This document shows, one piece after another, positions 1-64,000 of a DNA stretch of 64,000 nt. A program made the translations under genes and the position numbers. The stretch is taken from the NCBI GenBank assembly GCA_035461765.1, contig DATHUY010000035.1, positions 1-64,000 of the forward strand, written 5' to 3'. How positions within the stretch are numbered: the stretch's first letter is position 1; each line of letters begins with the position of its first letter. Under the pieces are notes generated by a model. The model made no database searches, was not told where the DNA came from, and saw only the letters and a program-made list of their open reading frames with translations. Source of the DNA: Longimicrobiales bacterium. GTDB lineage: Bacteria; Gemmatimonadota; Gemmatimonadetes; Longimicrobiales; RSA9.

Positions 1-19
1 GTGACGGGATCAGCCTCGA

Positions 20-2485
20 TCAGTCCGGGCGGAGTGCCGTCATCGGGGGAACGCGTGTCGCCCGACGCGCGGGGATGTACGTAGCCAGGAGCGCAACCAG
101 TCCGAGGAAGCCGATGGCCGCCGCGAACGTGAGCGGGTCCGTGGGTGTGATGCCGTAGAGCTGACTCGCAAGAACGCGTGTGAGCACGAGCGCCGCGACC
201 GTCCCGGCGAGGACGCCGATGCCGACCAGCTTCATGCCGCTGCCGGCGGTCATGCGCAGCACGTCGATCGCCCGCGCGCCGAGGGCCATGCGCACGCCGA
301 TCTCCTGGGTGCGCTGCCGCACCGAATACGCCAGCACGCCGTAGATGCCGACCGCCGCGAGCACGAGCGCGAGCCCGCCGAACGCAGCGAACAGCAGTGT
401 GAAGAAACGATCACGCGCGATCGATTCCGACATCACCTCGCGCAGCGGCACAGTGCTCCGGATCGGCTGGTCCGGGTCGATATCCCTGATGACCTGTCGT
501 ATCGGTGCGGCAAGCGTCATGGGCTCGCCCGTCGTGCGCACGACCAGCGTTGCCAGCAGGCGCGGCGCGATCAGCTGCGGGAAGTAGACGGCGGGAGGCG
601 GCGCCTGCGCCAGGCCGGTCTGCCGCACGTCGCCGACGACTCCCGTCACCATCGCCTCGCCCCACGGCACGGTGATCAGCCGGAACAGCGGGTCCTCGTC
701 ACCCCAGAGCTGGCGCGCTGCACTCTCGCTCATCAGCACCGGCACCGGTGCATCCTCTGCCAGTTGACTCGGCAGGTGCTCACCGCGCAGCAGCGGGATG
801 CCCATGGTGCGCAGGTAACCGGGATCGACATAGCGGGTGTCGGCATTCACCGCCGGACCGCCCGGCGTCCCATCGGCACCGCCGCGCGTGTATTCCATCG
901 AGAACGCGCCGTCCTGGCGCAGTGGAAACACGTTGATCATGCCCGCTTCCTCGACACCGGGCAGCTCCCGCACGCGGCCGAGGATCTCCTCGCGGCGCTG
1001 CACCAGGAACGTCGCCATCGTGGAGTCGGGTACGCCGGCGAGGTTGAGCTGCATGGCGACGGTGAGGACGCGGTCCGGGTCGAAGCCCGCATCGACATTG
1101 CGCAGTGCGAGGAAGCTGCGCGCCATGAGGCCGGCGCCGATCACCAGCAGAACCGCGAGCGCGACTTCGGCAATCACGAGCATGCTGCGCACGCGATGGC
1201 CGTCCGCCCCGACGGTGCCGCGCCCGCCGCGCAGATCCTGCTGCGGGTCGATGTGTGACATGCGGAGCGCCGGCACGAGGCCGAACAGGAGGCCGGTTGC
1301 CGCGGCGAGCAGCAGGCCGAATGCGATTATGCGGCCGTCGACACGCACATCCTCTACGCGCGGCAGCGTCTCGGCACTCAGCGCGAGAATGCTCTGCACG
1401 CCCCAGTAGGAGAGGAGCAGCCCAAGCACGCCGCCGATCACGGCGAGCACAACGCTCTCCGTGAGCAGCTGGCGCACGATGCGACGACGCCCGGCTCCGA
1501 GAGCTGCACGGATCGCGATCTCACGCGAGCGCGCAGACCCGCGCGCGAGCAGCAGGTTCGCCAGGTTCGCGCAGCCGATCAGCAGGATGAAGCCGACGAC
1601 TGCGAGAACGATGACCAGCGCCTGGTCCACATCGCCCACGATCGACGTGCGTAGCGGGATCACGGTCGCTCTCGTCCAGTCCGCATTGCTCGCCGGATAG
1701 GTCGCGGCGAGCTCAGCGGAGAGCGCGGTCAGCTCCTGCTGCGCACGCGCGGCATCCGCACCGGGCGCCACTCGCGCCACCACGCGCAGATAGCGGTCTC
1801 CACGCGTCGGCATGCCGTTGGCGAACATGTTCGGCTCCACCAGCGAGTGCGGCACCCACGCAGCCGTCTCCGGCGTCGGATGCCGCACGCTCGGCGGCAT
1901 CACGCCAACTACCGTGTACGGCACACCGCGCATGACGATCGCGCTGCCAATGACATCCGGTGTGCTGCCGAGGTGCGTGCGCCAGAGCGCGTCGCTGATG
2001 ACGGCCGTGCGTCGCGCCAGTCGGTGATCGTCCTCCTGGAGCGGGCGACCCATGGACACCGGCACGCCGAGCACGTCGAAGAACTCATCGGTGACGTACG
2101 TCATCTCGATCTCGAGCGGGTCACCCTGTCCCGTCAGGATCGTCGGCACGGGTGCGTATGCGGCGATCGCAGAGAGCGAACGCGTGCGCGCATGCCAGTC
2201 GTCCACGTCCTGCGCTGACGCGCGCCCGAGCATTTCGCCCGTACGCGGGCTCGATTGATACACGAGCACCAGCTCGTCCGGGCTCGGGTACGGCAGAGGG
2301 CGCAGCAGGACGCCGTTCACGATGCTGAACATCGCGGCGTTGGCACCGATGCCGAGCGCGATCGTCAGCAGCGCGACCGTCGTGAACCCCGGGTTGCGAC
2401 GCAGCGCGCGCAGCGCGAAGCGGATGTCGCCGCGCCATTCGTCGAACAGTGAGTTGCCTCGCAGGTGGGACTTCTCGCGGGCCAT
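20..2485 (-). CDS. ADOP-family duplicated permease (FtsX/MacB type), no PadR partner
   Basis: An 821-aa inner-membrane protein of the acidobacterial duplicated orphan permease family. It has two tandem MacB-periplasmic-core plus FtsX units and no ATPase domain. The first transmembrane helix follows RFALRALRRNPGF (about residues 20-45). A periplasmic domain comes next, then the FtsX signature ANLANLLLARGSARSREIA, then a second copy ending in the motif QEIGVRMALGA and a last helix before PARRA. The start at 2485 is chosen because AAGGAG lies 5-6 nt upstream; the reading frame stays open 25 codons further up but has no site there. It begins almost directly at the permease core, without the prefix domain seen in its PadR-linked relatives, and no PadR gene adjoins it. 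No cognate ATPase is in the window. The substrate is unknown; MacB-like efflux or mechanotransmission is the family expectation. Confidence 0.9.
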   Translation of the reverse strand: MAREKSHLRGNSLFDEWRGDIRFALRALRRNPGFTTVALLTIALGIGANAAMFSIVNGVLLRPLPYPSPDELVLVYQSSPRTGEMLGRASAQDVDDWHARTRSLSAIAAYAPVPTILTGQGDPLEIEMTYVTDEFFDVLGVPVSMGRPLQEDDHRLARRTAVISDALWRTHLGSTPDVIGSAIVMRGVPYTVVGVMPPSVRHPTPETAAWVPHSLVEPNMFANGMPTRGDRYLRVVARVAPGADAARAQQELTALSAELAATYPASNADWTRATVIPLRTSIVGDVDQALVIVLAVVGFILLIGCANLANLLLARGSARSREIAIRAALGAGRRRIVRQLLTESVVLAVIGGVLGLLLSYWGVQSILALSAETLPRVEDVRVDGRIIAFGLLLAAATGLLFGLVPALRMSHIDPQQDLRGGRGTVGADGHRVRSMLVIAEVALAVLLVIGAGLMARSFLALRNVDAGFDPDRVLTVAMQLNLAGVPDSTMATFLVQRREEILGRVRELPGVEEAGMINVFPLRQDGAFSMEYTRGGADGTPGGPAVNADTRYVDPGYLRTMGIPLLRGEHLPSQLAEDAPVPVLMSESAARQLWGDEDPLFRLITVPWGEAMVTGVVGDVRQTGLAQAPPPAVYFPQLIAPRLLATLVVRTTGEPMTLAAPIRQVIRDIDPDQPIRSTVPLREVMSESIARDRFFTLLFAAFGGLALVLAAVGIYGVLAYSVRQRTQEIGVRMALGARAIDVLRMTAGSGMKLVGIGVLAGTVAALVLTRVLASQLYGITPTDPLTFAAAIGFLGLVALLATYIPARRATRVPPMTALRPD

Positions 2486-2757
2486 GTCGTCTCCTTCAGG
2501 CAGGCACAACGCGGCGCGGGGATCGCCCGCATGGAGAGCTCGCCCGCAATACCGTCGCACGATGGCACACGCTCGTTCAGACCGTCAACACGGCAGGGAC
2601 GAGGCGCCCGGCAGTGTGGGAGGGACTGGAGTCCAGAGGGTACGAGCAACACAGGAGACAACAATCAGGCCCGGACTCCGGGCGGGCAGTTGCCTGCCGC
2701 AGCCGCATGCATGATTCTGTCTCGGGCGGCGATGAAATCAGCACAGCGGAGAACAGC

Positions 2758-3261
2758 GTGGTCATAGTCGTGATGGGGGTGTCAGGTGTCGGCAAGACGA
2801 CGGTGGGACGTGCGCTCGCGCGCGGTCTCGACTGGCCGTTCCACGACGCGGACGACCTCCACTCGCCGGCCAGCATCGACCTCATGCGGAGCGGCACGCC
2901 TCTGACCGACGATCAGCGTCAGCCGTGGCTGTCCGCGCTGGCTCGCCTGATAGGGGATCACGCACGCGAGGGCCGGTCCATGGTGCTCGCGTGCTCCGCA
3001 CTCCGCCGCTCCCACCGCATGGCGCTGCTGGCGGAGACCCCGGATCCGCGTGACGTCCGCCTGGTCCACCTGGCCGCCGAATCCGACCGACTCGCGGACC
3101 GGCTCGGCCGGCGCGCAGGCCACTTCTTCCCTGCCGAGCTCCTCACCACACAGCTCGACGCCCTCGAGCCGCCCGAACCGGATGAACGCGTCATCGTACT
3201 CGATGCGATGGACCCCGTCGATCAGCTTGTGCAGTCGATCAGGACCGAGCTGGACGTCTGA
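2758..3261 (+). CDS. gntK: Gluconokinase
   Basis: Phosphorylates D-gluconate to 6-phosphogluconate in the cytoplasm, feeding the pentose phosphate or Entner-Doudoroff route. The P-loop GVSGVGKTT is near the N-terminus. It is followed by the family-specific block FHDADDLHSPASIDLMRSG and the PLTDDQRQPWL segment (gluconate and lid region), then LACSALRRSHR and the C-terminal FFPAELLTTQLDALEPP, all typical of GntK. The GTG at 2758 is preferred because GGAG lies 7-8 nt upstream and it gives 167 aa, close to the usual 165-175. An ATG at 2707 would add 17 residues but has no ribosome-binding site. The gene runs tail to tail into 6-phosphogluconate dehydrogenase with only 9 bp between them, so the enzyme using its product is next door but transcribed towards it. 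Confidence 0.93.
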   Translation: MVIVVMGVSGVGKTTVGRALARGLDWPFHDADDLHSPASIDLMRSGTPLTDDQRQPWLSALARLIGDHAREGRSMVLACSALRRSHRMALLAETPDPRDVRLVHLAAESDRLADRLGRRAGHFFPAELLTTQLDALEPPEPDERVIVLDAMDPVDQLVQSIRTELDV

Positions 3262-3270
3262 CCGGCCCAG

Positions 3271-4185
3271 TCAGCTTTCCGCCCCGCCCTTTATCGCATG
3301 TCCGCCGAACTGCTGACGGAGCGCGGCCAGCAGCCGGTCGCCGAACGAGCTCTCGTCGCGCGAGCGCAGCCGCTGCAGCAGCGCGAGCGTGATGACGGGC
3401 GCGGACACGTCGAGCGCGATCGCCTCCGCCACCGTCCACCGGCCCTCACCGGAATCCGCTACCCACGGCGCGATCGACTCGAGGTCGCCATGCTCCTTCA
3501 ACGCGGTCTCCGTCAGATCGAGCAGCCATGAACGCACTACACTGCCGTGCCGCCATATGCCGGCGATCTGCGCCAGGTCCAGATCCAGCTCCGTCTTCCG
3601 CTCCATGATCGCGAAGCCCTCGGCATACGCCTGCATGAGGCCATACTCGATCCCGTTGTGCACCATCTTCACGAAGTGCCCCGCACCGGCCGGCCCGACA
3701 TGCCCCCAGCCGCGGTCCGCGGCCGGCGCCAGCGTCTCGAACAGCGGACGCAGACGCTCCACGACATCAGCCTCGCCGCCCACCATCAGGCTGTAACCCT
3801 CGGCCCGGCCCCACACACCACCGCTCGTTCCGACGTCGACGAAATGCAGGTGGCGCGAGGACAGCTCCACGGCCCGCCGCTGCGTGTCCTGGTAGTTGCT
3901 GTTGCCGCCATCGATAAGCACATCGCCCGGCTGGAGCAGTGCGGCGACCGCATCGACCGTCTGCTCCGTGACCGCACCCGACGGCACCATGATCCACCCG
4001 ACACGCGGCGGCTCGAGCCGGTCCACGAGGTCCTCGAGCGACGTCGCGCCGATCGCGCCGTCCGCAACCGCCGCCTCGACCGCCTTCGCGTCCAGGTCGT
4101 ACGCCACCACCTCGTGACCGCCGGCCATGAGCCGTCCCGTGATCCCGGCGCCCATGCGCCCGAGTCCCACCATTCCGATCTGCAT
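3271..4185 (-). CDS. gnd: 6-phosphogluconate dehydrogenase, short (GntZ/YqeC-like) decarboxylating form
   Basis: Oxidatively decarboxylates 6-phosphogluconate to ribulose 5-phosphate. The Rossmann motif GLGRMGAGI starts at residue 7. IMVPSGAVT and DGGNSNYQDT follow, then the substrate loop FVDVGTSGGVWG and the catalytic block AGHFVKMVHNGIEYGLMQ, whose lysine and HNGIEYG are the active-site signature. Later come the helical dimer segment and DSGEGRWT. At 304 aa it matches the short subfamily, often NAD-dependent, rather than the 470-aa Gnd; cofactor choice is not proven by the sequence alone. The start at 4185 sits on MQIGMVGLGRMG, with GAAGG about 10 nt upstream. It converges on gluconokinase, making a two-step gluconate catabolic pair. 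Confidence 0.94.
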   Translation of the reverse strand: MQIGMVGLGRMGAGITGRLMAGGHEVVAYDLDAKAVEAAVADGAIGATSLEDLVDRLEPPRVGWIMVPSGAVTEQTVDAVAALLQPGDVLIDGGNSNYQDTQRRAVELSSRHLHFVDVGTSGGVWGRAEGYSLMVGGEADVVERLRPLFETLAPAADRGWGHVGPAGAGHFVKMVHNGIEYGLMQAYAEGFAIMERKTELDLDLAQIAGIWRHGSVVRSWLLDLTETALKEHGDLESIAPWVADSGEGRWTVAEAIALDVSAPVITLALLQRLRSRDESSFGDRLLAALRQQFGGHAIKGGAES

Positions 4186-4329
4186 CGCTGCATAACCTTC
4201 CGTTGAGGTACGCTGCGTCGCGTCGCACGACGTGCGCCAGCATGGGTTCAGACGGGCCGCAGGTGCGTTCCGCTGGCTGACCCCGTGAACCGGTCGATTC
4301 GTCCCACGGCCCTTCAGCCGCGCGCCCCG

Positions 4330-4346
4330 TTTCCACATTGTAGAAA
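4330..4346 (+). promoter_or_regulatory. Palindrome before the permease-PadR operon, candidate PadR operator
   Basis: The 17-bp sequence TTTCCACATTGTAGAAA is an inverted repeat around a central T with 7 of 8 arm positions matching. It lies 25 bp before the ATG of the permease whose downstream partner is a PadR regulator. Its ACAnTGT core resembles known PadR sites (ATGT/ACAT half sites). That the adjacent PadR binds here is inference. Confidence 0.45.
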
Positions 4347-4371
4347 GAGGGACACCAGCCAGGCAGGGCCG

Positions 4372-7011
4372 ATGACAGCACAACCGAATCCGCCACGCGC
4401 CGCGATCGTGCTGCTGCGTTCGCTGCTGCATGACGCGGAGCGGGACGAAGTGGAAGCGGACATCCGGGCGGAGTACGCGCTTCGGTGGGAGCGCGACGGT
4501 GAGGCGTCGGCGAATGCGTGGCTCTGGCGGCAGGCCTCCGCGTCCGCGCCGCCATCGCTCGCGCGGTCGTGGTGGCGCGGGTGGACGGGCTTCGAATCAG
4601 CGGCACACATGCACAGACCGGGAGGCGTGATGCTGGAGCAGTGGATACAGGATGCGCGGTTCGCAGCGCGTCGGCTGGTGAAGCGGCCGTTGTTCGCGAC
4701 GCTGGCGATCGTGACGCTGGCGCTCGGCGTCGGCGGCACGGCGGCGGTCTACAGCCTGGTGCGAACGCTGCTGCTCGCGCCGCTGCCCTATGGTGATTCG
4801 TCGCGAATCGCGGCGTTGTGGAGTCCGTTCGACTGGTCACAGGCCGAGCATCTGTTCCTTCAGGACAACATGCCGGCCGGCTTCAGCGACATCGCGGCGT
4901 ACACGCAGATGGATCTGACGTTCACGGGTCCGGACGGAGGCGCGCCGCAGACGGCGTCGCTGGTCATCCCCTCTGCGAACCTGTTCTCCGTGCTGGATGT
5001 TCAGCCGATGCTCGGGGATGTATTCGAGCCGGGCGATGATGGCGCAGGTGCGCCGACGAAGGTGGTGCTGAGCTATGGCCTGTGGCGATCGCTGGGCGGC
5101 GACCGCTCGATCATCGGGAGGCCTCTGAACATCGGAGGCGAGGCGCACACGATCATTGGGGTGATGCCTGCGGGGTTCTATTTCCCGGATCCGCAGGTGC
5201 GTCTGTGGGCGAACGGAACGTTCAATCCCGAAAACCGGTCCGGCAACTATGCGATGGTCGGTCGTCTGGCGCCCGGGTACACGTTCGAGAACATGGCGCA
5301 GCCGCTGGAGCAGATGGCGACGCGCCTGCACGAGCGGTTCGACTACAATCCGGACTGGGACAAGTCGCGGAATCCGTCGATCACGCCGATTGCGGACTCG
5401 TTCGCGGGCACTGTGAAGCCGATGCTGCTGGCGACTCTGGCTGCGATGGCGCTGATTCTGTTGATCGCGTGCTCGAACGTCTCGGCGCTGATGCTGGGGC
5501 AGGTGGACAGTCGCTCGACGGAGATGGCTGTGCGGAGCGCGCTCGGCGCGAGCCGGCGCCAGCTGTTGCAGCAGGTCATGCTGGAGACGGTGATCCTCGG
5601 CGTATGGGCTGGTATTGCGGGATCGCTGCTGGCGGCGGGTTCGTTCAACCTGCTGACACACAGCCTGCCACTCGGCGCACTCCTCGACAATGCACGACTG
5701 GACTGGAGCGTGTTCCTGATTGCGATGGCAATCAGCCTGTTCGCAGCCCTCGTCGTGGCGGGTGTGCCGGCGCTCGCGCTCTCGCGCGGCGACCTGCGTG
5801 ATTCGCTGACGCGCGGCCGCACGAGCGGTATTGGCGCGCGCGGCGGTGCCCTGGAGAACGGCCTCGTGATCTTCGAGGTAGCGCTCGCGGTGCTTCTCGT
5901 CGCGGGCGCGGCGCTCCTGATCCGTACTGTCAATAATCTGCGCGCCATCGATCCGGGGGTCGACACTGCGCAGATCGCGGTGCTGGACGTGGTCACGGAA
6001 TACACGACCCCGCGTGCGGAGCGCGCGCGCATGCTCGGTGCGATGATCCCCGAGCTGGAGGCGCTGCCCGGCGTCGAGAGTGCGGCGCTGACGCAGAAGC
6101 TGCCGTTGCGCGGCAGCGGTAACAACTGGGGCTTTTACGTCGAAGGTCTCGAGCGCGGCGAAACGACGACCACTGCATTCCGCATCGTGACGCCCGGCTA
6201 TCTGCGCACGCTCGGCATCGGCATACGTGCCGGGCGCGACTTCACGGCCGCCGATGCGTCGAGCGAGGAGCCGCTCGTGATCATCAACGAAGCGACGCGG
6301 AGGACGTTCTTCGGCTCGATCGATCCGATCGGGCGGATGGTGGCAAGCGGTACCGGCGGACTGGCGCGCGTGATCGGCGTGGCGGAAAACGCCGCGGAAG
6401 CGGGCCTCACGGATGGGCCGGTGCCCGCGCGCTACATGCTGCTGTCGCACGTACCGAACACGGCGCTGCAGCAGACCGTCGTGATCCGCACCCGTCCGGG
6501 CGTGGACCCCACATCCGTGTTCAGCGGCGCGCGCACCACGATCGAGCGCGTCGCGCCGATCGTCGCCGTCGGCAGCACGACCACCATGCAGGACGTATTC
6601 GACAGGGCGCTCGGCCCTGCACTCCAGCTGCAGCGGCTGCTCGTGATGCTCGGCGGGCTTGCTCTCCTGCTCGGTGCCATCGGCGTATATGGCGTCGTGG
6701 CGCACTTCGTCGGGAGGCGGCGGCGCGAGTGGAGCATTCGCATGGCGCTCGGACTGCGCCCCTCGCAGCTGATCGCGCGGATCGTCGCGCGCGGCGGTAT
6801 CCTCGTCGCCGCCGGGGCGGTGATCGGCACGATCGCTTCGCTCGCGCTCATGCGCTTGATCGGCACATTCCTGTACGATGTCACACCTGCGGACGCGACA
6901 TCACTGTTTGTCGCGACAGCCATACTGCTCGCGGCCGGTATCATCGCCGCATTGATCCCCGCATGGCGCGCAGCACGCGCGGATCCGGCGGGAGTGCTGC
7001 GCGAACAATGA
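4372..7011 (+). CDS. ADOP-family permease with permease prefix domain, PadR-coupled
   Basis: An 879-aa duplicated FtsX/MacB permease. Residues 1-60 form a cytoplasmic prefix (AAIVLLRSLLHDAERDEV and an amphipathic helix) of the permease-prefix type. The core then begins at DARFAARRLVKRPLF with the first membrane helix and the signature GVGGTAAVYSLVRTLL. The FtsX signature SNVSALMLGQVDSRSTEMAV is near the middle and a second copy ends in REWSIRMALGLRPSQ and PAWRAARADPAG. The start at 4372 is chosen from the prefix alignment; an in-frame ATG at 4285 has no support. Its TGA overlaps the ATG of a PadR gene (ATGA), so regulator and transporter are translationally coupled. The substrate is unknown. 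Confidence 0.9.
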   Translation: MTAQPNPPRAAIVLLRSLLHDAERDEVEADIRAEYALRWERDGEASANAWLWRQASASAPPSLARSWWRGWTGFESAAHMHRPGGVMLEQWIQDARFAARRLVKRPLFATLAIVTLALGVGGTAAVYSLVRTLLLAPLPYGDSSRIAALWSPFDWSQAEHLFLQDNMPAGFSDIAAYTQMDLTFTGPDGGAPQTASLVIPSANLFSVLDVQPMLGDVFEPGDDGAGAPTKVVLSYGLWRSLGGDRSIIGRPLNIGGEAHTIIGVMPAGFYFPDPQVRLWANGTFNPENRSGNYAMVGRLAPGYTFENMAQPLEQMATRLHERFDYNPDWDKSRNPSITPIADSFAGTVKPMLLATLAAMALILLIACSNVSALMLGQVDSRSTEMAVRSALGASRRQLLQQVMLETVILGVWAGIAGSLLAAGSFNLLTHSLPLGALLDNARLDWSVFLIAMAISLFAALVVAGVPALALSRGDLRDSLTRGRTSGIGARGGALENGLVIFEVALAVLLVAGAALLIRTVNNLRAIDPGVDTAQIAVLDVVTEYTTPRAERARMLGAMIPELEALPGVESAALTQKLPLRGSGNNWGFYVEGLERGETTTTAFRIVTPGYLRTLGIGIRAGRDFTAADASSEEPLVIINEATRRTFFGSIDPIGRMVASGTGGLARVIGVAENAAEAGLTDGPVPARYMLLSHVPNTALQQTVVIRTRPGVDPTSVFSGARTTIERVAPIVAVGSTTTMQDVFDRALGPALQLQRLLVMLGGLALLLGAIGVYGVVAHFVGRRRREWSIRMALGLRPSQLIARIVARGGILVAAGAVIGTIASLALMRLIGTFLYDVTPADATSLFVATAILLAAGIIAALIPAWRAARADPAGVLREQ

Positions 7012-7337
7012 CACAGCACGACGCGCCGCTCGGCGTATTCGAGGAACAGGTGCTCATCGCCGTGCTCCGCACTGGCGACCGGGCGTACGGCATGCGCGTA
7101 CGGCAGGAGATCGAGTCCGTCACCGGGCGCGATGTCGCCATCGGTGCGGTCTACTCGACACTGGACCGGCTGGAGGACAAGGCACTGGTCCGCTCCAGCC
7201 GGCGCACTATCGAGGGCAGCTCCCGCCGGATGTTCGAGGTCGCTCCCGCCGGTGCGCACGCGCTCGCACAGACGAAGATGATGCGCGACCGTCTGTGGCG
7301 TGGCATCGATCTCCAGCCCCTGCTCGCAAAGTACTGA
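7008..7337 (+). CDS. PadR-family transcriptional regulator
   Basis: A 109-aa winged-helix repressor-type protein. FEEQVLIAVLRTGDRAYGM is the first helix and GY(G/M) turn, AIGAVYSTLDRLEDKALVR is the recognition helix region, and the wing follows at RRMFEVAPAGAHAL. PadR proteins sense small molecules or drugs and often control adjacent transporters. Its ATG overlaps the stop of the upstream ADOP permease by 4 bp, so it is the second gene of the operon; the other three PadR-ADOP pairs here have the regulator first. A palindrome at 4330-4346 ahead of the operon is its likely target, by inference. Confidence 0.92.
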   Translation: MTQHDAPLGVFEEQVLIAVLRTGDRAYGMRVRQEIESVTGRDVAIGAVYSTLDRLEDKALVRSSRRTIEGSSRRMFEVAPAGAHALAQTKMMRDRLWRGIDLQPLLAKY

Positions 7338-7417
7338 AGACCCGGCCGGTAACCACTTGCACGGAGGGCGGCGGTACTCCATAGTTGACCGTCCTTCCTC
7401 CCTGCAGGAGCCTCTCC

Positions 7418-9811
7418 ATGAGCCGGATGCGGGAATTCCTGTCCGAGCTGAAGAAACGCCACGTCTACCGCGTCGCCGCGGTGTACGGCGTGGTGGCGTG
7501 GTTCGTCGTGCAGGCGGCATCGATCGTGGTGCCGGAGCTGGATCTGCCGTCGTGGATCACGCGCGCGATCATCGTCGTCGCAATCCTCGGCTTCCCGCTC
7601 GCACTCGTGCTCGCGTGGGCGTACGACATCACGTCGCAGGGCGTGGAGCGGACGACCAGCACGGAATCGTCCGGCCAACCCACAGATCGACGTCCTGCGC
7701 TAGCGCTCAGCCGGCGCATGCGGTTGGGGATCGCGGCGGCGGGACTGCTGGTCCTCACGGCCATCGCCGTGACCGCCTATGCGGTGAGCAGCGGCGGCGA
7801 CCGGGTGCTCAGCGGTGACGCGCTGCTGGTGGAGCTGCGATCACTGGCGGATGCCGGCAGCCATATCGAGGCGTTCGACCTGGCGCAGCGCGCGCGGGCG
7901 GAAGGCGAGGCCATTCCGGACACGCTGGCTGCCCGGTTTACGAACCGGCTGACTGTGCTCAGCGATCCGGCGGGCGCACGGGTCACCGTGGTTCCCTTCA
8001 CCGGCGCAACACAGGACGTAGAGAGCGATCGCATCGACCTGGGCGTCACGCCGCTGCGCGGGCTGGCGATCGCGCGCGCGGACTACCATGTGCGTGTCGA
8101 GGCGGATGGCTACGCGCCGGTCGAGCGGCCGGCGTCCGACGCGAGCACACGGCTGCTGTCGCGCTTCGGCGGTGAGGCCGAGATGCGGCTGGACGTGAGG
8201 CTGCCCCGTGCATCGGATGTGCCGGCCGGCATGGTGCACGTGCCGGGCGACCGTTATCAGATCGCGAGCCGCGACCTCCAGTCGCTCACTGCCACGCTCG
8301 CCGACTACTTCATCGATCGGCTCGAGGTGACGAACGCGCAGTTTGCCGAGTTCGTCGATGCGGGCGGATACACGCGCCAGGAATACTGGAGCGATCTCGC
8401 CGAAGCCGTATCCGACAGTGCAGCGGCAGTGCTGAGCGGCTTCGTCGATCGCACGAAGCTGCCCGGTCCGCGCGACTGGGTCGGACGGCCTCCCGCCGAG
8501 CTCGCCGATCATCCCGTCACGGGTGTCAGCTGGTATGAGGCCGCGGCATACTGCCGGTTCCGCGGAGCGCGGCTGCCGACGCTGTTCGAGTGGGAGCGCG
8601 CGGCACGCAACGGCGCGCGCGCATTCATGCAGGGCATCGAGATGCCCTGGGGCTACGCCGGCCCGGACGATCCGTCCGCGCAACGCGCGAACTTCGATGG
8701 TGGCGGCACGACCGTCGTCGGCGCCTATCCGTTCGGCCTGAGCGCGTTCGGCGCGCTCGACATGGCCGGCAACGCCAAGGAGTGGCTGTACAATCGCTCC
8801 GAGGCCGGCCGCGCCATGACCGGTGGCTCCTTCGCCGATCCGATCTACGTGTTCACGGAAGTCGGGTCGATGGATCCCGGGGCAGCGACATCGACAGTCG
8901 GGTTCCGGTGTGCGCGCACGGCCGATCGCGCCGTGCCCGCGAGCCGGCAGGGCGACGGGCCGCTCCGTCTCCAAGTCGAGTCGCCGGTCTACGAGCCCGT
9001 CGACGAAGCCACGTTCCGCACACTGCTCTCGCATTACAACTATGATCCGATCCCGCTCGAGCCTGTGGTAGAGGAGCGGATCGAGACTGCCGCGTGGACG
9101 CGCGAGCGCATCACGTACAACGGTCCCGCTGGCGAGCGTGTGCTGGCCTACCTCTTCCTGCCCACATCCGGACGGCCGCCGTTCCGCACGGTCGTCAACG
9201 TGCCCAGCTCCGCCGCTTTCTTCGGTAACAATGTCGCCGATCTTGCGGAGGAAGCGCTCGGCCCGCTGGTACGCGCGGGCGATGCCGTGTTCACGGTGGT
9301 GATGAAGGGCATGACCGAGCGGGCGTTCCCGCCTGACTTCGAGCGTCCGGCCACGAACAGTGTCGCGTTCCGCGACCAGATGGTGCTGCACGCGACGGAG
9401 CTGCGGCTCGGGCTCGACTACCTCGAGACACGCGATGACATCGATGCCGGCGCGATCGCCTACGTCGGCACCAGCTGGGGCGCCGGCTCACGACTGCTCT
9501 TCGCTGCGGTCGATGACCGGTTCCGCGCAGTCGTCCTCGTCGGCGCCGGCATTGACGAGCGCGTCCATCCGACCCTGCCCGAAGCGAGCAACATCAACTT
9601 CGCGCCGCACATCCGCGCGCCCACGCTGGTCGTGAACGGGCGCGAGGACGAGGAGCATCCGTGGCGCACGCGCGCACAGCCGCTGTGGAATCTGCTCAGC
9701 GAGCCGAAGGAGCTCTCACTATTCGACGGCGTAGGTCACGTGCCGCCCGACGAGATGCGGATCCCTGCAATACGCGAGTTCCTCGACCGTCACCTTGCCG
9801 CGGACCGTTAG
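7418..9811 (+). CDS. Membrane-anchored PEGA / SUMF1-fold / alpha-beta hydrolase fusion
   Basis: A 797-aa multidomain protein. Residues 13-70 are a two-helix anchor with RHVYRVAAVYGVVAW and LAWAYDITSQGVERT, closely matching the N-terminus of the large kinase at 44871-49868. A further membrane helix lies at 104-122. A PEGA-like beta domain covers about 175-240. A formylglycine-generating-enzyme/SUMF1-type fold spans about 268-500 (DYFIDRLEVTNAQFAEFV, HPVTGVSWYEAAAYCRFRG, LPTLFEWERAARNG, DMAGNAKEW, GFRCA). The C-terminal hydrolase (540-797) has a complete triad: Ser686 in GTSWG, Asp744 in GREDE and His774 in GVGH. The two active-site cysteines of true FGE are not visible around GGSFAD, so formylglycine formation is unlikely. 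Relatives usually carry a Ser/Thr kinase in front; here it is missing. AGGAG lies 7 nt before the ATG. Confidence 0.85.
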   Translation: MSRMREFLSELKKRHVYRVAAVYGVVAWFVVQAASIVVPELDLPSWITRAIIVVAILGFPLALVLAWAYDITSQGVERTTSTESSGQPTDRRPALALSRRMRLGIAAAGLLVLTAIAVTAYAVSSGGDRVLSGDALLVELRSLADAGSHIEAFDLAQRARAEGEAIPDTLAARFTNRLTVLSDPAGARVTVVPFTGATQDVESDRIDLGVTPLRGLAIARADYHVRVEADGYAPVERPASDASTRLLSRFGGEAEMRLDVRLPRASDVPAGMVHVPGDRYQIASRDLQSLTATLADYFIDRLEVTNAQFAEFVDAGGYTRQEYWSDLAEAVSDSAAAVLSGFVDRTKLPGPRDWVGRPPAELADHPVTGVSWYEAAAYCRFRGARLPTLFEWERAARNGARAFMQGIEMPWGYAGPDDPSAQRANFDGGGTTVVGAYPFGLSAFGALDMAGNAKEWLYNRSEAGRAMTGGSFADPIYVFTEVGSMDPGAATSTVGFRCARTADRAVPASRQGDGPLRLQVESPVYEPVDEATFRTLLSHYNYDPIPLEPVVEERIETAAWTRERITYNGPAGERVLAYLFLPTSGRPPFRTVVNVPSSAAFFGNNVADLAEEALGPLVRAGDAVFTVVMKGMTERAFPPDFERPATNSVAFRDQMVLHATELRLGLDYLETRDDIDAGAIAYVGTSWGAGSRLLFAAVDDRFRAVVLVGAGIDERVHPTLPEASNINFAPHIRAPTLVVNGREDEEHPWRTRAQPLWNLLSEPKELSLFDGVGHVPPDEMRIPAIREFLDRHLAADR

Positions 9812-9832
9812 CGCATTGCCCAGCGGCCGGCA

Positions 9833-12514
9833 TCACTCCTGCCTGAGCGTGCGAACGGGATCCACGGCGGTGGCCCGGCGCACGGGCAGGTAGCACGCGA
9901 TGCCTGCGCCGACGGAGAGAATCAGCACTACGCCCGCTGCGGTCAGCGGGTCGCCGGGCGAGACGCCGTAGAGCATCGACGCGAGAGCACGATTCGCCAC
10001 GAGCGAGAGTGCGAGGCCGATGACTACACCCGTGCCGACCATTGCGAGCGAGCGCCCGAGCATCAGCATGATGACGTCGCCCGCACCGGCGCCCAGTGCC
10101 ATCCGGATGCCGATCTCCCGTGTGCGCCTGCGTGCGGCCTGCGCCGTCACCGCATACACGCCGACGATCGCCAGCAGCAGCGCGACCACACCGAAGATCG
10201 TGAGCAGCGTCAGGATGAACTCCTCGCGCGCCATGGACGCCCGCCACACTTCGCGCAGCGGCCGCGCCTCGGCAATCGGAATGAGCGGATCCAGCTCACT
10301 CAGCACACTCCGCACGGTCGGCATCATGCTCATCGGATCGGCGGCCGTGCGCACCACCACCCAGTTCGTGCGCGCCCAGTCCTGGTGCCGGTTCTCGAAT
10401 GCTTCGGCGCGCGCGGGCACACCCGGACTCACCTGATTCTGGTCGCCAACGATGCCGATGACCTCGTACCAGATCGAGCTCTCGTCCGGCGCGCGGTCGT
10501 ACGCGATCCGCTGCCCGATCGGATCCTCGCCCGGGAAATGCTCCGCGGCGAACGTCTCGTTGATCAGAACTACCGGCACCGCGCTGGTGCGGTCGCGCGG
10601 CTCGAACATGCGGCCGCGCACGAGCGGAATGTCGAGCGCCGCGAAATAGCCTGCGTCCGCCCGGCGATGCAGGATCTCGAAGCCGACACGCTCAGCCGGC
10701 CAGCCAGCCGCCTGGAACTGGCTCGACCAGCTGGGCCCGGCGAGAGGCAGCTGGCCGATGATGCCCGCGCGGTCGATCCCGGGCCGGCTCTCGAGCGCCT
10801 CGATCAGCCGGTCCTGAAACGCAAGCACTTCATCGCGGCTGGCATAGCGCGCGGACGGGATGCTCACCTCCACGGCCAGCACACCGTCCGTGCTGAAACC
10901 GGGATCGACATCGCGCATGAGCAGGAAGCTGCGCGTCATCAGACCCGCACCCATCACCAGCAGCAGCGCGAGTGTGACTTCCGCGATGACGAGCGTGCGC
11001 ACCGTCCGCAGTCCCGCCCCGGACGAAGCGCCCGTGCCGCCGTCAATCAGCGTGCCGCTGATGCGCTCGCCCGTTGACCGGATGGCCGGTATGAGGCCGA
11101 ACAGCATCCCGCTCGCGAGCGTTGCGCTGAGTGTGAAAAGAATCACGCGCACGTCGAGCGCGATCGACGTGGCACCGTCAATGCCGAGCGTTGTCAACGC
11201 CGCCATGGCGCGCACGCCCGCCCAGCCGAGGGCGATCCCGATGATGCCCGCAGCCACCGCGAGCAGCAGGTTCTCCGTCAGCAGCTGACGCGCCACCCGC
11301 AGGCGCCCCGCACCGAGAGCGTGTCGCAGCGCCATCTCGCGACCGCGCTCCGCGCCGCGCACGAGTGTCAGATTCGCCACGTTCGCACAGGCGAGCAGGA
11401 GCAGCAGAGCGACCGCGCCGAACAGTATCAGCAGTGGACGCCGGACCTGACGGATCAGGAAGTCGCGCGCCGGCATCATGCCCGCGCCCATCACCGAGTT
11501 CGTCTCGGGAAATGACGTCTGAAGGCGCTGCACGACCAGCTCCAGCTCCGCGGCCGCCTGCTCGTGCGTCACCCCCGGCGCGAGCCGCGCGATGGGCCGT
11601 ACGAAATGCGCGCGCCGGAACCACACGGCTTCGCGATTCTCCGCCGGCCACGCCCACGGATACCAGAGCTCCGTGTCCGACGATGGGAAGCTGAAGCCTT
11701 CCGGCATCACGCCCACGACCTCGACACGATTGCCGCCGAGATCGTAGACGCCGCCGACCACATCCGGGTCCGCACCGAAATGCGTCACCCACAGACGGTG
11801 GCTCAGCACGGCCACCGGCTGGCCGGTCTCCCACGTCTCCTCCCACCGGAACCCGCGCCCCAGCGCAGGCCGCACGCCCAGCACGTCGAAGAAATTGCCC
11901 GTGACGGCCGAGGCCGCGAGGAGCACAGGCTCGCCGTCCGCTACGTAAGTCGTGCCATCCACGAAATCGGACCACGCAGCGACGTCAGCGAATGCCGACA
12001 TCTGCTCGCGCCAGTCCAGAACGTTGGCCGGCGCCGCCGACGCATCCGTCCACCCGAACTCCGGATTCGTCTCGTACAGCATCACGAGACGGTCTTCCTC
12101 CGCAAACGGCAGCGGGCGAAAGAAGAACGCATTCAGCGCGGAGAAGATAGCCGTGCCCGCGCCGATGCCGAGTGCCAGCACGACGACGGCAGCGGCCGTG
12201 TATGCCGGACTCCGCCGCAGTGTGCGCACTGCGAACCGGATGTCCTGCGCGATGCCGTCCAGTATGCGCGGGCGTCGCGCATCCGGCGCCGCCGACGGCG
12301 TCGCTGATCGCCATGCACGTGCCCTCAGTCGCAGCGCCACCCACAGCACGCCCCGCGTCTCCCGCACCATCACAGCCTGCCGCACCAGCCAGCCCCCGCG
12401 CACGTCGTTCATGCGCAGCCGGTGGGTCGCCAGCATCTCGTCGGCATACCGCTCACGAAACGCGCGCGGCGTCAGCCGCAGCGCCAGCCTGAACAGCCGC
12501 TCGCCGGATCTCAT
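9833..12514 (-). CDS. ADOP-family permease with prefix domain, second gene of a PadR operon
   Basis: An 893-aa duplicated FtsX/MacB permease. The prefix (RLFRLALRLTPRAFRERYA) covers roughly residues 1-85 and includes segments likely to be cytoplasmic helices. The core begins at DIRFAVRTLRRSPAY with the first membrane helix and GIGAGTAIFSALNAF. The FtsX signature ANVANLTLVRGAERGREMA and the terminal REIGIRMALGAGAGDV mark the two repeats. The ATG overlaps the TGA of the upstream PadR gene (ATGA), fixing the start. There is no ATPase nearby. The substrate is unknown. Confidence 0.9.
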   Translation of the reverse strand: MRSGERLFRLALRLTPRAFRERYADEMLATHRLRMNDVRGGWLVRQAVMVRETRGVLWVALRLRARAWRSATPSAAPDARRPRILDGIAQDIRFAVRTLRRSPAYTAAAVVVLALGIGAGTAIFSALNAFFFRPLPFAEEDRLVMLYETNPEFGWTDASAAPANVLDWREQMSAFADVAAWSDFVDGTTYVADGEPVLLAASAVTGNFFDVLGVRPALGRGFRWEETWETGQPVAVLSHRLWVTHFGADPDVVGGVYDLGGNRVEVVGVMPEGFSFPSSDTELWYPWAWPAENREAVWFRRAHFVRPIARLAPGVTHEQAAAELELVVQRLQTSFPETNSVMGAGMMPARDFLIRQVRRPLLILFGAVALLLLLACANVANLTLVRGAERGREMALRHALGAGRLRVARQLLTENLLLAVAAGIIGIALGWAGVRAMAALTTLGIDGATSIALDVRVILFTLSATLASGMLFGLIPAIRSTGERISGTLIDGGTGASSGAGLRTVRTLVIAEVTLALLLVMGAGLMTRSFLLMRDVDPGFSTDGVLAVEVSIPSARYASRDEVLAFQDRLIEALESRPGIDRAGIIGQLPLAGPSWSSQFQAAGWPAERVGFEILHRRADAGYFAALDIPLVRGRMFEPRDRTSAVPVVLINETFAAEHFPGEDPIGQRIAYDRAPDESSIWYEVIGIVGDQNQVSPGVPARAEAFENRHQDWARTNWVVVRTAADPMSMMPTVRSVLSELDPLIPIAEARPLREVWRASMAREEFILTLLTIFGVVALLLAIVGVYAVTAQAARRRTREIGIRMALGAGAGDVIMLMLGRSLAMVGTGVVIGLALSLVANRALASMLYGVSPGDPLTAAGVVLILSVGAGIACYLPVRRATAVDPVRTLRQE

Positions 12515-12840
12515 GCGTCCGCTCCACGCGGCAGCAGGTCCTTCTGTCGGGCTGCGTCCACCAGCCTCTCCAGCCGCGCCGACTCCGCCACCACCGCCGC
12601 ACGACCCTGCCGCGTGATCCGGTAATAGCGACGCCGCGCGTCCTCGTGCGCGCCCGGTCGCGTCGGAGATTCCGTCAGCAGACCCTCGCCTTCCATCCGC
12701 TGCAACGCCAGGTACAGCGCGCCCGTGCTCGGCGCGGCCGCTGCGCCGAGCCGCGCCTCGATCTCCTTGATGATCCCGTAGCCGTGCCGATCCGAATCGG
12801 CGAGCGCGAGCAGGATGGTGTACGTGAGCGGCGTGATCAC
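12511..12840 (-). CDS. PadR-family transcriptional regulator
   Basis: A 109-aa winged-helix regulator: TPLTYTILLALADSDRHGYG, then PSTGALYLALQRMEGEGLL (recognition helix) and the wing DARRRYYRITRQGRAAV, followed by a C-terminal helix for dimerisation. It starts with GTG at 12840, with GGAGG 6 nt upstream. It is the first gene of a two-gene operon with an ADOP permease, joined by a 4-bp ATGA overlap. A strong AT-rich palindrome (12864-12886) lies 23 bp upstream of the start. Confidence 0.94.
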   Translation of the reverse strand: MITPLTYTILLALADSDRHGYGIIKEIEARLGAAAAPSTGALYLALQRMEGEGLLTESPTRPGAHEDARRRYYRITRQGRAAVVAESARLERLVDAARQKDLLPRGADA

Positions 12841-12863
12841 GGCAGGCCTCCAGTCCGGCGGTG

Positions 12864-12886
12864 ACTATGTAACTCGTTTATATAGT
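12864..12886 (-). promoter_or_regulatory. AT-rich palindrome and likely promoter of padR-ADOP operon
   Basis: Arms ACTATGTAA (12864-12872) and TTATATAGT (12878-12886) match at 8 of 9 positions around a 5-bp spacer. This is a striking AT-rich island in about 70% GC surroundings. On the minus strand it contains TACATA and TATATA, plausible -10 elements, so a bound PadR dimer would cover the promoter. The assignment as autoregulatory operator is inferred from position and symmetry. Confidence 0.55.
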
Positions 12887-12987
12887 GGCGGCCGCCGATG
12901 GGGCAAGGGGGCTGGGACGGAACGCTCCGCGGTCGACTGCGCGGCGGGACGGGCGGGCCGGTCGCAGGCGGGTGAGACGGGGCCGTG

Positions 12988-13338
12988 CTACGGGTGCTTC
13001 GGCTTTTCGAACGCGCGGTCGCCGAGGAGCTCGCGGTAGAAGTCGCGTTCCGTGCGGAGTCGGTCGAGCTCGCTGCTGGCGACATCGAGCTCGGCTTCGG
13101 TGAGGCGGAGTCGCTGCTCCATGTCGGAGATGCGGGCGGGTGAGGCGCCGGCGAGGACGGTGTTCGGGTCGATATCGGAGACCGCAGCGCTCTTGCAGAT
13201 GGAGCAGCGCTTCGAGTAGAACGGGATCGCGAGCAGCGAGAAGCCGGCGGTCAGCACGCCGACGATGATGGTGCCGGCGCCGATCTGGCGCCTGGCATCC
13301 ACCGGTCGCCTGCACAGTGCACAGTACATTGTCGCCAT
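12988..13338 (-). CDS. Small zinc-ribbon-like membrane protein with C-terminal coiled coil
   Basis: A 116-aa protein of unknown function. It begins with a CxxC pair (YCALCRRP), continues with one hydrophobic helix (IIVGVLTAGFSLLAIPFY, about residues 24-41) and a second CxxC (RCSICKSAA), suggesting a split zinc ribbon at the membrane face. Residues 70-105 (MEQRLRLTEAELDVASSELD) are predicted coiled coil. AGAGGG lies about 9 nt before the ATG. It stands alone between two ADOP operons on the same strand. No family name can be given. Confidence 0.75.
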   Translation of the reverse strand: MATMYCALCRRPVDARRQIGAGTIIVGVLTAGFSLLAIPFYSKRCSICKSAAVSDIDPNTVLAGASPARISDMEQRLRLTEAELDVASSELDRLRTERDFYRELLGDRAFEKPKHP

Positions 13339-13507
13339 GGATTGCTGCCCTCTGAATGAACCGGCCGCGGCTTCCCGAATGGTTACCCGCGGTTCCCTCC
13401 TCTGTTCAGGACGGGCCCCTGCCGCGTTTGTTTCAGCTGGCGCAGCGCTGCGGGCCTTGTGCCGCGCCCGCTGCCCGCTGATCTGTGCGCGAAGACGTCC
13501 TCGATTC

Positions 13508-15949
13508 TCACTCCAGCTTGAGCGATGAAGCCGGGTCGATCCGCGACGCGCGCAGTGCCGGGACGTACGTCGCGACGAGGGCGATGGCCGCGAGCACTGC
13601 CGTGACCGCCGCGAATGTCAGCGGGTCGTTCGGCGTCGTGCCGAAGAGCATGCCTTCCATGAGCCGCGTGAGCGCGATCGCTGCAATGAAACCGATGACC
13701 AGGCCGAGCGCGGCGAGGCGAGCGCCCTGGAGGACGACCATGCGCCGCACCTCTGATGGCTGTGCGCCGAGCGCGAGCCGGATGCCGATCTCGTTGGTGC
13801 GCTGTGTCACGATGTAGGAGATGACGCTGTAGAGGCCGATCGCGCCGAGGATGAGGGCAATGGCCGATGCCGCGACGAGCGCGAGCATCGTGAAGCTCAT
13901 GCGCACCATCGAGTCCGCAACGATCTTTTCGTACGTGGCTGTTGCTGCGATCGGCAGGTTCGGATCTATCGCCCACACCTGCGCGCGCGCGAGTGGTGCG
14001 ATCGCGTCGGGGCGTGCCGTGCGCACTACGTACGTCATGCTCTGCGGCTGGCCGCCCGCACCCGCCGCGATGGGATAGTAGACCATCTGGCTCGGCTCGA
14101 GCTCGAGCGCGCGGTCGCGCACGCTGCCCGCCACACCGACGATGGTGAACCAGTCGGGCGCGGACGTGGGGCGGATGCGGCGGCCGACAGCCTCCTGATC
14201 CGGCCAGAGCGCGGTGGCAACGGCTTCGCTCACGATGATGTTGTGTCGCGCTGTGTCGCGGTCGAACGAGTCGAACTCGCGCCCTGCGATGATGGGGATG
14301 CGCATCGCGTCGAAATAGCCGTCGGACACGCTCGAGTACCAGAACATGGGCGGCATCTGGCCGGGCTCGACCGGCTGGTCCTCGATCAGGTGCGCGGTAC
14401 CCGAGCAGCAGCCGGCGAGCGGCGGGTGCGACGTTGCACCCGCCTGCTGGACGCCCGGTATGGCGCGCAGCCGCTCCAGCAGCTCCGTGTGGAACTGCGT
14501 GATGCTGGCACCGTCCGGGTAGGTCGACAGGGGAAGAGAGAGCCGGAACGTGAGCGCGTTGGCCGGATCGAAGCCCGGCTCGAGCTCGCGCATGTTGTCG
14601 AAGCTGCGCACCATGAGACCGGAGCCGATGAGCAGCACGAGTGCGAGCGCGGTCTGTGCGACGACGAGCGTCTTGCGGACGCGGTTGCGTTCGCGTCCGG
14701 CACTGCCGCCGCGGCCGGAGCGGCTGACGGTCGCGAGCACGTCGGGCGATGTCAGGCGGAGCGTCGGCAGCAGCCCGAGCAGCACCGCCGCGAGCGCAGT
14801 GGCCAGCAGCGTGAACGCGAGCACGACAGGATCGATGGCCACCTCGTGCAGCCGCGGAATGTTCGGCGGTGCGATGGCGAGCAGGGCACGCAGCGCCGCC
14901 CACGTCAGCGCCAGGCCGAGCACACCGCCCGCACCGGCAATGAGCAGCGCTTCCGCGGCGTAGTGGCCGATCAGTCCGGAGCGCCCCGCGCCGAGCGCTG
15001 CCCGTACCGCCATCTCCTTCTGCCGCGCCTCCGCACGCACGAGGAACAGGTTCGTCACATTCGCGCACGCGATCAGGAACACGAAGCCGACCGTGCCGAG
15101 CAGGATCCAGAGTGCACGGCTGACATCGCCCACCACCAGCTCCTTCATCGGTGATACGACGGCGGCGAGCCGGCCCGCGTCCATGAATGCGGTGAAGTCG
15201 CCGGCTTCCGGGCCGTCCTCGCGCAGGCGGTCGAGCACCGGCCGGAGCGCCGCGGTCGCCTGCTCCGCCTCCACGCCGTCACGGAGCCGTGCGACGGCCT
15301 GGTAGCTGAAGTTCCCGTAGCTCTCTTCGGTAGTGTCGAGCGCCAGGGGCAGCCACAGTCGGGTGTCGCGTGCCGGGAACTCGAAGCTCTCCGGCATCAC
15401 ACCCACGATCGTGTGGGCTTCGCCATCGATCTGCATGGAACGACCGACTGCCGATACGTCGCCCGAAAATCGTTCCTCCCAGAGACCGTAGCTGAGCAGC
15501 ACGGCTGCAGGGCCGCCGGGGCGATCCTCTGCCTCGTCGAACACGCGTCCCACCTCGGGCGTGACGCCGAGTGTGGCGAACACGTCGCGCGACGCCCGCA
15601 AAGCGGCTATGCGCGCGGGCGCCGCCGCATCGCCGGTCACGTTGACATCGGCCTCGGTGTAGATACCGCTGGACGCGAAGGGGCCGCTGCTGCGGTACAG
15701 CTGGTACAGACCGGGCGAGATCCCGAAATCGTCGTAGCCGAGACCCGGCGCGGAGTGACGCAGCATGACGAGGCGGTCCGCATCGTGGAAGCGCAGCGGC
15801 CTGAGCAGCACGCCCTGCACCACGCTGAAGATCGCCGCGTTCGTGCCGATCGCGAGCGCCAATGTGATCACCGCCGCCAGCGTGAACTGCGGTGAGCGCC
15901 CCAGCCCCCGCGCCGCGTACCGCGCCGCCCTCATGATGTCGGATATCAT
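13508..15949 (-). CDS. ADOP-family duplicated permease, no PadR partner
   Basis: An 813-aa duplicated FtsX/MacB permease that starts directly at the core (RAARYAARGLGRSPQF, first membrane helix, GTNAAIFSVVQGVLLRPL), without a prefix domain. The FtsX signature ANVTNLFLVRAEARQKEMA is near residue 300, and the second unit ends in NEIGIRLALGAQPSEV and PALRASRIDPASS. Two in-frame ATGs, at 15949 and 15934, are possible starts. Neither has a clear ribosome-binding site, and together they lie inside a small palindrome (15931-15949). Like the permease at 20-2485 it has no adjacent PadR gene and no ATPase. Confidence 0.9.
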   Translation of the reverse strand: MISDIMRAARYAARGLGRSPQFTLAAVITLALAIGTNAAIFSVVQGVLLRPLRFHDADRLVMLRHSAPGLGYDDFGISPGLYQLYRSSGPFASSGIYTEADVNVTGDAAAPARIAALRASRDVFATLGVTPEVGRVFDEAEDRPGGPAAVLLSYGLWEERFSGDVSAVGRSMQIDGEAHTIVGVMPESFEFPARDTRLWLPLALDTTEESYGNFSYQAVARLRDGVEAEQATAALRPVLDRLREDGPEAGDFTAFMDAGRLAAVVSPMKELVVGDVSRALWILLGTVGFVFLIACANVTNLFLVRAEARQKEMAVRAALGAGRSGLIGHYAAEALLIAGAGGVLGLALTWAALRALLAIAPPNIPRLHEVAIDPVVLAFTLLATALAAVLLGLLPTLRLTSPDVLATVSRSGRGGSAGRERNRVRKTLVVAQTALALVLLIGSGLMVRSFDNMRELEPGFDPANALTFRLSLPLSTYPDGASITQFHTELLERLRAIPGVQQAGATSHPPLAGCCSGTAHLIEDQPVEPGQMPPMFWYSSVSDGYFDAMRIPIIAGREFDSFDRDTARHNIIVSEAVATALWPDQEAVGRRIRPTSAPDWFTIVGVAGSVRDRALELEPSQMVYYPIAAGAGGQPQSMTYVVRTARPDAIAPLARAQVWAIDPNLPIAATATYEKIVADSMVRMSFTMLALVAASAIALILGAIGLYSVISYIVTQRTNEIGIRLALGAQPSEVRRMVVLQGARLAALGLVIGFIAAIALTRLMEGMLFGTTPNDPLTFAAVTAVLAAIALVATYVPALRASRIDPASSLKLE

Positions 15950-15981
15950 GCAGTCAACCCCGGATGCAGTTCCCGCACACG

Positions 15982-16024
15982 CACACGAACACGCTCCCGA
16001 TCCCGATCCCGAATTCGTTCAGAA
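15982..16024 (+). repeat. Direct repeat copy 1 (CGAACACGCTCCCG type)
   Basis: A roughly 43-bp low-complexity element: ACACGAACACGCTCCCG, then repeated TCCCGA units and TTCGTTCAGA. A second copy in the same orientation lies at 17142-17184, on the other side of the DUF1207 gene. The copies differ mainly in the repeated hexamer (GATCCC versus GCTCCC). The rest of 15950-16125 holds nothing else recognisable. Confidence 0.7.
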
Positions 16025-16125
16025 AGACGCGGTCGGATCGGGATCGAAAGGGGGCGATCTTCGAATTTATGTTTTGGCCTGCTTCCGTGCACGTCCGGCG
16101 GTCTCGAGGTCGCTCCCGCCCTGGC

Positions 16126-17028
16126 TCAGAGCGAGAGGTGCAGGCCGGCGCCGAACCAGCGCACCTGCTCCTGGAAGAACTGGCCATAGGGCGACGGACC
16201 GTCATAGAACTCGAACAGGATCGCCCAGAGTCGCGGCGGATGCTCCTCGTCGCGCCAATAGGCGAACTCGATGCCGGCACGAGCGCTCAGGCCGGGATCC
16301 CAGTCCCTCTGCTCCACCATTTTGGCATCCACGGCGGCTACGAAGCGCACACCCCGCAGCTGGCCCGCCCTGGCCTCGAGGCCGACGTGGGCGAGCGTCT
16401 GGTCGAGGGTCTCCGGCTCGCGGTTGAAGAGGTATTCCCCGCCCGCATAGGCGCGCAGCGGCCCGAACTCCTGCGACACCAGCAGCTCCAGCGCCTCGAA
16501 CGACAGGTTCTCACGCTGCAGCTCCGTGCGCAGGAGGAACTCGTCGCCGAGGTGAGAGCTCTGATGATACAGCCGCAGACGCGAAGAAAAGCCGGACCAG
16601 CGGAAGGTTACCGGCACGCCGACCAGGTAGTCCGCGTTGATCAGATCGATCGACTCGGTGCCCATGTCGAACTGCGCGAAGATGCTGCCCACAATGGCGA
16701 CCTGGAGGCCGTTGCCAGGCGTGGACCCGGCGAAACGCACGAGCGGGAACGCATCGCCCAGCCCCACCGCACCGATGCTCATGTCCTCGCCCACATCCAC
16801 ACCAGCCTGGAGCGCGGGGAAATCGCCACGCAGGAAGCTGACGAAGGAGCGCTCGGCTTTGGGGTCGGCGAGCAATGGACAGAACAGGTCGCCCTCGGGC
16901 AGGAACACCGTACCCGCCAGTTCGCCCGGATGGAAACCCGTGAAGCACCACGGCTGCACGGATTGCGCGCGCGCGGACGTGGCGCCGAGTGCGAGAAGCA
17001 CGAACAGAAGACCGGGAATCCGGCGCAT
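16126..17028 (-). CDS. DUF1207-family outer-membrane-type protein
   Basis: A 300-aa exported protein of unknown function. A cleavable signal peptide (RIPGLLFVLLALGATSARAQ, cleaved after AQ-like AxA) is followed by a sequence of alternating beta strands. Motifs typical of the family are present: FRGDFPALQAGVD-like text (here SFLRGDFPALQAGVDVGED), GNGLQVAIVGSIFAQFDM, and RLRLYHQSSHLGDEFLLR. The C-terminus ends in an aromatic/leucine strand (FGAGLHLSL) compatible with an outer-membrane beta barrel. GGAGGG lies 7-8 nt before the ATG. It is monocistronic and flanked by two copies of a short direct repeat. The family assignment is from motif memory and its function is unknown. Confidence 0.8.
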   Translation of the reverse strand: MRRIPGLLFVLLALGATSARAQSVQPWCFTGFHPGELAGTVFLPEGDLFCPLLADPKAERSFVSFLRGDFPALQAGVDVGEDMSIGAVGLGDAFPLVRFAGSTPGNGLQVAIVGSIFAQFDMGTESIDLINADYLVGVPVTFRWSGFSSRLRLYHQSSHLGDEFLLRTELQRENLSFEALELLVSQEFGPLRAYAGGEYLFNREPETLDQTLAHVGLEARAGQLRGVRFVAAVDAKMVEQRDWDPGLSARAGIEFAYWRDEEHPPRLWAILFEFYDGPSPYGQFFQEQVRWFGAGLHLSL

Positions 17029-17141
17029 GGCGAGCCCTCCCGTTTCCAGTGGATATCGGTTGTGCTGCTCGCGTCACAATCCGTGCCGCAGCACCGCTCG
17101 AGGCACGGGAGCGCGTCGCTGTCACGGCTCTTCCCGATCCG

Positions 17142-17184
17142 AACACGAACACGCTCCCGCTCCCGCTCCCGATTTCGTTCAGAG
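17142..17184 (+). repeat. Direct repeat copy 2
   Basis: Second copy of the element at 15982-16024: AACACGAACACGCTCCCG, TCCCGC repeats, TTCGTTCAGAGAG. It overlaps the last codons of the VOC gene (stop at 17179), so it sits at a gene end. Confidence 0.7.
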
Positions 17185-17604
17185 AGCGCCGTCCCCGTAG
17201 CTCAGCATCCACTGGACGCCGAAGCGATCACGCAGCGATCCATACAGCTCCGCCCACTCCGTCGCCTGCAACGCCATCTCCACCTCGCCGTCCTCCGCGA
17301 GCGCGTTGAAGATGCGCGTCGCATCCTCCGCCGTGTCGGGCTCGATCGTGATGTAGAAGTTCGTGCCGAACGTCAGCGGCTTCGGCCAGCCCTCGAGCAC
17401 GTCCGTCCCCATCAGCATGGAGTCGCCGATCGGAAGCGCGATGTGCGCGATCCTGTCGCGCTCCTGCTCCGGCACCTGCATCGACTCATCCTTGAAGTCC
17501 CGGAAGCGCATGACGGCGGCAAACTCGCCACCGAACACCGAGCGGTAGAAATTGAACGCCTCCTCGGTGTTGCCCTTGAAGTTCAGGTACGGGTTCGCCT
17601 TCAT
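17179..17604 (-). CDS. VOC-superfamily protein, PhnB-like
   Basis: A 141-aa cytoplasmic glyoxalase-fold protein of the PhnB/3-demethylubiquinone methyltransferase-like group. It starts with MKANPYLNFKGNTEEAFNFY, the usual opening of the group. It continues with SVFGGEF, then the paired beta-alpha modules (HIALPIGDSMLMGTD and NFYITIEPDTAEDATRIF), and closes with SLRDRFGVQWML. These proteins bind small molecules or metals, and many have no known substrate. The start at 17604 has GGAG 8 nt upstream. It is divergent from the MerR regulator next door, but nothing shows that it is a target. Confidence 0.88.
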   Translation of the reverse strand: MKANPYLNFKGNTEEAFNFYRSVFGGEFAAVMRFRDFKDESMQVPEQERDRIAHIALPIGDSMLMGTDVLEGWPKPLTFGTNFYITIEPDTAEDATRIFNALAEDGEVEMALQATEWAELYGSLRDRFGVQWMLSYGDGAL

Positions 17605-17765
17605 GTCTGATCTCCGTTTCGTCAGAGTCCCTGTGTATCCGCTCACCTGTACGTCGAACGATGCCGGGCGAAATCGACACCGGGTCGCGGACTTCGGAAT
17701 TCAGCCGGACCCGGCAGAACACAGCCCCCGGGCGAAGCGGCCGGAGAGCACATTCACGAGTCCCC

Positions 17766-17796
17766 TTGACCCTCACGCAACGTGAGACGGTACCAT
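17766..17796 (+). promoter_or_regulatory. MerR-type promoter with 19-bp spacer and CTCACG-n3-CGTGAG dyad
   Basis: The -35 hexamer TTGACC (17766-17771) and -10 hexamer TACCAT (17791-17796) are separated by exactly 19 bp, the over-long spacing that MerR-family activators correct by DNA distortion. Inside the spacer is a perfect inverted repeat, CTCACG/CGTGAG (17772-17777 and 17781-17786), as in TipA/BmrR/MtaN-type operators. It lies 37 bp before the MerR gene, so autoregulation is strongly suggested. Confidence 0.85.
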
Positions 17797-17833
17797 TGGC
17801 GGACACTGCGGACCACCGGACAACGAGGCGAAC

Positions 17834-18661
17834 ATGGCGGGACGATGGCAGGTGGGTGAGCTGGCGGCGCTTGCGAAGGTGACGGTCCGCACACTCCACC
17901 ACTATGACCAGATCGGGCTGCTGGAGCCGTCGGATCGAAGCGGCGCGGGCTATCGCCTGTATTCGGATACTGATCTGGAGCGGCTGTACCGCATCCTGCT
18001 GTTTCGTGAGCTCGGCTTTCAGCTGGACCGGATCGCGGAGCTGCTCGACGCGCCCGCGGCCGAGCAGGCCGCGGCGCTCACGGCGCAGCGGGATCAGCTG
18101 CTGGCCGAGCAGCGCCGGATGGACGCGGTGATTCGGGCACTGGATCACGCACTGGAATCCATGGAGAAGGGGGTAACGATGGGAAGTGATGAGATGGCCG
18201 AAGGCTTCGACGCGTTTGCGAACGCGCCGGAGGACGTCCGCGCGCACCAGGCGACGCACGGCGACGAGGCCAGGGAGCGGTGGGGCGATACGGACGCATA
18301 CAGCGAGTCCATGCGCCGCGCGGGCGGGCACAGCAGCGCCGACTGGGAGAAGATCCGGCAGGAGGATGAGGGGAACCAGGCGCGTATGGCCACGCTCCTG
18401 GCCGCCGGGGCCGACCCTGAAGGCAGCGACGCCATGGCGGGGGCCGAAGCGATGCGGCTTCATATCAGCCGCTGGTTCTACGACTGCAGCCCCGAGGCGC
18501 ACGCGGCGCTCGCGGATATGTACGAGACGGACCCGCGCTTCACCGCATTCTACGAGAAGCGCGCGGGCGGCCTGGCGGCGTTCGTCGCATCCGCCATCCG
18601 AGCGAATGCGCGGCGCGGCCGGCCGAATTCCGCGGCCGGGGAGCCGGGCCCGAGCACCTGA
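17834..18661 (+). CDS. MerR-family regulator with TipAS ligand-binding domain
   Basis: A 275-aa TipA-like transcription activator. Residues 1-70 are the MerR winged helix (WQVGELAALAKVTVRTLHHY, then YRLYSDTDLERLYRILLFRE). The dimerisation coiled coil covers about 70-115 (EQAAALTAQRDQLLAEQRRM). Residues 130-255 are a TipAS domain (RERWGDTDAYSESMRRAG, then EAMRLHISRWFYDCSPE), which in TipA captures thiopeptide-like multidrug ligands. An internal ATG at about 18179 (GVTMGSDEM) could give a TipAS-only product, as in tipA; this is inference. GAGG lies upstream of the ATG. Its own promoter has the classic 19-bp spacer and dyad. No obvious drug-resistance target adjoins it. Confidence 0.93.
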   Translation: MAGRWQVGELAALAKVTVRTLHHYDQIGLLEPSDRSGAGYRLYSDTDLERLYRILLFRELGFQLDRIAELLDAPAAEQAAALTAQRDQLLAEQRRMDAVIRALDHALESMEKGVTMGSDEMAEGFDAFANAPEDVRAHQATHGDEARERWGDTDAYSESMRRAGGHSSADWEKIRQEDEGNQARMATLLAAGADPEGSDAMAGAEAMRLHISRWFYDCSPEAHAALADMYETDPRFTAFYEKRAGGLAAFVASAIRANARRGRPNSAAGEPGPST

Positions 18662-18670
18662 GGGGAGACG

Positions 18671-18838
18671 GCCGGCACCGCCGACTGTCGCGCCCGGCCG
18701 GCACCTCCGACCGTCGCGCCCGGCCGGCGCCTCCGACTGTCGCGCCCGGCCGGCGCCTCCGACCGTGGCGCCCGGCCGAGCCTCCGACCGTGGCGCCCGG
18801 CCGGCGCCTCCGACCGTGGCGCTCGGCGGGCGCCTCCA
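18671..18838 (+). repeat. Tandem repeat, six copies of about 26 bp
   Basis: Units beginning GCCGGCGCCTCCGACCGTGG (with C/T and G/C variants) recur at about 18671, 18697, 18723, 18749, 18775 (25 bp) and 18800, followed by a decayed copy. The array begins 10 bp after the MerR stop codon. No unique spacers separate the units, so it is not a CRISPR. It could form GGCC-rich hairpins in the 3' region of the MerR transcript. Confidence 0.85.
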
Positions 18839-19141
18839 ATCCTCCATTCGGCGCACCGGCATCACACATCTGGAGCATTTGACGCAGATAAAACGCTCAA
18901 CCCTCCAGCGGCCGCGCGGGCGGCCGCGGCAATGGAAGGTTGAGCGCGCCACGCGCGCTGGATCCTCCATTCACTCCGATCGAGGGGCGGCGGATGGAAG
19001 GTTCGCGGCCCTCGCAACGCCCGGCACCACCCTCGCGGCCGGCGCGGCTGCAGGCCCTGCGCGCCAACGCATATAGCTCCTTCGGCTCCTCCGGCATGCA
19101 TAATGCCCCTTTCTGGCCTCCGCTTGCGGGAGACCCCTACC
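18839..19141. other. Non-coding stretch with interspersed CCTCCATTC / ATGGAAGG palindromes
   Basis: There is no convincing gene between the 26-bp array and the LysM gene. The clearest structure is the imperfect inverted repeat 18895-18945: arms GCTCAACCCTCCA and TGGAAGGTTGAGC match at 12 of 13 positions and enclose two GCGGCCGC palindromes. Related half-elements (CCTCCATTC, ATGGAAGGTT) occur at about 18841 and 18965-19003. This resembles a decayed cluster of short palindromic intergenic repeats. Confidence 0.6.
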
Positions 19142-19438
19142 ATGGAGGCCGAATTGGGACTCTTCGATCGTAAAGAGAAGCCGAAGGCAGACTTCTCGAA
19201 CGTACAGAGCGGCTCGTCGACACAGCCGGACACCCCGGCGCGGCCGGCGGCGGGCGCAGTCAGCAGCTACACGGTCAAGTCGGGTGACACACTGTCAGCC
19301 ATCGCGGAGCGGGAATACGGCGATGCGGGCCAGTGGCGGCGCATCTTCGAGGCGAACCGCGACACCATCGACAACCCGGACCTGATCCATCCCGGTCAGG
19401 AGCTGAAGATTCCGTCCCGCGAGCGGGGTGCAACATGA
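19142..19438 (+). CDS. Small LysM-domain protein
   Basis: A 98-aa protein. A disordered, Pro/Ala-rich N-terminal half is followed by one LysM motif (SSYTVKSGDTLSAIAEREYG, then IFEANRDTIDNPDLIHPGQE, ending LKIPS) that binds peptidoglycan-type glycans. It resembles the LysM half of YgaU/Kbp proteins but lacks a BON domain. No signal peptide is evident, so its place in the cell is uncertain. The start at 19142 has GGGAGA about 8 nt upstream. It overlaps the next gene by ATGA. Confidence 0.88.
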   Translation: MEAELGLFDRKEKPKADFSNVQSGSSTQPDTPARPAAGAVSSYTVKSGDTLSAIAEREYGDAGQWRRIFEANRDTIDNPDLIHPGQELKIPSRERGAT

Positions 19439-19905
19439 GGATGACACGGCGGGCTTTCACGCTGGCGTTCGCGATCGGTCTGGTGCCGATGCTTGGCGCG
19501 TGCGACCGCGAGGCGGAAGTGGACGATGATGTCGATGTGCCGATGGCCGACGAAGCGACCACGGCCGAGGCCGTGCGCGTGACCGACGTCGAGCTCGGCC
19601 GTTCGATCGACGCCGAAGGGCGCATCGCGGACGACGAGGGGACGGATGATTTCGGACCCGGCGACACTATCTACGTTTCCGTGAACACCGAGGGCGCGGC
19701 CAGCGGTTCGACGCTGTCGGCACGCTGGACGTTCGAGGACGGCCAGGTGGTGGACGAGACATCGCAGACGATCTCACCCACGGGACCGGCCACGACCGAG
19801 TTCCACATCTCCCAGCCGGGTGGATTGCCGGCCGGGGAGTACCGGGTCGAGATCCAGCTGAACGGCCGGACGGTGGAGACTCTGGAGTTCGAGGTAAACC
19901 AGTAA
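19435..19905 (+). CDS. Lipoprotein with Ig-like beta-sandwich domain, function unknown
   Basis: A 156-aa lipoprotein. A Tat/Sec-like N-terminus (MRMTRRAFTLAFAIGL) ends in the lipobox LGAC, followed by an acidic linker (EAEVDDDVDVPMADE). A beta-rich domain (residues about 50-156) ends in GGLPAGEYRVEIQLNGRTVE, the style of an Ig-like or filamin-like sandwich. It is translationally coupled to the LysM gene (ATGA), so the pair probably acts together at the cell wall. It is followed by a clear terminator hairpin. No specific function can be assigned. Confidence 0.8.
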   Translation: MRMTRRAFTLAFAIGLVPMLGACDREAEVDDDVDVPMADEATTAEAVRVTDVELGRSIDAEGRIADDEGTDDFGPGDTIYVSVNTEGAASGSTLSARWTFEDGQVVDETSQTISPTGPATTEFHISQPGGLPAGEYRVEIQLNGRTVETLEFEVNQ

Positions 19906-19936
19906 CCTCCGCGTTTCAGGCAGATCGACCGTTCAT

Positions 19937-19965
19937 GGAAGGCCCCGCACACGCGGGGCTTTCCT
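19937..19965 (+). terminator. Hairpin terminator after the LysM-lipoprotein pair
   Basis: Stem GGAAGGCCCCGC / GCGGGGCTTTCC (11 of 12 pairs) with an ACAC loop, followed by a short T run inside the 3' arm. It lies 32 bp past the lipoprotein stop and before trkA, so it likely separates the two units. Confidence 0.75.
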
Positions 19966-19994
19966 GCATCGGGATCACGTATGATCTTTCCTGG

Positions 19995-20010
19995 CTGTGT
20001 CGCGACACAG
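19995..20010 (+). promoter_or_regulatory. Perfect 16-bp palindrome upstream of trkA
   Basis: CTGTGTCGCGACACAG is a perfect inverted repeat without spacer, centred about 40 bp before the trkA start. It is a candidate operator for potassium-uptake control; the binding protein is not identifiable here. Confidence 0.45.
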
Positions 20011-20042
20011 ACGAGAGTACCCGTACCCGGACGTGATGTGAT

Positions 20043-21386
20043 ATGAGGATTCTGATCCTCGGTGCTGGTGATGTAGGAATGCACCTCGCGCAGCAGCTCG
20101 CGCTCGAGAACCATGACGTGGTGCTGATCGAGCAGGACCGCGAGCGAGCGCGCATGGCGCAGGACTTCCTCGACGCGCTGGTGGTGGAGGGGAACGGCGC
20201 GAGCCTGACGACGCTGGAGCAGGCGGGCATCACGAAGACCGACCTGCTGCTTGCGGTGACGAGCCATGACGAGGTCAACATCATGGCCTGCCTGTCCGCC
20301 GCGCAGTACGATGTGCCGAAACGCATCGCGCGCGTCTCCAAGCCGGACTACTACGACCATACCGGGATCCTGCCGCCGGAGCGGCTCGGGGTGGACCTGA
20401 TGATCAATCCGGAGCGCGAGTGCGCGCTGGAGAGCTATCAGCTCCTGCAGAGCGCCGCCGCGGCGGAGTTCGCACAGTTCGAGAACGGACTGGTGCAGCT
20501 GATCGGCGTGCGCGTGAAGCCGGGCGCGCCGGTCGCGGGCAAGCGGCTGCTCGAGATCGGACGGGGCATGAAGGACGTCCGCGCGCTGGTCGTGGCGATC
20601 GCACGGGATGGCGAGACGATCATTCCGTCGGGCGGTACGCGCATCGAGGAGGGCGACCAGGTTTTCATCCTGGGCGAGCCGAAGCACATGCCGGACGTGC
20701 TGCCGCTCGCGGGCTACGAGCGCTTCGACCTGCGTCGCGTGATCATCGCCGGCGGCAGTCGCGAGGCGTGGTTCCTCGCGCACATGCTGGAAGAGCACAA
20801 GATCGGCTGCACGCTGATCGAGCGCGACCGCAACCGCGCATTCGAGCTGTCGGAGGATCTGCGCAAGACGCTCGTGCTGCACGGCGACGCGACCGACCTC
20901 GAGCTGCTGGAGATGGAGGCGATCGGCGATGCCGACGGCTTCGTCGCATACACCGGCAGCGATGAGACCAATCTGCTGTCGTGTCTGCTCGCGAAGAACC
21001 TCGGCACCCATCGCGTGATCTCGCTGATCAAGCGCTTCAACTACATTCCGCTCGTGTCCCGTGTCGGTGTCGATGCCGCCGTATCCCCGCGCATGGCGGC
21101 GGTCAACGCGATCCTGACGCACGTGCGTCGCGGGTCCGTGCTCGCAGTCGCCACGCTCAAAGGCACACGCGCGGAGGGTATCGAGTTCAACGTCTCTGCC
21201 CGCTTCCCTTACATCGACATGCCGCTGTCGGCAGTCAAGCTCCCGAAGGGGAGCCTGATCGGGGCGATCGTGCGCGGCGACCGCGCCATCATCCCGGGCG
21301 GCGACGACGAGATCCGGCCTGGCGACCGCGTCGTGGTGTTCGTCGTGCCGGAGGCGCTCCGCAAGGTGGAGGACCTGTTTGCCTAG
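20043..21386 (+). CDS. trkA: Trk potassium uptake system, peripheral NAD-binding subunit
   Basis: A 447-aa cytoplasmic regulator of the Trk K+ channel, built of two RCK_N/RCK_C units. The first Rossmann motif, GAGDVGMHLAQQLA, is at residues 6-19. An RCK_C domain covers about 140-220 (GVRVKPGAPVAGKRLLEIG). The second RCK_N is at about 230-350 (VIIAGGSREAWFLAHMLEE, then GDATDLELLEMEAIGDADGF), and the last RCK_C ends in RPGDRVVVFVVPEALRKVE. The length is that of E. coli TrkA (458 aa). Its stop lies inside the start of trkH, giving an 8-bp overlap and probable translational coupling. Confidence 0.96.
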   Translation: MRILILGAGDVGMHLAQQLALENHDVVLIEQDRERARMAQDFLDALVVEGNGASLTTLEQAGITKTDLLLAVTSHDEVNIMACLSAAQYDVPKRIARVSKPDYYDHTGILPPERLGVDLMINPERECALESYQLLQSAAAAEFAQFENGLVQLIGVRVKPGAPVAGKRLLEIGRGMKDVRALVVAIARDGETIIPSGGTRIEEGDQVFILGEPKHMPDVLPLAGYERFDLRRVIIAGGSREAWFLAHMLEEHKIGCTLIERDRNRAFELSEDLRKTLVLHGDATDLELLEMEAIGDADGFVAYTGSDETNLLSCLLAKNLGTHRVISLIKRFNYIPLVSRVGVDAAVSPRMAAVNAILTHVRRGSVLAVATLKGTRAEGIEFNVSARFPYIDMPLSAVKLPKGSLIGAIVRGDRAIIPGGDDEIRPGDRVVVFVVPEALRKVEDLFA

Positions 21387-22836
21387 AGGCGTACGGGTCC
21401 TCGGGCTCGGGGATGTCACGCACCTGGTCGGCACCGTGCTGCTTGGCGTCGCCGGTGCACTCGGTGTCACCGCGATCGCCGGCTTCGCGTTCGGCGAGGG
21501 CTCAGGCCTGCCCCTCCTGATCTCGTGTTTCGTCGCGGGCGGCGCCGGCTGGACGGCGCGGCATTTCACGCGTGTACCGGATGCCATCAACTTCCAGGAG
21601 GCGTTCGCAACGGTCACGTTCTCGTGGCTGGCCGTAGCCATCGTCGGCGCGCTGCCCTACCTGCTGTCCGGTGCCATTGCCTCTCCGACCGCCGCGCTGT
21701 TCGAGTCGGTATCGGGGTTCACAACGACCGGCGCGTCAGTGTTCTCCGACGTCGAAGTGATCGAGCCCGGCATCCTCCTCTGGCGCAGCGTGACGCAGTG
21801 GCTCGGCGGGATGGGGTTCATCGTGCTGGGTGTCGCGATCCTGCCCTACCTCGGTGTTGGCGGCATGCAGCTGTTCCGGCTCGAGGCGCCCGGCCCCACG
21901 ACCGACCGGCTGCGGCCCCGCATCCGCGAAACCGCGAAGCTGCTGTGGATGGTCTATGCCGCGATGACCGCCGCTCTCGTGGCGCTGTACGCCGTGAGCG
22001 GGATGCCGCTCCTCGATGCGGTGAACCACGCGTTCACCACGATGCCGACGGGCGGGTTCTCGACGCGGAACGGTTCCATGGGCGCATTCCCGGCCGCCAC
22101 CCAGTGGATCGCCATCGTGTTCATGTTCCTCGCCGGGACCAGCTTCACGCTGCATTACCGCACGATTGCTCGCGGTCCGAGGGCGTACTGGCGCGACACG
22201 GAGTGGCGGCTCTACACCGGCATCACCGTCACCGCGACCCTCGCGGTCGCATTCCTGATAGGCGGCAATGGTGAGCCGCTCGAGCAGGTCCTCCGCGAGG
22301 CGACGTTCCAGGTGGTATCGATCGTTACCACAACGGGGTATGCGACCGCGGACTACGCGGTCTGGGCACCCGCCGCGCAGATCGCACTGTTCCTGCTGTT
22401 CTTCCTGGGCGGCATGGCCGGGTCGACGGCCGGGGGCATGAAGATGATCCGCGTGCTGCTGGTGCTGAAGCACGCGTGGCTGGAGATCCGCAAGCAGCTG
22501 CACCCGCGCGCGGTGTTCGTGCCGAAGGTGGGCGGCCGCATCGTTCGCGAGGAGGTCATGCTGAACGTGCTCGGCTTCGTGCTGCTCTACATGCTGCTTT
22601 TCGGGCTGGGCACGTTCGGGATGGCCCTGCTCGGGCTGTCACTGCCGGCCGCCGCCGGTGCGGCAGCGACCGCCGTCAGCAACGTGGGACCGGCGCTCGC
22701 CGAGCTCGGTCCGACGGAGAACTTCGGCGGGCTGCCGTGGCAGGGCCAGATCATCATGATATTCCTCATGATCGTCGGCCGCCTCGAGATCTACACGGTC
22801 CTGCTCCTGTTCCACCCCGGGCTGTGGCGGCGCTGA
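21379..22836 (+). CDS. trkH: Trk potassium uptake system, membrane subunit
   Basis: A 485-aa polytopic inner-membrane K+ channel subunit. The four selectivity-filter P-loops are readable: SGFTTTGASVF, TTMPTGGFSTR, VTTTGYATADY and AVSNVGPALAE. The gating-loop region FLGGMAGSTAGGMKMIR is also present. It starts with TTG at 21379, supported by GGAGG six bases upstream and by an 8-bp overlap with trkA. The first 15 residues (PRGVRVLGLGDVTHLVG) precede the first helix. Together with TrkA it forms a complete K+ uptake system. Confidence 0.95.
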   Translation: MPRGVRVLGLGDVTHLVGTVLLGVAGALGVTAIAGFAFGEGSGLPLLISCFVAGGAGWTARHFTRVPDAINFQEAFATVTFSWLAVAIVGALPYLLSGAIASPTAALFESVSGFTTTGASVFSDVEVIEPGILLWRSVTQWLGGMGFIVLGVAILPYLGVGGMQLFRLEAPGPTTDRLRPRIRETAKLLWMVYAAMTAALVALYAVSGMPLLDAVNHAFTTMPTGGFSTRNGSMGAFPAATQWIAIVFMFLAGTSFTLHYRTIARGPRAYWRDTEWRLYTGITVTATLAVAFLIGGNGEPLEQVLREATFQVVSIVTTTGYATADYAVWAPAAQIALFLLFFLGGMAGSTAGGMKMIRVLLVLKHAWLEIRKQLHPRAVFVPKVGGRIVREEVMLNVLGFVLLYMLLFGLGTFGMALLGLSLPAAAGAAATAVSNVGPALAELGPTENFGGLPWQGQIIMIFLMIVGRLEIYTVLLLFHPGLWRR

Positions 22837-22886
22837 GACGGTCGCTCTCCACCTCGTGTGCGCGGGGCAGACCACGCGCAGCGGCT

Positions 22887-23264
22887 TCACGGCCCCTGCG
22901 AATTGCGCCGGCGGCCGGACAGCTCCACCAGCGTGACGCCCGGATTGCCCCGCTCCAGGTCGGAGTCACTACGCAGATCGGGGTAGCGGTCCAGCAGGCC
23001 TCGACTCGCCGCGTCGAATATGCTGAACGATTCGCCCGTCACGATGCTGCCGATCCTGCCCGCCGCATGCAGCGCGTCCAGCTCCGCGCGCAGCGACGTG
23101 CGCAGGCGGCCGCCCTTCCCGGTCGAGCCGTAGCCGTGCACCAGCTTCAGCACCGCGACCCGCGCGTTGCGGGCTCGCTGCAGCTCCGCTTCGAGCCGCT
23201 GCTTCGCCTCGTCTGCCGTGGGCATCCCCGCCTTCATGTTCACCGTCTCGATACGGCTCGCCAT
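22887..23264 (-). CDS. Smr (small MutS-related) domain protein
   Basis: A 125-aa protein consisting mostly of one Smr domain: ETVNMKAGMPTADEAKQRLE, then the core VLKLVHGYGSTGKGGRLR, where HGxGxGxLR is the nuclease-type signature, and a C-terminal GNPGVTLVEL strand. Smr domains nick DNA or RNA. A lysine/glycine-rich loop replaces the usual GKGxL form only slightly. An in-frame ATG at 23294 would add ten residues; 23264 has AAGG at good distance. It is transcribed away from the peptidase gene. Confidence 0.85.
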   Translation of the reverse strand: MASRIETVNMKAGMPTADEAKQRLEAELQRARNARVAVLKLVHGYGSTGKGGRLRTSLRAELDALHAAGRIGSIVTGESFSIFDAASRGLLDRYPDLRSDSDLERGNPGVTLVELSGRRRNSQGP

Positions 23265-23336
23265 GCGCCCGGCCTTGTGGAGTCCATTCCGCACGCTGAG
23301 TATTCGGTACCCCTTCCCTCACCGGCCAGAGGTCCC

Positions 23337-24629
23337 ATGAAGACGATATACACCGCCATCCTCGCGACAGTGCTCGCCGCTCCGCTGGCCGCACAGACCC
23401 CGTCGCCCAACGCGGCGACAGACGCGGCCGTCGCACAACACACGCCGCGGATCACGGAGCTCCGTCATCGCATCCACGCGAACCCGGAGCTCGGCAACCG
23501 TGAGACAGAGACCGCAGCGCTCATCGCGGACCACCTGCGCGGGCTCGGCCTCGAGGTGCGCACCGGCATCGCGCACACGGGCGTCATCGGCATCCTGCGC
23601 GGCGGCCGGCCAGGCCCGGTCGTCGCCGTGCGCGCCGACATCGATGCGCTTCCCGTCACCGAGGCGACCGGCCTGCCCTTCGCGTCCACGAAGCGCGTCA
23701 TGTACAACGGCCAGGAAGTCGGCGTCATGCATGCATGCGGCCACGACATCCACACCGCCGTCGGCCTCGGCACCGCCAGCGTCCTCGCCGGCATGAAGCA
23801 GGACCTCGCTGGCACCGTCGTCTTCATATTCCAGCCCGCCGAGGAGGGCGCACCTGCGGGCGAGCAGGGTGGCGCTCGACTGATGCTCCAGGAAGGCGCG
23901 TTCCGCGATCCGGCGCCGGAGGTCGCGTTCGCCCTGCATTCACACCCGTCCCTCGACGTCGGACAGCTCGGCGTGACGCCCGGCCCCGCCATGGCCGCTT
24001 CCGACCGCTGGACCGCCCGCATCATGGGCCGGCAGGCACACGGCGCGCAGCCGCAGGAGTCCATCGATCCCGTGGTCATGGCGGCGCAGGCGGTAATGGC
24101 GCTCCAGACCATCCGCTCGCGCAACATGTCCGCGCTCGATGACGGCGTCGTCACCGTCGGTATCATCCGCGGCGGCGAGCGCAACAACATCATTCCAGGC
24201 GAGGTGTATCTGGAAGGCACGGTGCGCACGTTCGATCCGGCGGTCCAGGACATGATCGAGCGCCGCATGCGTGAGATCCTCGACGGCGTCACGAGGGCCG
24301 GCGGCGGCTCGTTCGAGATGACGTACAACCGCGGCTATCCGGTTACCGTGAACGACCCCGATCTCACCGCGCGGATGACGCCGACACTTGCGCGTACGGT
24401 GGGTGCGGAGAACATGCTGGTACTGCCTCCCACCACGGGCGCCGAGGACTTCAGCTACTTCGCGCAGGAGGTGCCCGGTCTGTACTTCCGGCTCGGCACC
24501 ACGAAGCCCGGCACGACGTCCGGCGGGCTGCACACGCCGACCATGACCGCCGACGACTCGGCGATCCCCGTCGGCATGCGGGCCATGACATCGCTCGTGC
24601 TGGATTACCTGGGCAGGGCGGATCGTTGA
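23337..24629 (+). CDS. Secreted M20-family amidohydrolase (IAA-amino acid hydrolase/HipO-like)
   Basis: A 430-aa metallo-amidohydrolase that cleaves N-acyl amino acids or related amides. It has a signal peptide (MKTIYTAILATVLAAPLAAQ). The motifs are VAVRADIDALPV, the zinc site HACGHDIH, the catalytic glutamate pair in QPAEEGAP, the dimerisation domain (about 215-330), and the last ligand His in GGLHTPTM. AGAGG lies 5 nt before the ATG. Export is unusual compared with cytoplasmic HipO but common in this kind of organism. It is monocistronic and ends 24 bp from the convergent cytochrome gene. The exact substrate cannot be read from the sequence. Confidence 0.93.
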   Translation: MKTIYTAILATVLAAPLAAQTPSPNAATDAAVAQHTPRITELRHRIHANPELGNRETETAALIADHLRGLGLEVRTGIAHTGVIGILRGGRPGPVVAVRADIDALPVTEATGLPFASTKRVMYNGQEVGVMHACGHDIHTAVGLGTASVLAGMKQDLAGTVVFIFQPAEEGAPAGEQGGARLMLQEGAFRDPAPEVAFALHSHPSLDVGQLGVTPGPAMAASDRWTARIMGRQAHGAQPQESIDPVVMAAQAVMALQTIRSRNMSALDDGVVTVGIIRGGERNNIIPGEVYLEGTVRTFDPAVQDMIERRMREILDGVTRAGGGSFEMTYNRGYPVTVNDPDLTARMTPTLARTVGAENMLVLPPTTGAEDFSYFAQEVPGLYFRLGTTKPGTTSGGLHTPTMTADDSAIPVGMRAMTSLVLDYLGRADR

Positions 24630-24653
24630 CTGAGCTCGCTTCGCCGCTGCATC

Positions 24654-25271
24654 TCACATGAGATGACACTCCACGCACGTGCGTCCGGCGAAGTGCGCCC
24701 GCAATTCGGTGTGGCATACCAGACAGAAGCTGCGCGTCTTCGGCAGCGCGTCGATGCGCACTTCCTCGTGACATGCGTCGCACCCGGCATGCACACTGCG
24801 CGGATGATCGGCGGCGGCGGGCTGGTGGCACAGGCTGCACTCGCTGTCGGCGACATGCGTCCGGTGACAGCCGGCGCAGGCGGTGCCGACGTTCAACGCA
24901 CCGACCGACATCCGATCCGCGCCCGGCCTGACGTGGCAGTCGACACAGTCGAGCGGCGTCCCGGCCTCGCGTGCGGCCCGCACGTGCGCCACGTGATCGA
25001 ACGATGAACGATGCTCCGCCAGCGGCGCTGTCCACTGTACGGTCGCCAGCTGCCCGCCGTCATGACAGTTCAGGCATGATGGCAGCTCCGGATACATCGA
25101 CGCGCCGGGATCGAGAGCGGCCGCGTGGCAGCCGGCACAGAGAGGGAAGAGGCGCGCGTGGGCGGAATGGGGAAAGGCCTCCTGCGCCACGAGCGGCTGG
25201 CACGGAATGGCGCAGAACACCGCCAGCGCCGTGATCGGCAGCAGGGCTGAGAACGCGAGTCGGTTCGTCAT
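24654..25271 (-). CDS. Exported eight-haem c-type cytochrome
   Basis: A 205-aa periplasmic multihaem cytochrome. A signal peptide (residues 1-30, ending PLVAQ) is followed by exactly eight CxxCH haem-binding motifs at residues 45, 66, 109, 132, 145, 164, 183 and 199, plus scattered histidines for axial ligation (HSAH, FDHVAH, RTHV). The haem density, one per about 22 residues, is that of cytochrome c3/c7-like or DmsE-type electron conduits. The start at 25271 (MTNRLAFS) has AGGA 5 nt upstream. It is alone on its strand, and no membrane quinol oxidase subunit adjoins it. The electron partner is unknown; the nearby cupredoxins are possible but unproven. Confidence 0.92.
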   Translation of the reverse strand: MTNRLAFSALLPITALAVFCAIPCQPLVAQEAFPHSAHARLFPLCAGCHAAALDPGASMYPELPSCLNCHDGGQLATVQWTAPLAEHRSSFDHVAHVRAAREAGTPLDCVDCHVRPGADRMSVGALNVGTACAGCHRTHVADSECSLCHQPAAADHPRSVHAGCDACHEEVRIDALPKTRSFCLVCHTELRAHFAGRTCVECHLM

Positions 25272-25471
25272 GACGTCCTGCAATCCGGCGGACGGTCCCC
25301 TCCGGCGCAACCGGAATACGAGTGGCCGGTCGCGCGACAGGAGCGCGACGCCGCGCGGGCGTCGCTCCAGCCGTCAGCCGCCCGCTGCATCGACGCATTC
25401 TCCACGCCACGGGAGCGCGGGATCACTACCGCCGCTTTTGCCGTGACGACCACCCGATCCGGAGTCATCCG

Positions 25472-26692
25472 ATGATACGCACGCTCGTAACCGCGACATG
25501 TCTTCTGGCGGCCGGCTGTGCGACACTGCCGCGCACGGAAGTCCGTGATGGACCGCAGCTCGAGCGTGCGCTCGTGGAGGCCGCGCCCAATACGACAATC
25601 TTGCTGCGCGCGGGTGAATACCTGCTCGAGCCGGCCGCATACATGGACTCGACGTGCGGCAACTGCCAGGACGCGGACGAGGACGTACCGGCCACGCTCG
25701 GCGCACGCGTCAGCGGGACCGGCATTCGGATCGTTGGCGCGCATCGCGACAGCGTCATCATCCGCACGAACGCCGGTTACGGCCTGCTGTTCGAAGACTG
25801 CATCGATTGCGCGCTCCGGAACGTCACCGTGACCGGGGGCGTACGCGATGACGACGGCCGCGCGACCGATGCCGCGATTGTTGTGCGACGCTCCACGCTG
25901 TCGCTCGGAGCCTGCTCGATCCGCGACAACATCGGCGACTCCACGGTGGTCGCGGCGACGATCGTCGGTATAGCAGGCATCGCCGTGCGCGAGGCGGGCG
26001 ATGTCACGATCAGCGGCTGTGACATCACACGCAACTCGTGGGACGGCATCGCGCTCTACCGCGGCGCGCGCGCACACATCCACGACAATGTGATCGATGG
26101 CGTGGACAAGGCGGCGGGCGGGCGCGTCGGTGGCGGCCGTGGTGTCGGCATCGGACTGACGTGGGATGCGCAGGCCGTCGTCGAACGCAATCGCGTCACG
26201 CGCTACTGGAAGGGCATCGGCATCTTCGTGGAGGCTGATGCGGACGTGCGCGAGAACATCGTCGAGGACATCCTGACGTGGGGCATCGCGCTCTGGGGAC
26301 CCGACGGCTCGACGCCGTCCGCGCGCATCGAGCGCAACATCGTGTATCGCACGGGTGCGTGCGGCGCGATGATCGACCGGCCGGATGCGGGCACTGCGCC
26401 CGGTATGCTGACGGGCAATCTCGTCATGAAGACCGGACAGAACGAGCGCTACGATTCGGGCGATCCGTACTGCTGGCAGCGTCCTGTCGCGCGCCATCAC
26501 ATCCCGGCCGGCTTCATCGAACGCGACAACGTGCTGTTCGACAACCGCCAGCCGACCGATGCCGGTGCAGCACCGCCCCCTCTCGCGGAGGCAGCTGCAC
26601 TCCCGGCGTCCGCACGCGCCCTGCTGCGAGACCTGGCCTCTCACCCCGCGCTGGCGGGCGCGATCGTGTTCGGTGCGGTCGATCGGCGGTGA
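25472..26692 (+). CDS. Right-handed parallel beta-helix lipoprotein
   Basis: A 406-aa lipoprotein: signal MIRTLVTATCLLAAGC with lipobox Cys16. The body is a series of 20-25-residue beta-helix coils (DGPQLERALVEAAPNTTILL, then RNVTVTGGVRDDD, DVTISGCDITRNSWDGIALY, ARIERNIVYRTGACGAMIDR). This is the right-handed beta-helix repeat of pectate-lyase-like and NosD-like proteins. It contains STCGNCQDADEDVP, an acidic cysteine loop that might bind metal. No catalytic lyase residues can be placed, so an enzyme role is not claimed. GGAG lies 7 nt before the ATG. It converges on the DUF3365-like gene with an 18-bp gap. Confidence 0.85.
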   Translation: MIRTLVTATCLLAAGCATLPRTEVRDGPQLERALVEAAPNTTILLRAGEYLLEPAAYMDSTCGNCQDADEDVPATLGARVSGTGIRIVGAHRDSVIIRTNAGYGLLFEDCIDCALRNVTVTGGVRDDDGRATDAAIVVRRSTLSLGACSIRDNIGDSTVVAATIVGIAGIAVREAGDVTISGCDITRNSWDGIALYRGARAHIHDNVIDGVDKAAGGRVGGGRGVGIGLTWDAQAVVERNRVTRYWKGIGIFVEADADVRENIVEDILTWGIALWGPDGSTPSARIERNIVYRTGACGAMIDRPDAGTAPGMLTGNLVMKTGQNERYDSGDPYCWQRPVARHHIPAGFIERDNVLFDNRQPTDAGAAPPPLAEAAALPASARALLRDLASHPALAGAIVFGAVDRR

Positions 26693-26710
26693 CGACAGAT
26701 ACCGGTGGCG

Positions 26711-27319
26711 CTACCTGTTTTCGCTCGCCGGTACGCTCACGCGGATCAGCCCGCGGAAATCGCCCGGCGTATAGCCGGTCGCACGGTCCTCGGGGTAGCG
26801 CTCCGCGATCACGGCACGCACATCCGGCGCAATCGAGTCCACCGGGCCGTGGCACTGCACGCACAGCTGCACGACACGCAGCGGCTCGTAGTAGCGGTGC
26901 CCCGCGGCGCCCGCGTTCTGCACCCAGCTCGCCGGCAGGTCTCCTGCCGAGTCGGCGACGCTCTGGAAATACGCGAGCGCGGCCTGCTCCAGTGAATCGG
27001 GCGCATTGCGCGGATTGCGTACGCGCGTCGAGGTGCGTTTCATGGCGATGCCCGCGCCGAGCGCGCCGCTGATCGAATCGGTCAGATTGCCCGCCTCCAG
27101 TGCACATACATCGATGGCGCTCGCCGTGCCGCCGCTGTCGATCGCCGCCGTCAGTCGCTGCACCAGCGTCTGGCGCAGCTGCCGCGCCGCCGTCCCGCCG
27201 ACACTCGCGACCTCCGCTGCATTCACTGGCTCGCTCGCCGCCGTCTCTGCACGTTCGGAACTATCGCAGCCGGCGCTCAGGACCAGGGTCGCAGCCAGCA
27301 CGTATTGGAGAGATCGCAT
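26711..27319 (-). CDS. DUF3365-like (Tll0287-type) haem lipoprotein
   Basis: A 202-aa lipoprotein (lipobox LSAGC, Cys18). After a helical region (ARQLRQTLVQRLTAAIDSGG, AIDVCALEAGNLTDSIS) comes TSTRVRNPRNAPDSLEQAAL, the hallmark of the DUF3365 heme-PAS-like family. A single CxxCH (residues 153-157, QLCVQCHG) follows for covalent haem. These proteins act as periplasmic redox or gas sensors or electron carriers. AGGAGG lies 6 nt before the ATG at 27319. It is the second haem protein within 3 kb. Confidence 0.85.
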   Translation of the reverse strand: MRSLQYVLAATLVLSAGCDSSERAETAASEPVNAAEVASVGGTAARQLRQTLVQRLTAAIDSGGTASAIDVCALEAGNLTDSISGALGAGIAMKRTSTRVRNPRNAPDSLEQAALAYFQSVADSAGDLPASWVQNAGAAGHRYYEPLRVVQLCVQCHGPVDSIAPDVRAVIAERYPEDRATGYTPGDFRGLIRVSVPASENR

Positions 27320-27529
27320 TACCGCCTCCTCGTGGATCGGGCATGCGGCAGCGGCCGCTGACCGGCCGCACCGCATTCATCGAGTCTAGCACCGGTCGCG
27401 ACCCGCCGCGAGACGGCACCCCTGCCGCGCGGATGACACCTGAAAATCCGGGATGCAGTGTCGCGCCACCTCCCGTGCGATATTGAGGAGAAGCCCGAGG
27501 GCAATCGTGTCTCCTGCACCGGTGATACC

Positions 27530-28210
27530 GTGACAGACGGCTTCTGGGAACAGCCGGACGTAGTCGACATGTTCGCCGCACGCGATCCCGATCACCGGCT
27601 CGTGCGGCTGGTCACGGAGTACGGCCACCCCGACCGCGTCCGCGTGCTCGATCTCGGCTGCGCCGGCGGGCGCAACACCGTCTTTCTGGCGAAGCATGGT
27701 TTCGATGTCCACGCCATCGATACGTCGGCGGCCATGGTGACACGCACGCGGGAGCGCGTGGCCACCGTGCTCGGGTGGAGTGAAGCCGTGAACCGCGTCC
27801 GCGTCGGGGCCATGGATGACCTGGCGCGCTTCGATGACGCATCCTTCGATCTCGTAGTCGCGCTCGGCGTGTACCACAACGCCCGCACCATGCAGGAATG
27901 GGACGCCGCAATCGCCGGCACCGCGCGCGTCCTCGAGCCCGCCGGCAGACTCCTCCTCAACCAGTTCACACCCGACGTCGACCTCACTGGCGCTGGTGTC
28001 CACCCCGTCGACGGACAGCCCGGCGTCTACGACGGCATGCCCGATGGCCGCGCCGTGCTCATGGACGCCGACGACCTGGATCGCGCGATCGCGCGACACG
28101 GCCTGCTGCCGGTGGTCCCGAGCGAGACCGTGCGCGTCGAGACGGAGGACGGCCGGCGCGTGAGCGTGAATGCCCTGTACCTCCGCCAGCCCTATTCAAA
28201 CCGCCGTTAA
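27530..28210 (+). CDS. Class I SAM-dependent methyltransferase
   Basis: A cytoplasmic methyltransferase of about 226 aa. SAM-binding motif I is VRVLDLGCAGGRNTVFLA, motif II is FDVHAIDTSAAMV, and motif IV is FDLVVALGVYHNA, followed by RVLEPAGRLLLNQF. The acceptor is unknown. The start is uncertain: GTG at 27530 (VTDGFWEQPDVVDMF) matches the usual opening, while a GTG at 27458 in frame would add 24 residues; neither has a good ribosome-binding site. A GGCGGCC hairpin follows the stop. Confidence 0.85.
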   Translation: MTDGFWEQPDVVDMFAARDPDHRLVRLVTEYGHPDRVRVLDLGCAGGRNTVFLAKHGFDVHAIDTSAAMVTRTRERVATVLGWSEAVNRVRVGAMDDLARFDDASFDLVVALGVYHNARTMQEWDAAIAGTARVLEPAGRLLLNQFTPDVDLTGAGVHPVDGQPGVYDGMPDGRAVLMDADDLDRAIARHGLLPVVPSETVRVETEDGRRVSVNALYLRQPYSNRR

Positions 28211-28220
28211 ATCCGCCCGT

Positions 28221-28238
28221 GGCGGCCATTTGGCCGCC
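28221..28238 (+). terminator. Possible hairpin terminator
   Basis: Perfect stem GGCGGCC / GGCCGCC with ATTT loop, 11 bp past the methyltransferase stop and before the cupredoxin operon. There is no U tract, so intrinsic termination is uncertain. Confidence 0.4.
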
Positions 28239-28332
28239 GATTCCATCTGATCCCGTCTAACACTGCGTCATAACGACGGTCACAGATGCGTTCCTCTAAC
28301 GAATCGTCATTCTCCCCTGCCCGGAGGCGACC

Positions 28333-29232
28333 ATGCATATCTCCCGTGCGACCGCTGCTTTCCTCCTCATCGCCACGGCCGCCTGCAGCGGCAGCGACGG
28401 CGGAGGTACCACCGATCCGCCTGCGACCGGCACGGTCTCCGGCCAGGTGACGGCAGCGGGCACGGGTGTGCCGGGCGCGACTCTGACACTGACCCAGGCG
28501 GCGACTAACCGGACGGCCACGTCGTCGGGCACGGGCGCATTCTCGTTCGCGGCCGTGGCGGCGGGATCCTGGACGCTCGGCATCACGGCGCCGGCGGGTT
28601 TCGCGCTGGCGGCGGGTCAGGCGGCGAGCGTGCCGGTGACGGTGACCGGCGGGCAGACGGCGACGGCGAACTTCACACTGACGAGCACGCTCTCGAGCAT
28701 CCGGGCGACGGTGACGGCGTCGAGTCAGCCGCGGTCGAACGTAACGATCAACCTGTACAATGCGGATGCGACGGCTACGCGTGCGTCGCAGGCGACGAAC
28801 GCGACGGGGGCTGCGGTGTTCACGGCGCTGCCGGCGGCCGGCTACGACGTGGAGGTGGTGCCACCGGGCGGTTTCCAGCTGGCGCCGGGCGAGAACGCGA
28901 AGAAACGGGTGACGACGACGGCGGGGGCGGAAGCCAGCGTGGGCTTCACGCTCGCGCCGATACCAGGCGCGCAGGTGGTGGAGGTGGAGCTCACGGGGAC
29001 CAGCTTCGTGCCGGCGGACATCACGGTCGCGGTGGGCACGACGGTGCGGTGGATCTATCGCAGCGGCGGGCCGCACACGGTGACGCCGGACGGACACACG
29101 CGCTGGACGGAGGTGTCGCTGACGACAGCCGGACAGACGTTCGAGCACACATTCACGACCACCGGTGTGTTCAACTACTACTGTAGCCCCCATCGCAGTG
29201 CCGGCATGACGGGCGTGGTACGCGTGCAATGA
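28333..29232 (+). CDS. Lipoprotein with carboxypeptidase-regulatory-like domains and C-terminal cupredoxin
   Basis: A 299-aa lipoprotein (lipobox ATAAC, Cys18). Residues 32-118 form one carboxypeptidase-regulatory/Cna-B-like beta domain (SGQVTAAGTGVPGATLTLTQ) and about 120-207 form a second. Residues 212-299 are a plastocyanin/azurin-like domain with all four type-1 copper ligands: His248 (GGPHTV), Cys284 and His287 (YYCSPH), and Met292 (AGM). GGAGG lies 5 nt before the ATG. It is the first of three genes joined by ATGA overlaps, each ending in a cupredoxin. It is probably an outer-membrane or periplasmic electron carrier; the partner is unknown. Confidence 0.9.
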   Translation: MHISRATAAFLLIATAACSGSDGGGTTDPPATGTVSGQVTAAGTGVPGATLTLTQAATNRTATSSGTGAFSFAAVAAGSWTLGITAPAGFALAAGQAASVPVTVTGGQTATANFTLTSTLSSIRATVTASSQPRSNVTINLYNADATATRASQATNATGAAVFTALPAAGYDVEVVPPGGFQLAPGENAKKRVTTTAGAEASVGFTLAPIPGAQVVEVELTGTSFVPADITVAVGTTVRWIYRSGGPHTVTPDGHTRWTEVSLTTAGQTFEHTFTTTGVFNYYCSPHRSAGMTGVVRVQ

Positions 29233-30398
29233 CGCGGATCGCGATCGTGTCGACGAGGCGGTGCACGCCGGCGACGCGCGGGTTCATTGCGACGACGGCG
29301 CTGCTGCTGTCGGCGGCGCTGTGGACGCCGCCGGCACCACTGGCGGTGTCGGCAGCGCCGCTGCATGCGCAGTCGCTGCTCGAGCAGCCGCCGAACCTGG
29401 GCGGGACGTGGACCGCGGCGCCGGGCGTCCTGCACTTCAATTTCCTGCATCGCTTTCAGGCGACGGATGCCCCCGCACGCAAGGTGCTGAACTCGCCGAC
29501 GTTCCTGCTGTCGGTGGGTCTGCCACGCCGCCTGGCGCTCGGTGCGCGTTACGCGACGAACTCGCTGGTGCGCACGGGATTCCCGAACGAGTGGGAGCTG
29601 TTCGGACGCTGGCAGGCGCTGTCGCAGCAGGCGGGCTCACCACTCGACGCGGCCGTGCACGCGGGCTGGAACCAGGTGGCCGGCAGCGCGGACGGTGAGC
29701 TCACGCTGGCGCGCACGTTCGGGCGCATGCGGGTGCTCGCGGCGGCGCGCGGCTTCTCCGATGCGTATCATACCGGCGCCGCACGCGCGGCGATCGCGGG
29801 TGGTGCGACGATCTCGCTCCACGAGTGGGTGTCGGTCGCGGGCGACATCGGCACACTGATCGACGTCGATGACAGCGAGCCGGCATGGAGCGCGGGCCTC
29901 CAGCTGCGGATCCCGTACTCGCCTCACACGCTGTCACTGCACGCGTCGAACGCGAACTCGACCACACTCCAGGGCGCGTCGCGCGGCGTCGATGCCGTGC
30001 TCTGGGGCTTCGAGTTCACCGTCCCATTCACGCCCAGCCGCTATTTCGGCGGCCGCAGCGCGGCAGGTGCGGCGCCTGCGGACACCGGCCGCATCGCGGC
30101 CGAAGTGACGATGACGGACCGGCTGCTGTTCGCGCCGGACACCGTCGTGATCCGCGCGGGGAGCGCCGTGCGCTGGACGAACGCGTCGGTGCTGCCGCAT
30201 ACCGTGACGGCCGACCCCGCAAAGGCGGCGCGCGCGGGCAACGTTCAGCTGCCCGCTGGTGCGAAGACGTTCGATTCGGGCGACATGCCGCAGGGCGCCG
30301 TGTTCGTCCACACGTTCACCGTGCCGGGCACATACCGTTACGTCTGCATCCCGCACGAGCTCGCGGCCATGGTCGGTGTCGTGGTGGTGCAGCCATGA
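29229..30398 (+). CDS. Predicted outer-membrane beta barrel fused to a cupredoxin
   Basis: A 389-aa exported protein with a long signal region (about 1-47, ending PLHAQ). Residues 50-275 are a barrel-like series of strands (LHFNFLHRFQATD, LLSVGLPRRLALGARYATNS, EWELFGRWQAL) resembling DUF5777-type barrels. Residues 290-389 are a cupredoxin with His324 (LPHTV), Cys373 and His376 (YVCIPH), and Met381. Fusion of a barrel to a copper electron-transfer domain is unusual. The ATG overlaps the previous stop by 4 bp, and its own stop overlaps the next ATG, so the three genes are co-translated. The barrel family assignment is tentative. Confidence 0.82.
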   Translation: MTRIAIVSTRRCTPATRGFIATTALLLSAALWTPPAPLAVSAAPLHAQSLLEQPPNLGGTWTAAPGVLHFNFLHRFQATDAPARKVLNSPTFLLSVGLPRRLALGARYATNSLVRTGFPNEWELFGRWQALSQQAGSPLDAAVHAGWNQVAGSADGELTLARTFGRMRVLAAARGFSDAYHTGAARAAIAGGATISLHEWVSVAGDIGTLIDVDDSEPAWSAGLQLRIPYSPHTLSLHASNANSTTLQGASRGVDAVLWGFEFTVPFTPSRYFGGRSAAGAAPADTGRIAAEVTMTDRLLFAPDTVVIRAGSAVRWTNASVLPHTVTADPAKAARAGNVQLPAGAKTFDSGDMPQGAVFVHTFTVPGTYRYVCIPHELAAMVGVVVVQP

Positions 30399-30781
30399 AA
30401 CGAATCGCATTCATCGCGGCGGTACTGCTGACCGCGTGCGTATCCGAGGCGCCGGAGCCGACCGACCCCGGGACGGGTGATGTGACGATCGACATGACGT
30501 CACAGCTCACGTTTGCGCCGGCCGCCGCGCAGGCGCGCGTCGGGCAGACGGTGGTCTGGGAGAACGAATCCTCGATGGCCCACACCGTCACCGCCGATCC
30601 GGCCCTCGCCGGCAACCCCGCCAGCGTCTCCCTGCCCGCTGGCGCTGCGCCGTTCGCGTCGCCGCTCATCGGCGCAGGCGCCAGCTTCAGTCACACGTTC
30701 ACCGTTCCGGGGACCTACCGGTACTTCTGCCAGCCGCACGAGGGGGCCGGCATGATCGGGACGATCGTCGTGGTGCCGTAA
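30395..30781 (+). CDS. Single-domain cupredoxin lipoprotein
   Basis: A 128-aa lipoprotein (lipobox LLTAC, Cys15) with a single plastocyanin-like domain. The copper ligands are His63 (MAHTV), Cys112 and His115 (YFCQPH), and Met120 (AGM). It closely resembles the C-terminal domain of the preceding protein (shared HTFTVPGTYRY), so one probably arose from the other by duplication. It starts inside the upstream stop (ATGA). It is likely a small membrane-tethered electron shuttle. Confidence 0.93.
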   Translation: MKRIAFIAAVLLTACVSEAPEPTDPGTGDVTIDMTSQLTFAPAAAQARVGQTVVWENESSMAHTVTADPALAGNPASVSLPAGAAPFASPLIGAGASFSHTFTVPGTYRYFCQPHEGAGMIGTIVVVP

Positions 30782-30851
30782 TCCCGCGGCACCGCTCCTG
30801 CGGGATCGCATCCGGGCGCATTGCGCGTCCCGGGCGAACCCGTGGAGGACG

Positions 30852-31583
30852 ATGCGCCGAATTCGTTCAGTCGTGATGCCCCCGCCGGCGTGGCCGGCAT
30901 GGCTTGCGCTGCTGTTTATGGTGGCGGTGCTGGCGTGTAGCGACGATCGGCCTGAGCCCGCCGATGCGCCCGGGGTGCCGGGGATCGCGCCTCAGACCGA
31001 CGCGACCGTGGACATCGACTCGCAGCCGCTCGTCCCCGCTGGCAATCTTCCAGAACGACCGCCGACGCGGCAGGACACGATCACGCGCGGCGATACGCGC
31101 GACGTTCTCACCGGCAGCCTGGTGCGCTCACCACGCAGCTTCGCGGTGCCCTTCTCCACGTATGTCCCCGAGGGTGTCGAGGTCGAGCTCGACTCGGCGT
31201 CCGGAATCCACCGCGTGACGTTCACGTCGTCCGGTGTCCCGGAGAGGTCCGCGTTCATGACCGTGCGCATCTATCCGGCAGGCACCACCCGCCTTCAGGT
31301 GGAAGAGGATCTGCACGGGCTGGTCAGCGGACTGGCACCGGGCATGGACGAGACCGCACCCGTCGAAGCGCCGTCATGGGCCATCTCCGCACAACGGATT
31401 TCCTACCTGGCATCCGTCGATACACAGCGCGCGGGATCCGTCACTGTCGCGCAGTACGGCCCGCGCTTCTTCTCCGTGCTGATGCTCTACCCTGCCCTGC
31501 GCGCCGATCGACTGCTCTCACTCTTCGACTACATCCTGGATGGCTGGCGCTGGGATGACACCGGCCGGATGCTGACGGGATAG
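30852..31583 (+). CDS. Conserved-looking lipoprotein of unknown function
   Basis: A 243-aa lipoprotein. The N-terminal helix (WPAWLALLFMVAVLAC) ends in a lipobox, a Pro/Asp-rich linker follows (residues 30-80), and then a mixed alpha/beta domain (FAVPFSTYVPEGVEVELDS, FMTVRIYPAGTTRLQVEE, then LFDYILDGWRWD). No family is recognised. GGAGG lies 3-4 nt before the ATG. It follows the cupredoxin operon by 70 bp on the same strand and may belong to it. A strong hairpin follows its stop. Confidence 0.78.
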   Translation: MRRIRSVVMPPPAWPAWLALLFMVAVLACSDDRPEPADAPGVPGIAPQTDATVDIDSQPLVPAGNLPERPPTRQDTITRGDTRDVLTGSLVRSPRSFAVPFSTYVPEGVEVELDSASGIHRVTFTSSGVPERSAFMTVRIYPAGTTRLQVEEDLHGLVSGLAPGMDETAPVEAPSWAISAQRISYLASVDTQRAGSVTVAQYGPRFFSVLMLYPALRADRLLSLFDYILDGWRWDDTGRMLTG

Positions 31584-31589
31584 CAGGCA

Positions 31590-31619
31590 CACTGGCGCGG
31601 GTGCTGCGCCGCGCCAGTG
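31590..31619. terminator. Bidirectional hairpin between convergent genes
   Basis: Perfect 11-bp stem CACTGGCGCGG / CCGCGCCAGTG with an 8-nt loop, 6 bp after the lipoprotein stop and 23 bp from the end of the opposing DUF4383 gene. There is no clear T run. Confidence 0.6.
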
Positions 31620-31642
31620 GCGTATCGTGCCGGCAGATGTCG

Positions 31643-32044
31643 TCAGGTCGCAGGTACCCGCGTGTCGCCGGCGGCATACCCGATATAGGCCAGCCCCAGC
31701 GCGAGCACGGCGTGCAGCCAGATGTCGTTGCCGCCGATCGGCGCCAGTCCGAACAGCGTCGGTGACAGAAACGCGATGACGACGAGTGCGCCATATGCGA
31801 TCGCGCCGATGCGGCCGTAGCTGCGCGACGCCGGATGAGTGCGCGACGCGACCAGGCCCCAGACGCCGAACGCGAGATGGACGATGTTGTGGACCAGATT
31901 CACGGGAAAGAGGCCGAACAGCAGGCCCGCCGTCTCCATGTCGGCTTCCATGCCCATGCCGTTCGGTACGAACAGGCCAAGGATCCCGACCAGCAGGAAT
32001 ACGATACCGAAGATCAATGCGCCCAGCTGAGCCGTGCTCCGCAT
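31643..32044 (-). CDS. DUF4383-family small membrane protein
   Basis: A 133-aa protein with four predicted transmembrane helices (AQLGALIFGIVFLLVGILGL, VNLVHNIVHLAFGVWGLVA, IGAIAYGALVVIAFL, DIWLHAVLALGLAYIGYAA). The NLVHNIVHLAFG and WLHAVLALGL histidine motifs are typical of DUF4383. The function is unknown. It is transcribed alone on the minus strand. Confidence 0.88.
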   Translation of the reverse strand: MRSTAQLGALIFGIVFLLVGILGLFVPNGMGMEADMETAGLLFGLFPVNLVHNIVHLAFGVWGLVASRTHPASRSYGRIGAIAYGALVVIAFLSPTLFGLAPIGGNDIWLHAVLALGLAYIGYAAGDTRVPAT

Positions 32045-32107
32045 TTCCAGACTCCTGTCCAGGGTTCCGGATGAATCGGGACACGCGTGGCCGCCGCACG
32101 AATCGGG

Positions 32108-33418
32108 CTAGCGTGGACGCGGAGACGCGGGGGACGGTGTCGCGGCCGGCGGCGTGGCTGCCCCCGTGCCCCGCACTGCCGACCGCAGGACATCCATCAG
32201 CGCGGCGACGTCGTGCTCATCATTGTAGACGTGCGGTGCCAGGCGAAGCGCCGTGCCGCGCAGCGATGCGAACACATTGCGCTGGCGCAGCCCCGCGCCG
32301 AGCGCGCCCAGATCGAGCGTCGCGGGCGCGCGCAGACCGAGCAGGTGCGCTCCGCGCCAGGACCTGGCTTCGATGCGGAAGCCGAGCGCGCTCGCTTCCT
32401 CCAGTGCCGGCTGCATCAGCGTGTCGCAGTACTGCTGGATGCGTTCTGCGCCGCACTCCAGCACCAGCCGCATGGACTCGATCACCATCGGCAGCAGGAT
32501 GATGTTGCTGCGCTCGCCGACGTCGTAGCGCACCGCACCCGGCTGGTACGTGTCGCGGTAGTCGACCAGGTGCTGGAAGTCCTCGCTCCCCTCGCGGCCG
32601 ATCCAGGTCTCCTCGATCGGCACGCCATCGTCGAAGCGCTCGCCGTACCACGCGAACCCGATCCCGTACGGGCCGAGCAGCCACTTGTAGGCCGCGCAGA
32701 TCACCGCGTCCGGGCGGATCCGCTCGGCATCGAACGGCAGCGCACCAATGCTCTGCGTGCCATCGATGACGAACGCGGCACCCACGTCGCGCGCCCGCTC
32801 GCCGATCCGCTCCAGGTCGAAACGCGTGCCGTCCGTCCAGTGAACATGCGGCAGCGCGACGACTGCGCACCGCTCATCGATCGCACCGATCAGCGCCTCG
32901 CTCCACGACTCGCCCCGCGCGCCGTCGGACGCCGGGCCGATCATGCGCAGCTCCGCCCCGGTCGCCGCGGCCAGACGCCGCCATGCGTAGACATTGCTCG
33001 GGAACTGCTCCTGCGCGATCACGATCGTGGCACCGGCGCCGCACCGCACGTTGCGCGCAACGGTCGCCACGCCATACGAGACCGATGGCACGATCGCGAC
33101 ACGGGAGACATCACGGGCACCGATGATCTGCGCGAACATCGATCGCGCCGTATCGCTGTCGCGGAAGAAGTCGGACGGCTCGATCGACGTGGGCACTCCT
33201 TTCGCGCGCACACCCGCGAAACCCGCCTCCTGCACACGGCGCGGCAGCGGGCCCATGTATGCGCAGTTCAGATAGTGCACGTCCGGCGGCAGCGAGAAGT
33301 CGGCGCGCCGGCAGTCGAGTGGCGCAGGGTCAGGCGGCAAGCGCATCCTTTCGGCTCGGGTGTCCGTGGAGTCGTATCCTCGCACGGGCATGGCGCCGAC
33401 GCCAGTGCCATGGGGCAC
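32108..33418 (-). CDS. Class V aminotransferase (cysteine desulfurase-like fold)
   Basis: A pyridoxal-phosphate enzyme of about 412-436 aa. The substrate/cofactor landmarks are SFVSYGV-like VPSVSYGVATVARNV, AQEQFPSNVYAWRRL, the PLP aspartate in AFVIDGTQSIGALPF, and the Schiff-base lysine in AAYKWLLGPYGIGFAWY. Good similarity to the isopenicillin epimerase/kynureninase-like branch is suggested by HYLNCAYMGPLP, but the reaction is not known. In-frame ATGs at 33418, 33391 and 33346 are all possible and none has a good ribosome-binding site; the first conserved residues begin after the last. The C-terminal tail is Pro/Ala rich. Confidence 0.85.
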   Translation of the reverse strand: MPHGTGVGAMPVRGYDSTDTRAERMRLPPDPAPLDCRRADFSLPPDVHYLNCAYMGPLPRRVQEAGFAGVRAKGVPTSIEPSDFFRDSDTARSMFAQIIGARDVSRVAIVPSVSYGVATVARNVRCGAGATIVIAQEQFPSNVYAWRRLAAATGAELRMIGPASDGARGESWSEALIGAIDERCAVVALPHVHWTDGTRFDLERIGERARDVGAAFVIDGTQSIGALPFDAERIRPDAVICAAYKWLLGPYGIGFAWYGERFDDGVPIEETWIGREGSEDFQHLVDYRDTYQPGAVRYDVGERSNIILLPMVIESMRLVLECGAERIQQYCDTLMQPALEEASALGFRIEARSWRGAHLLGLRAPATLDLGALGAGLRQRNVFASLRGTALRLAPHVYNDEHDVAALMDVLRSAVRGTGAATPPAATPSPASPRPR

Positions 33419-33516
33419 GTTTCGTCAGGCATCATGGCACATGAAGTATCATCTTTGCTGACAATCATGCCATACTTGTAGCAGGCTCGGTCAGGCTGCC
33501 TAATGGGGAGACAACC

Positions 33517-34464
33517 ATGAACGACGTGATGAATCCGGTACGGCCGCGGTCACCGCGGCCGTGGCTGAGACTGCTGCTGCCGCTGCTCGCCGGCACGGCC
33601 GCATGTGCGCCTGCGCTCGAAAGTGAAGCGCCAAACGCCGCGGCGGCTGCACTGCCGATGTGGGAGGTGACGGACGGCGACGGCACCGTCTACCTGCTCG
33701 GCTCGATCCACATGCTCCGGCCGGAGACGTATCCGCTCGATGACGAGATATACGAAGCGTTCGACGCGGCGGACGTAGCCGCGTTCGAGCTCCACCTGGA
33801 TTCACTGGAGGCGGCCGCGCCGCTGATGATGTCCCGCGGACTGTACCAGGATGGCCGCACGCTGAGCAGCGTACTCCCGGACTCACTGCACGACGAGCTG
33901 ACAGCGCGGCTGGCGGCGGTCGGCATCCCCATGGCCGCAGCGTCATCCATGAAGCCGTGGCTGGCGGCGCTCACAGTGAGCGCGCTCACCATACAGCGTG
34001 CCGGGTTCGATGCTGCCCAAGGTATCGACAGGCACTTCTTCGAGCGCGCGCAGGCAGCCGGCAAGCGGATCACGGCGTTCGAGACCATGGACCAGCAGAT
34101 CGGTCTGTTCGACGGGATGCCGGAAGCGGAACAGATCGCGTTCCTGGAGACGACGCTCGAGGACCTGGACAGTGTGGTCGCCATGGTGGACGAGTCGACG
34201 GCACTCTGGAAACGCGGCGATGCGGAAGCGATCGGGGCTATGATGACCGAATCAATGCAGGATCAGCCCAATCTGCGGCGCAGGCTGCTGGACGACCGCA
34301 ACCAGGCGTGGATCCCGCAGATCGAGGCGCTGCTCAGAGGGGGCGATACCGCGATGGTCATCGTCGGCATGGGTCACCTGACCGGCCCGGGCAGCGTCAT
34401 CGAGCTGCTGCGCTCCCGCGGCCACACGGTGATACGCAGTACCGCCACGGCGGCCGCGCGCTGA
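33517..34464 (+). CDS. TraB/GumN-family lipoprotein
   Basis: A 315-aa TraB/GumN (Tiki-like) protein, a putative metalloprotease fold. The hydrophobic N-terminus ends in GTAAC (lipobox). The signatures are VYLLGSIHMLRPE (first GxxH), FELHLDSLE, QGIDRHFFERAQAAGK, LLDDRNQAW, and VIVGMGHLTGPGSVIELL (second GxxH). GGGGAG lies 5 nt before the ATG. The physiological substrate is unknown. It is followed by 450 bp of non-coding repeats. Confidence 0.92.
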   Translation: MNDVMNPVRPRSPRPWLRLLLPLLAGTAACAPALESEAPNAAAAALPMWEVTDGDGTVYLLGSIHMLRPETYPLDDEIYEAFDAADVAAFELHLDSLEAAAPLMMSRGLYQDGRTLSSVLPDSLHDELTARLAAVGIPMAAASSMKPWLAALTVSALTIQRAGFDAAQGIDRHFFERAQAAGKRITAFETMDQQIGLFDGMPEAEQIAFLETTLEDLDSVVAMVDESTALWKRGDAEAIGAMMTESMQDQPNLRRRLLDDRNQAWIPQIEALLRGGDTAMVIVGMGHLTGPGSVIELLRSRGHTVIRSTATAAAR

Positions 34465-34734
34465 GCAGTGCGCACGCCCCGGCGCCGGTGTCCCGGCGCC
34501 GGTGTCCCGGCGCGAGCGCCCCCGCACCATCCGCGTGCGAGCCTTCCCCGCGACATCCCGGCGCGAGCCGTCCCGCGGCGACGTCCCCGCGTTGCGCCGC
34601 AATCATCGAAGGAGGTCGCAGGGAGCGGCGTCCGATCTTTTCGTAGCCCCGCAAAATTCTCGTCTGAAAAGCGTTCTGCCAGGCGGACCCGTTTTGCGAC
34701 GCTACAAAATCGTGACGGGACCCCCTGGCGCCGC
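34465..34734. other. Non-coding stretch with a large imperfect palindrome
   Basis: No gene is seen here. The first part has direct repeats of CGGCGCCGGTGTCCC. At 34638-34709 lies an AT-richer element whose ends, TTTTCGTAGCCCCGCAAAA (34638-34656) and TTTTGCGACGCTACAAAA (34692-34709), are inverted copies apart from one extra base and a few mismatches. The 35-nt centre contains TCTGAAAAGCG. It looks like a small mobile palindrome or a structured RNA; neither is shown. Confidence 0.55.
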
Positions 34735-34893
34735 GTGACGTTCATTGCGCCGCAATCCACGCCCTCGGTCCGGCGCCTCACGTTCATTGCGCCGCGATCC
34801 ACCCCTCGGTCCGGCGCCTCACGTTCATTGCGCCGCAATCCACCCCCTCGGTCCGCCGCCTCACGTTCGTTGCGCCGCAATCCACGCCGCAGT
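34735..34893 (+). repeat. Tandem repeat, four copies of about 42 bp
   Basis: Units of the form TTCATTGCGCCGCAATCCAC, then CCCTCGGTCCGGCGCCTCACG, begin at 34741, 34783, 34824 and 34866, with a spacing of 42, 41 and 42 bp. The array stops about 20 bp before the end of the convergent ADOP gene. There are no unique spacers. The composition is unlike the 26-bp array at 18671. Confidence 0.85.
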
Positions 34894-34912
34894 CCGCGCC
34901 GCGCCTGCGCGA

Positions 34913-37612
34913 TCAGCCGTCCGAGCGCAGCGCCACGTTCGGATCGACGCGGCTGGCGCGCCAGGCGGGGACGGTGCTCGCGATGGCAGCGACGACGTGC
35001 AATGTCACGACGACGGCTACGAACGTGAGCGGGTCGCGCGGCGGGATCTCGAACAGCAGCGGCTCGATGCGGCCGGCGAGCGCGAGCGCGCCGAGCACGC
35101 CCACGGCGACGCCGACGGCCGTGATGCGGAGCGCGTTGCCGACGACGAGCCGGATGACTTCGCGGGACGTCGCGCCGAGCGCGGAGCGGACACCGATTTC
35201 GCGCGTGCGCTGTGCGACATCGAAGGCGAGGACGCTGTAGAGCCCGATGGCGGAGACGACGAGTGCGAGCAGCCCGAATATGCTGAACACCGCGGCGCCG
35301 AGCTGCCATGAGCGGGTGCTCGGGTCGATGCGGTTCATCATCGGCTCCGCGTCGACGTAGCGGATGCGGGGATCGAGATCGAGCAGCGTGCGCCGGATGG
35401 CCTGCATTGTCGCAGGTGACTCGTCTGCGGCCCGGATGACGAACAGGCGCGCGGTGCCGTTCATCTGCTCCTGCGCGAGCGGTACGTAGTACTGGAACGT
35501 CGTGACGTTCTCGACTTCCTGCCGGCGTGAGTCCTCGACGACGCCCACGATCTCCGAGCAGCGTGTCTGCGGTCCGCGGTCGGGGCCGACGCCGATGTAG
35601 AGGCAGCGACCGAGTGCGGACTGGCCGGGCCACAGCGCCGCCGCCATGCTCCGGTTGATGAGCACGACCGGCTGACTGGCGCCCGCATCGCGATCCGTGA
35701 TGCCGCGTCCCGCGATCACGGCCAGGTCCATCGCCTCGAGGAACCCCGACGTGACCTCGTAGACATACGGGCCGCCGGACTGCGGGATCGGTATGGAATC
35801 GACGCCTTCCGCAACCAGCCGCGTGGTACGGAACGAATGGAACGGCAGACTGTGCGTTGCACCGACCGCGCGCACGCCGGGCACGCGCAACAGCGCGTCG
35901 CGGCCGCGTTCCATGACCAGTCTCATCTCTTCCGGCGACATGCCGTCGGTCGTCGTGCGTGGCGTCGCGTAGATCAGGTTGTCGGGGTCGAATCCGAGAT
36001 CAGTGGCGCGCACGCGGTCGAGGCTGCGCACGAACAGGCCGGCGCCGATCAGCAGCAGCACGGACAGCGCGGTCTGCACGAGTGACAGCCCGGCGCGGAA
36101 TCGTGCGGCGCGCACGGTCACGCCGCCGGCGCCCGCCTGCCGCAGCGTGTCGCTGACCGTGCCGCGCGCCGCCTGCAACGCGGGGATCAGCGACGCGGCA
36201 GCACCCGCGACGAGCGACAGCACCGCGGCCGCGGCGATGATGCGGCCGTTCGCGGCATCGCTCCACGCAACGTTCGGCAGCAGGATGCCGCCGACCAGGT
36301 CACGCGACCACGCCGCGAGCAGCACGGCCGTCGCACCGCCGGCACAGGCGAGGATCATCCCCTCGAGCATGATCTGGCCGATGAGCCGGCGCCGCGATAT
36401 GCCGAGTGCCAGGCGCACTGAAGTCTCGCGCCGCTGCTTCATTGACCGGGCAAGCAGCAGGTTCGCGACGTTGACCGCTGCAATCAGCAGCACGATCGCC
36501 GACACGATCAGCAGCAGCCGCGCAACGACGGTCTCCGGCGGCGCGTCGGGGCCGCGCGCGCTCAGCACCGACGTCAGCTGGACCTCTGCGTCGCCTTCCG
36601 AATTGGCGAACTCGCTGCCCTCGCGGCCGGCGATCCATGCGGCCGTCGCCGCCGCGGCCGCCTCTCCTTCCGTCGCGCCGGGCGCCAGCCTTGCCACCGT
36701 CTCAAAGAACTGCGTGCCGCGGTGCTCGAGCCACTCCGTACCGCGCACGTCGCCGCCCGCTGCGTGGAACGGGAGCCACAGCGCGATGTCCATGAGATCG
36801 ACGCCCGTGAAGTTCCGCGGTGCCACACCGATCACTTCGTACGCACCGTACCCGAAGTCGATCGTGCGGCCGATCACATCCGCGGCGCCCGCGTATTCGC
36901 GCTGCCATTCCGTCCACCCGAGCACGACCTGGCGCGGACCGCCAATGCGGTCTTCCGCCTCCGTGTAGAATCGTCCGAGCGCCGGCTCGACGCCGAGCAG
37001 CGGGAAGAAGTTGCCGGTTGCGTAGACGACGTCCTTCTCCGTCGCACCGAGACCGCTGCCGACCATGACCGAACGACGCGCCCAGGCCGCGACATCCGCG
37101 AACGCCGGGACGGTGCGCAGCTGACGGTAATCGGGGTACGACAGCGTGGCGCCGGTGAAACGCTCCTGCATGTACGGCACGTACTCGCTCACATAGATGC
37201 GACGCACGTCGTCCGCATCCGCAATGTGATCCGGCGGGCGCAGCAGCAGGCGATCCACTATGCCGTACATCGTCAGGTTCGCACCGATGCCGAGCGCAAA
37301 CGCCAGGATCACCCCGGCAGTCAATCCGGGCGAGCGTGTGAGCGAGCGCACCGCATAGCGAACACTCTGCCTCGCGATGTCCAGACGGTCGGACCAGCGC
37401 CGGCGCGCCGCCGTGCCGCGATCGATCGACTCCAGCTCGCTGCGGTAACGCGTCACGTCACCGAACCGGCGTCGCGCCTCTGCCTCCGCGGCCTCCCGCG
37501 TCAGGCCCCGCGCCATCAGCTCTGCCACCGTGCTGTCGAAGTGGTACGCGAGCTCCTCGTCCACACCCTGCCGCACCCCGCCGAGCCGCAGCACCCGCCT
37601 GATCCCCTTCAT
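34913..37612 (-). CDS. ADOP-family permease with prefix domain, second gene of a PadR operon
   Basis: An 899-aa duplicated FtsX/MacB permease. The prefix (residues 1-75: VRQGVDEELAYHFDSTVAEL, LTREAAEAEARRRFGDV) is the clearest permease-prefix domain in the window. The core begins at QSVRYAVRSLTRSPG with the first membrane helix and GIGANLTMYGIVDRLLLRP. The FtsX signature VNVANLLLARSMKQRRETSV is mid-protein, and the end has REIGVRSALGATSREV and PAWRASRVDPNVA. The start overlaps the PadR stop by ATGA at 37609-37612; the frame is open far upstream but that part overlaps padR. The substrate is unknown. Confidence 0.91.
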   Translation of the reverse strand: MKGIRRVLRLGGVRQGVDEELAYHFDSTVAELMARGLTREAAEAEARRRFGDVTRYRSELESIDRGTAARRRWSDRLDIARQSVRYAVRSLTRSPGLTAGVILAFALGIGANLTMYGIVDRLLLRPPDHIADADDVRRIYVSEYVPYMQERFTGATLSYPDYRQLRTVPAFADVAAWARRSVMVGSGLGATEKDVVYATGNFFPLLGVEPALGRFYTEAEDRIGGPRQVVLGWTEWQREYAGAADVIGRTIDFGYGAYEVIGVAPRNFTGVDLMDIALWLPFHAAGGDVRGTEWLEHRGTQFFETVARLAPGATEGEAAAAATAAWIAGREGSEFANSEGDAEVQLTSVLSARGPDAPPETVVARLLLIVSAIVLLIAAVNVANLLLARSMKQRRETSVRLALGISRRRLIGQIMLEGMILACAGGATAVLLAAWSRDLVGGILLPNVAWSDAANGRIIAAAAVLSLVAGAAASLIPALQAARGTVSDTLRQAGAGGVTVRAARFRAGLSLVQTALSVLLLIGAGLFVRSLDRVRATDLGFDPDNLIYATPRTTTDGMSPEEMRLVMERGRDALLRVPGVRAVGATHSLPFHSFRTTRLVAEGVDSIPIPQSGGPYVYEVTSGFLEAMDLAVIAGRGITDRDAGASQPVVLINRSMAAALWPGQSALGRCLYIGVGPDRGPQTRCSEIVGVVEDSRRQEVENVTTFQYYVPLAQEQMNGTARLFVIRAADESPATMQAIRRTLLDLDPRIRYVDAEPMMNRIDPSTRSWQLGAAVFSIFGLLALVVSAIGLYSVLAFDVAQRTREIGVRSALGATSREVIRLVVGNALRITAVGVAVGVLGALALAGRIEPLLFEIPPRDPLTFVAVVVTLHVVAAIASTVPAWRASRVDPNVALRSDG

Positions 37613-37938
37613 GCGACCATCTCCTCCGCATGCACTACCTTGAAGACCGCCTCCGCGTACCGCACCCAGCCGCTCAGCTCCTCCTCCAGCTGGCGCCGCC
37701 CCGCGTTCGTCAGCGAATAGTACTTCGCACGACGGTTGTTCTCCGACACGCCCCACTCGCTCTCCAGCCACCCGCGCCGCTCCATACGGTGCAGCGACGT
37801 ATACAGCGCGCCCTCCTCCACATCGAGCGTACCGTCCGTCGTCTCGCGCACCCACCGTGCGACGCCATAGCCGTGCTGCGCCCCGAACATCAGCGCCTTG
37901 AGCACGAGCATGTCGAGCGTACCCTGCAGCAGATTCAT
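37609..37938 (-). CDS. PadR-family transcriptional regulator
   Basis: A 109-aa winged-helix regulator: LQGTLDMLVLKALMFGAQHG with the YGV turn, DVEEGALYTSLHRMERRGWL (recognition helix), RAKYYSLTNAGRRQL (wing), and the C-terminal helix EEELSGWVRYAEAVF. This is the common PadR type seen before ADOP permeases. GGGGGAG lies a few nt before the ATG. It is first in a two-gene operon with 4-bp overlap and divergent from a second PadR-ADOP operon 184 bp away. Confidence 0.95.
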   Translation of the reverse strand: MNLLQGTLDMLVLKALMFGAQHGYGVARWVRETTDGTLDVEEGALYTSLHRMERRGWLESEWGVSENNRRAKYYSLTNAGRRQLEEELSGWVRYAEAVFKVVHAEEMVA

Positions 37939-37962
37939 CGCTCCCCCATGAACGTTTCAGGG

Positions 37963-37990
37963 AAGATAAGACACTCGTCCGACCCATCAA
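37963..37990 (-). promoter_or_regulatory. Possible sigma-70-type promoter of padR-ADOP operon
   Basis: On the minus strand TTGATG (37985-37990) and TATCTT (37963-37968) are separated by 16 bp, 25 bp before the padR start. A weak dyad TGAA-ACG-TTCA (37949-37959) lies between promoter and start. Confidence 0.4.
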
Positions 37991-38061
37991 TGGCTCAGGG
38001 GACGAATCGACCCCATCACGGGGTGAACTGCGGCACGGGGCGGGGGCGGGACTTGCGCGAC

Positions 38062-38093
38062 CTATCCATTTCCGATATATCTGTGACGGATAG
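38062..38093 (+). promoter_or_regulatory. Concentric 32-bp palindrome before padR-ADOP operon, candidate operator
   Basis: Outer arms CTATCC (38062-38067) and GGATAG (38088-38093) share their exact centre with the inner palindrome GATATATC (38074-38081). The AT-rich centre also offers a -10 hexamer. It lies 29 bp before the PadR start. The double symmetry suggests a dimer or pair-of-dimers site; binding by the adjacent PadR is inference. Confidence 0.55.
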
Positions 38094-38122
38094 TTCACGC
38101 CACCACTCGCCAGAGGACCCGC

Positions 38123-38455
38123 ATGTCGACAGAGCCGCTCAAGCCGCCCGTGCTTCATATCCTGCTCGCGCTCGCGGATGGCGAGATGCACGGGCTCGGG
38201 ATCGCGGACTGGGTGGAGAAGACGACGGGCGGGGCGGTCGAGCTGGGACCGGGCACGCTGTATCGCTCGTTGAAGGAGATGGTCGAGGAGGACCTGATCC
38301 GTGAGACGTCGGCGCCGGAGGCGGGAGCGGATCCGCGCCGGAAATATTATGCGATCACGGCGACGGGTCGGCGGCGCGTGAAGGCCGAGGCGGCCCGGCT
38401 GGAGAACCTCGTGGAGGTCGCGCGTGCTCGCCGGCTGCTTCCGGAGCGAGCGTAA
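38123..38455 (+). CDS. PadR-family transcriptional regulator
   Basis: A 110-aa winged-helix regulator: KPPVLHILLALADGEMHGLG, VELGPGTLYRSLKEMVEEDL (recognition helix), PRRKYYAITATGRRRVKAEA (wing) and a C-terminal ARLENLVEVARARRLL helix resembling that of the PadR at 12511. The end of each of these two matches DLLP/RLLPERA, so they form a subtype. AGAGGA lies before the ATG. Its TAA shares one base with the following ADOP start (TAATG). Confidence 0.95.
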   Translation: MSTEPLKPPVLHILLALADGEMHGLGIADWVEKTTGGAVELGPGTLYRSLKEMVEEDLIRETSAPEAGADPRRKYYAITATGRRRVKAEAARLENLVEVARARRLLPERA

Positions 38456-41178
38456 TGTCGCGGCCTGATGTTTCGTCCGGCGTGCATGCCCGTCTGTTCA
38501 GGCGATTGCTGCGCGTCTATCCGACGGCGTTCCGCGACGCATACGGCGAGGAGATGACGCTGTACTTCGCGGAGCGCCTGGAGCGTGCGCGCGCGACGGC
38601 GGGCCCGGTCGGTGTCGTGCGGCTGTGGTTCGCATCCGCGGCGGATGTGGTCCTGACCGCGCTTGCCGAGCGCCGCGCGCGGCGCGCCCGGCACACACCC
38701 CGTCCGAAAGGTGATCCGGCCATGTCGTCAATGTTGCAGGATCTCGGCTATGCAGCGCGTCGTCTGCGGCAGACTCCGTTCTTTGCGATCGCGGCGGTGG
38801 CGATGCTTGCGCTGGGCATCGGACTGAACGCGGCCGTGTTCAGCCTGGTGGACGCGCTGCTGTTGCGTCCGCCGCCGTTCAGTGATGCGGAGTCGATCGT
38901 GCACATCTACCAGGATGGCGACGAGGGCGATCCCAGCTCGACGTCGTACCCTGCCTACCGCGACATGGCGGCGACACCGGACGTCTTCGCGGCGGTAGCT
39001 GCGACGTCACCGGGCGGCGCGACGTGGGACGCGGCCGGGGGACCGTCGCAGGTGTCGATCGAGTATGCGACCGCGAGCTATCTGCCTGTGCTGGGTCTGC
39101 AGCCGTATCGCGGGCGCTGGTTCGGACCGGAGCATGACCGCGTGGGCGCGGAGATGGCGGCCGTGGTGAGTCACCGTACGTGGCGTACGAAGCTGGGCTC
39201 CGACCCGGACGTGATTGGACGCAGCATCCGGCTGAACAACCAGGCGGTAACGATCATCGGCATCGGCCCGGAGACGTTCAACGGCGAGGCGGGCGCGCTG
39301 CTGACGGACTTCTGGCTGTCGATCTCGAGTACGCCGGTGGGCGGGCCGTTCCAGGTGGCGAACCTGGAGCGGCGCGAGGACCACTGGTACCAGGTGAAGG
39401 CGCGGCTGGCGCCGGGCTCGACGATCGAGCGGGCGCGTGTGGCGATGGATGCGCTCGCACAGGATCTGGCGGCGTCGTATCCCGAGTTGAACCGCGGTCG
39501 TGACATCACGGTATTTGCGCACGACGAAGTCCGCTTCCATCCCGCGGCGGATGGCCCGCTGGTGGGCGCCGGTATCGGTCTGTTCACGGTCTCTGGCCTG
39601 GTGCTGCTGCTGGCGTGCGGCAACCTGGGCAATCTGCTTCTGGTGCGCGGCATCGGTCGCCGGCCGGAGATGGCGGTACGGCAGGCGCTCGGGGCGGGCC
39701 GCGGCCGTGTCGCGCGGCTGCTGCTGTTCGAGGCGCTGCTCCTCTCCGCGCTCGGTGCCGCGGCAGGTCTGGTCCTGGCCGGCTGGGTGCTCCGCCTCGT
39801 CCCCGGTCTGCCGCTGCCGGTGCCGGGCGGCGGCCTGGACGTCGGCCTCGACGGCCGCGTCATCGGGTTTGCTGTCGCACTCGCGATCATGACGGGCCTG
39901 GTGTTCGGGCTGCTGCCATCGGTGCACGCGACGCGTACCGATGTCGCATCGGCGCTGCGCGACGAAGGGCGCGGCAGCTCGGCCGGGCGGAGCGTCTCGG
40001 TGATGCGGGGCGGTCTGCTCACGCTCCAGGTCGCGGTATCGCTCGTGCTCGTGGTCGGCGCGGGGCTGATGGCGCGGAGTCTCGCGAATGTGGCACGTGT
40101 CGATCCCGGGTTCGATGCCGCACGCATCGCCGTCATCGGCACCAACCTGCCGCAGGGCGGCGTAACCGATGATGAGACGCTCGTGGTCGCGGCGCAGGTG
40201 CTCGAGCGCGTTGCGGCGCTGCCGGGTGTCGAGCGGGCGGCGCTCACGACCCGCCTGCCCGTGGCGCCCGGCGGCAGCACGACGCAGGTGGTCGACGGCC
40301 ATACGCCCCAGTCGGGGACAGGGTCCGTCGAGCTCGACTTCGCGTACGTCAGTCGCGAATACTTCGAGACGATGGGAATGCCGCTGGTCGCGGGACGTGG
40401 ATTCACCCGCGATGACCGGCCCGAGTCACCGCGGGTCGTGGTCGTCAACGAGACGGCGGCGCGCACGTTCTGGGGCGGCGACGCGCTCGGCGGCCGCATC
40501 CGCTCGGAGTCTTCCCGGGACGCCTGGCGCGAGGTGGTGGGCGTCGTCGCGGATGCGACGGTCTCGTCGCTGGACGAGCCGCCGACACCGCAGATCTTCT
40601 ATTCCGCGGAGCAGGCCGGAGTGGGCGGTTTCTCCGTGGTCGCACGCACGCCGGGAGATCCCGCAGCCCTGCTCGGTCCGCTGCGCACGGCGCTGAACGA
40701 TGTGCGCGCGACGCTGCCCGTCACGCGTCTGATGACACTCGATACACATCTCGGTGATGCGCTGGCCGGCGCCCGTTTCCTGGCGCTGCTCATGGGTGCG
40801 TTCTCCCTGCTGTCGCTGCTGCTCGCCGGCCTCGGCGTATACGCTGTCGTCGCGTTCTCCGTCGAACGGCGCAGCCGTGAGCTCGGGATCCGCGCGGCAC
40901 TCGGTGCAGAGGGCACGCGTCTGGTCCGCATGGTCGTCGGCGAGACCCTGGGCATCGTGGGCGTCGGCCTGCTCGTCGGCCTCGCGATCTCGCTGCTTGC
41001 GGCGCGCGGCATCGCAGGCATGCTGTACGGCGTCCCGGCGTTCGATCCTGCGACGTTCGCCCTCGCGGCCGCACTCCTCGCGGTCTCCGCTGCGGCCGCG
41101 GCATTCCTGCCTGCGCGACGCGCCGCCCGTACGGACCCGGTCGGCGTCCTGCGGAGCGGATCCGGATTCGGGGGCTGA
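38455..41178 (+). CDS. ADOP-family permease with prefix domain, second gene of a PadR operon
   Basis: A 907-aa duplicated FtsX/MacB permease. The prefix (ARLFRRLLRVYPTAFRDAYG, about residues 1-80) is of the same kind as in the permease at 9833. The core starts at DLGYAARRLRQTPFF with the first helix and GIGLNAAVFSLVDALLLRPP. The FtsX signature GNLGNLLLVRGIGRRPEMAV is mid-protein, and the end has RELGIRAALGAEGTRLV and PARRAARTDPVGVL. The start is fixed by the TAATG junction with padR. No ATPase is adjacent. The substrate is unknown. Confidence 0.91.
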   Translation: MSRPDVSSGVHARLFRRLLRVYPTAFRDAYGEEMTLYFAERLERARATAGPVGVVRLWFASAADVVLTALAERRARRARHTPRPKGDPAMSSMLQDLGYAARRLRQTPFFAIAAVAMLALGIGLNAAVFSLVDALLLRPPPFSDAESIVHIYQDGDEGDPSSTSYPAYRDMAATPDVFAAVAATSPGGATWDAAGGPSQVSIEYATASYLPVLGLQPYRGRWFGPEHDRVGAEMAAVVSHRTWRTKLGSDPDVIGRSIRLNNQAVTIIGIGPETFNGEAGALLTDFWLSISSTPVGGPFQVANLERREDHWYQVKARLAPGSTIERARVAMDALAQDLAASYPELNRGRDITVFAHDEVRFHPAADGPLVGAGIGLFTVSGLVLLLACGNLGNLLLVRGIGRRPEMAVRQALGAGRGRVARLLLFEALLLSALGAAAGLVLAGWVLRLVPGLPLPVPGGGLDVGLDGRVIGFAVALAIMTGLVFGLLPSVHATRTDVASALRDEGRGSSAGRSVSVMRGGLLTLQVAVSLVLVVGAGLMARSLANVARVDPGFDAARIAVIGTNLPQGGVTDDETLVVAAQVLERVAALPGVERAALTTRLPVAPGGSTTQVVDGHTPQSGTGSVELDFAYVSREYFETMGMPLVAGRGFTRDDRPESPRVVVVNETAARTFWGGDALGGRIRSESSRDAWREVVGVVADATVSSLDEPPTPQIFYSAEQAGVGGFSVVARTPGDPAALLGPLRTALNDVRATLPVTRLMTLDTHLGDALAGARFLALLMGAFSLLSLLLAGLGVYAVVAFSVERRSRELGIRAALGAEGTRLVRMVVGETLGIVGVGLLVGLAISLLAARGIAGMLYGVPAFDPATFALAAALLAVSAAAAAFLPARRAARTDPVGVLRSGSGFGG

Positions 41179-41190
41179 CGGCACGCCCAC

Positions 41191-41240
41191 CCGCGAGGTG
41201 AAATCCTGTTAGAATCGGTAGGACGGGATTCAACTCGCGG
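41191..41240 (+). promoter_or_regulatory. Inverted repeat in the leader of the GPP34 gene
   Basis: Arms CCGCGAGGTGAAATCC (41191-41206) and GGGATTCAACTCGCGG (41225-41240) pair at 13 of 16 positions around 18 nt that contain TTAGAAT, a possible -10. It may be an operator or an mRNA hairpin directly before the ribosome-binding site. Confidence 0.4.
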
Positions 41241-41253
41241 AAGGGAGTGATCG

Positions 41254-41934
41254 ATGCTTCACGAAGACATTCTGCTGCTGGCGCTCGATGACGAGACCGG
41301 CGTCGTACCGTTCGGCTCCATGTACCAGTACGGCATGGCGGGCGGCATCGTGACGGAGCTGGTGCTGAGTCGGCGCATCACGCTGACGAAGCAGAAGAAG
41401 TCGATGCTGGTCGACGTCGTTCAGGCGACGCAGACGGGCGATCCGCTGCTCGACGAGGTGCTGGAGAAGATGCGCACGGCGAAACGTCGTGCCTCGCTCC
41501 AGACGTGGATCAGTCGCATCGCACAGACGCGGAAGCTCCAGGCGCGCGTGGCAGAGCGACTGCGCGACCGCGGCGTGCTTCGCAGTGAGGAAGGGCGGGT
41601 CCTGCTGTTCTTCCGGCGGACGACCTGGCCGACTCAGAATCCCGCGCCCGAGCACGACCTCGTGGAGCGCATCGGTGAAGCGATCCAGGGTGATGACGTC
41701 GTGGATGGTCGCACTGCCACGGTCATCGCGCTCGCGAAGTCGTGCGACCTGCTGAAGCTGCATTTCGAGAAGAGCGAGCTGAAGGCGCGCAAGCAGAGGA
41801 TCGACGACATCGTGAGTGGCAACGTCGTCGGTGCTGCGGCGCGGGAAGCGATCGAAGCGGTGCAGGCCGCCATGATCGCGACATCGGCGGCGATCAGCGC
41901 TGCCACCACCGCGGCGACGATCGCCAGCACCTGA
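41254..41934 (+). CDS. GPP34 (Golgi phosphoprotein 3)-domain protein
   Basis: A 226-aa cytoplasmic protein of the GPP34 family, whose eukaryotic members bind phosphatidylinositol-4-phosphate on Golgi membranes. The typical opening is LHEDILLLALDDETG, followed by YGMAGGIVTELVLSRRI, DPLLDEVLEKMRTAKRRASL, RVAERLRDRGVLRSEEG, and the alpha-helical C-terminal region VIALAKSCDLLKLHFEKSEL. The Ala/Thr-rich tail (AAMIATSAAISAATTAATIA) is hydrophobic and may contact membrane. GGGAG lies before the ATG. The bacterial role is unknown. Confidence 0.92.
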   Translation: MLHEDILLLALDDETGVVPFGSMYQYGMAGGIVTELVLSRRITLTKQKKSMLVDVVQATQTGDPLLDEVLEKMRTAKRRASLQTWISRIAQTRKLQARVAERLRDRGVLRSEEGRVLLFFRRTTWPTQNPAPEHDLVERIGEAIQGDDVVDGRTATVIALAKSCDLLKLHFEKSELKARKQRIDDIVSGNVVGAAAREAIEAVQAAMIATSAAISAATTAATIAST

Positions 41935-41954
41935 CGTTGCGGCGGACGAGGTAG

Positions 41955-41979
41955 CCCGCAGCGGACCGGCCGCTGCGGG
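41955..41979. terminator. Bidirectional hairpin between convergent genes
   Basis: Perfect 10-bp stem CCCGCAGCGG / CCGCTGCGGG with a 5-nt loop, 20 bp after the GPP34 stop and 12 bp from the end of the opposing lipoprotein gene. Confidence 0.6.
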
Positions 41980-41991
41980 TCCCCTGTGGCG

Positions 41992-42468
41992 CTACTGCAC
42001 TCTCGTGCTGTGCATGGTGCCGGTCACCCGCTCCTCGCCCTCGGGCGTGCGGTATGTGGCAACGAGGTTGCCCATCAGCATGCCGTCCTGCAGCACACTC
42101 GCGGTCCGCACTGACACCATCACGCCCGGGCGCAGAACGCTCTCGTACTCCTCCGAAACGCCGATCAGACTGTCACCGACGATGCTGACCTCGAGCGGGA
42201 CATTCGGCCGGCCCTCGAGCGACATCGTCCAGTCATCACCCGACGCGCTGCCGGTCATGGTGGTCTGGACCGGCTCTTCGACGCCTTCCAGCATGGCTTC
42301 GTTCTGCCATGTGCCGGCGAAATCGGCGAGGCTCACGGCACTGGCGCGCTCGGCCTCGGCGGCAGGAGCCGCATCGTCGACCTCGGGTGCGTCATCCGCC
42401 GGTGCACAGGCGGCCACGAGGACAACGGATAACAGAGTGGAGATGGAACGGCGTGACTGGGAACGCAT
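41992..42468 (-). CDS. Small lipocalin-like lipoprotein, function unknown
   Basis: A 158-aa lipoprotein: signal with VVLVAAC lipobox, acidic linker (PADDAPEVDDAAPAAEAE), then one beta-rich domain starting at LADFAGTWQNEAMLEG and running as antiparallel strands (WTMSLEGRPNVPLEVSIVGD, MVSVRTASVLQDG, GNLVATYRT). The pattern recalls lipocalin or META-type stability domains. No specific family is recognised. Confidence 0.75.
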   Translation of the reverse strand: MRSQSRRSISTLLSVVLVAACAPADDAPEVDDAAPAAEAERASAVSLADFAGTWQNEAMLEGVEEPVQTTMTGSASGDDWTMSLEGRPNVPLEVSIVGDSLIGVSEEYESVLRPGVMVSVRTASVLQDGMLMGNLVATYRTPEGEERVTGTMHSTRVQ

Positions 42469-42592
42469 GGTTCCTCCGGGGATGGGGTAACGGCAAGCAA
42501 ATCGGGATCGGCAGACCAGGACAATGCGTCCGCACCCGCTTCACAATACCGCCTCAGGTGAGGCCGGAGCAACGAGCCGCCTGCGCCGGCCG

Positions 42593-44542
42593 CTACCGCT
42601 CCAGATTCAGGCCCACCACCACGGGATCATGGTCCGAGCTGCGGTAGGGGTCCGGCTCGTACAACGTCGCCTGCTGTTCGCTGCTCTTGAACGCCGTGTC
42701 ATAGCCGAGCACGGGAGGCTCATCGGCGTTGATGTGCCAGACCGCGGCGCCGGTGACCTGCCGCGCGAGCGAGGGCGATGCGAGTGCGTGGTCGAGCCTG
42801 CCCCACTGCCCCGCGAACACATAGGTGTACCGATCCGCGGCGTCGCGACCCCCCAGGAGATCGGTGTACCCGGCGGCAGTGACGGCGCGGACGGGGTCCT
42901 CCTGTGCGTACGCGTTCAGGTCGCCGAGGACCAGGACGTCGGGATCACCGGTGCGCGTGGGGTCCGTCGCGAGCCAGGCGACCAGGTCGCGCGCCGCCGC
43001 CGTGCGCACGTCGCTGCAATTCGCCTGACCGTCGCCCGCATCCGGCCTGTCGCAGGGGCTGCCCTTGCTCTTGAGGTGATTGATGCTGACCACCACGCCG
43101 GCGCCGCCGGCGACTTCGAACGCCTGTGCGAGCGACGGCCGGTTGCGCGGCCCGGAGTCGCCCCCCGTAAGGAACGCGCGCGTCGCGAGAACTGCGGTCG
43201 TGCCGACGGGACGCACGCGGTCCGCACGATACAGGAATCCGACCTTGATCGCGTCGGTGCCGAGCGCGTTGCGCACACCGGTCGCCGCATCGACATCGAC
43301 GAACGACCACTGCCCCGGTCCGGCGCGCGCGTTCAGTCGCTCGACCAGATGAGCGATGGCGCTTGCCGGGCCGTACCCGTCGTTCTCCAGCTCGATGACA
43401 CCGAGGATATCCACTTTCATGCCTGCGATCGCGGCCAACGTCTTGCGCCACTGCCGCTCGAACGAGGCCGCCCCATCCGCGCCGCGGCATTCGGTCCTCT
43501 CGCCGCGGTAACCCGCAGTGCACCCGTCGAACGTGTTGAAGTAGTTCAGCACATTGAACGAGCCGACGCGTACGGAGCCGCCCACGGCCGGCGGGACGCT
43601 GCGCTCATTCGCCGCCGCGAACGTGACGGAGCCGCCGAGTGCATGGATCGGCCGGACACGCCAGGTCTTGGCGCTGGCGCGGTTCCCGGACCAGGTCCAC
43701 GTCATCACGCCCGTGAGACCGGTCACCCGGTCGCCGCCGCGCAGCGTGTTGTTCGCAGTGAGCGGATCGCCACCGCGAGCGAGGACGATGGGATCGCGAT
43801 TCTGATCGTTCCACGCATCGTCGATGACCACGCGATTGAGGTCGTTCGCCTGCTGAACGGCGCGCGCACGCGCACCCGGCTCGGCGACTTCCGTCGGCTG
43901 CGGCAGCCGGCCACCCGACGATACGGTCACCTCGCCGAAACGACCCAGGTTGTAGTGATCCGTGACGTGGAGCGTCTGCGCAAAACGCACGAGCATTCCC
44001 TCGACCCGCTCCGGCCAGTCCATCGATGGCAAGGGCAGCGTGATATCGATCGGGGTCACCGCGCCGCGCCCGCACATCGTGAGCGAGCCGGAGCTCGACA
44101 CCTGTGTCTGTCCCTCGAACTCCGTGGCCGTGCCGCGCACGCGGACCACGTCGCCCGGCCGCACCTGGTCGCGATCGCCGTTGAAGACGAATACGGCATC
44201 CGACGTGGCAGGATTCCCGTCGCCGGTGGCGTCCTGGAGGTAGAAACCGCGCAGCGCGGGCGCCGGTCCTTCGTAATCGCCGACTACGACGCCCTCGACC
44301 ATCACGGTCCGGCCGGCCATCGGCGTCGTGGCGCCGTCGCCCTGAATGGCCCAGGCCGGCGTGGCGGGATCGCCGCACGCGGCGGAGAGTGCGTCGTCGC
44401 CGGATGCGGGGGCGGGCGCCTGCGCGGCGGAAGGCCCGCATGCGCTCAGCCAGCCGGCAAGCATGACGGGAATGGCCCTGCCCATCGGGGCGAAAGCGGC
44501 CGGCGGAAATGCGAAACCTGTGCGCCAGTGAAGCCGGTTCAT
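42593..44542 (-). CDS. Exported ExeM/NucH-like nuclease (endonuclease/exonuclease/phosphatase fold)
   Basis: A protein of about 649 aa. The N-terminal hydrophobic segment (RAIPVMLAGWLSAC) may be a lipobox. An OB-like nuclease-associated domain (GVVVGDYEGPAPALRGFYLQ, then VVRVRGTATEFEGQTQ) precedes the EEP catalytic domain from about residue 330: VGSFNVLNYFNTFDG, ILGVIELENDGYGP (metal Glu), INHLKSKGSPCD, VLGDLNAYAQEDP, RLDHALAS, and the terminal SSDHDPVVVGL (catalytic Asp-His). The motif set fits the extracellular ExeM/NucH nucleases. In-frame ATGs at 44542 and 44485 are both possible; neither has a strong ribosome-binding site. Confidence 0.92.
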   Translation of the reverse strand: MNRLHWRTGFAFPPAAFAPMGRAIPVMLAGWLSACGPSAAQAPAPASGDDALSAACGDPATPAWAIQGDGATTPMAGRTVMVEGVVVGDYEGPAPALRGFYLQDATGDGNPATSDAVFVFNGDRDQVRPGDVVRVRGTATEFEGQTQVSSSGSLTMCGRGAVTPIDITLPLPSMDWPERVEGMLVRFAQTLHVTDHYNLGRFGEVTVSSGGRLPQPTEVAEPGARARAVQQANDLNRVVIDDAWNDQNRDPIVLARGGDPLTANNTLRGGDRVTGLTGVMTWTWSGNRASAKTWRVRPIHALGGSVTFAAANERSVPPAVGGSVRVGSFNVLNYFNTFDGCTAGYRGERTECRGADGAASFERQWRKTLAAIAGMKVDILGVIELENDGYGPASAIAHLVERLNARAGPGQWSFVDVDAATGVRNALGTDAIKVGFLYRADRVRPVGTTAVLATRAFLTGGDSGPRNRPSLAQAFEVAGGAGVVVSINHLKSKGSPCDRPDAGDGQANCSDVRTAAARDLVAWLATDPTRTGDPDVLVLGDLNAYAQEDPVRAVTAAGYTDLLGGRDAADRYTYVFAGQWGRLDHALASPSLARQVTGAAVWHINADEPPVLGYDTAFKSSEQQATLYEPDPYRSSDHDPVVVGLNLER

Positions 44543-44643
44543 TTGATGTTCGGGCCGCAGAAAAAACAACCGTGGAGCAACCCGAAGTATGACGTGCACG
44601 CCGCCCGTCCACAATCCGGACCGGCGGGCAATGGCTGGGGGCG

Positions 44644-44910
44644 CTATATGAACATCGCGGGACTTATCTCGAGGGCGACCTCCACGATCCGATTGGCGGG
44701 CAGACCGGCGCGGCGTGCGTGCTCGCGGATGGCCTCGGCGTCGGGTGCGTCGTACTCGCAGTAAATCTTGCCATCGACATCGGAGACATAACTGCGGATC
44801 CAGACGACTCCGGGCATGCCGGTCAGCACCTCCACCGACCTGCGACCGGCAGCGTCGAGCTGCTCGCGGGTCAGTGTGCCGACGTCGCGCTCGATGATGA
44901 ATCGCGGCAT
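44644..44910 (-). CDS. DUF4242-family small protein
   Basis: An 88-aa protein with the ferredoxin-like dimeric fold of DUF4242: MPRFIIERDVGTLTREQL, VEVLTGMPGVVWIRSYVSDV, and the signature KIYCEYDAPDAEAIREHARR followed by AGLPANRIVEV. Family members are sometimes described as nickel-binding or SCO4226-like. GGAGG lies 4 nt before the ATG. The gene starts 40 bp inside the 3' end of the large kinase gene upstream, on the same strand, so it may be the last cistron of the sigma-kinase operon. Confidence 0.9.
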   Translation of the reverse strand: MPRFIIERDVGTLTREQLDAAGRRSVEVLTGMPGVVWIRSYVSDVDGKIYCEYDAPDAEAIREHARRAGLPANRIVEVALEISPAMFI

Positions 44911-47900
44911 TGTACCTCCAGGTTCGCAGTTGAATGGTCGCGCAGTATCTGCTCACACGCGCGGGAGAGATCGCGGGCGTCGAGCTCATCCGCAATGTCG
45001 AGGGCGGCAGTCACATGGCGCAGCGCCGCCTGCATGGCGCCGTGCGCGACATGCGCCCGCGCGATGCGGCTGTGCATCCATCCCGCCCCGAGCTGATCGC
45101 CGATCTGCTCGCGCAGTGCGTGCGACTCGGTAAAGAGCCACAGCGCACGTTCGGCATTGCCGGCATCGAGCGCAATGTCGCCCAGCATGGCGAACGCGTG
45201 TCCCTCGAGCAGCCGGCTGCCGGCGCGCTGGTGCACCGGCAGGGCTTCCTCGAGATTCTCGCGAGCCTCCTCGATACGACCCATGGCCCGCAGTGTCGCG
45301 GCGATGCTGTTGAGAATGAGCCCGATCCCGGCGTCGTCGCGGAGATCGCGATAAACGGCGAGCGCCTGTTCGTACCGAACGAGCGCATCGTCATAATCTG
45401 CGCTCTCCCACGCCATGATGCCAAGGTTGTTGAGCAGACGCCCCTGGGCATCGCGGTCGCCCGCCCGGACGGCGTGATCGAGCGCTTCCCTATGCGCCGT
45501 GCGCACCTCCTCCACCGGCAGACCCGCCCTGCGGGCCGCGAACGCAATCCCCATGCGCGCCTCGAGCTGCGCGACCGTGTCCTCGTCCAGGGGGGCACCG
45601 ACACCGTGATGCTGCGCGGCAGCGGCATCGAGTGCGACTACGCGATTCCACGCGGCAAGCGCCTCGGATGCGTCACCACCGCGGTCGTGGATGCGCGCAA
45701 TCTCGCGCCACAGCCCGATCTCCGAGGCGCGATCCTCCAGCTGGGAAAACAGGTCGGCGGCCTCGACGAGGCAGGGCAGCGCTTCCGCATCGCGACCCAG
45801 ACCGTGCAGCACCTCGCCGAGGATGCGCAGCGACTGCGAGAGCCCCGGTGTGTGCCGTGAGCGCCGCCCCATCTCCACGGCCTGGCGATAGAAGTCCAGG
45901 CTGTCCTCCACCCTGCCCTGCTGCAGCGCCACATGGGCGAGCGATGTAAAGTGGTAGGAGACCTGGATGGGCAATCGCTCCCGCTCGGGTATGCGACGAG
46001 CGCGCTCGAGGTAGCCGGCTGCTTCATCGAGCTGGTCCTGCATGAGATGAACATTCGCCAGGTTATGCAGGATGTAGCACTCCCTCAGCAAACTCGCGCC
46101 GCTGCCGCTGGCCCTGACCTTATCGAGCTCTTCGAGCGCTTCCTCGAGTGTGGCGCGCGCACGTTTCAGCTGGCCCATGCTCTTGAGCACTGCGCCGAGG
46201 TTTGACAGGTCACCGACCAGCGCGTGCATGTCGCCGGCTTCGCGGTCGATGGCGAGCGTCTCCTCGATGAACACGATCGCCTCCTCCGGCCGGTCTTCGT
46301 GCCAGCGCAGCAGGCCCAGGCTGCGCAGCGAGCTACGCACCAGGTCGGCCGCGCCGATGTCGCGCCGCAGCCGCAGCGACTCGAGGAGCACCCGCTCGGC
46401 GTCCGTGAACCGGCGCAGCAGCGTGAACAGGTCACCCTGCCGGAGATACGCCTCCGCGAGCAGTCGCCGGTCGGCACTGTCCTCGAGCAGCACGATCACG
46501 CGGTCGATCAGCTGCTGCTGGCGAGCGCGCAGCCCGAGCGTCTCGCATAGCCGTTCCTGACGCAGCAGCACATCCACGAGCAGTGCATGATCATCGTGCT
46601 CCGTCTCGATCCGACCCAGCCACTCCTCGCAGCGCTCGAGCTGCTCGAGTGCATCCGTGAAAGCGCTCAGGCGCGAGAGCCGGTCGGCGGCGCGTACGCC
46701 GTAATGGACCGCCTTGCTCCAGCTGCGCGCTCTGCTGAAATGATCAGCCAGTCGATCGAAATGCTCCTCGAGCCGCTGCGCATACACGCGTTCGATCGCG
46801 TCCGCTACCCGGCCGTGCACCTCGACGCGCTGCCGCTCCAGCAGACTCGCGTAGGCTACTTCCTGTGTCAGCGAATGATTGAAGCGGTACGCCGCGTCCG
46901 GCACGACCCGGATCTGCTGCACGAGGCCGGCGGACTTGAGCGTCTGGAGGGCGTGCGGCAGGCGACTGCCGCCGTGCATCGCCTGCTCGAGCAGCCGGCG
47001 CTCGAATTCCGGACCCACGACGGAGGCGAGGCGCGCGATCTCGCGCGTGTCGCGGTCGAGTCGATCCAGGCGCGCCCGGATCACCGCTTCCACCGTGTCG
47101 GGCAGGTGCAGAGCGCGTGCGTCGCCGGTGAGTACGGCCTTCCCGCCGGACACGGTGACCGCACCTTCCTCCAGCAGCGTGCGCGCGACCTCCTCGATGA
47201 AGAACGGGTTGCCGCCCGTGCGCGTATGCACGCGATCGGCGAGGCCTTCGGGAAGCACCGACGCGTCCAGGACGGTACGGAGCATGTCGGCGCTCGCCCG
47301 CGTGCCGAGCGGCTCGACTGACAGCACGGTGAGGCGACTGAGCTCGCGCGACTCGGCTGCGCTGGGCCGGGCAGTCACGACGATCAGCAGAGGATGCCCC
47401 GGACTCACCTCCAGTACCTGCTTCAGCACGGCACGCGATGCGTCGTCCGCCCAGTGCCAGTCCTCGAGCACGAGTACGACCGGACCCGCCCGGGTCATGA
47501 TGGTGATCAGCCCGGCGATCGCTTCCTGGATCGCATGTCGCAGTCCCTCGCCGTGCAGGTGCTGTGGCAGCACGTGCTCAGGATGCGCGAGCGCGAGCAG
47601 GTGCAGGTACAGCGGAATCATGTCCTCCAGCTCGTCGCCGATCGCACGAACGGCGCTCACCAGCGCAGCCGAGTCGGCCGCCGGATCCTTCTGCTGCACG
47701 CGTACCGCCGCGCGCAGCACATCGACGAACGGCAGATATGCCACACTGCTGCCGTACGACTGGCAGCGGCCTTGGACGAACGTGGCATCCCGCGCCGCAG
47801 CGGCACGGAACTCGTGCAGCAGGCGACTCTTGCCGACACCCGCCTCGCCCAGAATGACGACCGCATGGCCACGTCCCGCGTGGGCACCCTCGAGCGCGTC

Positions 47901-49868
47901 ATTCAAATGGGCCAGCTCGGACTCGCGCCCGACGTAACGAGTCAGTCCCACGCGCTGCGCCGCCTCGATACGCGTACGCAGCCCGCTCAGGCGCAGCACG
48001 CGATGGGGTGTGTCGAACGCACCGCCGCCGAGCGCCAGCGGCTCGCGTGGCTCGGAATCAAAGAACGGTCCGACCATGCGCTGGCATGCCGGCGTGATCC
48101 ACAGCTCGTCCGGTCCGGCATGCGCCTGCAAGCGGGCCGCTGCCTGGGTCGGTCCACCGATCAGTCGGAGTCGGGTACCGTCGGTCGCGGGCTGCGCGAG
48201 CAGCTGACCCGCATCGACGCCGGTATGCAGAGCGAGCGGTCGTACCGCAGCACCATCGACCGCGATCGCGCGCACACGCTCGTGCAGCTCGAGCGCCGCC
48301 CGGATCGCGCGGAAGCAGTGGTCCTCATGGCTGACGGGCACTCCGAACAGCAGTTCGATGCGGCCGTCGTCGAAGCGGTTCACGCGACCGCCGAACCGGA
48401 CTGCCAGCTCCTCCGCTGCCGCGCGGATGCGTGCCAGTGCGGAGCTCACCGCCTCCGGCGATGCAGACTCCACAAGCGCCGCGTAACCGCCCAGCGCAGA
48501 CATGACGACTGTCGCCTGGCGACGTTCACCTTCCGGGGGCAGCTCAGTCGACACCGCGGCGTCACCCGCGGTCTGACCGGTGTCGTCGTCGACGAACGAT
48601 GCATCGCGCAGCAGTGCACCGAGCGCGTCGCAGAACTCGGCGCCGGAGTGGTACCGGTCGGCCGGGTCGTGCGCGAGTGCCCTGCGCAGCACCGCTTCCA
48701 CCGCCGCCGGAATGTCCGAGCGCCAGGCGGATACGGGATCGGCGTCGCGGGGATTGCGCCCATCAGTGTCGCCGAACGGGCGACGCCCCGTCAGCGACTC
48801 ATAGAGCACGATGCCGAGCGACCATACGTCCGTCCGCGCATCCACGGCATCGCCGCGCCGCTGCTCCGGGCTCATGTACGCCACTGTGCCCGGTGTCATG
48901 CCGGGCGATGTCACGCCTGCATCCATCAGCTTCGCGATGCCGAAGTCGAGGATCTTCAGAATGCCATCGCGAGTGATGATGAGGTTGCCCGGCTTGATGT
49001 CGCGGTGCACGATGCCCTTTGCATGTGCGGCGGCCAGGCCGCTCGCCGCCTGCACGGCAAGGTCCAGGGCTTCCGGCAGCGCAAGGGGCCCGCGCGTCAG
49101 GCGATGCTTGAGCGTTTCCCCATCGTAGAACGGCATCGCCAGGAACACGTGCCCGTCCGCCTCACCGATCTCGAACAGAGTGCACACGTGTGGGTGATCG
49201 AGCGCAGCCGCCGCCTGAGCTTCCATGATCAGTCGCTGCTTCGATTCGGCATGACCGCTCAGGTGCGGGTGCAGGAACTTGAGCGCCACGATCCGCTCGA
49301 GCCTGCGGTCGCGCGCACGATAGACGACGCCCATGCCCCCGCCATCGAGTTCCTGCAGGATCTCGTAGTTGCCGACTATCCGGCCTGCCCCGGGCCTCGC
49401 ACTGCCCACTTCGCCCGCCAGCCGCCAATGCGGCGCTGGCGTGTCGAGCACGCCGGACCTTTCGTGCGCGTCCAGCAGCTCCAGCACGTCGGCGCGAAGC
49501 GCCGCGTCGGAGCCCGCAGCGCGATCCACATACGCGCGACGTTCGGACGCTGACAGATCGAGGGCCCCGGCCAGAATCTGCTGCGCCTCACGCCAGCGCT
49601 CCGGTGTCGTAATGGAATCGGTCCGCTGGACGCCCTCGGGCGTCAAGTCGTACGCCCATGACAGCACGATCACGACGGGCAGGCCGAGCAGAGCGAGGAC
49701 GAGCACCAGCACGGGCGACCAGTCGGGCAGGGGCATCAGCGGAAACGTGGTGCTCGCGACCTCGATGCACACCCACGCGATCACGAGGTACGCAACCGTC
49801 ACGCGAAACACCCGGCGACGTTGAAGATCCGCGACCAGGCGGCCGACCGCTGGCAGCCGAGTCCTCAT
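44871..49868 (-). CDS. Giant membrane Ser/Thr kinase with cyclase-like, STAND ATPase and TPR domains
   Basis: A 1665-aa signalling protein. A two-helix anchor covers residues 18-75 (RRVFRVTVAYLVIAW, SWAYDLTPEGVQRT). The Hanks-type kinase spans about 168-420 with a complete set: GGGMG loop, Lys197 (VALKFL), Asp290 in IVHRDIKPGN, and Asp308 in LDFGIAK. A class III cyclase-like domain at 450-630 has lost the first metal Asp (MSALGGY where FTDIxGF is expected) and is probably inactive. An ATPase of the AAA/STAND type starts at about 645 (Walker A GEAGVGKSR 674-682; VLVLEDWHWAD near 800). From about 1090 to the end are TPR-type helix pairs. The ATG overlaps the stop of the ECF sigma factor by 4 bp. 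An activating signal is unknown. Confidence 0.92.
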   Translation of the reverse strand: MRTRLPAVGRLVADLQRRRVFRVTVAYLVIAWVCIEVASTTFPLMPLPDWSPVLVLVLALLGLPVVIVLSWAYDLTPEGVQRTDSITTPERWREAQQILAGALDLSASERRAYVDRAAGSDAALRADVLELLDAHERSGVLDTPAPHWRLAGEVGSARPGAGRIVGNYEILQELDGGGMGVVYRARDRRLERIVALKFLHPHLSGHAESKQRLIMEAQAAAALDHPHVCTLFEIGEADGHVFLAMPFYDGETLKHRLTRGPLALPEALDLAVQAASGLAAAHAKGIVHRDIKPGNLIITRDGILKILDFGIAKLMDAGVTSPGMTPGTVAYMSPEQRRGDAVDARTDVWSLGIVLYESLTGRRPFGDTDGRNPRDADPVSAWRSDIPAAVEAVLRRALAHDPADRYHSGAEFCDALGALLRDASFVDDDTGQTAGDAAVSTELPPEGERRQATVVMSALGGYAALVESASPEAVSSALARIRAAAEELAVRFGGRVNRFDDGRIELLFGVPVSHEDHCFRAIRAALELHERVRAIAVDGAAVRPLALHTGVDAGQLLAQPATDGTRLRLIGGPTQAAARLQAHAGPDELWITPACQRMVGPFFDSEPREPLALGGGAFDTPHRVLRLSGLRTRIEAAQRVGLTRYVGRESELAHLNDALEGAHAGRGHAVVILGEAGVGKSRLLHEFRAAAARDATFVQGRCQSYGSSVAYLPFVDVLRAAVRVQQKDPAADSAALVSAVRAIGDELEDMIPLYLHLLALAHPEHVLPQHLHGEGLRHAIQEAIAGLITIMTRAGPVVLVLEDWHWADDASRAVLKQVLEVSPGHPLLIVVTARPSAAESRELSRLTVLSVEPLGTRASADMLRTVLDASVLPEGLADRVHTRTGGNPFFIEEVARTLLEEGAVTVSGGKAVLTGDARALHLPDTVEAVIRARLDRLDRDTREIARLASVVGPEFERRLLEQAMHGGSRLPHALQTLKSAGLVQQIRVVPDAAYRFNHSLTQEVAYASLLERQRVEVHGRVADAIERVYAQRLEEHFDRLADHFSRARSWSKAVHYGVRAADRLSRLSAFTDALEQLERCEEWLGRIETEHDDHALLVDVLLRQERLCETLGLRARQQQLIDRVIVLLEDSADRRLLAEAYLRQGDLFTLLRRFTDAERVLLESLRLRRDIGAADLVRSSLRSLGLLRWHEDRPEEAIVFIEETLAIDREAGDMHALVGDLSNLGAVLKSMGQLKRARATLEEALEELDKVRASGSGASLLRECYILHNLANVHLMQDQLDEAAGYLERARRIPERERLPIQVSYHFTSLAHVALQQGRVEDSLDFYRQAVEMGRRSRHTPGLSQSLRILGEVLHGLGRDAEALPCLVEAADLFSQLEDRASEIGLWREIARIHDRGGDASEALAAWNRVVALDAAAAQHHGVGAPLDEDTVAQLEARMGIAFAARRAGLPVEEVRTAHREALDHAVRAGDRDAQGRLLNNLGIMAWESADYDDALVRYEQALAVYRDLRDDAGIGLILNSIAATLRAMGRIEEARENLEEALPVHQRAGSRLLEGHAFAMLGDIALDAGNAERALWLFTESHALREQIGDQLGAGWMHSRIARAHVAHGAMQAALRHVTAALDIADELDARDLSRACEQILRDHSTANLEVQCRDSSSSATSAH

Positions 49869-50425
49869 CCGGTGAGCTCCCGGTTCAACCACGCCCGCGC
49901 CATCTGCCAGTCGCGCTTGACCGTCGCCACCGAGATGTCGAGGCCGGCAGCAGTCTCCTCGATGCTCATCCCTGCGAAGTAGCGGCATTCGACGATGCGG
50001 CACTGGCGCTCATCGAGCGATGCCAGGCGAGTGAGTGCATGATCCAGATCGAGCAGCGTGATGTCCGCATCCTGCTGCACGGCGTCGTTCGTGCCGAGCT
50101 CGACACGCTGCCACTCACCGCCGCGCTTCCTGGTGTTCCTCGATTCGGCATGATTGATGAGGATCCGCCGCATCGCGCGCGCCGCGACGGCGAAGAAATG
50201 GGCGCGGCTCTTCCACTCGATGCGCTCCGCGCCGGCCAGCCGCACGTACGCCTCATGGACGAGCGCGGTGGTATTGAGCGTGTGATCGGCTCGCTCGAGG
50301 CGCATCTGGCGGTGCGCCACGCCCTGAAGCTCCTCGTAGACGAGTGGAAAGACACGGTCTATCGCATCGTTTCCATCGCCCGAGAGCTCTGCCAGCAGGC
50401 GCGTCACGTCACCGGTTTCGGGCAT
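49865..50425 (-). CDS. ECF sigma factor of the kinase-linked type
   Basis: A 186-aa ECF RNA polymerase sigma factor. Region 2 is at about 20-90 (VFPLVYEELQGVAHRQMRLE, TTALVHEAYVRLAG, HFFAVAARAMRRILI). Region 4 is at about 125-180 (RIVECRYFAGMSIEETAAGL, SVATVKRDWQMARAWL). No anti-sigma factor adjoins it; instead it overlaps the start of the giant kinase (ATGA). This suggests control by phosphorylation, by inference. GAGGCAGA precedes the ATG at 50425. It is a close paralogue of the sigma factor at 54753. Confidence 0.95.
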   Translation of the reverse strand: MPETGDVTRLLAELSGDGNDAIDRVFPLVYEELQGVAHRQMRLERADHTLNTTALVHEAYVRLAGAERIEWKSRAHFFAVAARAMRRILINHAESRNTRKRGGEWQRVELGTNDAVQQDADITLLDLDHALTRLASLDERQCRIVECRYFAGMSIEETAAGLDISVATVKRDWQMARAWLNRELTG

Positions 50426-50608
50426 TCTGCCTCGCCGGTCGGAATGAAGCCGGACCACGATCGGGAATCCGAGAACGGAGGGTATTCCCTCAATATAGTG
50501 CAGGAAACCTCGCGGCAGTGGCTCATTTTCGCTGCATGAGCCATTCCGCCGCCGTTTCCGGCATTGAAGGAAGAGTGATACCGCACCCCAACATCCGGAG
50601 GACCGAAA

Positions 50609-51814
50609 ATGGCGACCGCCCTGGAACAGAAAGCGCCCGTGAGCACCAGCGGCGTGCCGCTGTCGGACGAAATGCTGCAGCGCTTCCAGCAGCGGGCGCC
50701 CGGCTACGACCACGAAAACCGCTTCTTCTTCGAGGACTTCGAGGAGCTGCGGGACGCCGGCTATCTGCGAATGTGCGTTCCGCGCGAGCTCGGCGGCCTC
50801 GGCTACACGATGGCCGAGGCGATGCAGCAGCAGCGCCGGCTTGGCTATCATGCGGCGCCCACCGCCCTGGCCGTCAACATGCACCTGTACTGGACGGGTC
50901 TGGTAGCCGACCTGTGGCGCGCCGGCGACAAGTCGCTCGAATGGCTGCTGCGCGAGGCCGCCGAGGGTGCTGTATTTGCGGCCGGCCACGCGGAGAGTGG
51001 GAACGACATCCCCGTCCTGCTCTCCACAACGAAGGCGGAGCGCGTCGAAGGCGGCTACCGCTTCACAGGCCGCAAGTCCTTCGGCTCACTCACGCCCGTG
51101 TGGTCCTACCTCGGACTCCACGGCATGGACATGAGCGATCCCGCCGCGCCGAAAGTCGTACATGCGTTCCTGCCGCGCGACAGCCCCGGTTATTCCATTA
51201 CGGAAACGTGGGACACGCTCGGCATGCGCGCGACGCGCAGTGATGACACCGTGCTCGATGGCGCGTTCGTGCCGGACCGCTTCATCGCGCGCGTCGTGCC
51301 CGCCGGTGCCGCCGGCCTCGATGCGTTCGTGCTCGGTGTTTTTGCGTGGGCGCTCATGGGCTTCGGCAACGTATACAGTGGCATGGCGCGACGCGCGCTC
51401 GATCTCTCGATCGAAGTCGCAAAGAAGCGCGGTTCTCTCGGCGTCTCGCGCTCGATGGCCTACCACCCCGGCGTGCAGAACGCGATCGGCGAGATGGTGC
51501 TCGAGATCGAAGGGATCGACCCGCACCTCGACCGCGTCGCCCAGGAGTGGAGCGACGGCGTGGACTACGGCGCCGCGTGGGTCATCAGGATCGTCGCGGC
51601 CAAGTACCATGCCGTAGAGTCGGCATGGAAGGTCGTCGATCGCTCACTCGACGTTGCCGGCGGCTTCGGCATCTTCCGCAAGGGCCCGTTCGAGCAGCTT
51701 TTCCGTGACGCGCGACTCGGCCGCATCCACCCCGCCAACTCGATGCTGTCACACGAGCTGGCGGCGAAGCTGACGCTCGGCATCAGTCCGGACGAGTCTC
51801 CGCGCTGGGGATAA
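50609..51814 (+). CDS. Acyl-CoA dehydrogenase-family flavoprotein
   Basis: A 401-aa protein with the ACAD fold: an alpha N-terminal domain (FEELRDAGYLRMCVPRELGG), a beta middle domain (GHAESGNDIPV, GGYRFTGRKSFGSLTPVWSY, WDTLGMRATRSDDTVLDGAF), and a C-terminal helical domain (AWKVVDRSLDVAGGFGIFRK, LFRDARLGRIHPANS). The catalytic Glu of classical enzymes is not obvious. RSFG-type and GxFxPxxR features make oxidation of an acyl-CoA or a related monooxygenase role (FadE/DszC-like branch) possible. GGAGG lies 7-8 nt before the ATG. It is divergent from the ECF sigma factor, so its promoter region is shared. Confidence 0.88.
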   Translation: MATALEQKAPVSTSGVPLSDEMLQRFQQRAPGYDHENRFFFEDFEELRDAGYLRMCVPRELGGLGYTMAEAMQQQRRLGYHAAPTALAVNMHLYWTGLVADLWRAGDKSLEWLLREAAEGAVFAAGHAESGNDIPVLLSTTKAERVEGGYRFTGRKSFGSLTPVWSYLGLHGMDMSDPAAPKVVHAFLPRDSPGYSITETWDTLGMRATRSDDTVLDGAFVPDRFIARVVPAGAAGLDAFVLGVFAWALMGFGNVYSGMARRALDLSIEVAKKRGSLGVSRSMAYHPGVQNAIGEMVLEIEGIDPHLDRVAQEWSDGVDYGAAWVIRIVAAKYHAVESAWKVVDRSLDVAGGFGIFRKGPFEQLFRDARLGRIHPANSMLSHELAAKLTLGISPDESPRWG

Positions 51815-51821
51815 CGGTCGC

Positions 51822-51849
51822 GCGCGGCGGTCGATGGCGCCCGCCGCGC
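51822..51849. terminator. Bidirectional hairpin between convergent genes
   Basis: Perfect 9-bp stem GCGCGGCGG / CCGCCGCGC with a 10-nt loop, 7 bp past the dehydrogenase stop and 8 bp from the end of the opposing membrane glycosyltransferase gene. Confidence 0.5.
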
Positions 51850-51857
51850 CGCGCCAC

Positions 51858-52970
51858 TCATCCGGCCCAGCGCCAGACCATGAAGTCGAGCATGAACGCC
51901 AGCTGCACGATGACGAGCGCGACGGCCAGCAGCACGCCGCTGCGTGTGCGGACGAACGGCATGCCCGCGAGAGCGACGTATGCGGGGAAGATCGCCATAT
52001 CGTAGCGCGCGCTCGACAGGCTGGGCACCTGCGAATGCACGAACAGCAGTGACACGATCGCGAACACACGCAGCCCGGGCTCGAGCCGGCGCCAGCCGGC
52101 GGCGAGCACTGTCACGACCCCGACCAGCACGAGCGGCCGGATCAGCAGATCGCGCGGCGGCAGCACGCCATCGAGCGCGAGTGTGGTCACGCGCATCAGC
52201 TCCTGCAGTGCGGGCAGGAACGGAACGGTCCAGCCGTGGTGCCACAGTTCCGCCTGCAACCGGGAATAGCCGAACAGCGACCCGGTCAGCGCGGCAACGT
52301 ACAGCGTGTAGACGGCGATACCGGCCAGCGGCGCCGCGGCGAGCAGGAGTGCGCTGCGGCGCGTCTCCGGTTTCAGCAGCGCCGGGATGAAGAGTGCCGG
52401 GATGAGTATCGCTGTCGGACGCGCGAGCCCGGCGAGGAACAGTGCGCAGATCGCGTAGGCGTTGTGGCCGCGACGATGCAGCACCAGGCCGCCGAGCAGC
52501 AGAAAGAGATACAGCGACTCCGCATAGAACGCCGCATGGAAGAATGCCAGCGGCGCGACGAGCAGCCAGAAGCCGGGCTCCGCGCGCAACACCGCGTCAC
52601 CGGTCGCGCGCCATTCGCGGAGCAGCAGCATGGAGCCGAGCAGCAGCAGCTGACTGAGCACGATGCCGGCGAGCGCGGCGTGACGCGTGCCGCCGAGCAG
52701 ACGCGAAACCGCTGGAAGCAGCGGAAAGAATGCAAAACGCCGCGCCTCATCCGGCGCAGCCGAATAGCCGTGTACCGCGATGTCGTTGTAGTTGCTGCCG
52801 TCCCAGGCGGAGAGCGGCGCGGTCGCCACGGCCGGTGGTGCGGGAACGCGGTGCGATGGCACGTGAGCCGCGACGTATGCGGCGATCAGCCAGACGCTCG
52901 AGACATACGCCAGCCAGAGCAGGACCAGCAGGCGCGCGCTTCGCGCCGCATGTGACGGCGTGCGTCGCAC
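51858..52970 (-). CDS. PIG-V-like GT-C membrane glycosyltransferase
   Basis: A 370-aa protein with about nine transmembrane helices. The first periplasmic loop carries LSAWDGSNYNDIAVHGYS, matching the WDxxxYxxIAxxGY motif of PIG-V mannosyltransferases. AFFHAAFYAESLYLFLLLGG corresponds to the following PxSES-like motif, and GLARPTAILIP follows. These enzymes use polyprenyl-phosphate sugars. It starts with GTG at 52970, sharing one base with the stop of the deacetylase (TAGTG). It thus closes a three-gene operon with a CPXCG protein and a polysaccharide deacetylase, suggesting a role in an exported glycan. Confidence 0.85.
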   Translation of the reverse strand: MRRTPSHAARSARLLVLLWLAYVSSVWLIAAYVAAHVPSHRVPAPPAVATAPLSAWDGSNYNDIAVHGYSAAPDEARRFAFFPLLPAVSRLLGGTRHAALAGIVLSQLLLLGSMLLLREWRATGDAVLRAEPGFWLLVAPLAFFHAAFYAESLYLFLLLGGLVLHRRGHNAYAICALFLAGLARPTAILIPALFIPALLKPETRRSALLLAAAPLAGIAVYTLYVAALTGSLFGYSRLQAELWHHGWTVPFLPALQELMRVTTLALDGVLPPRDLLIRPLVLVGVVTVLAAGWRRLEPGLRVFAIVSLLFVHSQVPSLSSARYDMAIFPAYVALAGMPFVRTRSGVLLAVALVIVQLAFMLDFMVWRWAG

Positions 52971-53995
52971 TAACGGGTGGCTTCCGCGACGAACGGTGGC
53001 GGCTCAGGCTCGCCGCGAAAGATCGAGCGATCGAGCGAGTCGCTGATCGCCCACCGGTGCAGCCACGTGATGCCTGCGGGTCCGATATAGGAATCGTCAC
53101 GGTCGTATGCCGGGTCCCGGAGCGCCTCCTCCAGCGTGATGAACCTGTATCCGCGCCGGCGCGCCATCGCGAGCAGCTCATCGAGCGTGGCCGCGTTGAT
53201 GCGGTTGGCGTGCAGCAGCAGCACCTGCGGCAGCTCGCGTCCCACGATCGCCCGAGCCTGCGCCTCGTAGAACCCGAAGATCGTGTCCATGTACGTCAGG
53301 TACGCATCCGTGACGCGCCGTGCCAGCGCGCTGTCCGCCCCGTCGAGCGCGTTGTCGTAGGCGCGTGCAAAGACCCACTCCTGGTTGTCGATCGTGACCG
53401 GCGCCACGCGGTAGCCGCGCTCATCGAGGAACTGCTCGAGTCCGTGCTTCCTGGCGGAGTCCGGTCCGGCGTGCAGGAACGGATGCCGGAAGAACACCGG
53501 CCGCGCCCCGCGCAGTCGTGCCGTGACATCCTCGCCCCGCACGATGTCCGTCGTATACGCGTCAAGAGAAGTCGTGTTGATGTCGGGGTGCGAGTAGCTG
53601 TGATTGCCGAGGTCGTGACCAGCCTCGAGCCAGGCGCGGAGCATCCGCGTGCGTGCGTCACGTGCCGCGCCTGCGCCGAGCTTGTTCTCGTTCACGAAGC
53701 CGATCGCCGGCGCGCCCGCCGCGTCCAGCGCGTTCAGGATGCCGCGCGTGACCGCCCACTGCACAGCCGTGTCGGGCGTGGTCGAGATGACCGGCAGGTC
53801 ATCGAACGTGAGCGCGACCGCGCGACCTGCGCGCGCCGTACCGTCGGACATCGTGGGATCCGGTACGCCGGCACCAGAGTCGGCCATGGCGTCATCGGAC
53901 CCGCCGTCTGCGGCGACATCACCGGGTCGCGGGCCGCACGCCGTTCCCGCCACGATCACGGCCGCGGCAAGTGCGGTTGTCAGCGCTCGCCACAT
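52970..53995 (-). CDS. Polysaccharide deacetylase (NodB/CE4) lipoprotein
   Basis: A 341-aa exported protein with lipobox VAGTAC and an acidic linker, then a CE4 domain. The metal/catalytic motifs are VALTFDDLPV (catalytic Asp and metal Asp), HDLGNHSYSHPDIN (two metal His), RGARPVFFRHPFLHAG (Arg of motif 3), and LLLHANRINAATLDEL (motif 5 His). The start at 53995 is preferred because GAGG in the end of the upstream gene is well placed and the codon directly follows that gene's TGA; an ATG at 54004 is too close to the site. It probably deacetylates an N-acetylated envelope glycan. Confidence 0.9.
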   Translation of the reverse strand: MWRALTTALAAAVIVAGTACGPRPGDVAADGGSDDAMADSGAGVPDPTMSDGTARAGRAVALTFDDLPVISTTPDTAVQWAVTRGILNALDAAGAPAIGFVNENKLGAGAARDARTRMLRAWLEAGHDLGNHSYSHPDINTTSLDAYTTDIVRGEDVTARLRGARPVFFRHPFLHAGPDSARKHGLEQFLDERGYRVAPVTIDNQEWVFARAYDNALDGADSALARRVTDAYLTYMDTIFGFYEAQARAIVGRELPQVLLLHANRINAATLDELLAMARRRGYRFITLEEALRDPAYDRDDSYIGPAGITWLHRWAISDSLDRSIFRGEPEPPPFVAEATR

Positions 53996-53996
53996 G

Positions 53997-54230
53997 TCAG
54001 GCATCCTCGTCGGTGACAGCGTCCGCGTGTGCCGTACCCTCATCGTCCCACGTCACCGTGAGCTGCATCGGCCGGCAGCAGACCTCGCAATCCTCGACAT
54101 ACTGCTGCAGCGCGCCGCCGCCCGGATCGACCACCAGCTCGACCTCCTCGCCGCAGTACGGACACGCGACCCACGTCGTGAGGTCGGCGACGCCGTCACC
54201 GAGCGGGAACTCGTCGTCCAGGTTGCTCAC
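53997..54230 (-). CDS. CPXCG-motif cysteine-rich small protein
   Basis: A 77-aa protein of the CPXCG family. The motif ACPYCGEEVELVVD is followed by a second pair, DCEVCCRPMQLTV, giving a probable zinc ribbon. It has an acidic C-terminus. It starts with GTG at 54230, with GGGGG 5 nt upstream. It is the first gene of an operon with the deacetylase and the GT-C enzyme (its TGA is 1 bp from the next ATG). The function is unknown. Confidence 0.9.
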   Translation of the reverse strand: MSNLDDEFPLGDGVADLTTWVACPYCGEEVELVVDPGGGALQQYVEDCEVCCRPMQLTVTWDDEGTAHADAVTDEDA

Positions 54231-54294
54231 GCGTTCCCCCGTGTCTGTGAGATATGGTCGCGCGACCAGGAATCCATGGAGCGCGGGGAGCGCC

Positions 54295-54447
54295 TCACTG
54301 CCCGAACAGGCGCTGCCAGAATGATTTCTTCCGCTCGCACTTGCAGCGCTTGTTCACCGGCACACCGGCAAGCGCCTGCTCGATGTGGAGACCGCATCCG
54401 GCCCACGTCGGTTTACCGCAGATACTGCACTGAACACGATGACACAT
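54295..54447 (-). CDS. Small conserved zinc-binding-type protein (50 aa)
   Basis: A 50-aa protein beginning MCHRVQCSICGKPTWAGCG, with CxxC, a further GCGxH and a C-terminal CKC, followed by a basic tail (ERKKSFWQRLFG). This pattern occurs in a widespread but uncharacterised family of very small proteins. GGAG lies 8-10 nt before the ATG. The frame is open upstream, but only this part shows a real start and conserved cysteines. Confidence 0.8.
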   Translation of the reverse strand: MCHRVQCSICGKPTWAGCGLHIEQALAGVPVNKRCKCERKKSFWQRLFGQ

Positions 54448-54752
54448 CGATTCTCTCCGTTTGCAGCTTACATGCACGTCCAGCCAACAAATATACTGCC
54501 ATGTCATTCGTGAGCCGAGAATGGCGCGGCGACCGCCGGCTGACTGCCCGCGGAGAAGCGCGTTTGCGACAATAAACGCATGTGGCTGCCGCGGATTGCG
54601 GAGAGATCGGAGCCTGGCCTGCGACCAGTTTCGTCCGTGGATACAGCGGTAGGGCGGCATGCAGCCGGCAGTGCAGTCCTTGACACCACCAGTGGCCGGT
54701 TCGAAGTTGCGGCAGGCGGCACCCACGCAGGCCAGTCCAGCGAGCGAGGCCG
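54448..54752. other. Divergent intergenic region between the small Cys protein and ECF sigma factor
   Basis: No gene is supported here. The part near 54487-54500 is notably AT rich, with AATATA on the plus strand (TATATT on the minus strand), a plausible -10 for the small protein. A clear promoter for the sigma factor gene was not found. Confidence 0.4.
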
Positions 54753-55292
54753 ATGTCCACATCCGTCCAGTCGAAGTCCTCACGCCCCCGTCAGACGCTC
54801 GATGCGCTTGTGCCCGAGGTCTACGAGGAGCTGCGACGGATCGCCCACCGCGACCTGAAGGCCGAGCGCGCCGATCATACGTTCGGCACCACTGCACTCG
54901 TGCATGAAGCCTATCTGAAGCTCGCCCGGCTGGAGCGTGTCACCTGGCAGAACCGCGAGCATTTCTGCGCGGAAGCCGCGCGCGCGATGCGCCGCATCCT
55001 GATCGACTACGCGATCCGACGCAGCGCCATCAAACGGGGCGGGAACCAGGTGCACGTCCGGCTCGATGAGACGCTGGTCCTCTCCGACGACAATGCCGAA
55101 CAGCTCATCGCGCTCGATGCGGCGCTGCACAGGCTCGCGGATACGCACCCGCGCCTCGCGCGCATCGTCGAATGCCGGTTCTTCGCGGGCATGACGGTGC
55201 CGGAGATCGCCACCGTGATGGAACTCTCTCCGGCGACCGTCAAACGCGACTGGCAGCTGGCCCGGGCCTGGCTCAACCGCGAGCTCGCGTAG
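54753..55292 (+). CDS. ECF sigma factor of the kinase-linked type
   Basis: A 179-aa ECF sigma factor: region 2 LDALVPEVYEELRRIAHRDL, TTALVHEAYLKLARLE, FCAEAARAMRRILIDYAI; region 4 RIVECRFFAGMTVPEIATVM, SPATVKRDWQLARAWLNREL. It is highly similar to the factor at 49865-50425. GAGG lies close to the ATG. No anti-sigma factor adjoins it. A Ser/Thr kinase follows on the same strand 869 bp away, separated by an opposite-strand lipoprotein gene. Confidence 0.95.
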   Translation: MSTSVQSKSSRPRQTLDALVPEVYEELRRIAHRDLKAERADHTFGTTALVHEAYLKLARLERVTWQNREHFCAEAARAMRRILIDYAIRRSAIKRGGNQVHVRLDETLVLSDDNAEQLIALDAALHRLADTHPRLARIVECRFFAGMTVPEIATVMELSPATVKRDWQLARAWLNRELA

Positions 55293-55372
55293 TCTCGACG
55301 GTATTGCCGGGCACGCGGCGAAGGCAGCGAGTGCCGCAACGTCGCCAGCTTGTCAGCGTCTCGCGCGCCGAC

Positions 55373-55996
55373 CTACGGGTTGAGCAGCTCCGTGCACAGT
55401 GCGGTGGCCGGGTTGAAATCGGAGGTTATGCCGTCCGGGTTGTTGCCCCAGAGATAGAAATGACGGATCCACCCCTGAAAGGCCTCGGACCAGTGGAACG
55501 GCATGCCGAAGAACTCAGGCGGATCCGGGTCGAGCCATTCGCTGGCGGGGACGTAGTAGTCGAAGGCGACGAGCCGGGCCGCACGGAGCCGCTCTTCCTT
55601 CGGCAGCTGCGCATCATTCTGGTGAGGCGCGTAGACGAGGAATTCCGGCTGGTCGATGTCGATCACTCCGTCATTGACGATGTCCACGTCACCGCGCGTG
55701 ACATGGTAGCCCATGCCGCGTGCAATCGACGGATCGACGCCGTTGACCGTCTCATCGACGCAGCCGAAGTTGAGGTCGTAGCCCGCCGCCGCGGCGGCGT
55801 CGAGGTTATGGAACGGTGCCGACCACTTCCTGAGCTCCGCCATCTTCTTCTGGAATGCGGGCGACGGTCCGGCGAGCGCGGCGTCATGGTCGTGTGCGGT
55901 GGCTTCGATACTGTCGGTGGGCGCTGCGCCGTCACAGGCGGCGATGGCGACGCCGGCCGCTGTGGCGAGTGCGGTGACGGTGAGGATGGAGCGCAT
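55373..55996 (-). CDS. Lipoprotein of unknown function
   Basis: A 207-aa lipoprotein (signal with AIAAC lipobox, then SIEATAHDHDAALAGP). The mature part is mixed: FQKKMAELRKWSAPFHNLDA, NFGCVDETVNGVDPSIARGM, FLVYAPHQNDAQLPKEERLR, and a His/Trp-rich end, FFGMPFHWSEAFQGWIRHFY. The many conserved-looking His, Tyr and Trp residues could bind metal or haem, but no family is recognised. GGAGG lies 6 nt before the ATG. It sits between a sigma factor and a kinase on the other strand and might be their target, by inference. Confidence 0.8.
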   Translation of the reverse strand: MRSILTVTALATAAGVAIAACDGAAPTDSIEATAHDHDAALAGPSPAFQKKMAELRKWSAPFHNLDAAAAAGYDLNFGCVDETVNGVDPSIARGMGYHVTRGDVDIVNDGVIDIDQPEFLVYAPHQNDAQLPKEERLRAARLVAFDYYVPASEWLDPDPPEFFGMPFHWSEAFQGWIRHFYLWGNNPDGITSDFNPATALCTELLNP

Positions 55997-56160
55997 TTCG
56001 GACCTCCGTGACCGGGAAGTGAGGGGACGCCGGCCGGTTCGCGCGGCGTCCGGGGTTGTCTCAGGAAGCGCAGAATCCGGCCGGACGGGCTCATCGGGGC
56101 CCGCGACACCGTGCAGAACGGGCCGACCGCACGACGGAGCCCGCGATGAGGAGAGAGCGC

Positions 56161-59100
56161 ATGGACGGGGACGGGCCGGGCCGGGCTGAGGCGCATTTCC
56201 ACAGGCTGGCCGCACTCGACGGCGCAGCCCGAGCCCGTGCGCTCGCGCAGATCGCGGCAGATGACGCCGCGCTCGCCGAGGAGGTGGCAGCGCTGCTGGC
56301 CGCGCACGATGCCGAGGGCCCGATGGATCGTCTGGGTGCGACGCTCGGGCTCCAGTCGTTCGCGTCCGCGCTTGCCGGCACAGGCATGACCGGCCGCACG
56401 ATCGGGCAGTACGAGATCGGTGAGCTGGCCGGCCGCGGCGGGATGGGAGATGTCTATCGGGCGCGCGACACGCTTCTCGATCGCGACGTCGCACTCAAGT
56501 TTCTGCCCCCATGGCTCGGCCGCGACGACATGGCCGGCCAGCGGTTCCTCGCCGAAGCGCGTACCATCGCGGCGCTCGACCATCCGAACGTCTGCACTCT
56601 CTTCGAGGTCGCGACGACGGATGACGGCGCACTCTTCATGGTCATGCCGTTCTATGATGGTGAGACACTGCGCAGCCGGCTGGCGCGCGGTCCGCTTTCC
56701 ACGACGGAGGCCCTGCAGACCGCGCTGCAGGTCGCGCGCGGTCTTGCAGCCGCGCACGAGCGCGGCATCGTCCACCGTGACATCAAGCCCGCCAATCTCC
56801 TGCTGACGGGCGCCGGCGTCGTGAAGATCCTGGACTTCGGCGTGGCAAAGCTGGTGGACGTGAATCTCACGCGTCCGGGCGAGACGCCGGGCACCATGCG
56901 CTACATGGCGCCGGAGCAGGCGGCCGGCGGCGACGTGGACGCGCGCGCGGACCTGTGGTCGCTCGGAATGGTGCTGCAGGAGATGCTCGCACACTCACGC
57001 GACGACGTTCCGGATCTCGATGAGCTGCTGCGATCGCTGCTGCGACCCGACCCCGCCGAGCGCTGCGCGGATGCAGCCACCGTGGTCGCGACGCTGACAG
57101 CCGTGCTGCATTCGCTCCGTGAGGCACCGGATCGTGCGCCGCGGAGCAGGAGCGCGCACGCGCTGACGCAGCGGGTTAGTCGTCGCGTGCTGACCGCCGG
57201 CTTCCCCCGGCTGGCCGCGGGTCTCGTGGTCCTGCTGCTCGTGGCCGCCGGCGCAGCCGCGTGGATCGCACGTGGTGAGCGGCTGCGCTCGTCGCGCGCC
57301 GCGCCGCTGTCGAGTCCCACCGCCGTGGCTGCCGTACCCGCGGTCGCGGTGCTGCCCTTCGACGTAGCGGGCGACGAAGTCGACTTCTGGCACGAAGGCA
57401 TCGTCGACCTGCTCTCCTTCAACATCGACGGACTCGGTGAGCTTCGGAAGATCGACCCGCACACTGTGCTGGCGATGCGCTCACGCGTGCTCGCCCGGGA
57501 CCGATCGGGTATCGAGGAGTTTCTGCCGCTCGAAGTCGGCCGGCTCGCGTCCGCGAGCTGGGTCATTACCGGAACGGTCGTGCGACACGGCGATGCTGTC
57601 CGCATCAGTGCCGCCGTGTACGATGTCGCTGCGTCCCGCATGCGAGGCACGGCACAGGTTGACGGCGCGGCGGATGATGTGCTTCAGCTCGTCGATGCGC
57701 TCACCATCGAGCTCATCCGGCGCGGCCTGCTGCCGGTGTCGCGCGAAGCACCGCCCGTGAACCTCGGCCGCATCACGACCACGTCCGTGCGGGCCGTGAA
57801 GTCATACGTGGAAGGCGAGCGCTACTACCGGCAGGGTCACTGGCGCGATGCCGCCGCGCATTTCCAGCAGGCTGTCGAACACGACTCGACGTTCGCACGG
57901 GCGCTCTTCCGTCTGGCAGGGTCCTACGTGTGGCTGGATGAGCCCGCCCTGGTGCGCGAATACCTCGACCGCGCGTCGCGTTTTGCCGACCGCCTGCCCG
58001 AACGCGATGCGCTCCTCCTGAGAGGAGTCGCGGCAGGCGATGCGTCACTGCTCAAGACGCTGACGTCGAAGTATCCGGACGACCTCGACGGCTGGTATCA
58101 CCTGGGCGACGAGCTGTTCCATTCCGGCGGCATCCGGCTCGAGCCGGCGCGCGCATTCCGCACCGCCCTCGACAACGCAATGGCACTCTCCCCGCAGTAT
58201 GCGAAGGTCTACATCCATCTGATCGAGGATGCCGTCCTTCGGCTGGACAGTGCGCGCGCGCGCACCATGATCGGTGCGTATACACGGATCAGTGACGGAG
58301 AATGCGAGGGGTATCGCATCGCGTATGACATCGCCTGGGGCGACGCAGCCGCGCGCGCACGGGCAATCGCCTCGCTGGATGCGGTTGACCGCGAGGCACT
58401 GCGGTGCGGCTGGGTGACGCTGGCCGTTGCGCCCGCCGCACTCGAACGCATGGAAGTGCTGGACCGTCAGCGTATCCGGCCGGAGCACCCGCCGCGCCAG
58501 CGAGTGATGGCGCTCTGGCGAACGCTCCAGGCGCGCGCCGTTCGCGGACAGCTGCGAGCGGCGCGGGAGGTCCTCGCCCAGGCGGACTCGGTACCGTACG
58601 TGAACGTGGACGCGGCGCGCTTCGTGATCATGTTTCACGTTTCCGGCCATCCCGATACGGCCGGTGCGCGACATGCCGCCGAGGTGCTGTCGCGCGATCC
58701 GCTGCCCGAGGATCACTTCTGGCTGGGTCTGCTCGCCGTAGAGCGGGGTGACTGGCACGGTGCGGAGCAGGCCATCCGGGGTATCGAGACGCAGGTGCCC
58801 GGCATGCAGGCGGACGAGCGCACGCTCGAGGCAGTGCGCGGACCCACGGCTTTCAGGCTCCAGGGCGAATACGGGCGGGTCCTGCGCGCATACCTGGACC
58901 TGCGCCGCGGCACGGGTACGCTCGCGGACCTGGAGCGGACACTCGCCCGCGTCCAGGCCCAGGGCTACCGCGGAGAGTTTCCCGGCAAGGTGCTACGCTA
59001 CCAGGTTGCGCGCCTGCTCATCGACCAGGACAGACCCGGCGATGCACAGCGCTGGCTGGAAACGTTCTACCATTACGACTGGCTGCACTTCGTGCCCGCG

Positions 59101-59340
59101 CAGTATCACCTCGCGCAGATTCACGAAGCGGGCGGACGCCTCGACGAAGCACGCGAGCACTATCGTCGTGTGGTCGGCTGGTGGTCCGACAGCGATCCGG
59201 AATTCCACGCCTGGCGCGATGCAGCCGCGCAGGCTCTGATCCGATTGGGCAGCGCCCCGGTCGCGGCGCGGACCGGTAGCGGCGCGTCGGTAACGGCGCG
59301 GGTTACCGGCGCTGAGCCGAGAGCACGAGCGCAACAATGA
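56161..59340 (+). CDS. Membrane Ser/Thr protein kinase with TolB-N/FlgO-like and TPR regions
   Basis: A 1059-aa kinase. After an N-terminal helical part comes a Hanks-type kinase at about 82-315: GRGGMG loop, Lys113 (VALKFL), Asp207 in IVHRDIKPAN, Asp225 in LDFGVAK, and MAPEQ. The C-lobe is short (LWSLGMVLQEMLAHS instead of the usual GxxPF region). A single membrane helix at 349-369 puts the rest outside. Residues 393-520 resemble the TolB-N/FlgO-like module of signalling proteins (VAVLPFDVAGDEVDFWHEGI). The remainder is TPR-like helices (YYRQGHWRDAAAHFQQAVEH). GAGGAG precedes the ATG at 56161. It is paralogous to the kinase domain at 44871-49868 (shared VCTLFE and MPFYDGETL). Confidence 0.92.
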   Translation: MDGDGPGRAEAHFHRLAALDGAARARALAQIAADDAALAEEVAALLAAHDAEGPMDRLGATLGLQSFASALAGTGMTGRTIGQYEIGELAGRGGMGDVYRARDTLLDRDVALKFLPPWLGRDDMAGQRFLAEARTIAALDHPNVCTLFEVATTDDGALFMVMPFYDGETLRSRLARGPLSTTEALQTALQVARGLAAAHERGIVHRDIKPANLLLTGAGVVKILDFGVAKLVDVNLTRPGETPGTMRYMAPEQAAGGDVDARADLWSLGMVLQEMLAHSRDDVPDLDELLRSLLRPDPAERCADAATVVATLTAVLHSLREAPDRAPRSRSAHALTQRVSRRVLTAGFPRLAAGLVVLLLVAAGAAAWIARGERLRSSRAAPLSSPTAVAAVPAVAVLPFDVAGDEVDFWHEGIVDLLSFNIDGLGELRKIDPHTVLAMRSRVLARDRSGIEEFLPLEVGRLASASWVITGTVVRHGDAVRISAAVYDVAASRMRGTAQVDGAADDVLQLVDALTIELIRRGLLPVSREAPPVNLGRITTTSVRAVKSYVEGERYYRQGHWRDAAAHFQQAVEHDSTFARALFRLAGSYVWLDEPALVREYLDRASRFADRLPERDALLLRGVAAGDASLLKTLTSKYPDDLDGWYHLGDELFHSGGIRLEPARAFRTALDNAMALSPQYAKVYIHLIEDAVLRLDSARARTMIGAYTRISDGECEGYRIAYDIAWGDAAARARAIASLDAVDREALRCGWVTLAVAPAALERMEVLDRQRIRPEHPPRQRVMALWRTLQARAVRGQLRAAREVLAQADSVPYVNVDAARFVIMFHVSGHPDTAGARHAAEVLSRDPLPEDHFWLGLLAVERGDWHGAEQAIRGIETQVPGMQADERTLEAVRGPTAFRLQGEYGRVLRAYLDLRRGTGTLADLERTLARVQAQGYRGEFPGKVLRYQVARLLIDQDRPGDAQRWLETFYHYDWLHFVPAQYHLAQIHEAGGRLDEAREHYRRVVGWWSDSDPEFHAWRDAAAQALIRLGSAPVAARTGSGASVTARVTGAEPRARAQQ

Positions 59341-59845
59341 CGCACGCCACCGATGCGAGCGCCACCGCCGCAAGTCCGGTCGGCCCCGGCATGCTGCCAA
59401 GCAGGAGGACGAAGCCGAACGTGACACCCGCGACGGCCGCGGCGAGGCCAGCCCGGCGGAGGTCGTCGCGCGGATCGTGATCGACCGACGTCACGACCCG
59501 GTCGACGACGGCGAGCAGCTCGGCGGTGGCCACGACTCCGATGAGCATCGCCACCAGCAGCAGCATGCCCGGAGCGTCCGGACGCAACAGCGCGCCGGGC
59601 GCGTCAGGGCGCAGCAGTACTCCGGCGACGATGACCTGCCCTGCGGCCACCTGGACCATGATCATCGCCGGAGCGAACAATGCACTGACAGCGATCGCGA
59701 TGTATGCGGCCGCCCCGAGCACGTGCAGGGCCGTGCCGCCGATCACGGCGCCGGTCCCTGCGATTGCGGCTGCGACGACGAGAGCCATCGCGGCGATGTG
59801 CATCGCGTCCGTGCCGAAGCGCGACACTGCGCGCGCATCACTCAT
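59303..59845 (-). CDS. Multi-pass membrane protein of the MoxR operon
   Basis: A 180-aa protein with about five hydrophobic helices (MALVVAAAIAGTGAVIGG, VLGAAAYIAIAVSALFAPAM, MLLLVAMLIGVVATAELLAV, LAAAVAGVTFGFVLLLGS, LAAVALASVACVIVALVL). It contains a short internal duplication, LLRPDAPGALLRPDAPG. It is the last gene of the MoxR operon, with a 4-bp overlap with the DUF58 gene, and its 3' end overlaps the convergent kinase gene by 38 bp. The function is unknown. Confidence 0.78.
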   Translation of the reverse strand: MSDARAVSRFGTDAMHIAAMALVVAAAIAGTGAVIGGTALHVLGAAAYIAIAVSALFAPAMIMVQVAAGQVIVAGVLLRPDAPGALLRPDAPGMLLLVAMLIGVVATAELLAVVDRVVTSVDHDPRDDLRRAGLAAAVAGVTFGFVLLLGSMPGPTGLAAVALASVACVIVALVLSAQRR

Positions 59846-61131
59846 CGTGTCAGCGCTCCCGGCCTGACCGGCCTCACCATCCTGCGGCGCAGAGCGGAGA
59901 TCGCGGGACCGACGCCTTCGCCGGCCGTGATCAGTGCGGTCGGCACACCGCCGCGCTCGAGCGCATGTCGCTCCGCGTATCGTCGTGCGAGCCAGATGCG
60001 CCGGGCAGCGTCGTCCACGCGATCGTCGGACTGCGGCAGCAGATCCGACGTGTCGATGACGAGTGCGACTGTCGGGTGACCCGCGCGCCGGTAGTGCAGC
60101 AGATCGCGCGTGAACTGTCGCCAGCCGAGGCCGGTGATGCCGACGACAAGCGCGTCCGACGGCACGATGACGCGGCTGCCGCGACGGCGCTCGAGAACCG
60201 TGTCCTGCGTCGCACCGCCGACGGCCAGCAGCTCATCCAGCAGCAGCCACCGCGCGCGCCGTCCGCCGCGCGGCGGCAGCCACGCGGTCGTTCGACCGCG
60301 CGCGAGCAGGCCCACCCGGTCCTGGGCCTTCAGGTGGACCGATGCCACGGCCCACGCGGCGCGTGCGGCGCGCGCCAGCGCTTCGGTGCTGCGCTGCTCC
60401 TCGCTGAAGAACGCATCGAGCAGTAGCAGAACGGTACCGGTGCGCTCGGAGTGGTTGACCGTGACCCACGGCTTGCCGAAGCGAGCGGATGTGCTCCACG
60501 ACAGGTCGCGCAGCCGATCGCCCGGCTGGTACGGCCGCAGCTCCGCGAAGTCGGTGCCGTGACCGCGGAAGCGCGAGCGATGCACACCGGCGATCGCGCG
60601 CGGCTCGGCCGGCTTCAGCAGACGGTCGAGCCGGAGCGGCGTCGGAAGCACGCGCACGGTCGGTGCGCCCGCAAGCTTCTGCTCACGAATCAGGAGCCCG
60701 CCCGGCCGGCGCACGCGCACCCACAGTGTTCCCACGTCGTGCACTCCCCACGACTGCGCGCGCATGCGGAACGGCAGCGTCACCGGTCCACTGCCGGGCG
60801 GCAAAGACCAGCCAATGAGCGTGCCTGCATCTGCCGGCGCGACGCCGCGCAGTCCTGCGACCATCACATCCACTTCCGCATCACTATCGCGTTCGATGGT
60901 TACGACACCGTCGATCACATCGCCCTCGATCACGCGTGCGGCCGACAGTGTCACGTTGCCGGTAACGACGGCGGGCTCGCGCCCGATGAGGCCGATGGCA
61001 GCGAGCGCGAGGAACGGCGCGCCGAGTGCCGCGACACTGCCCTGCCCTGTCGCGATGGCGACGAGCAGTGCACCGAACCCGGCGATCAGATACGCCGGCA
61101 GCCGCGGATCGGCGCGCTGTCGCGCGATCAT
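59842..61131 (-). CDS. DUF58-domain protein (MoxR-associated)
   Basis: A 429-aa protein. Two N-terminal helices (LIAGFGALLVAIATGQG and FLALAAIGLIG) are followed by a beta domain and the DUF58 core: FAELRPYQPGDRLRDLSWST with KPWVTVNHSERTGTVLLLLD, a von Willebrand A-like fold. LD(A)FFSEEQ replaces a perfect MIDAS. Together with MoxR ATPases these proteins take part in chaperone or metal-insertion functions. The start is fixed by ATGA overlap with MoxR; the stop overlaps the next gene in the same way. Confidence 0.92.
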   Translation of the reverse strand: MIARQRADPRLPAYLIAGFGALLVAIATGQGSVAALGAPFLALAAIGLIGREPAVVTGNVTLSAARVIEGDVIDGVVTIERDSDAEVDVMVAGLRGVAPADAGTLIGWSLPPGSGPVTLPFRMRAQSWGVHDVGTLWVRVRRPGGLLIREQKLAGAPTVRVLPTPLRLDRLLKPAEPRAIAGVHRSRFRGHGTDFAELRPYQPGDRLRDLSWSTSARFGKPWVTVNHSERTGTVLLLLDAFFSEEQRSTEALARAARAAWAVASVHLKAQDRVGLLARGRTTAWLPPRGGRRARWLLLDELLAVGGATQDTVLERRRGSRVIVPSDALVVGITGLGWRQFTRDLLHYRRAGHPTVALVIDTSDLLPQSDDRVDDAARRIWLARRYAERHALERGGVPTALITAGEGVGPAISALRRRMVRPVRPGALTR

Positions 61132-62111
61132 CGCGTCAGCAGTGGAACGGGCACGCGGTCCACGGCGCGTCGGACGAGGTCGCCGGGATTCGTGCCGCGC
61201 GCCCACGCGTCGTCGCTCAGCACCACGCGATGGGCGAGCGCAGGCACCGCCATCGCGCGGATGTCATCAGGACTGACGAAGTCGCGTCCCGCCAGCAGCG
61301 CGGCCGCGCGTGTCAGCTTCACGAGCGCGAGCGTGCCGCGGGGGCTCGAGCCCACCTCGAGCTGGTTTTCCGCGCGTGTCGCGCGCACCAGCGCAACGCA
61401 GTATTCGAGCAGTCGCGGATCGATGTGGATGTCCTCGAGCGACTGCTGCACCGCGACGAACGTGGCGGCGTCGCACGCGGGTGTGAGGCTCACCTCCTCC
61501 GTGCGTCGCTCGATGCGCGCGGTAAGCAGCGACACCTCGTCACTCTCGGACGGATAGCCCATCGTCGTGCGCAGCAGGAACCGGTCGAGCTGCGCCTCCG
61601 GCAGCGGATACGTGCCCTCCGACTCGATCGGGTTCTGCGTGGCGATCACCAGGAACGGCCGCGGCAGTGTGTGCGCGACGCCGTCCGACGTCACCTGCCG
61701 CTCCTGCATCGCTTCGAGCAGCGCTGCCTGCGTCTTGGCTGGCGCGCGGTTCACCTCGTCGGCCAGCAGCAGGTCGGTGAACACCGGGCCCGGCCGGAAC
61801 ACGGGACGCTGCGTCGCCATATCGAGCACGAGCGACCCCGTGATGTCCGCGGGCAGGATGTCCGGTGTGAACTGCACGCGCGAGAACTTCAGACCGGCAG
61901 CGGCCGCGATCGATCGCGCCGTCAACGTCTTCGCGACGCCCGGCACGTCGTCGAGCAGCACGTGACCATCGGCGATCAGTCCCGCGAGGATCAGTCGTAT
62001 GACATCGCGCTTGCCGACCACGGCTCTGCACACTTCGTCGACGATCGCGTCGACCACGCGCGCCGCGTCGTCGAACGGTAGCTCGGATGCAGACATGTCG
62101 CTCGCTGTCAT
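61128..62111 (-). CDS. MoxR-family AAA+ ATPase
   Basis: A 327-aa AAA+ ATPase. Walker A is LLDDVPGVAKTLTARSIA (GVAKT in place of the classical GxGKT, usual for MoxR). Walker B is LLLADEVNRAPAKTQAALLE, followed by the family block EAMQERQVTSDG, sensor 1 VIATQNPIESEGTYPLPEAQ, DRFLLRTTMGYPS, and the lid SPRGTLALVKLTRAAALLAG. It likely works with the DUF58 protein encoded immediately downstream. The start at 62111 overlaps the stop of the preceding gene (ATGA); an ATG at 62096 is a weaker alternative. Confidence 0.95.
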   Translation of the reverse strand: MTASDMSASELPFDDAARVVDAIVDEVCRAVVGKRDVIRLILAGLIADGHVLLDDVPGVAKTLTARSIAAAAGLKFSRVQFTPDILPADITGSLVLDMATQRPVFRPGPVFTDLLLADEVNRAPAKTQAALLEAMQERQVTSDGVAHTLPRPFLVIATQNPIESEGTYPLPEAQLDRFLLRTTMGYPSESDEVSLLTARIERRTEEVSLTPACDAATFVAVQQSLEDIHIDPRLLEYCVALVRATRAENQLEVGSSPRGTLALVKLTRAAALLAGRDFVSPDDIRAMAVPALAHRVVLSDDAWARGTNPGDLVRRAVDRVPVPLLTR

Positions 62112-62671
62112 GAGAGGTGGGGAGACCGGGTGCCGTCGCTCAGCCGCTCGAGGCCGTCCAGAACGGCGTGGACGACAACGGCGGTGGCAGCTGCATCCGG
62201 TCGTACCATGCGAAACTGAAATCCACGCTTCAGCGGCTCGGTGTCGAGCACCGCGGCCGTGAGCGGTGAGAGCAGGTCGCGGGCGGACTCGATCGATGAG
62301 CGATCGGCCGGATCGAAGCCCTCGCGTTCGAGCGCGCTCTCGATCAGCGGCTGAAGCAGGCGCAGAGTTTCGGGCGGTACGGCCCGGCCGCGCGTGATCC
62401 GCTGCCGGGGGCCGACCAGCTTCGAGCGGATCCAGTCGATCTCGTCGCGTTCCTCGCGTTCGCGTCGGTTGCGCACCTGGTCGAACGGCGATTTCCACCA
62501 CGCGGGCGGCGCGCGCACCGCCAGCGCGTAGACGCCGGCGGCCGCCGCGATCGTGACGATCACCAGGCGCAGGATCGTCGCACCGTGCTGCGGCAGGAGG
62601 AGGGCGAGCAGCCCACCGATCATCACGGCGGCCGCGGCGATGTTGGCCGGCCGGAACGTGCGCTCGTTCAT
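62108..62671 (-). CDS. Two-helix membrane protein in the MoxR operon
   Basis: A 187-aa protein with two N-terminal transmembrane helices (IAAAAVMIGGLLALLLP and ILRLVIVTIAAAAGVYALAV). A long cytoplasmic part follows (WWKSPFDQVRNRREREERDE, PPETLRLLQPLIESALEREG, then FRMVRPDAAATAVVVHAVLD). No named family is recognised. Overlaps of 4 bp on both sides tie it to the DUF4129 and MoxR genes. Confidence 0.82.
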   Translation of the reverse strand: MNERTFRPANIAAAAVMIGGLLALLLPQHGATILRLVIVTIAAAAGVYALAVRAPPAWWKSPFDQVRNRREREERDEIDWIRSKLVGPRQRITRGRAVPPETLRLLQPLIESALEREGFDPADRSSIESARDLLSPLTAAVLDTEPLKRGFQFRMVRPDAAATAVVVHAVLDGLERLSDGTRSPHLS

Positions 62672-63690
62672 GCGTTCGTGATCTCCGGGATCGGCTCTGC
62701 CGCGCGCAGGCGGGCCAGCGCGCTTTCCAGCGCTTCGGCCGCTGCGGCCCGGTGAGCATCGGTCACCGGGTGGTCGCTGAACTGCGCGATCACGAACAGC
62801 TCCGCCAGCCGGTGCATCGGCGCGGGGTCCACGGCGAGCGGGCCGAGCGCCCTGCGCAGGTGCTCGTAGGGCGCTTCCTGCGGCTGCCGCGGTGCGCCGG
62901 CCTCCGCGAGCGCGCCCAGCAGACGGCGGTATGCGGCGGTGATCTGACCACGCGGGTCCCGGCCGGCGTACGCGACCTCGTCGAGCGACGCGCGCAGGCC
63001 CGCCTCGGCATCGGCCGCGGCGACCGGGACGTCATCGGGGAGATCCTGCCCGGGCACACCCCACCGGCGCCGGAGGATCCAGAGCGCGATCGCGACCGTG
63101 GCCAGCAGGAGAATCAGCAGGAGAACGGCGGCGGCAGGACCGAGCCCCCTCCAGTCGAAGCCGGCGTCATCTTCGCCCGGCCCGCTGCCCCCCTCACGAA
63201 CGGTCCTCGGACCGTCGGAGCGATCCCCGCCGACGGATCTGCCGAAGCCGCCGCTGAGGCCGGTCGGCTCGCTCGTCGGGCGCGGCGGGCCAGCGCCCTC
63301 CTCCCCGCTGTCCACTGCCGCACTCGCGGCGACGCCCGGGACGGGCTCGCGTTCGAATCGGGCGTTGCCTCCGAGCAGCGCCAGCACCGCCACTGTGCCC
63401 ATGATCGAGGCGGCCGCGACGAATGCCGCGACGGCCGGGTCGTAGTGTCTGTCCGCGCGCGACAGCAGCCGCCTGCGCTGGTAGAGCAGCGCCGCCAGCC
63501 CCGCGGCAGCCGCCAGCCCGCCGATCAGCCGCACGATCCACGTGAGGTTCGGATCGACCGGCGGAAGTATGAGTCCTGCGCCGGCGGCACCGACGGCTAC
63601 GAGCGTGCCCGCGGCAATGACGAGGAAGACGAGCAGCGCCGGATGGACTGCCCTGGCACGTCCGGGGTCATGCGGTCGGGCTGGGGACAT
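62668..63690 (-). CDS. DUF4129-domain membrane protein
   Basis: A 340-aa protein. Three or four N-terminal helices (ALLVFLVIAAGTLVAVGAA, LIGGLAAAAGLAALLYQ, VAAFVAAASIMGTVAVLALL) are followed by a Gly/Ser-rich loop (about 120-175), another helix (AAVLLLILLLATVAIALWIL) and a C-terminal DUF4129 domain with GQITAAYRRLLGALAEAG and PYEHLRRALGP. DUF4129 proteins accompany MoxR-DUF58 systems. It is the first gene of the operon and its stop overlaps the next ATG. Confidence 0.88.
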   Translation of the reverse strand: MSPARPHDPGRARAVHPALLVFLVIAAGTLVAVGAAGAGLILPPVDPNLTWIVRLIGGLAAAAGLAALLYQRRRLLSRADRHYDPAVAAFVAAASIMGTVAVLALLGGNARFEREPVPGVAASAAVDSGEEGAGPPRPTSEPTGLSGGFGRSVGGDRSDGPRTVREGGSGPGEDDAGFDWRGLGPAAAVLLLILLLATVAIALWILRRRWGVPGQDLPDDVPVAAADAEAGLRASLDEVAYAGRDPRGQITAAYRRLLGALAEAGAPRQPQEAPYEHLRRALGPLAVDPAPMHRLAELFVIAQFSDHPVTDAHRAAAAEALESALARLRAAEPIPEITNA

Positions 63691-63718
63691 GGATCATCGG
63701 CTGGAGGATCGAAGGCCG

Positions 63719-64000
63719 TCAAGTATGTGGCTGCGAACGCGGCCGAAGCAATGTTTCCGGCATGCGCCACAGGACGCTGACGCCGGACATGATCGTGATG
63801 AACGCGACCACGCCGATGGCCCAGCTCATTCCGAACACGTCCGCGAGCGCACCGGCCAGGAGTGCGCCGACGGCGTAGCCGCTGTCGCGCCAGAGCCGGT
63901 AGACTCCGATGGCCGAGCCGCGCCAGACGGGATGCGCGACGTCGCCGATCGCGGCGAGCAGCGTGGGATAGACCATGGCGGTGCCGGCGCCGAGCAGCGC
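63719..64000 (-). CDS. MFS transporter, C-terminal part (cut by window edge)
   Basis: The last 93 codons visible of a major facilitator superfamily protein. The reading frame stays open to the window edge (ALLGAGTAMVYPTLLAAIGD). WRGSAIGVYRLWRDSGYAVG matches the conserved loop and helix 11 region, and IGVVAFITIMSGVSVLWRMP is the last helix. The true start lies beyond the window. The substrate cannot be named. Confidence 0.85.
   Translation of the reverse strand, partial: ALLGAGTAMVYPTLLAAIGDVAHPVWRGSAIGVYRLWRDSGYAVGALLAGALADVFGMSWAIGVVAFITIMSGVSVLWRMPETLLRPRSQPHT

Follow-up and report, generated by a model that had tools for sequence, protein, structure and literature searches.

The window, the whole stretch of 64,000 nucleotides analyzed here, comes from a Longimicrobiales bacterium (Gemmatimonadota; contig DATHUY010000035.1). 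At positions 28333-30781 of its plus strand lie three genes, and each of the three encoded proteins has a C-terminal plastocyanin-type domain with a full His-Cys-His-Met set. Both junctions between the genes are 4-base ATGA overlaps. The features are the following:

28333-29232, plus strand: gene 1, 299 aa (Pfam matches, copper ligands, lipobox-like ATAAC read by eye)
29229-30398, plus strand: gene 2, 389 aa (Copper-bind, AlphaFold2, Foldseek, hhalign to DUF5777)
30395-30781, plus strand: gene 3, 128 aa (Copper-bind, 66.1 bits)
29367-30044, plus strand: predicted barrel domain of gene 2 (relatives' profile, 341 bits over 226 positions; 12 strands)
29229-29232, plus strand: ATGA overlap of the gene 1 stop and the gene 2 start (sequence; overlaps also available in relatives)
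30395-30398, plus strand: ATGA overlap of the gene 2 stop and the gene 3 start (sequence; allowed at 18/26 downstream junctions in relatives)

A preliminary description of this DNA had reported three ATGA-joined genes, each with a copper domain; its positions and overlaps are exact, and a check of the three protein sequences found every ligand residue that it named to be correct. Pfam Copper-bind (PF00127) matches proteins 1, 2, and 3 with 53.4, 48.7, and 66.1 bits, respectively, against a cut-off of 21.2. The plastocyanin equivalog TIGR02656 has a cut-off of 87.85 bits, which the three proteins do not reach (57.9, 55.8, and 66.5 bits), and the window's cupredoxins also stay below the NCBIfam amicyanin cut-off. 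Judging from the overlaps, a stoichiometric translation of the three genes is plausible.

Two other genes of the window should be mentioned. An exported multihaem cytochrome with eight CXXCH motifs in about 200 residues, resembling Cytochrome_C7 and class III cytochromes, is encoded at 24654-25310, a few kb from the operon and on the opposite strand. A Tll0287-like lipoprotein with one CXXCH motif is encoded at 26711-27376, also on the minus strand.

The product of gene 1 is lipoprotein-like and consists of two prealbumin-like domains followed by the C-terminal type-1 copper domain. Pfam recognizes a CarboxypepD_reg/SpaA-like domain (residues 34-117) followed by an SdrD_B/SpaA-like one (134-192); the copper ligands are H248/C284/H287/M292, with the loop CSPHRSAGM. 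Gene 3 encodes a small lipoprotein-like cupredoxin (H63/C112/H115/M120, loop CQPHEGAGM) whose closest solved relatives are plastocyanins. The lipobox-like signal sequences, ATAAC in protein 1 and LTAC in protein 3, were read by eye.

Gene 2 encodes, in this order, a signal peptide (by eye), a 12-stranded DUF5777-like barrel (residues 47-272), and a C-terminal type-1 copper domain with the ligands H324/C373/H376/M381 and the loop CIPHELAAM. No CXXCH motif is present in this protein. An AlphaFold2 model of the mature protein, made with 53 relatives, gave a mean pLDDT of 93.3 and a pTM of 0.77, with twelve strands over residues 22-221, then a short linker and a separate cupredoxin; the barrel alone reached a pLDDT of 93.3 and a pTM of 0.87. 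Using Foldseek, the cupredoxin was matched to plastocyanin 2plt (TMt 0.81), and the barrel alone mainly to small outer-membrane channels (FapF, VhGalP, KdgM, NanC, and OmpG), with PcoB (7pge) lower among its matches (rank 50, TMq 0.47). Protein 2 is thus predicted, with high confidence, to be a closed outer-membrane barrel of antiparallel strands with a plastocyanin domain. Pfam and structure prediction agree with the three different carriers, one of them a barrel, that the preliminary description had proposed. In the model, the loops after the odd strands have 7, 9, 4, 9, 8, and 17 residues, and those after the even strands 3, 8, 2, 2, and 6. Because the odd loops are longer than the even ones, as in the usual topology, both barrel termini would be periplasmic, and the copper domain, which follows the last strand, would then face the periplasm as well.

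No Pfam model, DUF5777 (PF19089) included, matches the window's own barrel, and no solved relative of it was found by sequence. DUF5777 is, however, weakly matched by 11 of 37 relatives of the barrel (best E 2e-6), and a profile-profile comparison (hhalign) of the barrel family with the canonical DUF5777 proteins from Gemmatimonadota gave 97.2%, with an E of 4e-11 over 202 columns. On these two grounds, we assign the window's barrel to a DUF5777-like divergent clade, that is, to a divergent relative of the Pfam family. No paper naming the DUF5777 family was found in the literature searched, with most subscription journals lying outside that search.

A search of 395 sampled Gemmatimonadota genomes, with a profile built from a closer set of relatives rather than from the mixed 37-row alignment, found the barrel in 96 of them, about a quarter, in 55 genera. 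When bacteria and archaea were scanned, each species by one genome, with two peptide patterns that were both taken from close relatives, only Gemmatimonadota or unnamed MAGs were returned. Searches of plasmids yielded lone cupredoxins only, and nothing with a canonical DUF5777 query. The cupredoxin is fused to the barrel at 59 of the 61 loci analyzed. One of the two exceptions (L057) breaks off where its contig ends; the other (L056:7182-8465, in G029) is a split form, in which a gene for a cupredoxin lipoprotein begins six bases after the end of the barrel gene. In the named set, 61 of the 65 full-length barrels are fused, and the four unfused ones comprise two at contig ends, one that, judging by its reading frame, seems frameshifted, and L179, which no cupredoxin follows.

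The copper site is also conserved. All 59 fused relatives keep Cys-x2-His-x(2-4)-Met plus the upstream His, so the ligand residues, whose loss in close homologues would have counted against the preliminary description, are retained throughout. In 49 of the 59 fused domains, the gap between His and Met is two residues, typically in the loop CTPHPFM, which we take to be the loop of amicyanin. Nine relatives have the plastocyanin-like gap of four residues, as in the window, and in the cupredoxins next to such long-loop fusions, His and Met are always separated by four or six residues (10/10).

The three-gene layout itself is less constant. At least one same-strand cupredoxin gene lies within about 2.6 kb of the barrel gene at 41 of the 61 loci, on both sides at 10 of them; 20 loci have none. 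The expectation that the homologues co-occur therefore held for a majority of the loci, but not for the three genes as a unit: the exact architecture of the window (SpaA-type protein, barrel, small lipoprotein) was seen only in two genomes (G132 and G157), both of the window's own family. What is conserved as a unit is thus the fusion of barrel and cupredoxin and not the three-gene layout. Of 26 junctions downstream of the barrel gene, 18 allow a 4-base start/stop overlap, as do 10 upstream ones. In a tree of 127 copper domains, built on 92 columns and unsure in its deep forks, most downstream copies fall near the fused ones, while the upstream copies form several separate groups with different carriers. 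These upstream carriers include SpaA-like lipoproteins, small exported proteins, and Big_2 proteins, the last with a pair of copper domains. Extra cupredoxins have joined the fusion locus repeatedly, the upstream copy being of several separate origins. At loci of family f3 (L047:5364-9215, L050, L051, L052, and L065), the cluster holds five copper domains, two of them on one Big_2 protein and one each on a small exported cupredoxin, the barrel fusion, and a further cupredoxin downstream.

Beyond the cupredoxins, no other neighbor was convincingly conserved beside the barrel across families, and in one group the barrel is solitary and adjoins housekeeping-type genes. In the relatives, the barrel has no conserved haem gene beside it, YceI was not found beside the fusion, and no donor, acceptor, partner-enzyme, or copper-homeostasis gene was conserved among the neighbors. 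An association with sensor kinases was rejected, as the cluster found near eight barrels consists of unrelated kinases and response regulators sharing domains. About 0.6 kb past one barrel gene, and near no other barrel, there is a histidine kinase with an ethylene-receptor-like ETR1_N domain (L035:3063-4250, minus strand); ETR1_N is a copper-binding domain in plants. Among candidate electron acceptors, NosZ was not associated with the barrel (p = 0.15), and NirK was weakly so, with a p of 0.04 that is uncorrected for ancestry.

Canonical DUF5777 was found by search in 67 of the 395 genomes, in one of which (G103) the match is the fusion itself. The typical canonical operon in Gemmatimonadota encodes a C-x4-C-H lipoprotein with weak similarity to planctomycete cytochrome c, YceI, and the DUF5777 barrel. 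Four genomes outside the class have, where read, a Rieske protein and DUF2231 beside the DUF5777 barrel; two such loci of another class are L243:5836-8136 and L244:5896-7870, the former with a CXXCH lipoprotein as well. Both barrel types occur together in 1 of 295 genomes, when about 15 would be expected (p = 8e-8, a value that ignores ancestry and is confounded by lineage), and within family f2 in 1 of 94 (p = 7e-4, ancestry likewise ignored). This near-exclusion suggests a single module that exists in a copper and a haem version, the one taking the place of the other. The two types adjoin in the only genome that has both, G098 (L058:5599-10087), where a barrel-cupredoxin gene and a cupredoxin gene lie directly upstream of those for a cytochrome-like lipoprotein and a canonical DUF5777 barrel, on the same strand. 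Genome G104, which belongs to the same genus, has this locus (L231) but lacks the copper genes there.

Taken together, the operon probably encodes an outer-membrane-anchored periplasmic electron-transfer module based on type-1 copper, a reading we hold with moderate confidence. The 12-stranded DUF5777-like barrel would anchor a plastocyanin-type domain to the outer membrane, on its periplasmic side, and in the window's lineage two extra lipoprotein cupredoxins would be made together with the fusion and serve as exchange partners. The system most likely works as the DUF5777-cytochrome-YceI operons found in Gemmatimonadota do, with copper replacing haem. What the computation shows is the domains, the kept ligands, the predicted barrel, the constant fusion, the recurring cupredoxin neighbors, and the overlaps. 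Its periplasmic side, its function in electron transfer, the exchange among three copper centers, and its equivalence to the cytochrome module are what we infer, electron transfer in particular because the type-1 sites are intact and the cytochrome module offers a parallel. The ligands, the fusion, the neighboring cupredoxins, the overlaps, the predicted folds, the homology to DUF5777, the near-exclusion, and the adjacency in G098 all speak for such a module and make it slightly better than an even bet. Weighing against it are the lack of a conserved donor or acceptor nearby, the 20 of 61 loci without an adjacent cupredoxin, the weak recognition of the C-x4-C-H lipoprotein as a cytochrome, and statistics that are blind to ancestry.

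An alternative is that the operon handles copper: the barrel would pass copper ions across the outer membrane and the cupredoxins would buffer or store them in the periplasm, in the manner of PcoB/CopB and periplasmic copper proteins. All modules are predicted to bind copper, and PcoB, a small-barrel copper transporter, is among the structural matches, albeit at rank 50. Nevertheless, we consider this function unlikely, as no copper-homeostasis gene is conserved beside the barrel, the operon has no Pfam copper-resistance match, and the complete type-1 site, strictly kept as is typical of electron carriers, also counts against it. The resemblance of the barrel to small channels such as FapF, KdgM, NanC, and OmpG, with the copper domain on a short linker at the presumed periplasmic end, fits a redox port, in which a small reduced compound would enter via the barrel and be oxidized at the fused copper site, while the other cupredoxins feed a periplasmic chain. 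It is possible that a diffusible donor enters through the pore. Such a port would be haem-free, the electron being taken at the periplasmic mouth and passed on by the co-made cupredoxins; we think it improbable, and no partner enzyme is conserved near the barrel. To our knowledge, the outer-membrane redox systems known so far all rely on haem, and if the port were real, a whole phylum would have an outer-membrane redox entry on copper alone.

The strong form of the preliminary description, a direct copper wire from the periplasm to the cell surface, is not supported. Lipoproteins can be surface-exposed and three copper centers are co-encoded, but a cupredoxin of about 100 residues cannot fit inside a 12-strand barrel, which makes such a wire very unlikely. 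Moreover, no chain of cofactors crosses the membrane, and the copper domain comes after the final strand of a barrel whose loop lengths are those expected with both ends in the periplasm.

Gemmatimonadota have a conserved protein family in which an outer-membrane barrel and a blue-copper domain form one polypeptide, and beside whose genes other cupredoxin genes have repeatedly been placed. The electron-transfer reading that we favor gives a first functional frame to the DUF5777-like barrel and to the cupredoxins that accompany it, both of them poorly described groups, and the near-exclusive relation to the haem-type DUF5777 operon makes the mutual replacement of haem and copper modules a testable idea. 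The preliminary description knew of no system with this layout, and none was found in the literature searched. Nor did that literature, which left out most subscription journals, contain a description of a barrel-cupredoxin fusion, and this conserved protein of Gemmatimonadota is apparently undescribed.

Several known systems share parts of this arrangement. Like the fusion locus, the canonical DUF5777 operon encodes a homologous barrel together with a small redox-type lipoprotein; there, the lipoprotein is cytochrome-like with a C-x4-C-H motif and stands where the fusion locus has cupredoxins, and the barrel has no fused copper domain. The window's cupredoxins have the fold (2plt, TMt 0.81 for the domain of protein 2) and the ligand set of plastocyanin and amicyanin, which are, unlike the window's proteins, known as soluble single domains. 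PcoB/CopB is likewise a small copper-linked outer-membrane barrel and a structural match (7pge), but Pfam does not match the window's barrel to CopB, and many other small barrels resemble it more closely. MtrAB, MtoAB, and PioAB also combine a barrel with redox proteins at the outer membrane, the barrel having 26 strands around a multihaem wire (PMC10654088); their multihaem partner is conserved, whereas the fusion has 12 strands and no haem gene conserved next to it. The nearest described idea to the barrel-cupredoxin fusion is the Cyc2 fused cytochrome-porin, in which an outer-membrane barrel and a redox domain also form one polypeptide (PMC10654088). Cyc2 uses haem and has about 17 strands, whereas protein 2 of the window lacks CXXCH and combines 12 predicted strands with a C-terminal copper domain.
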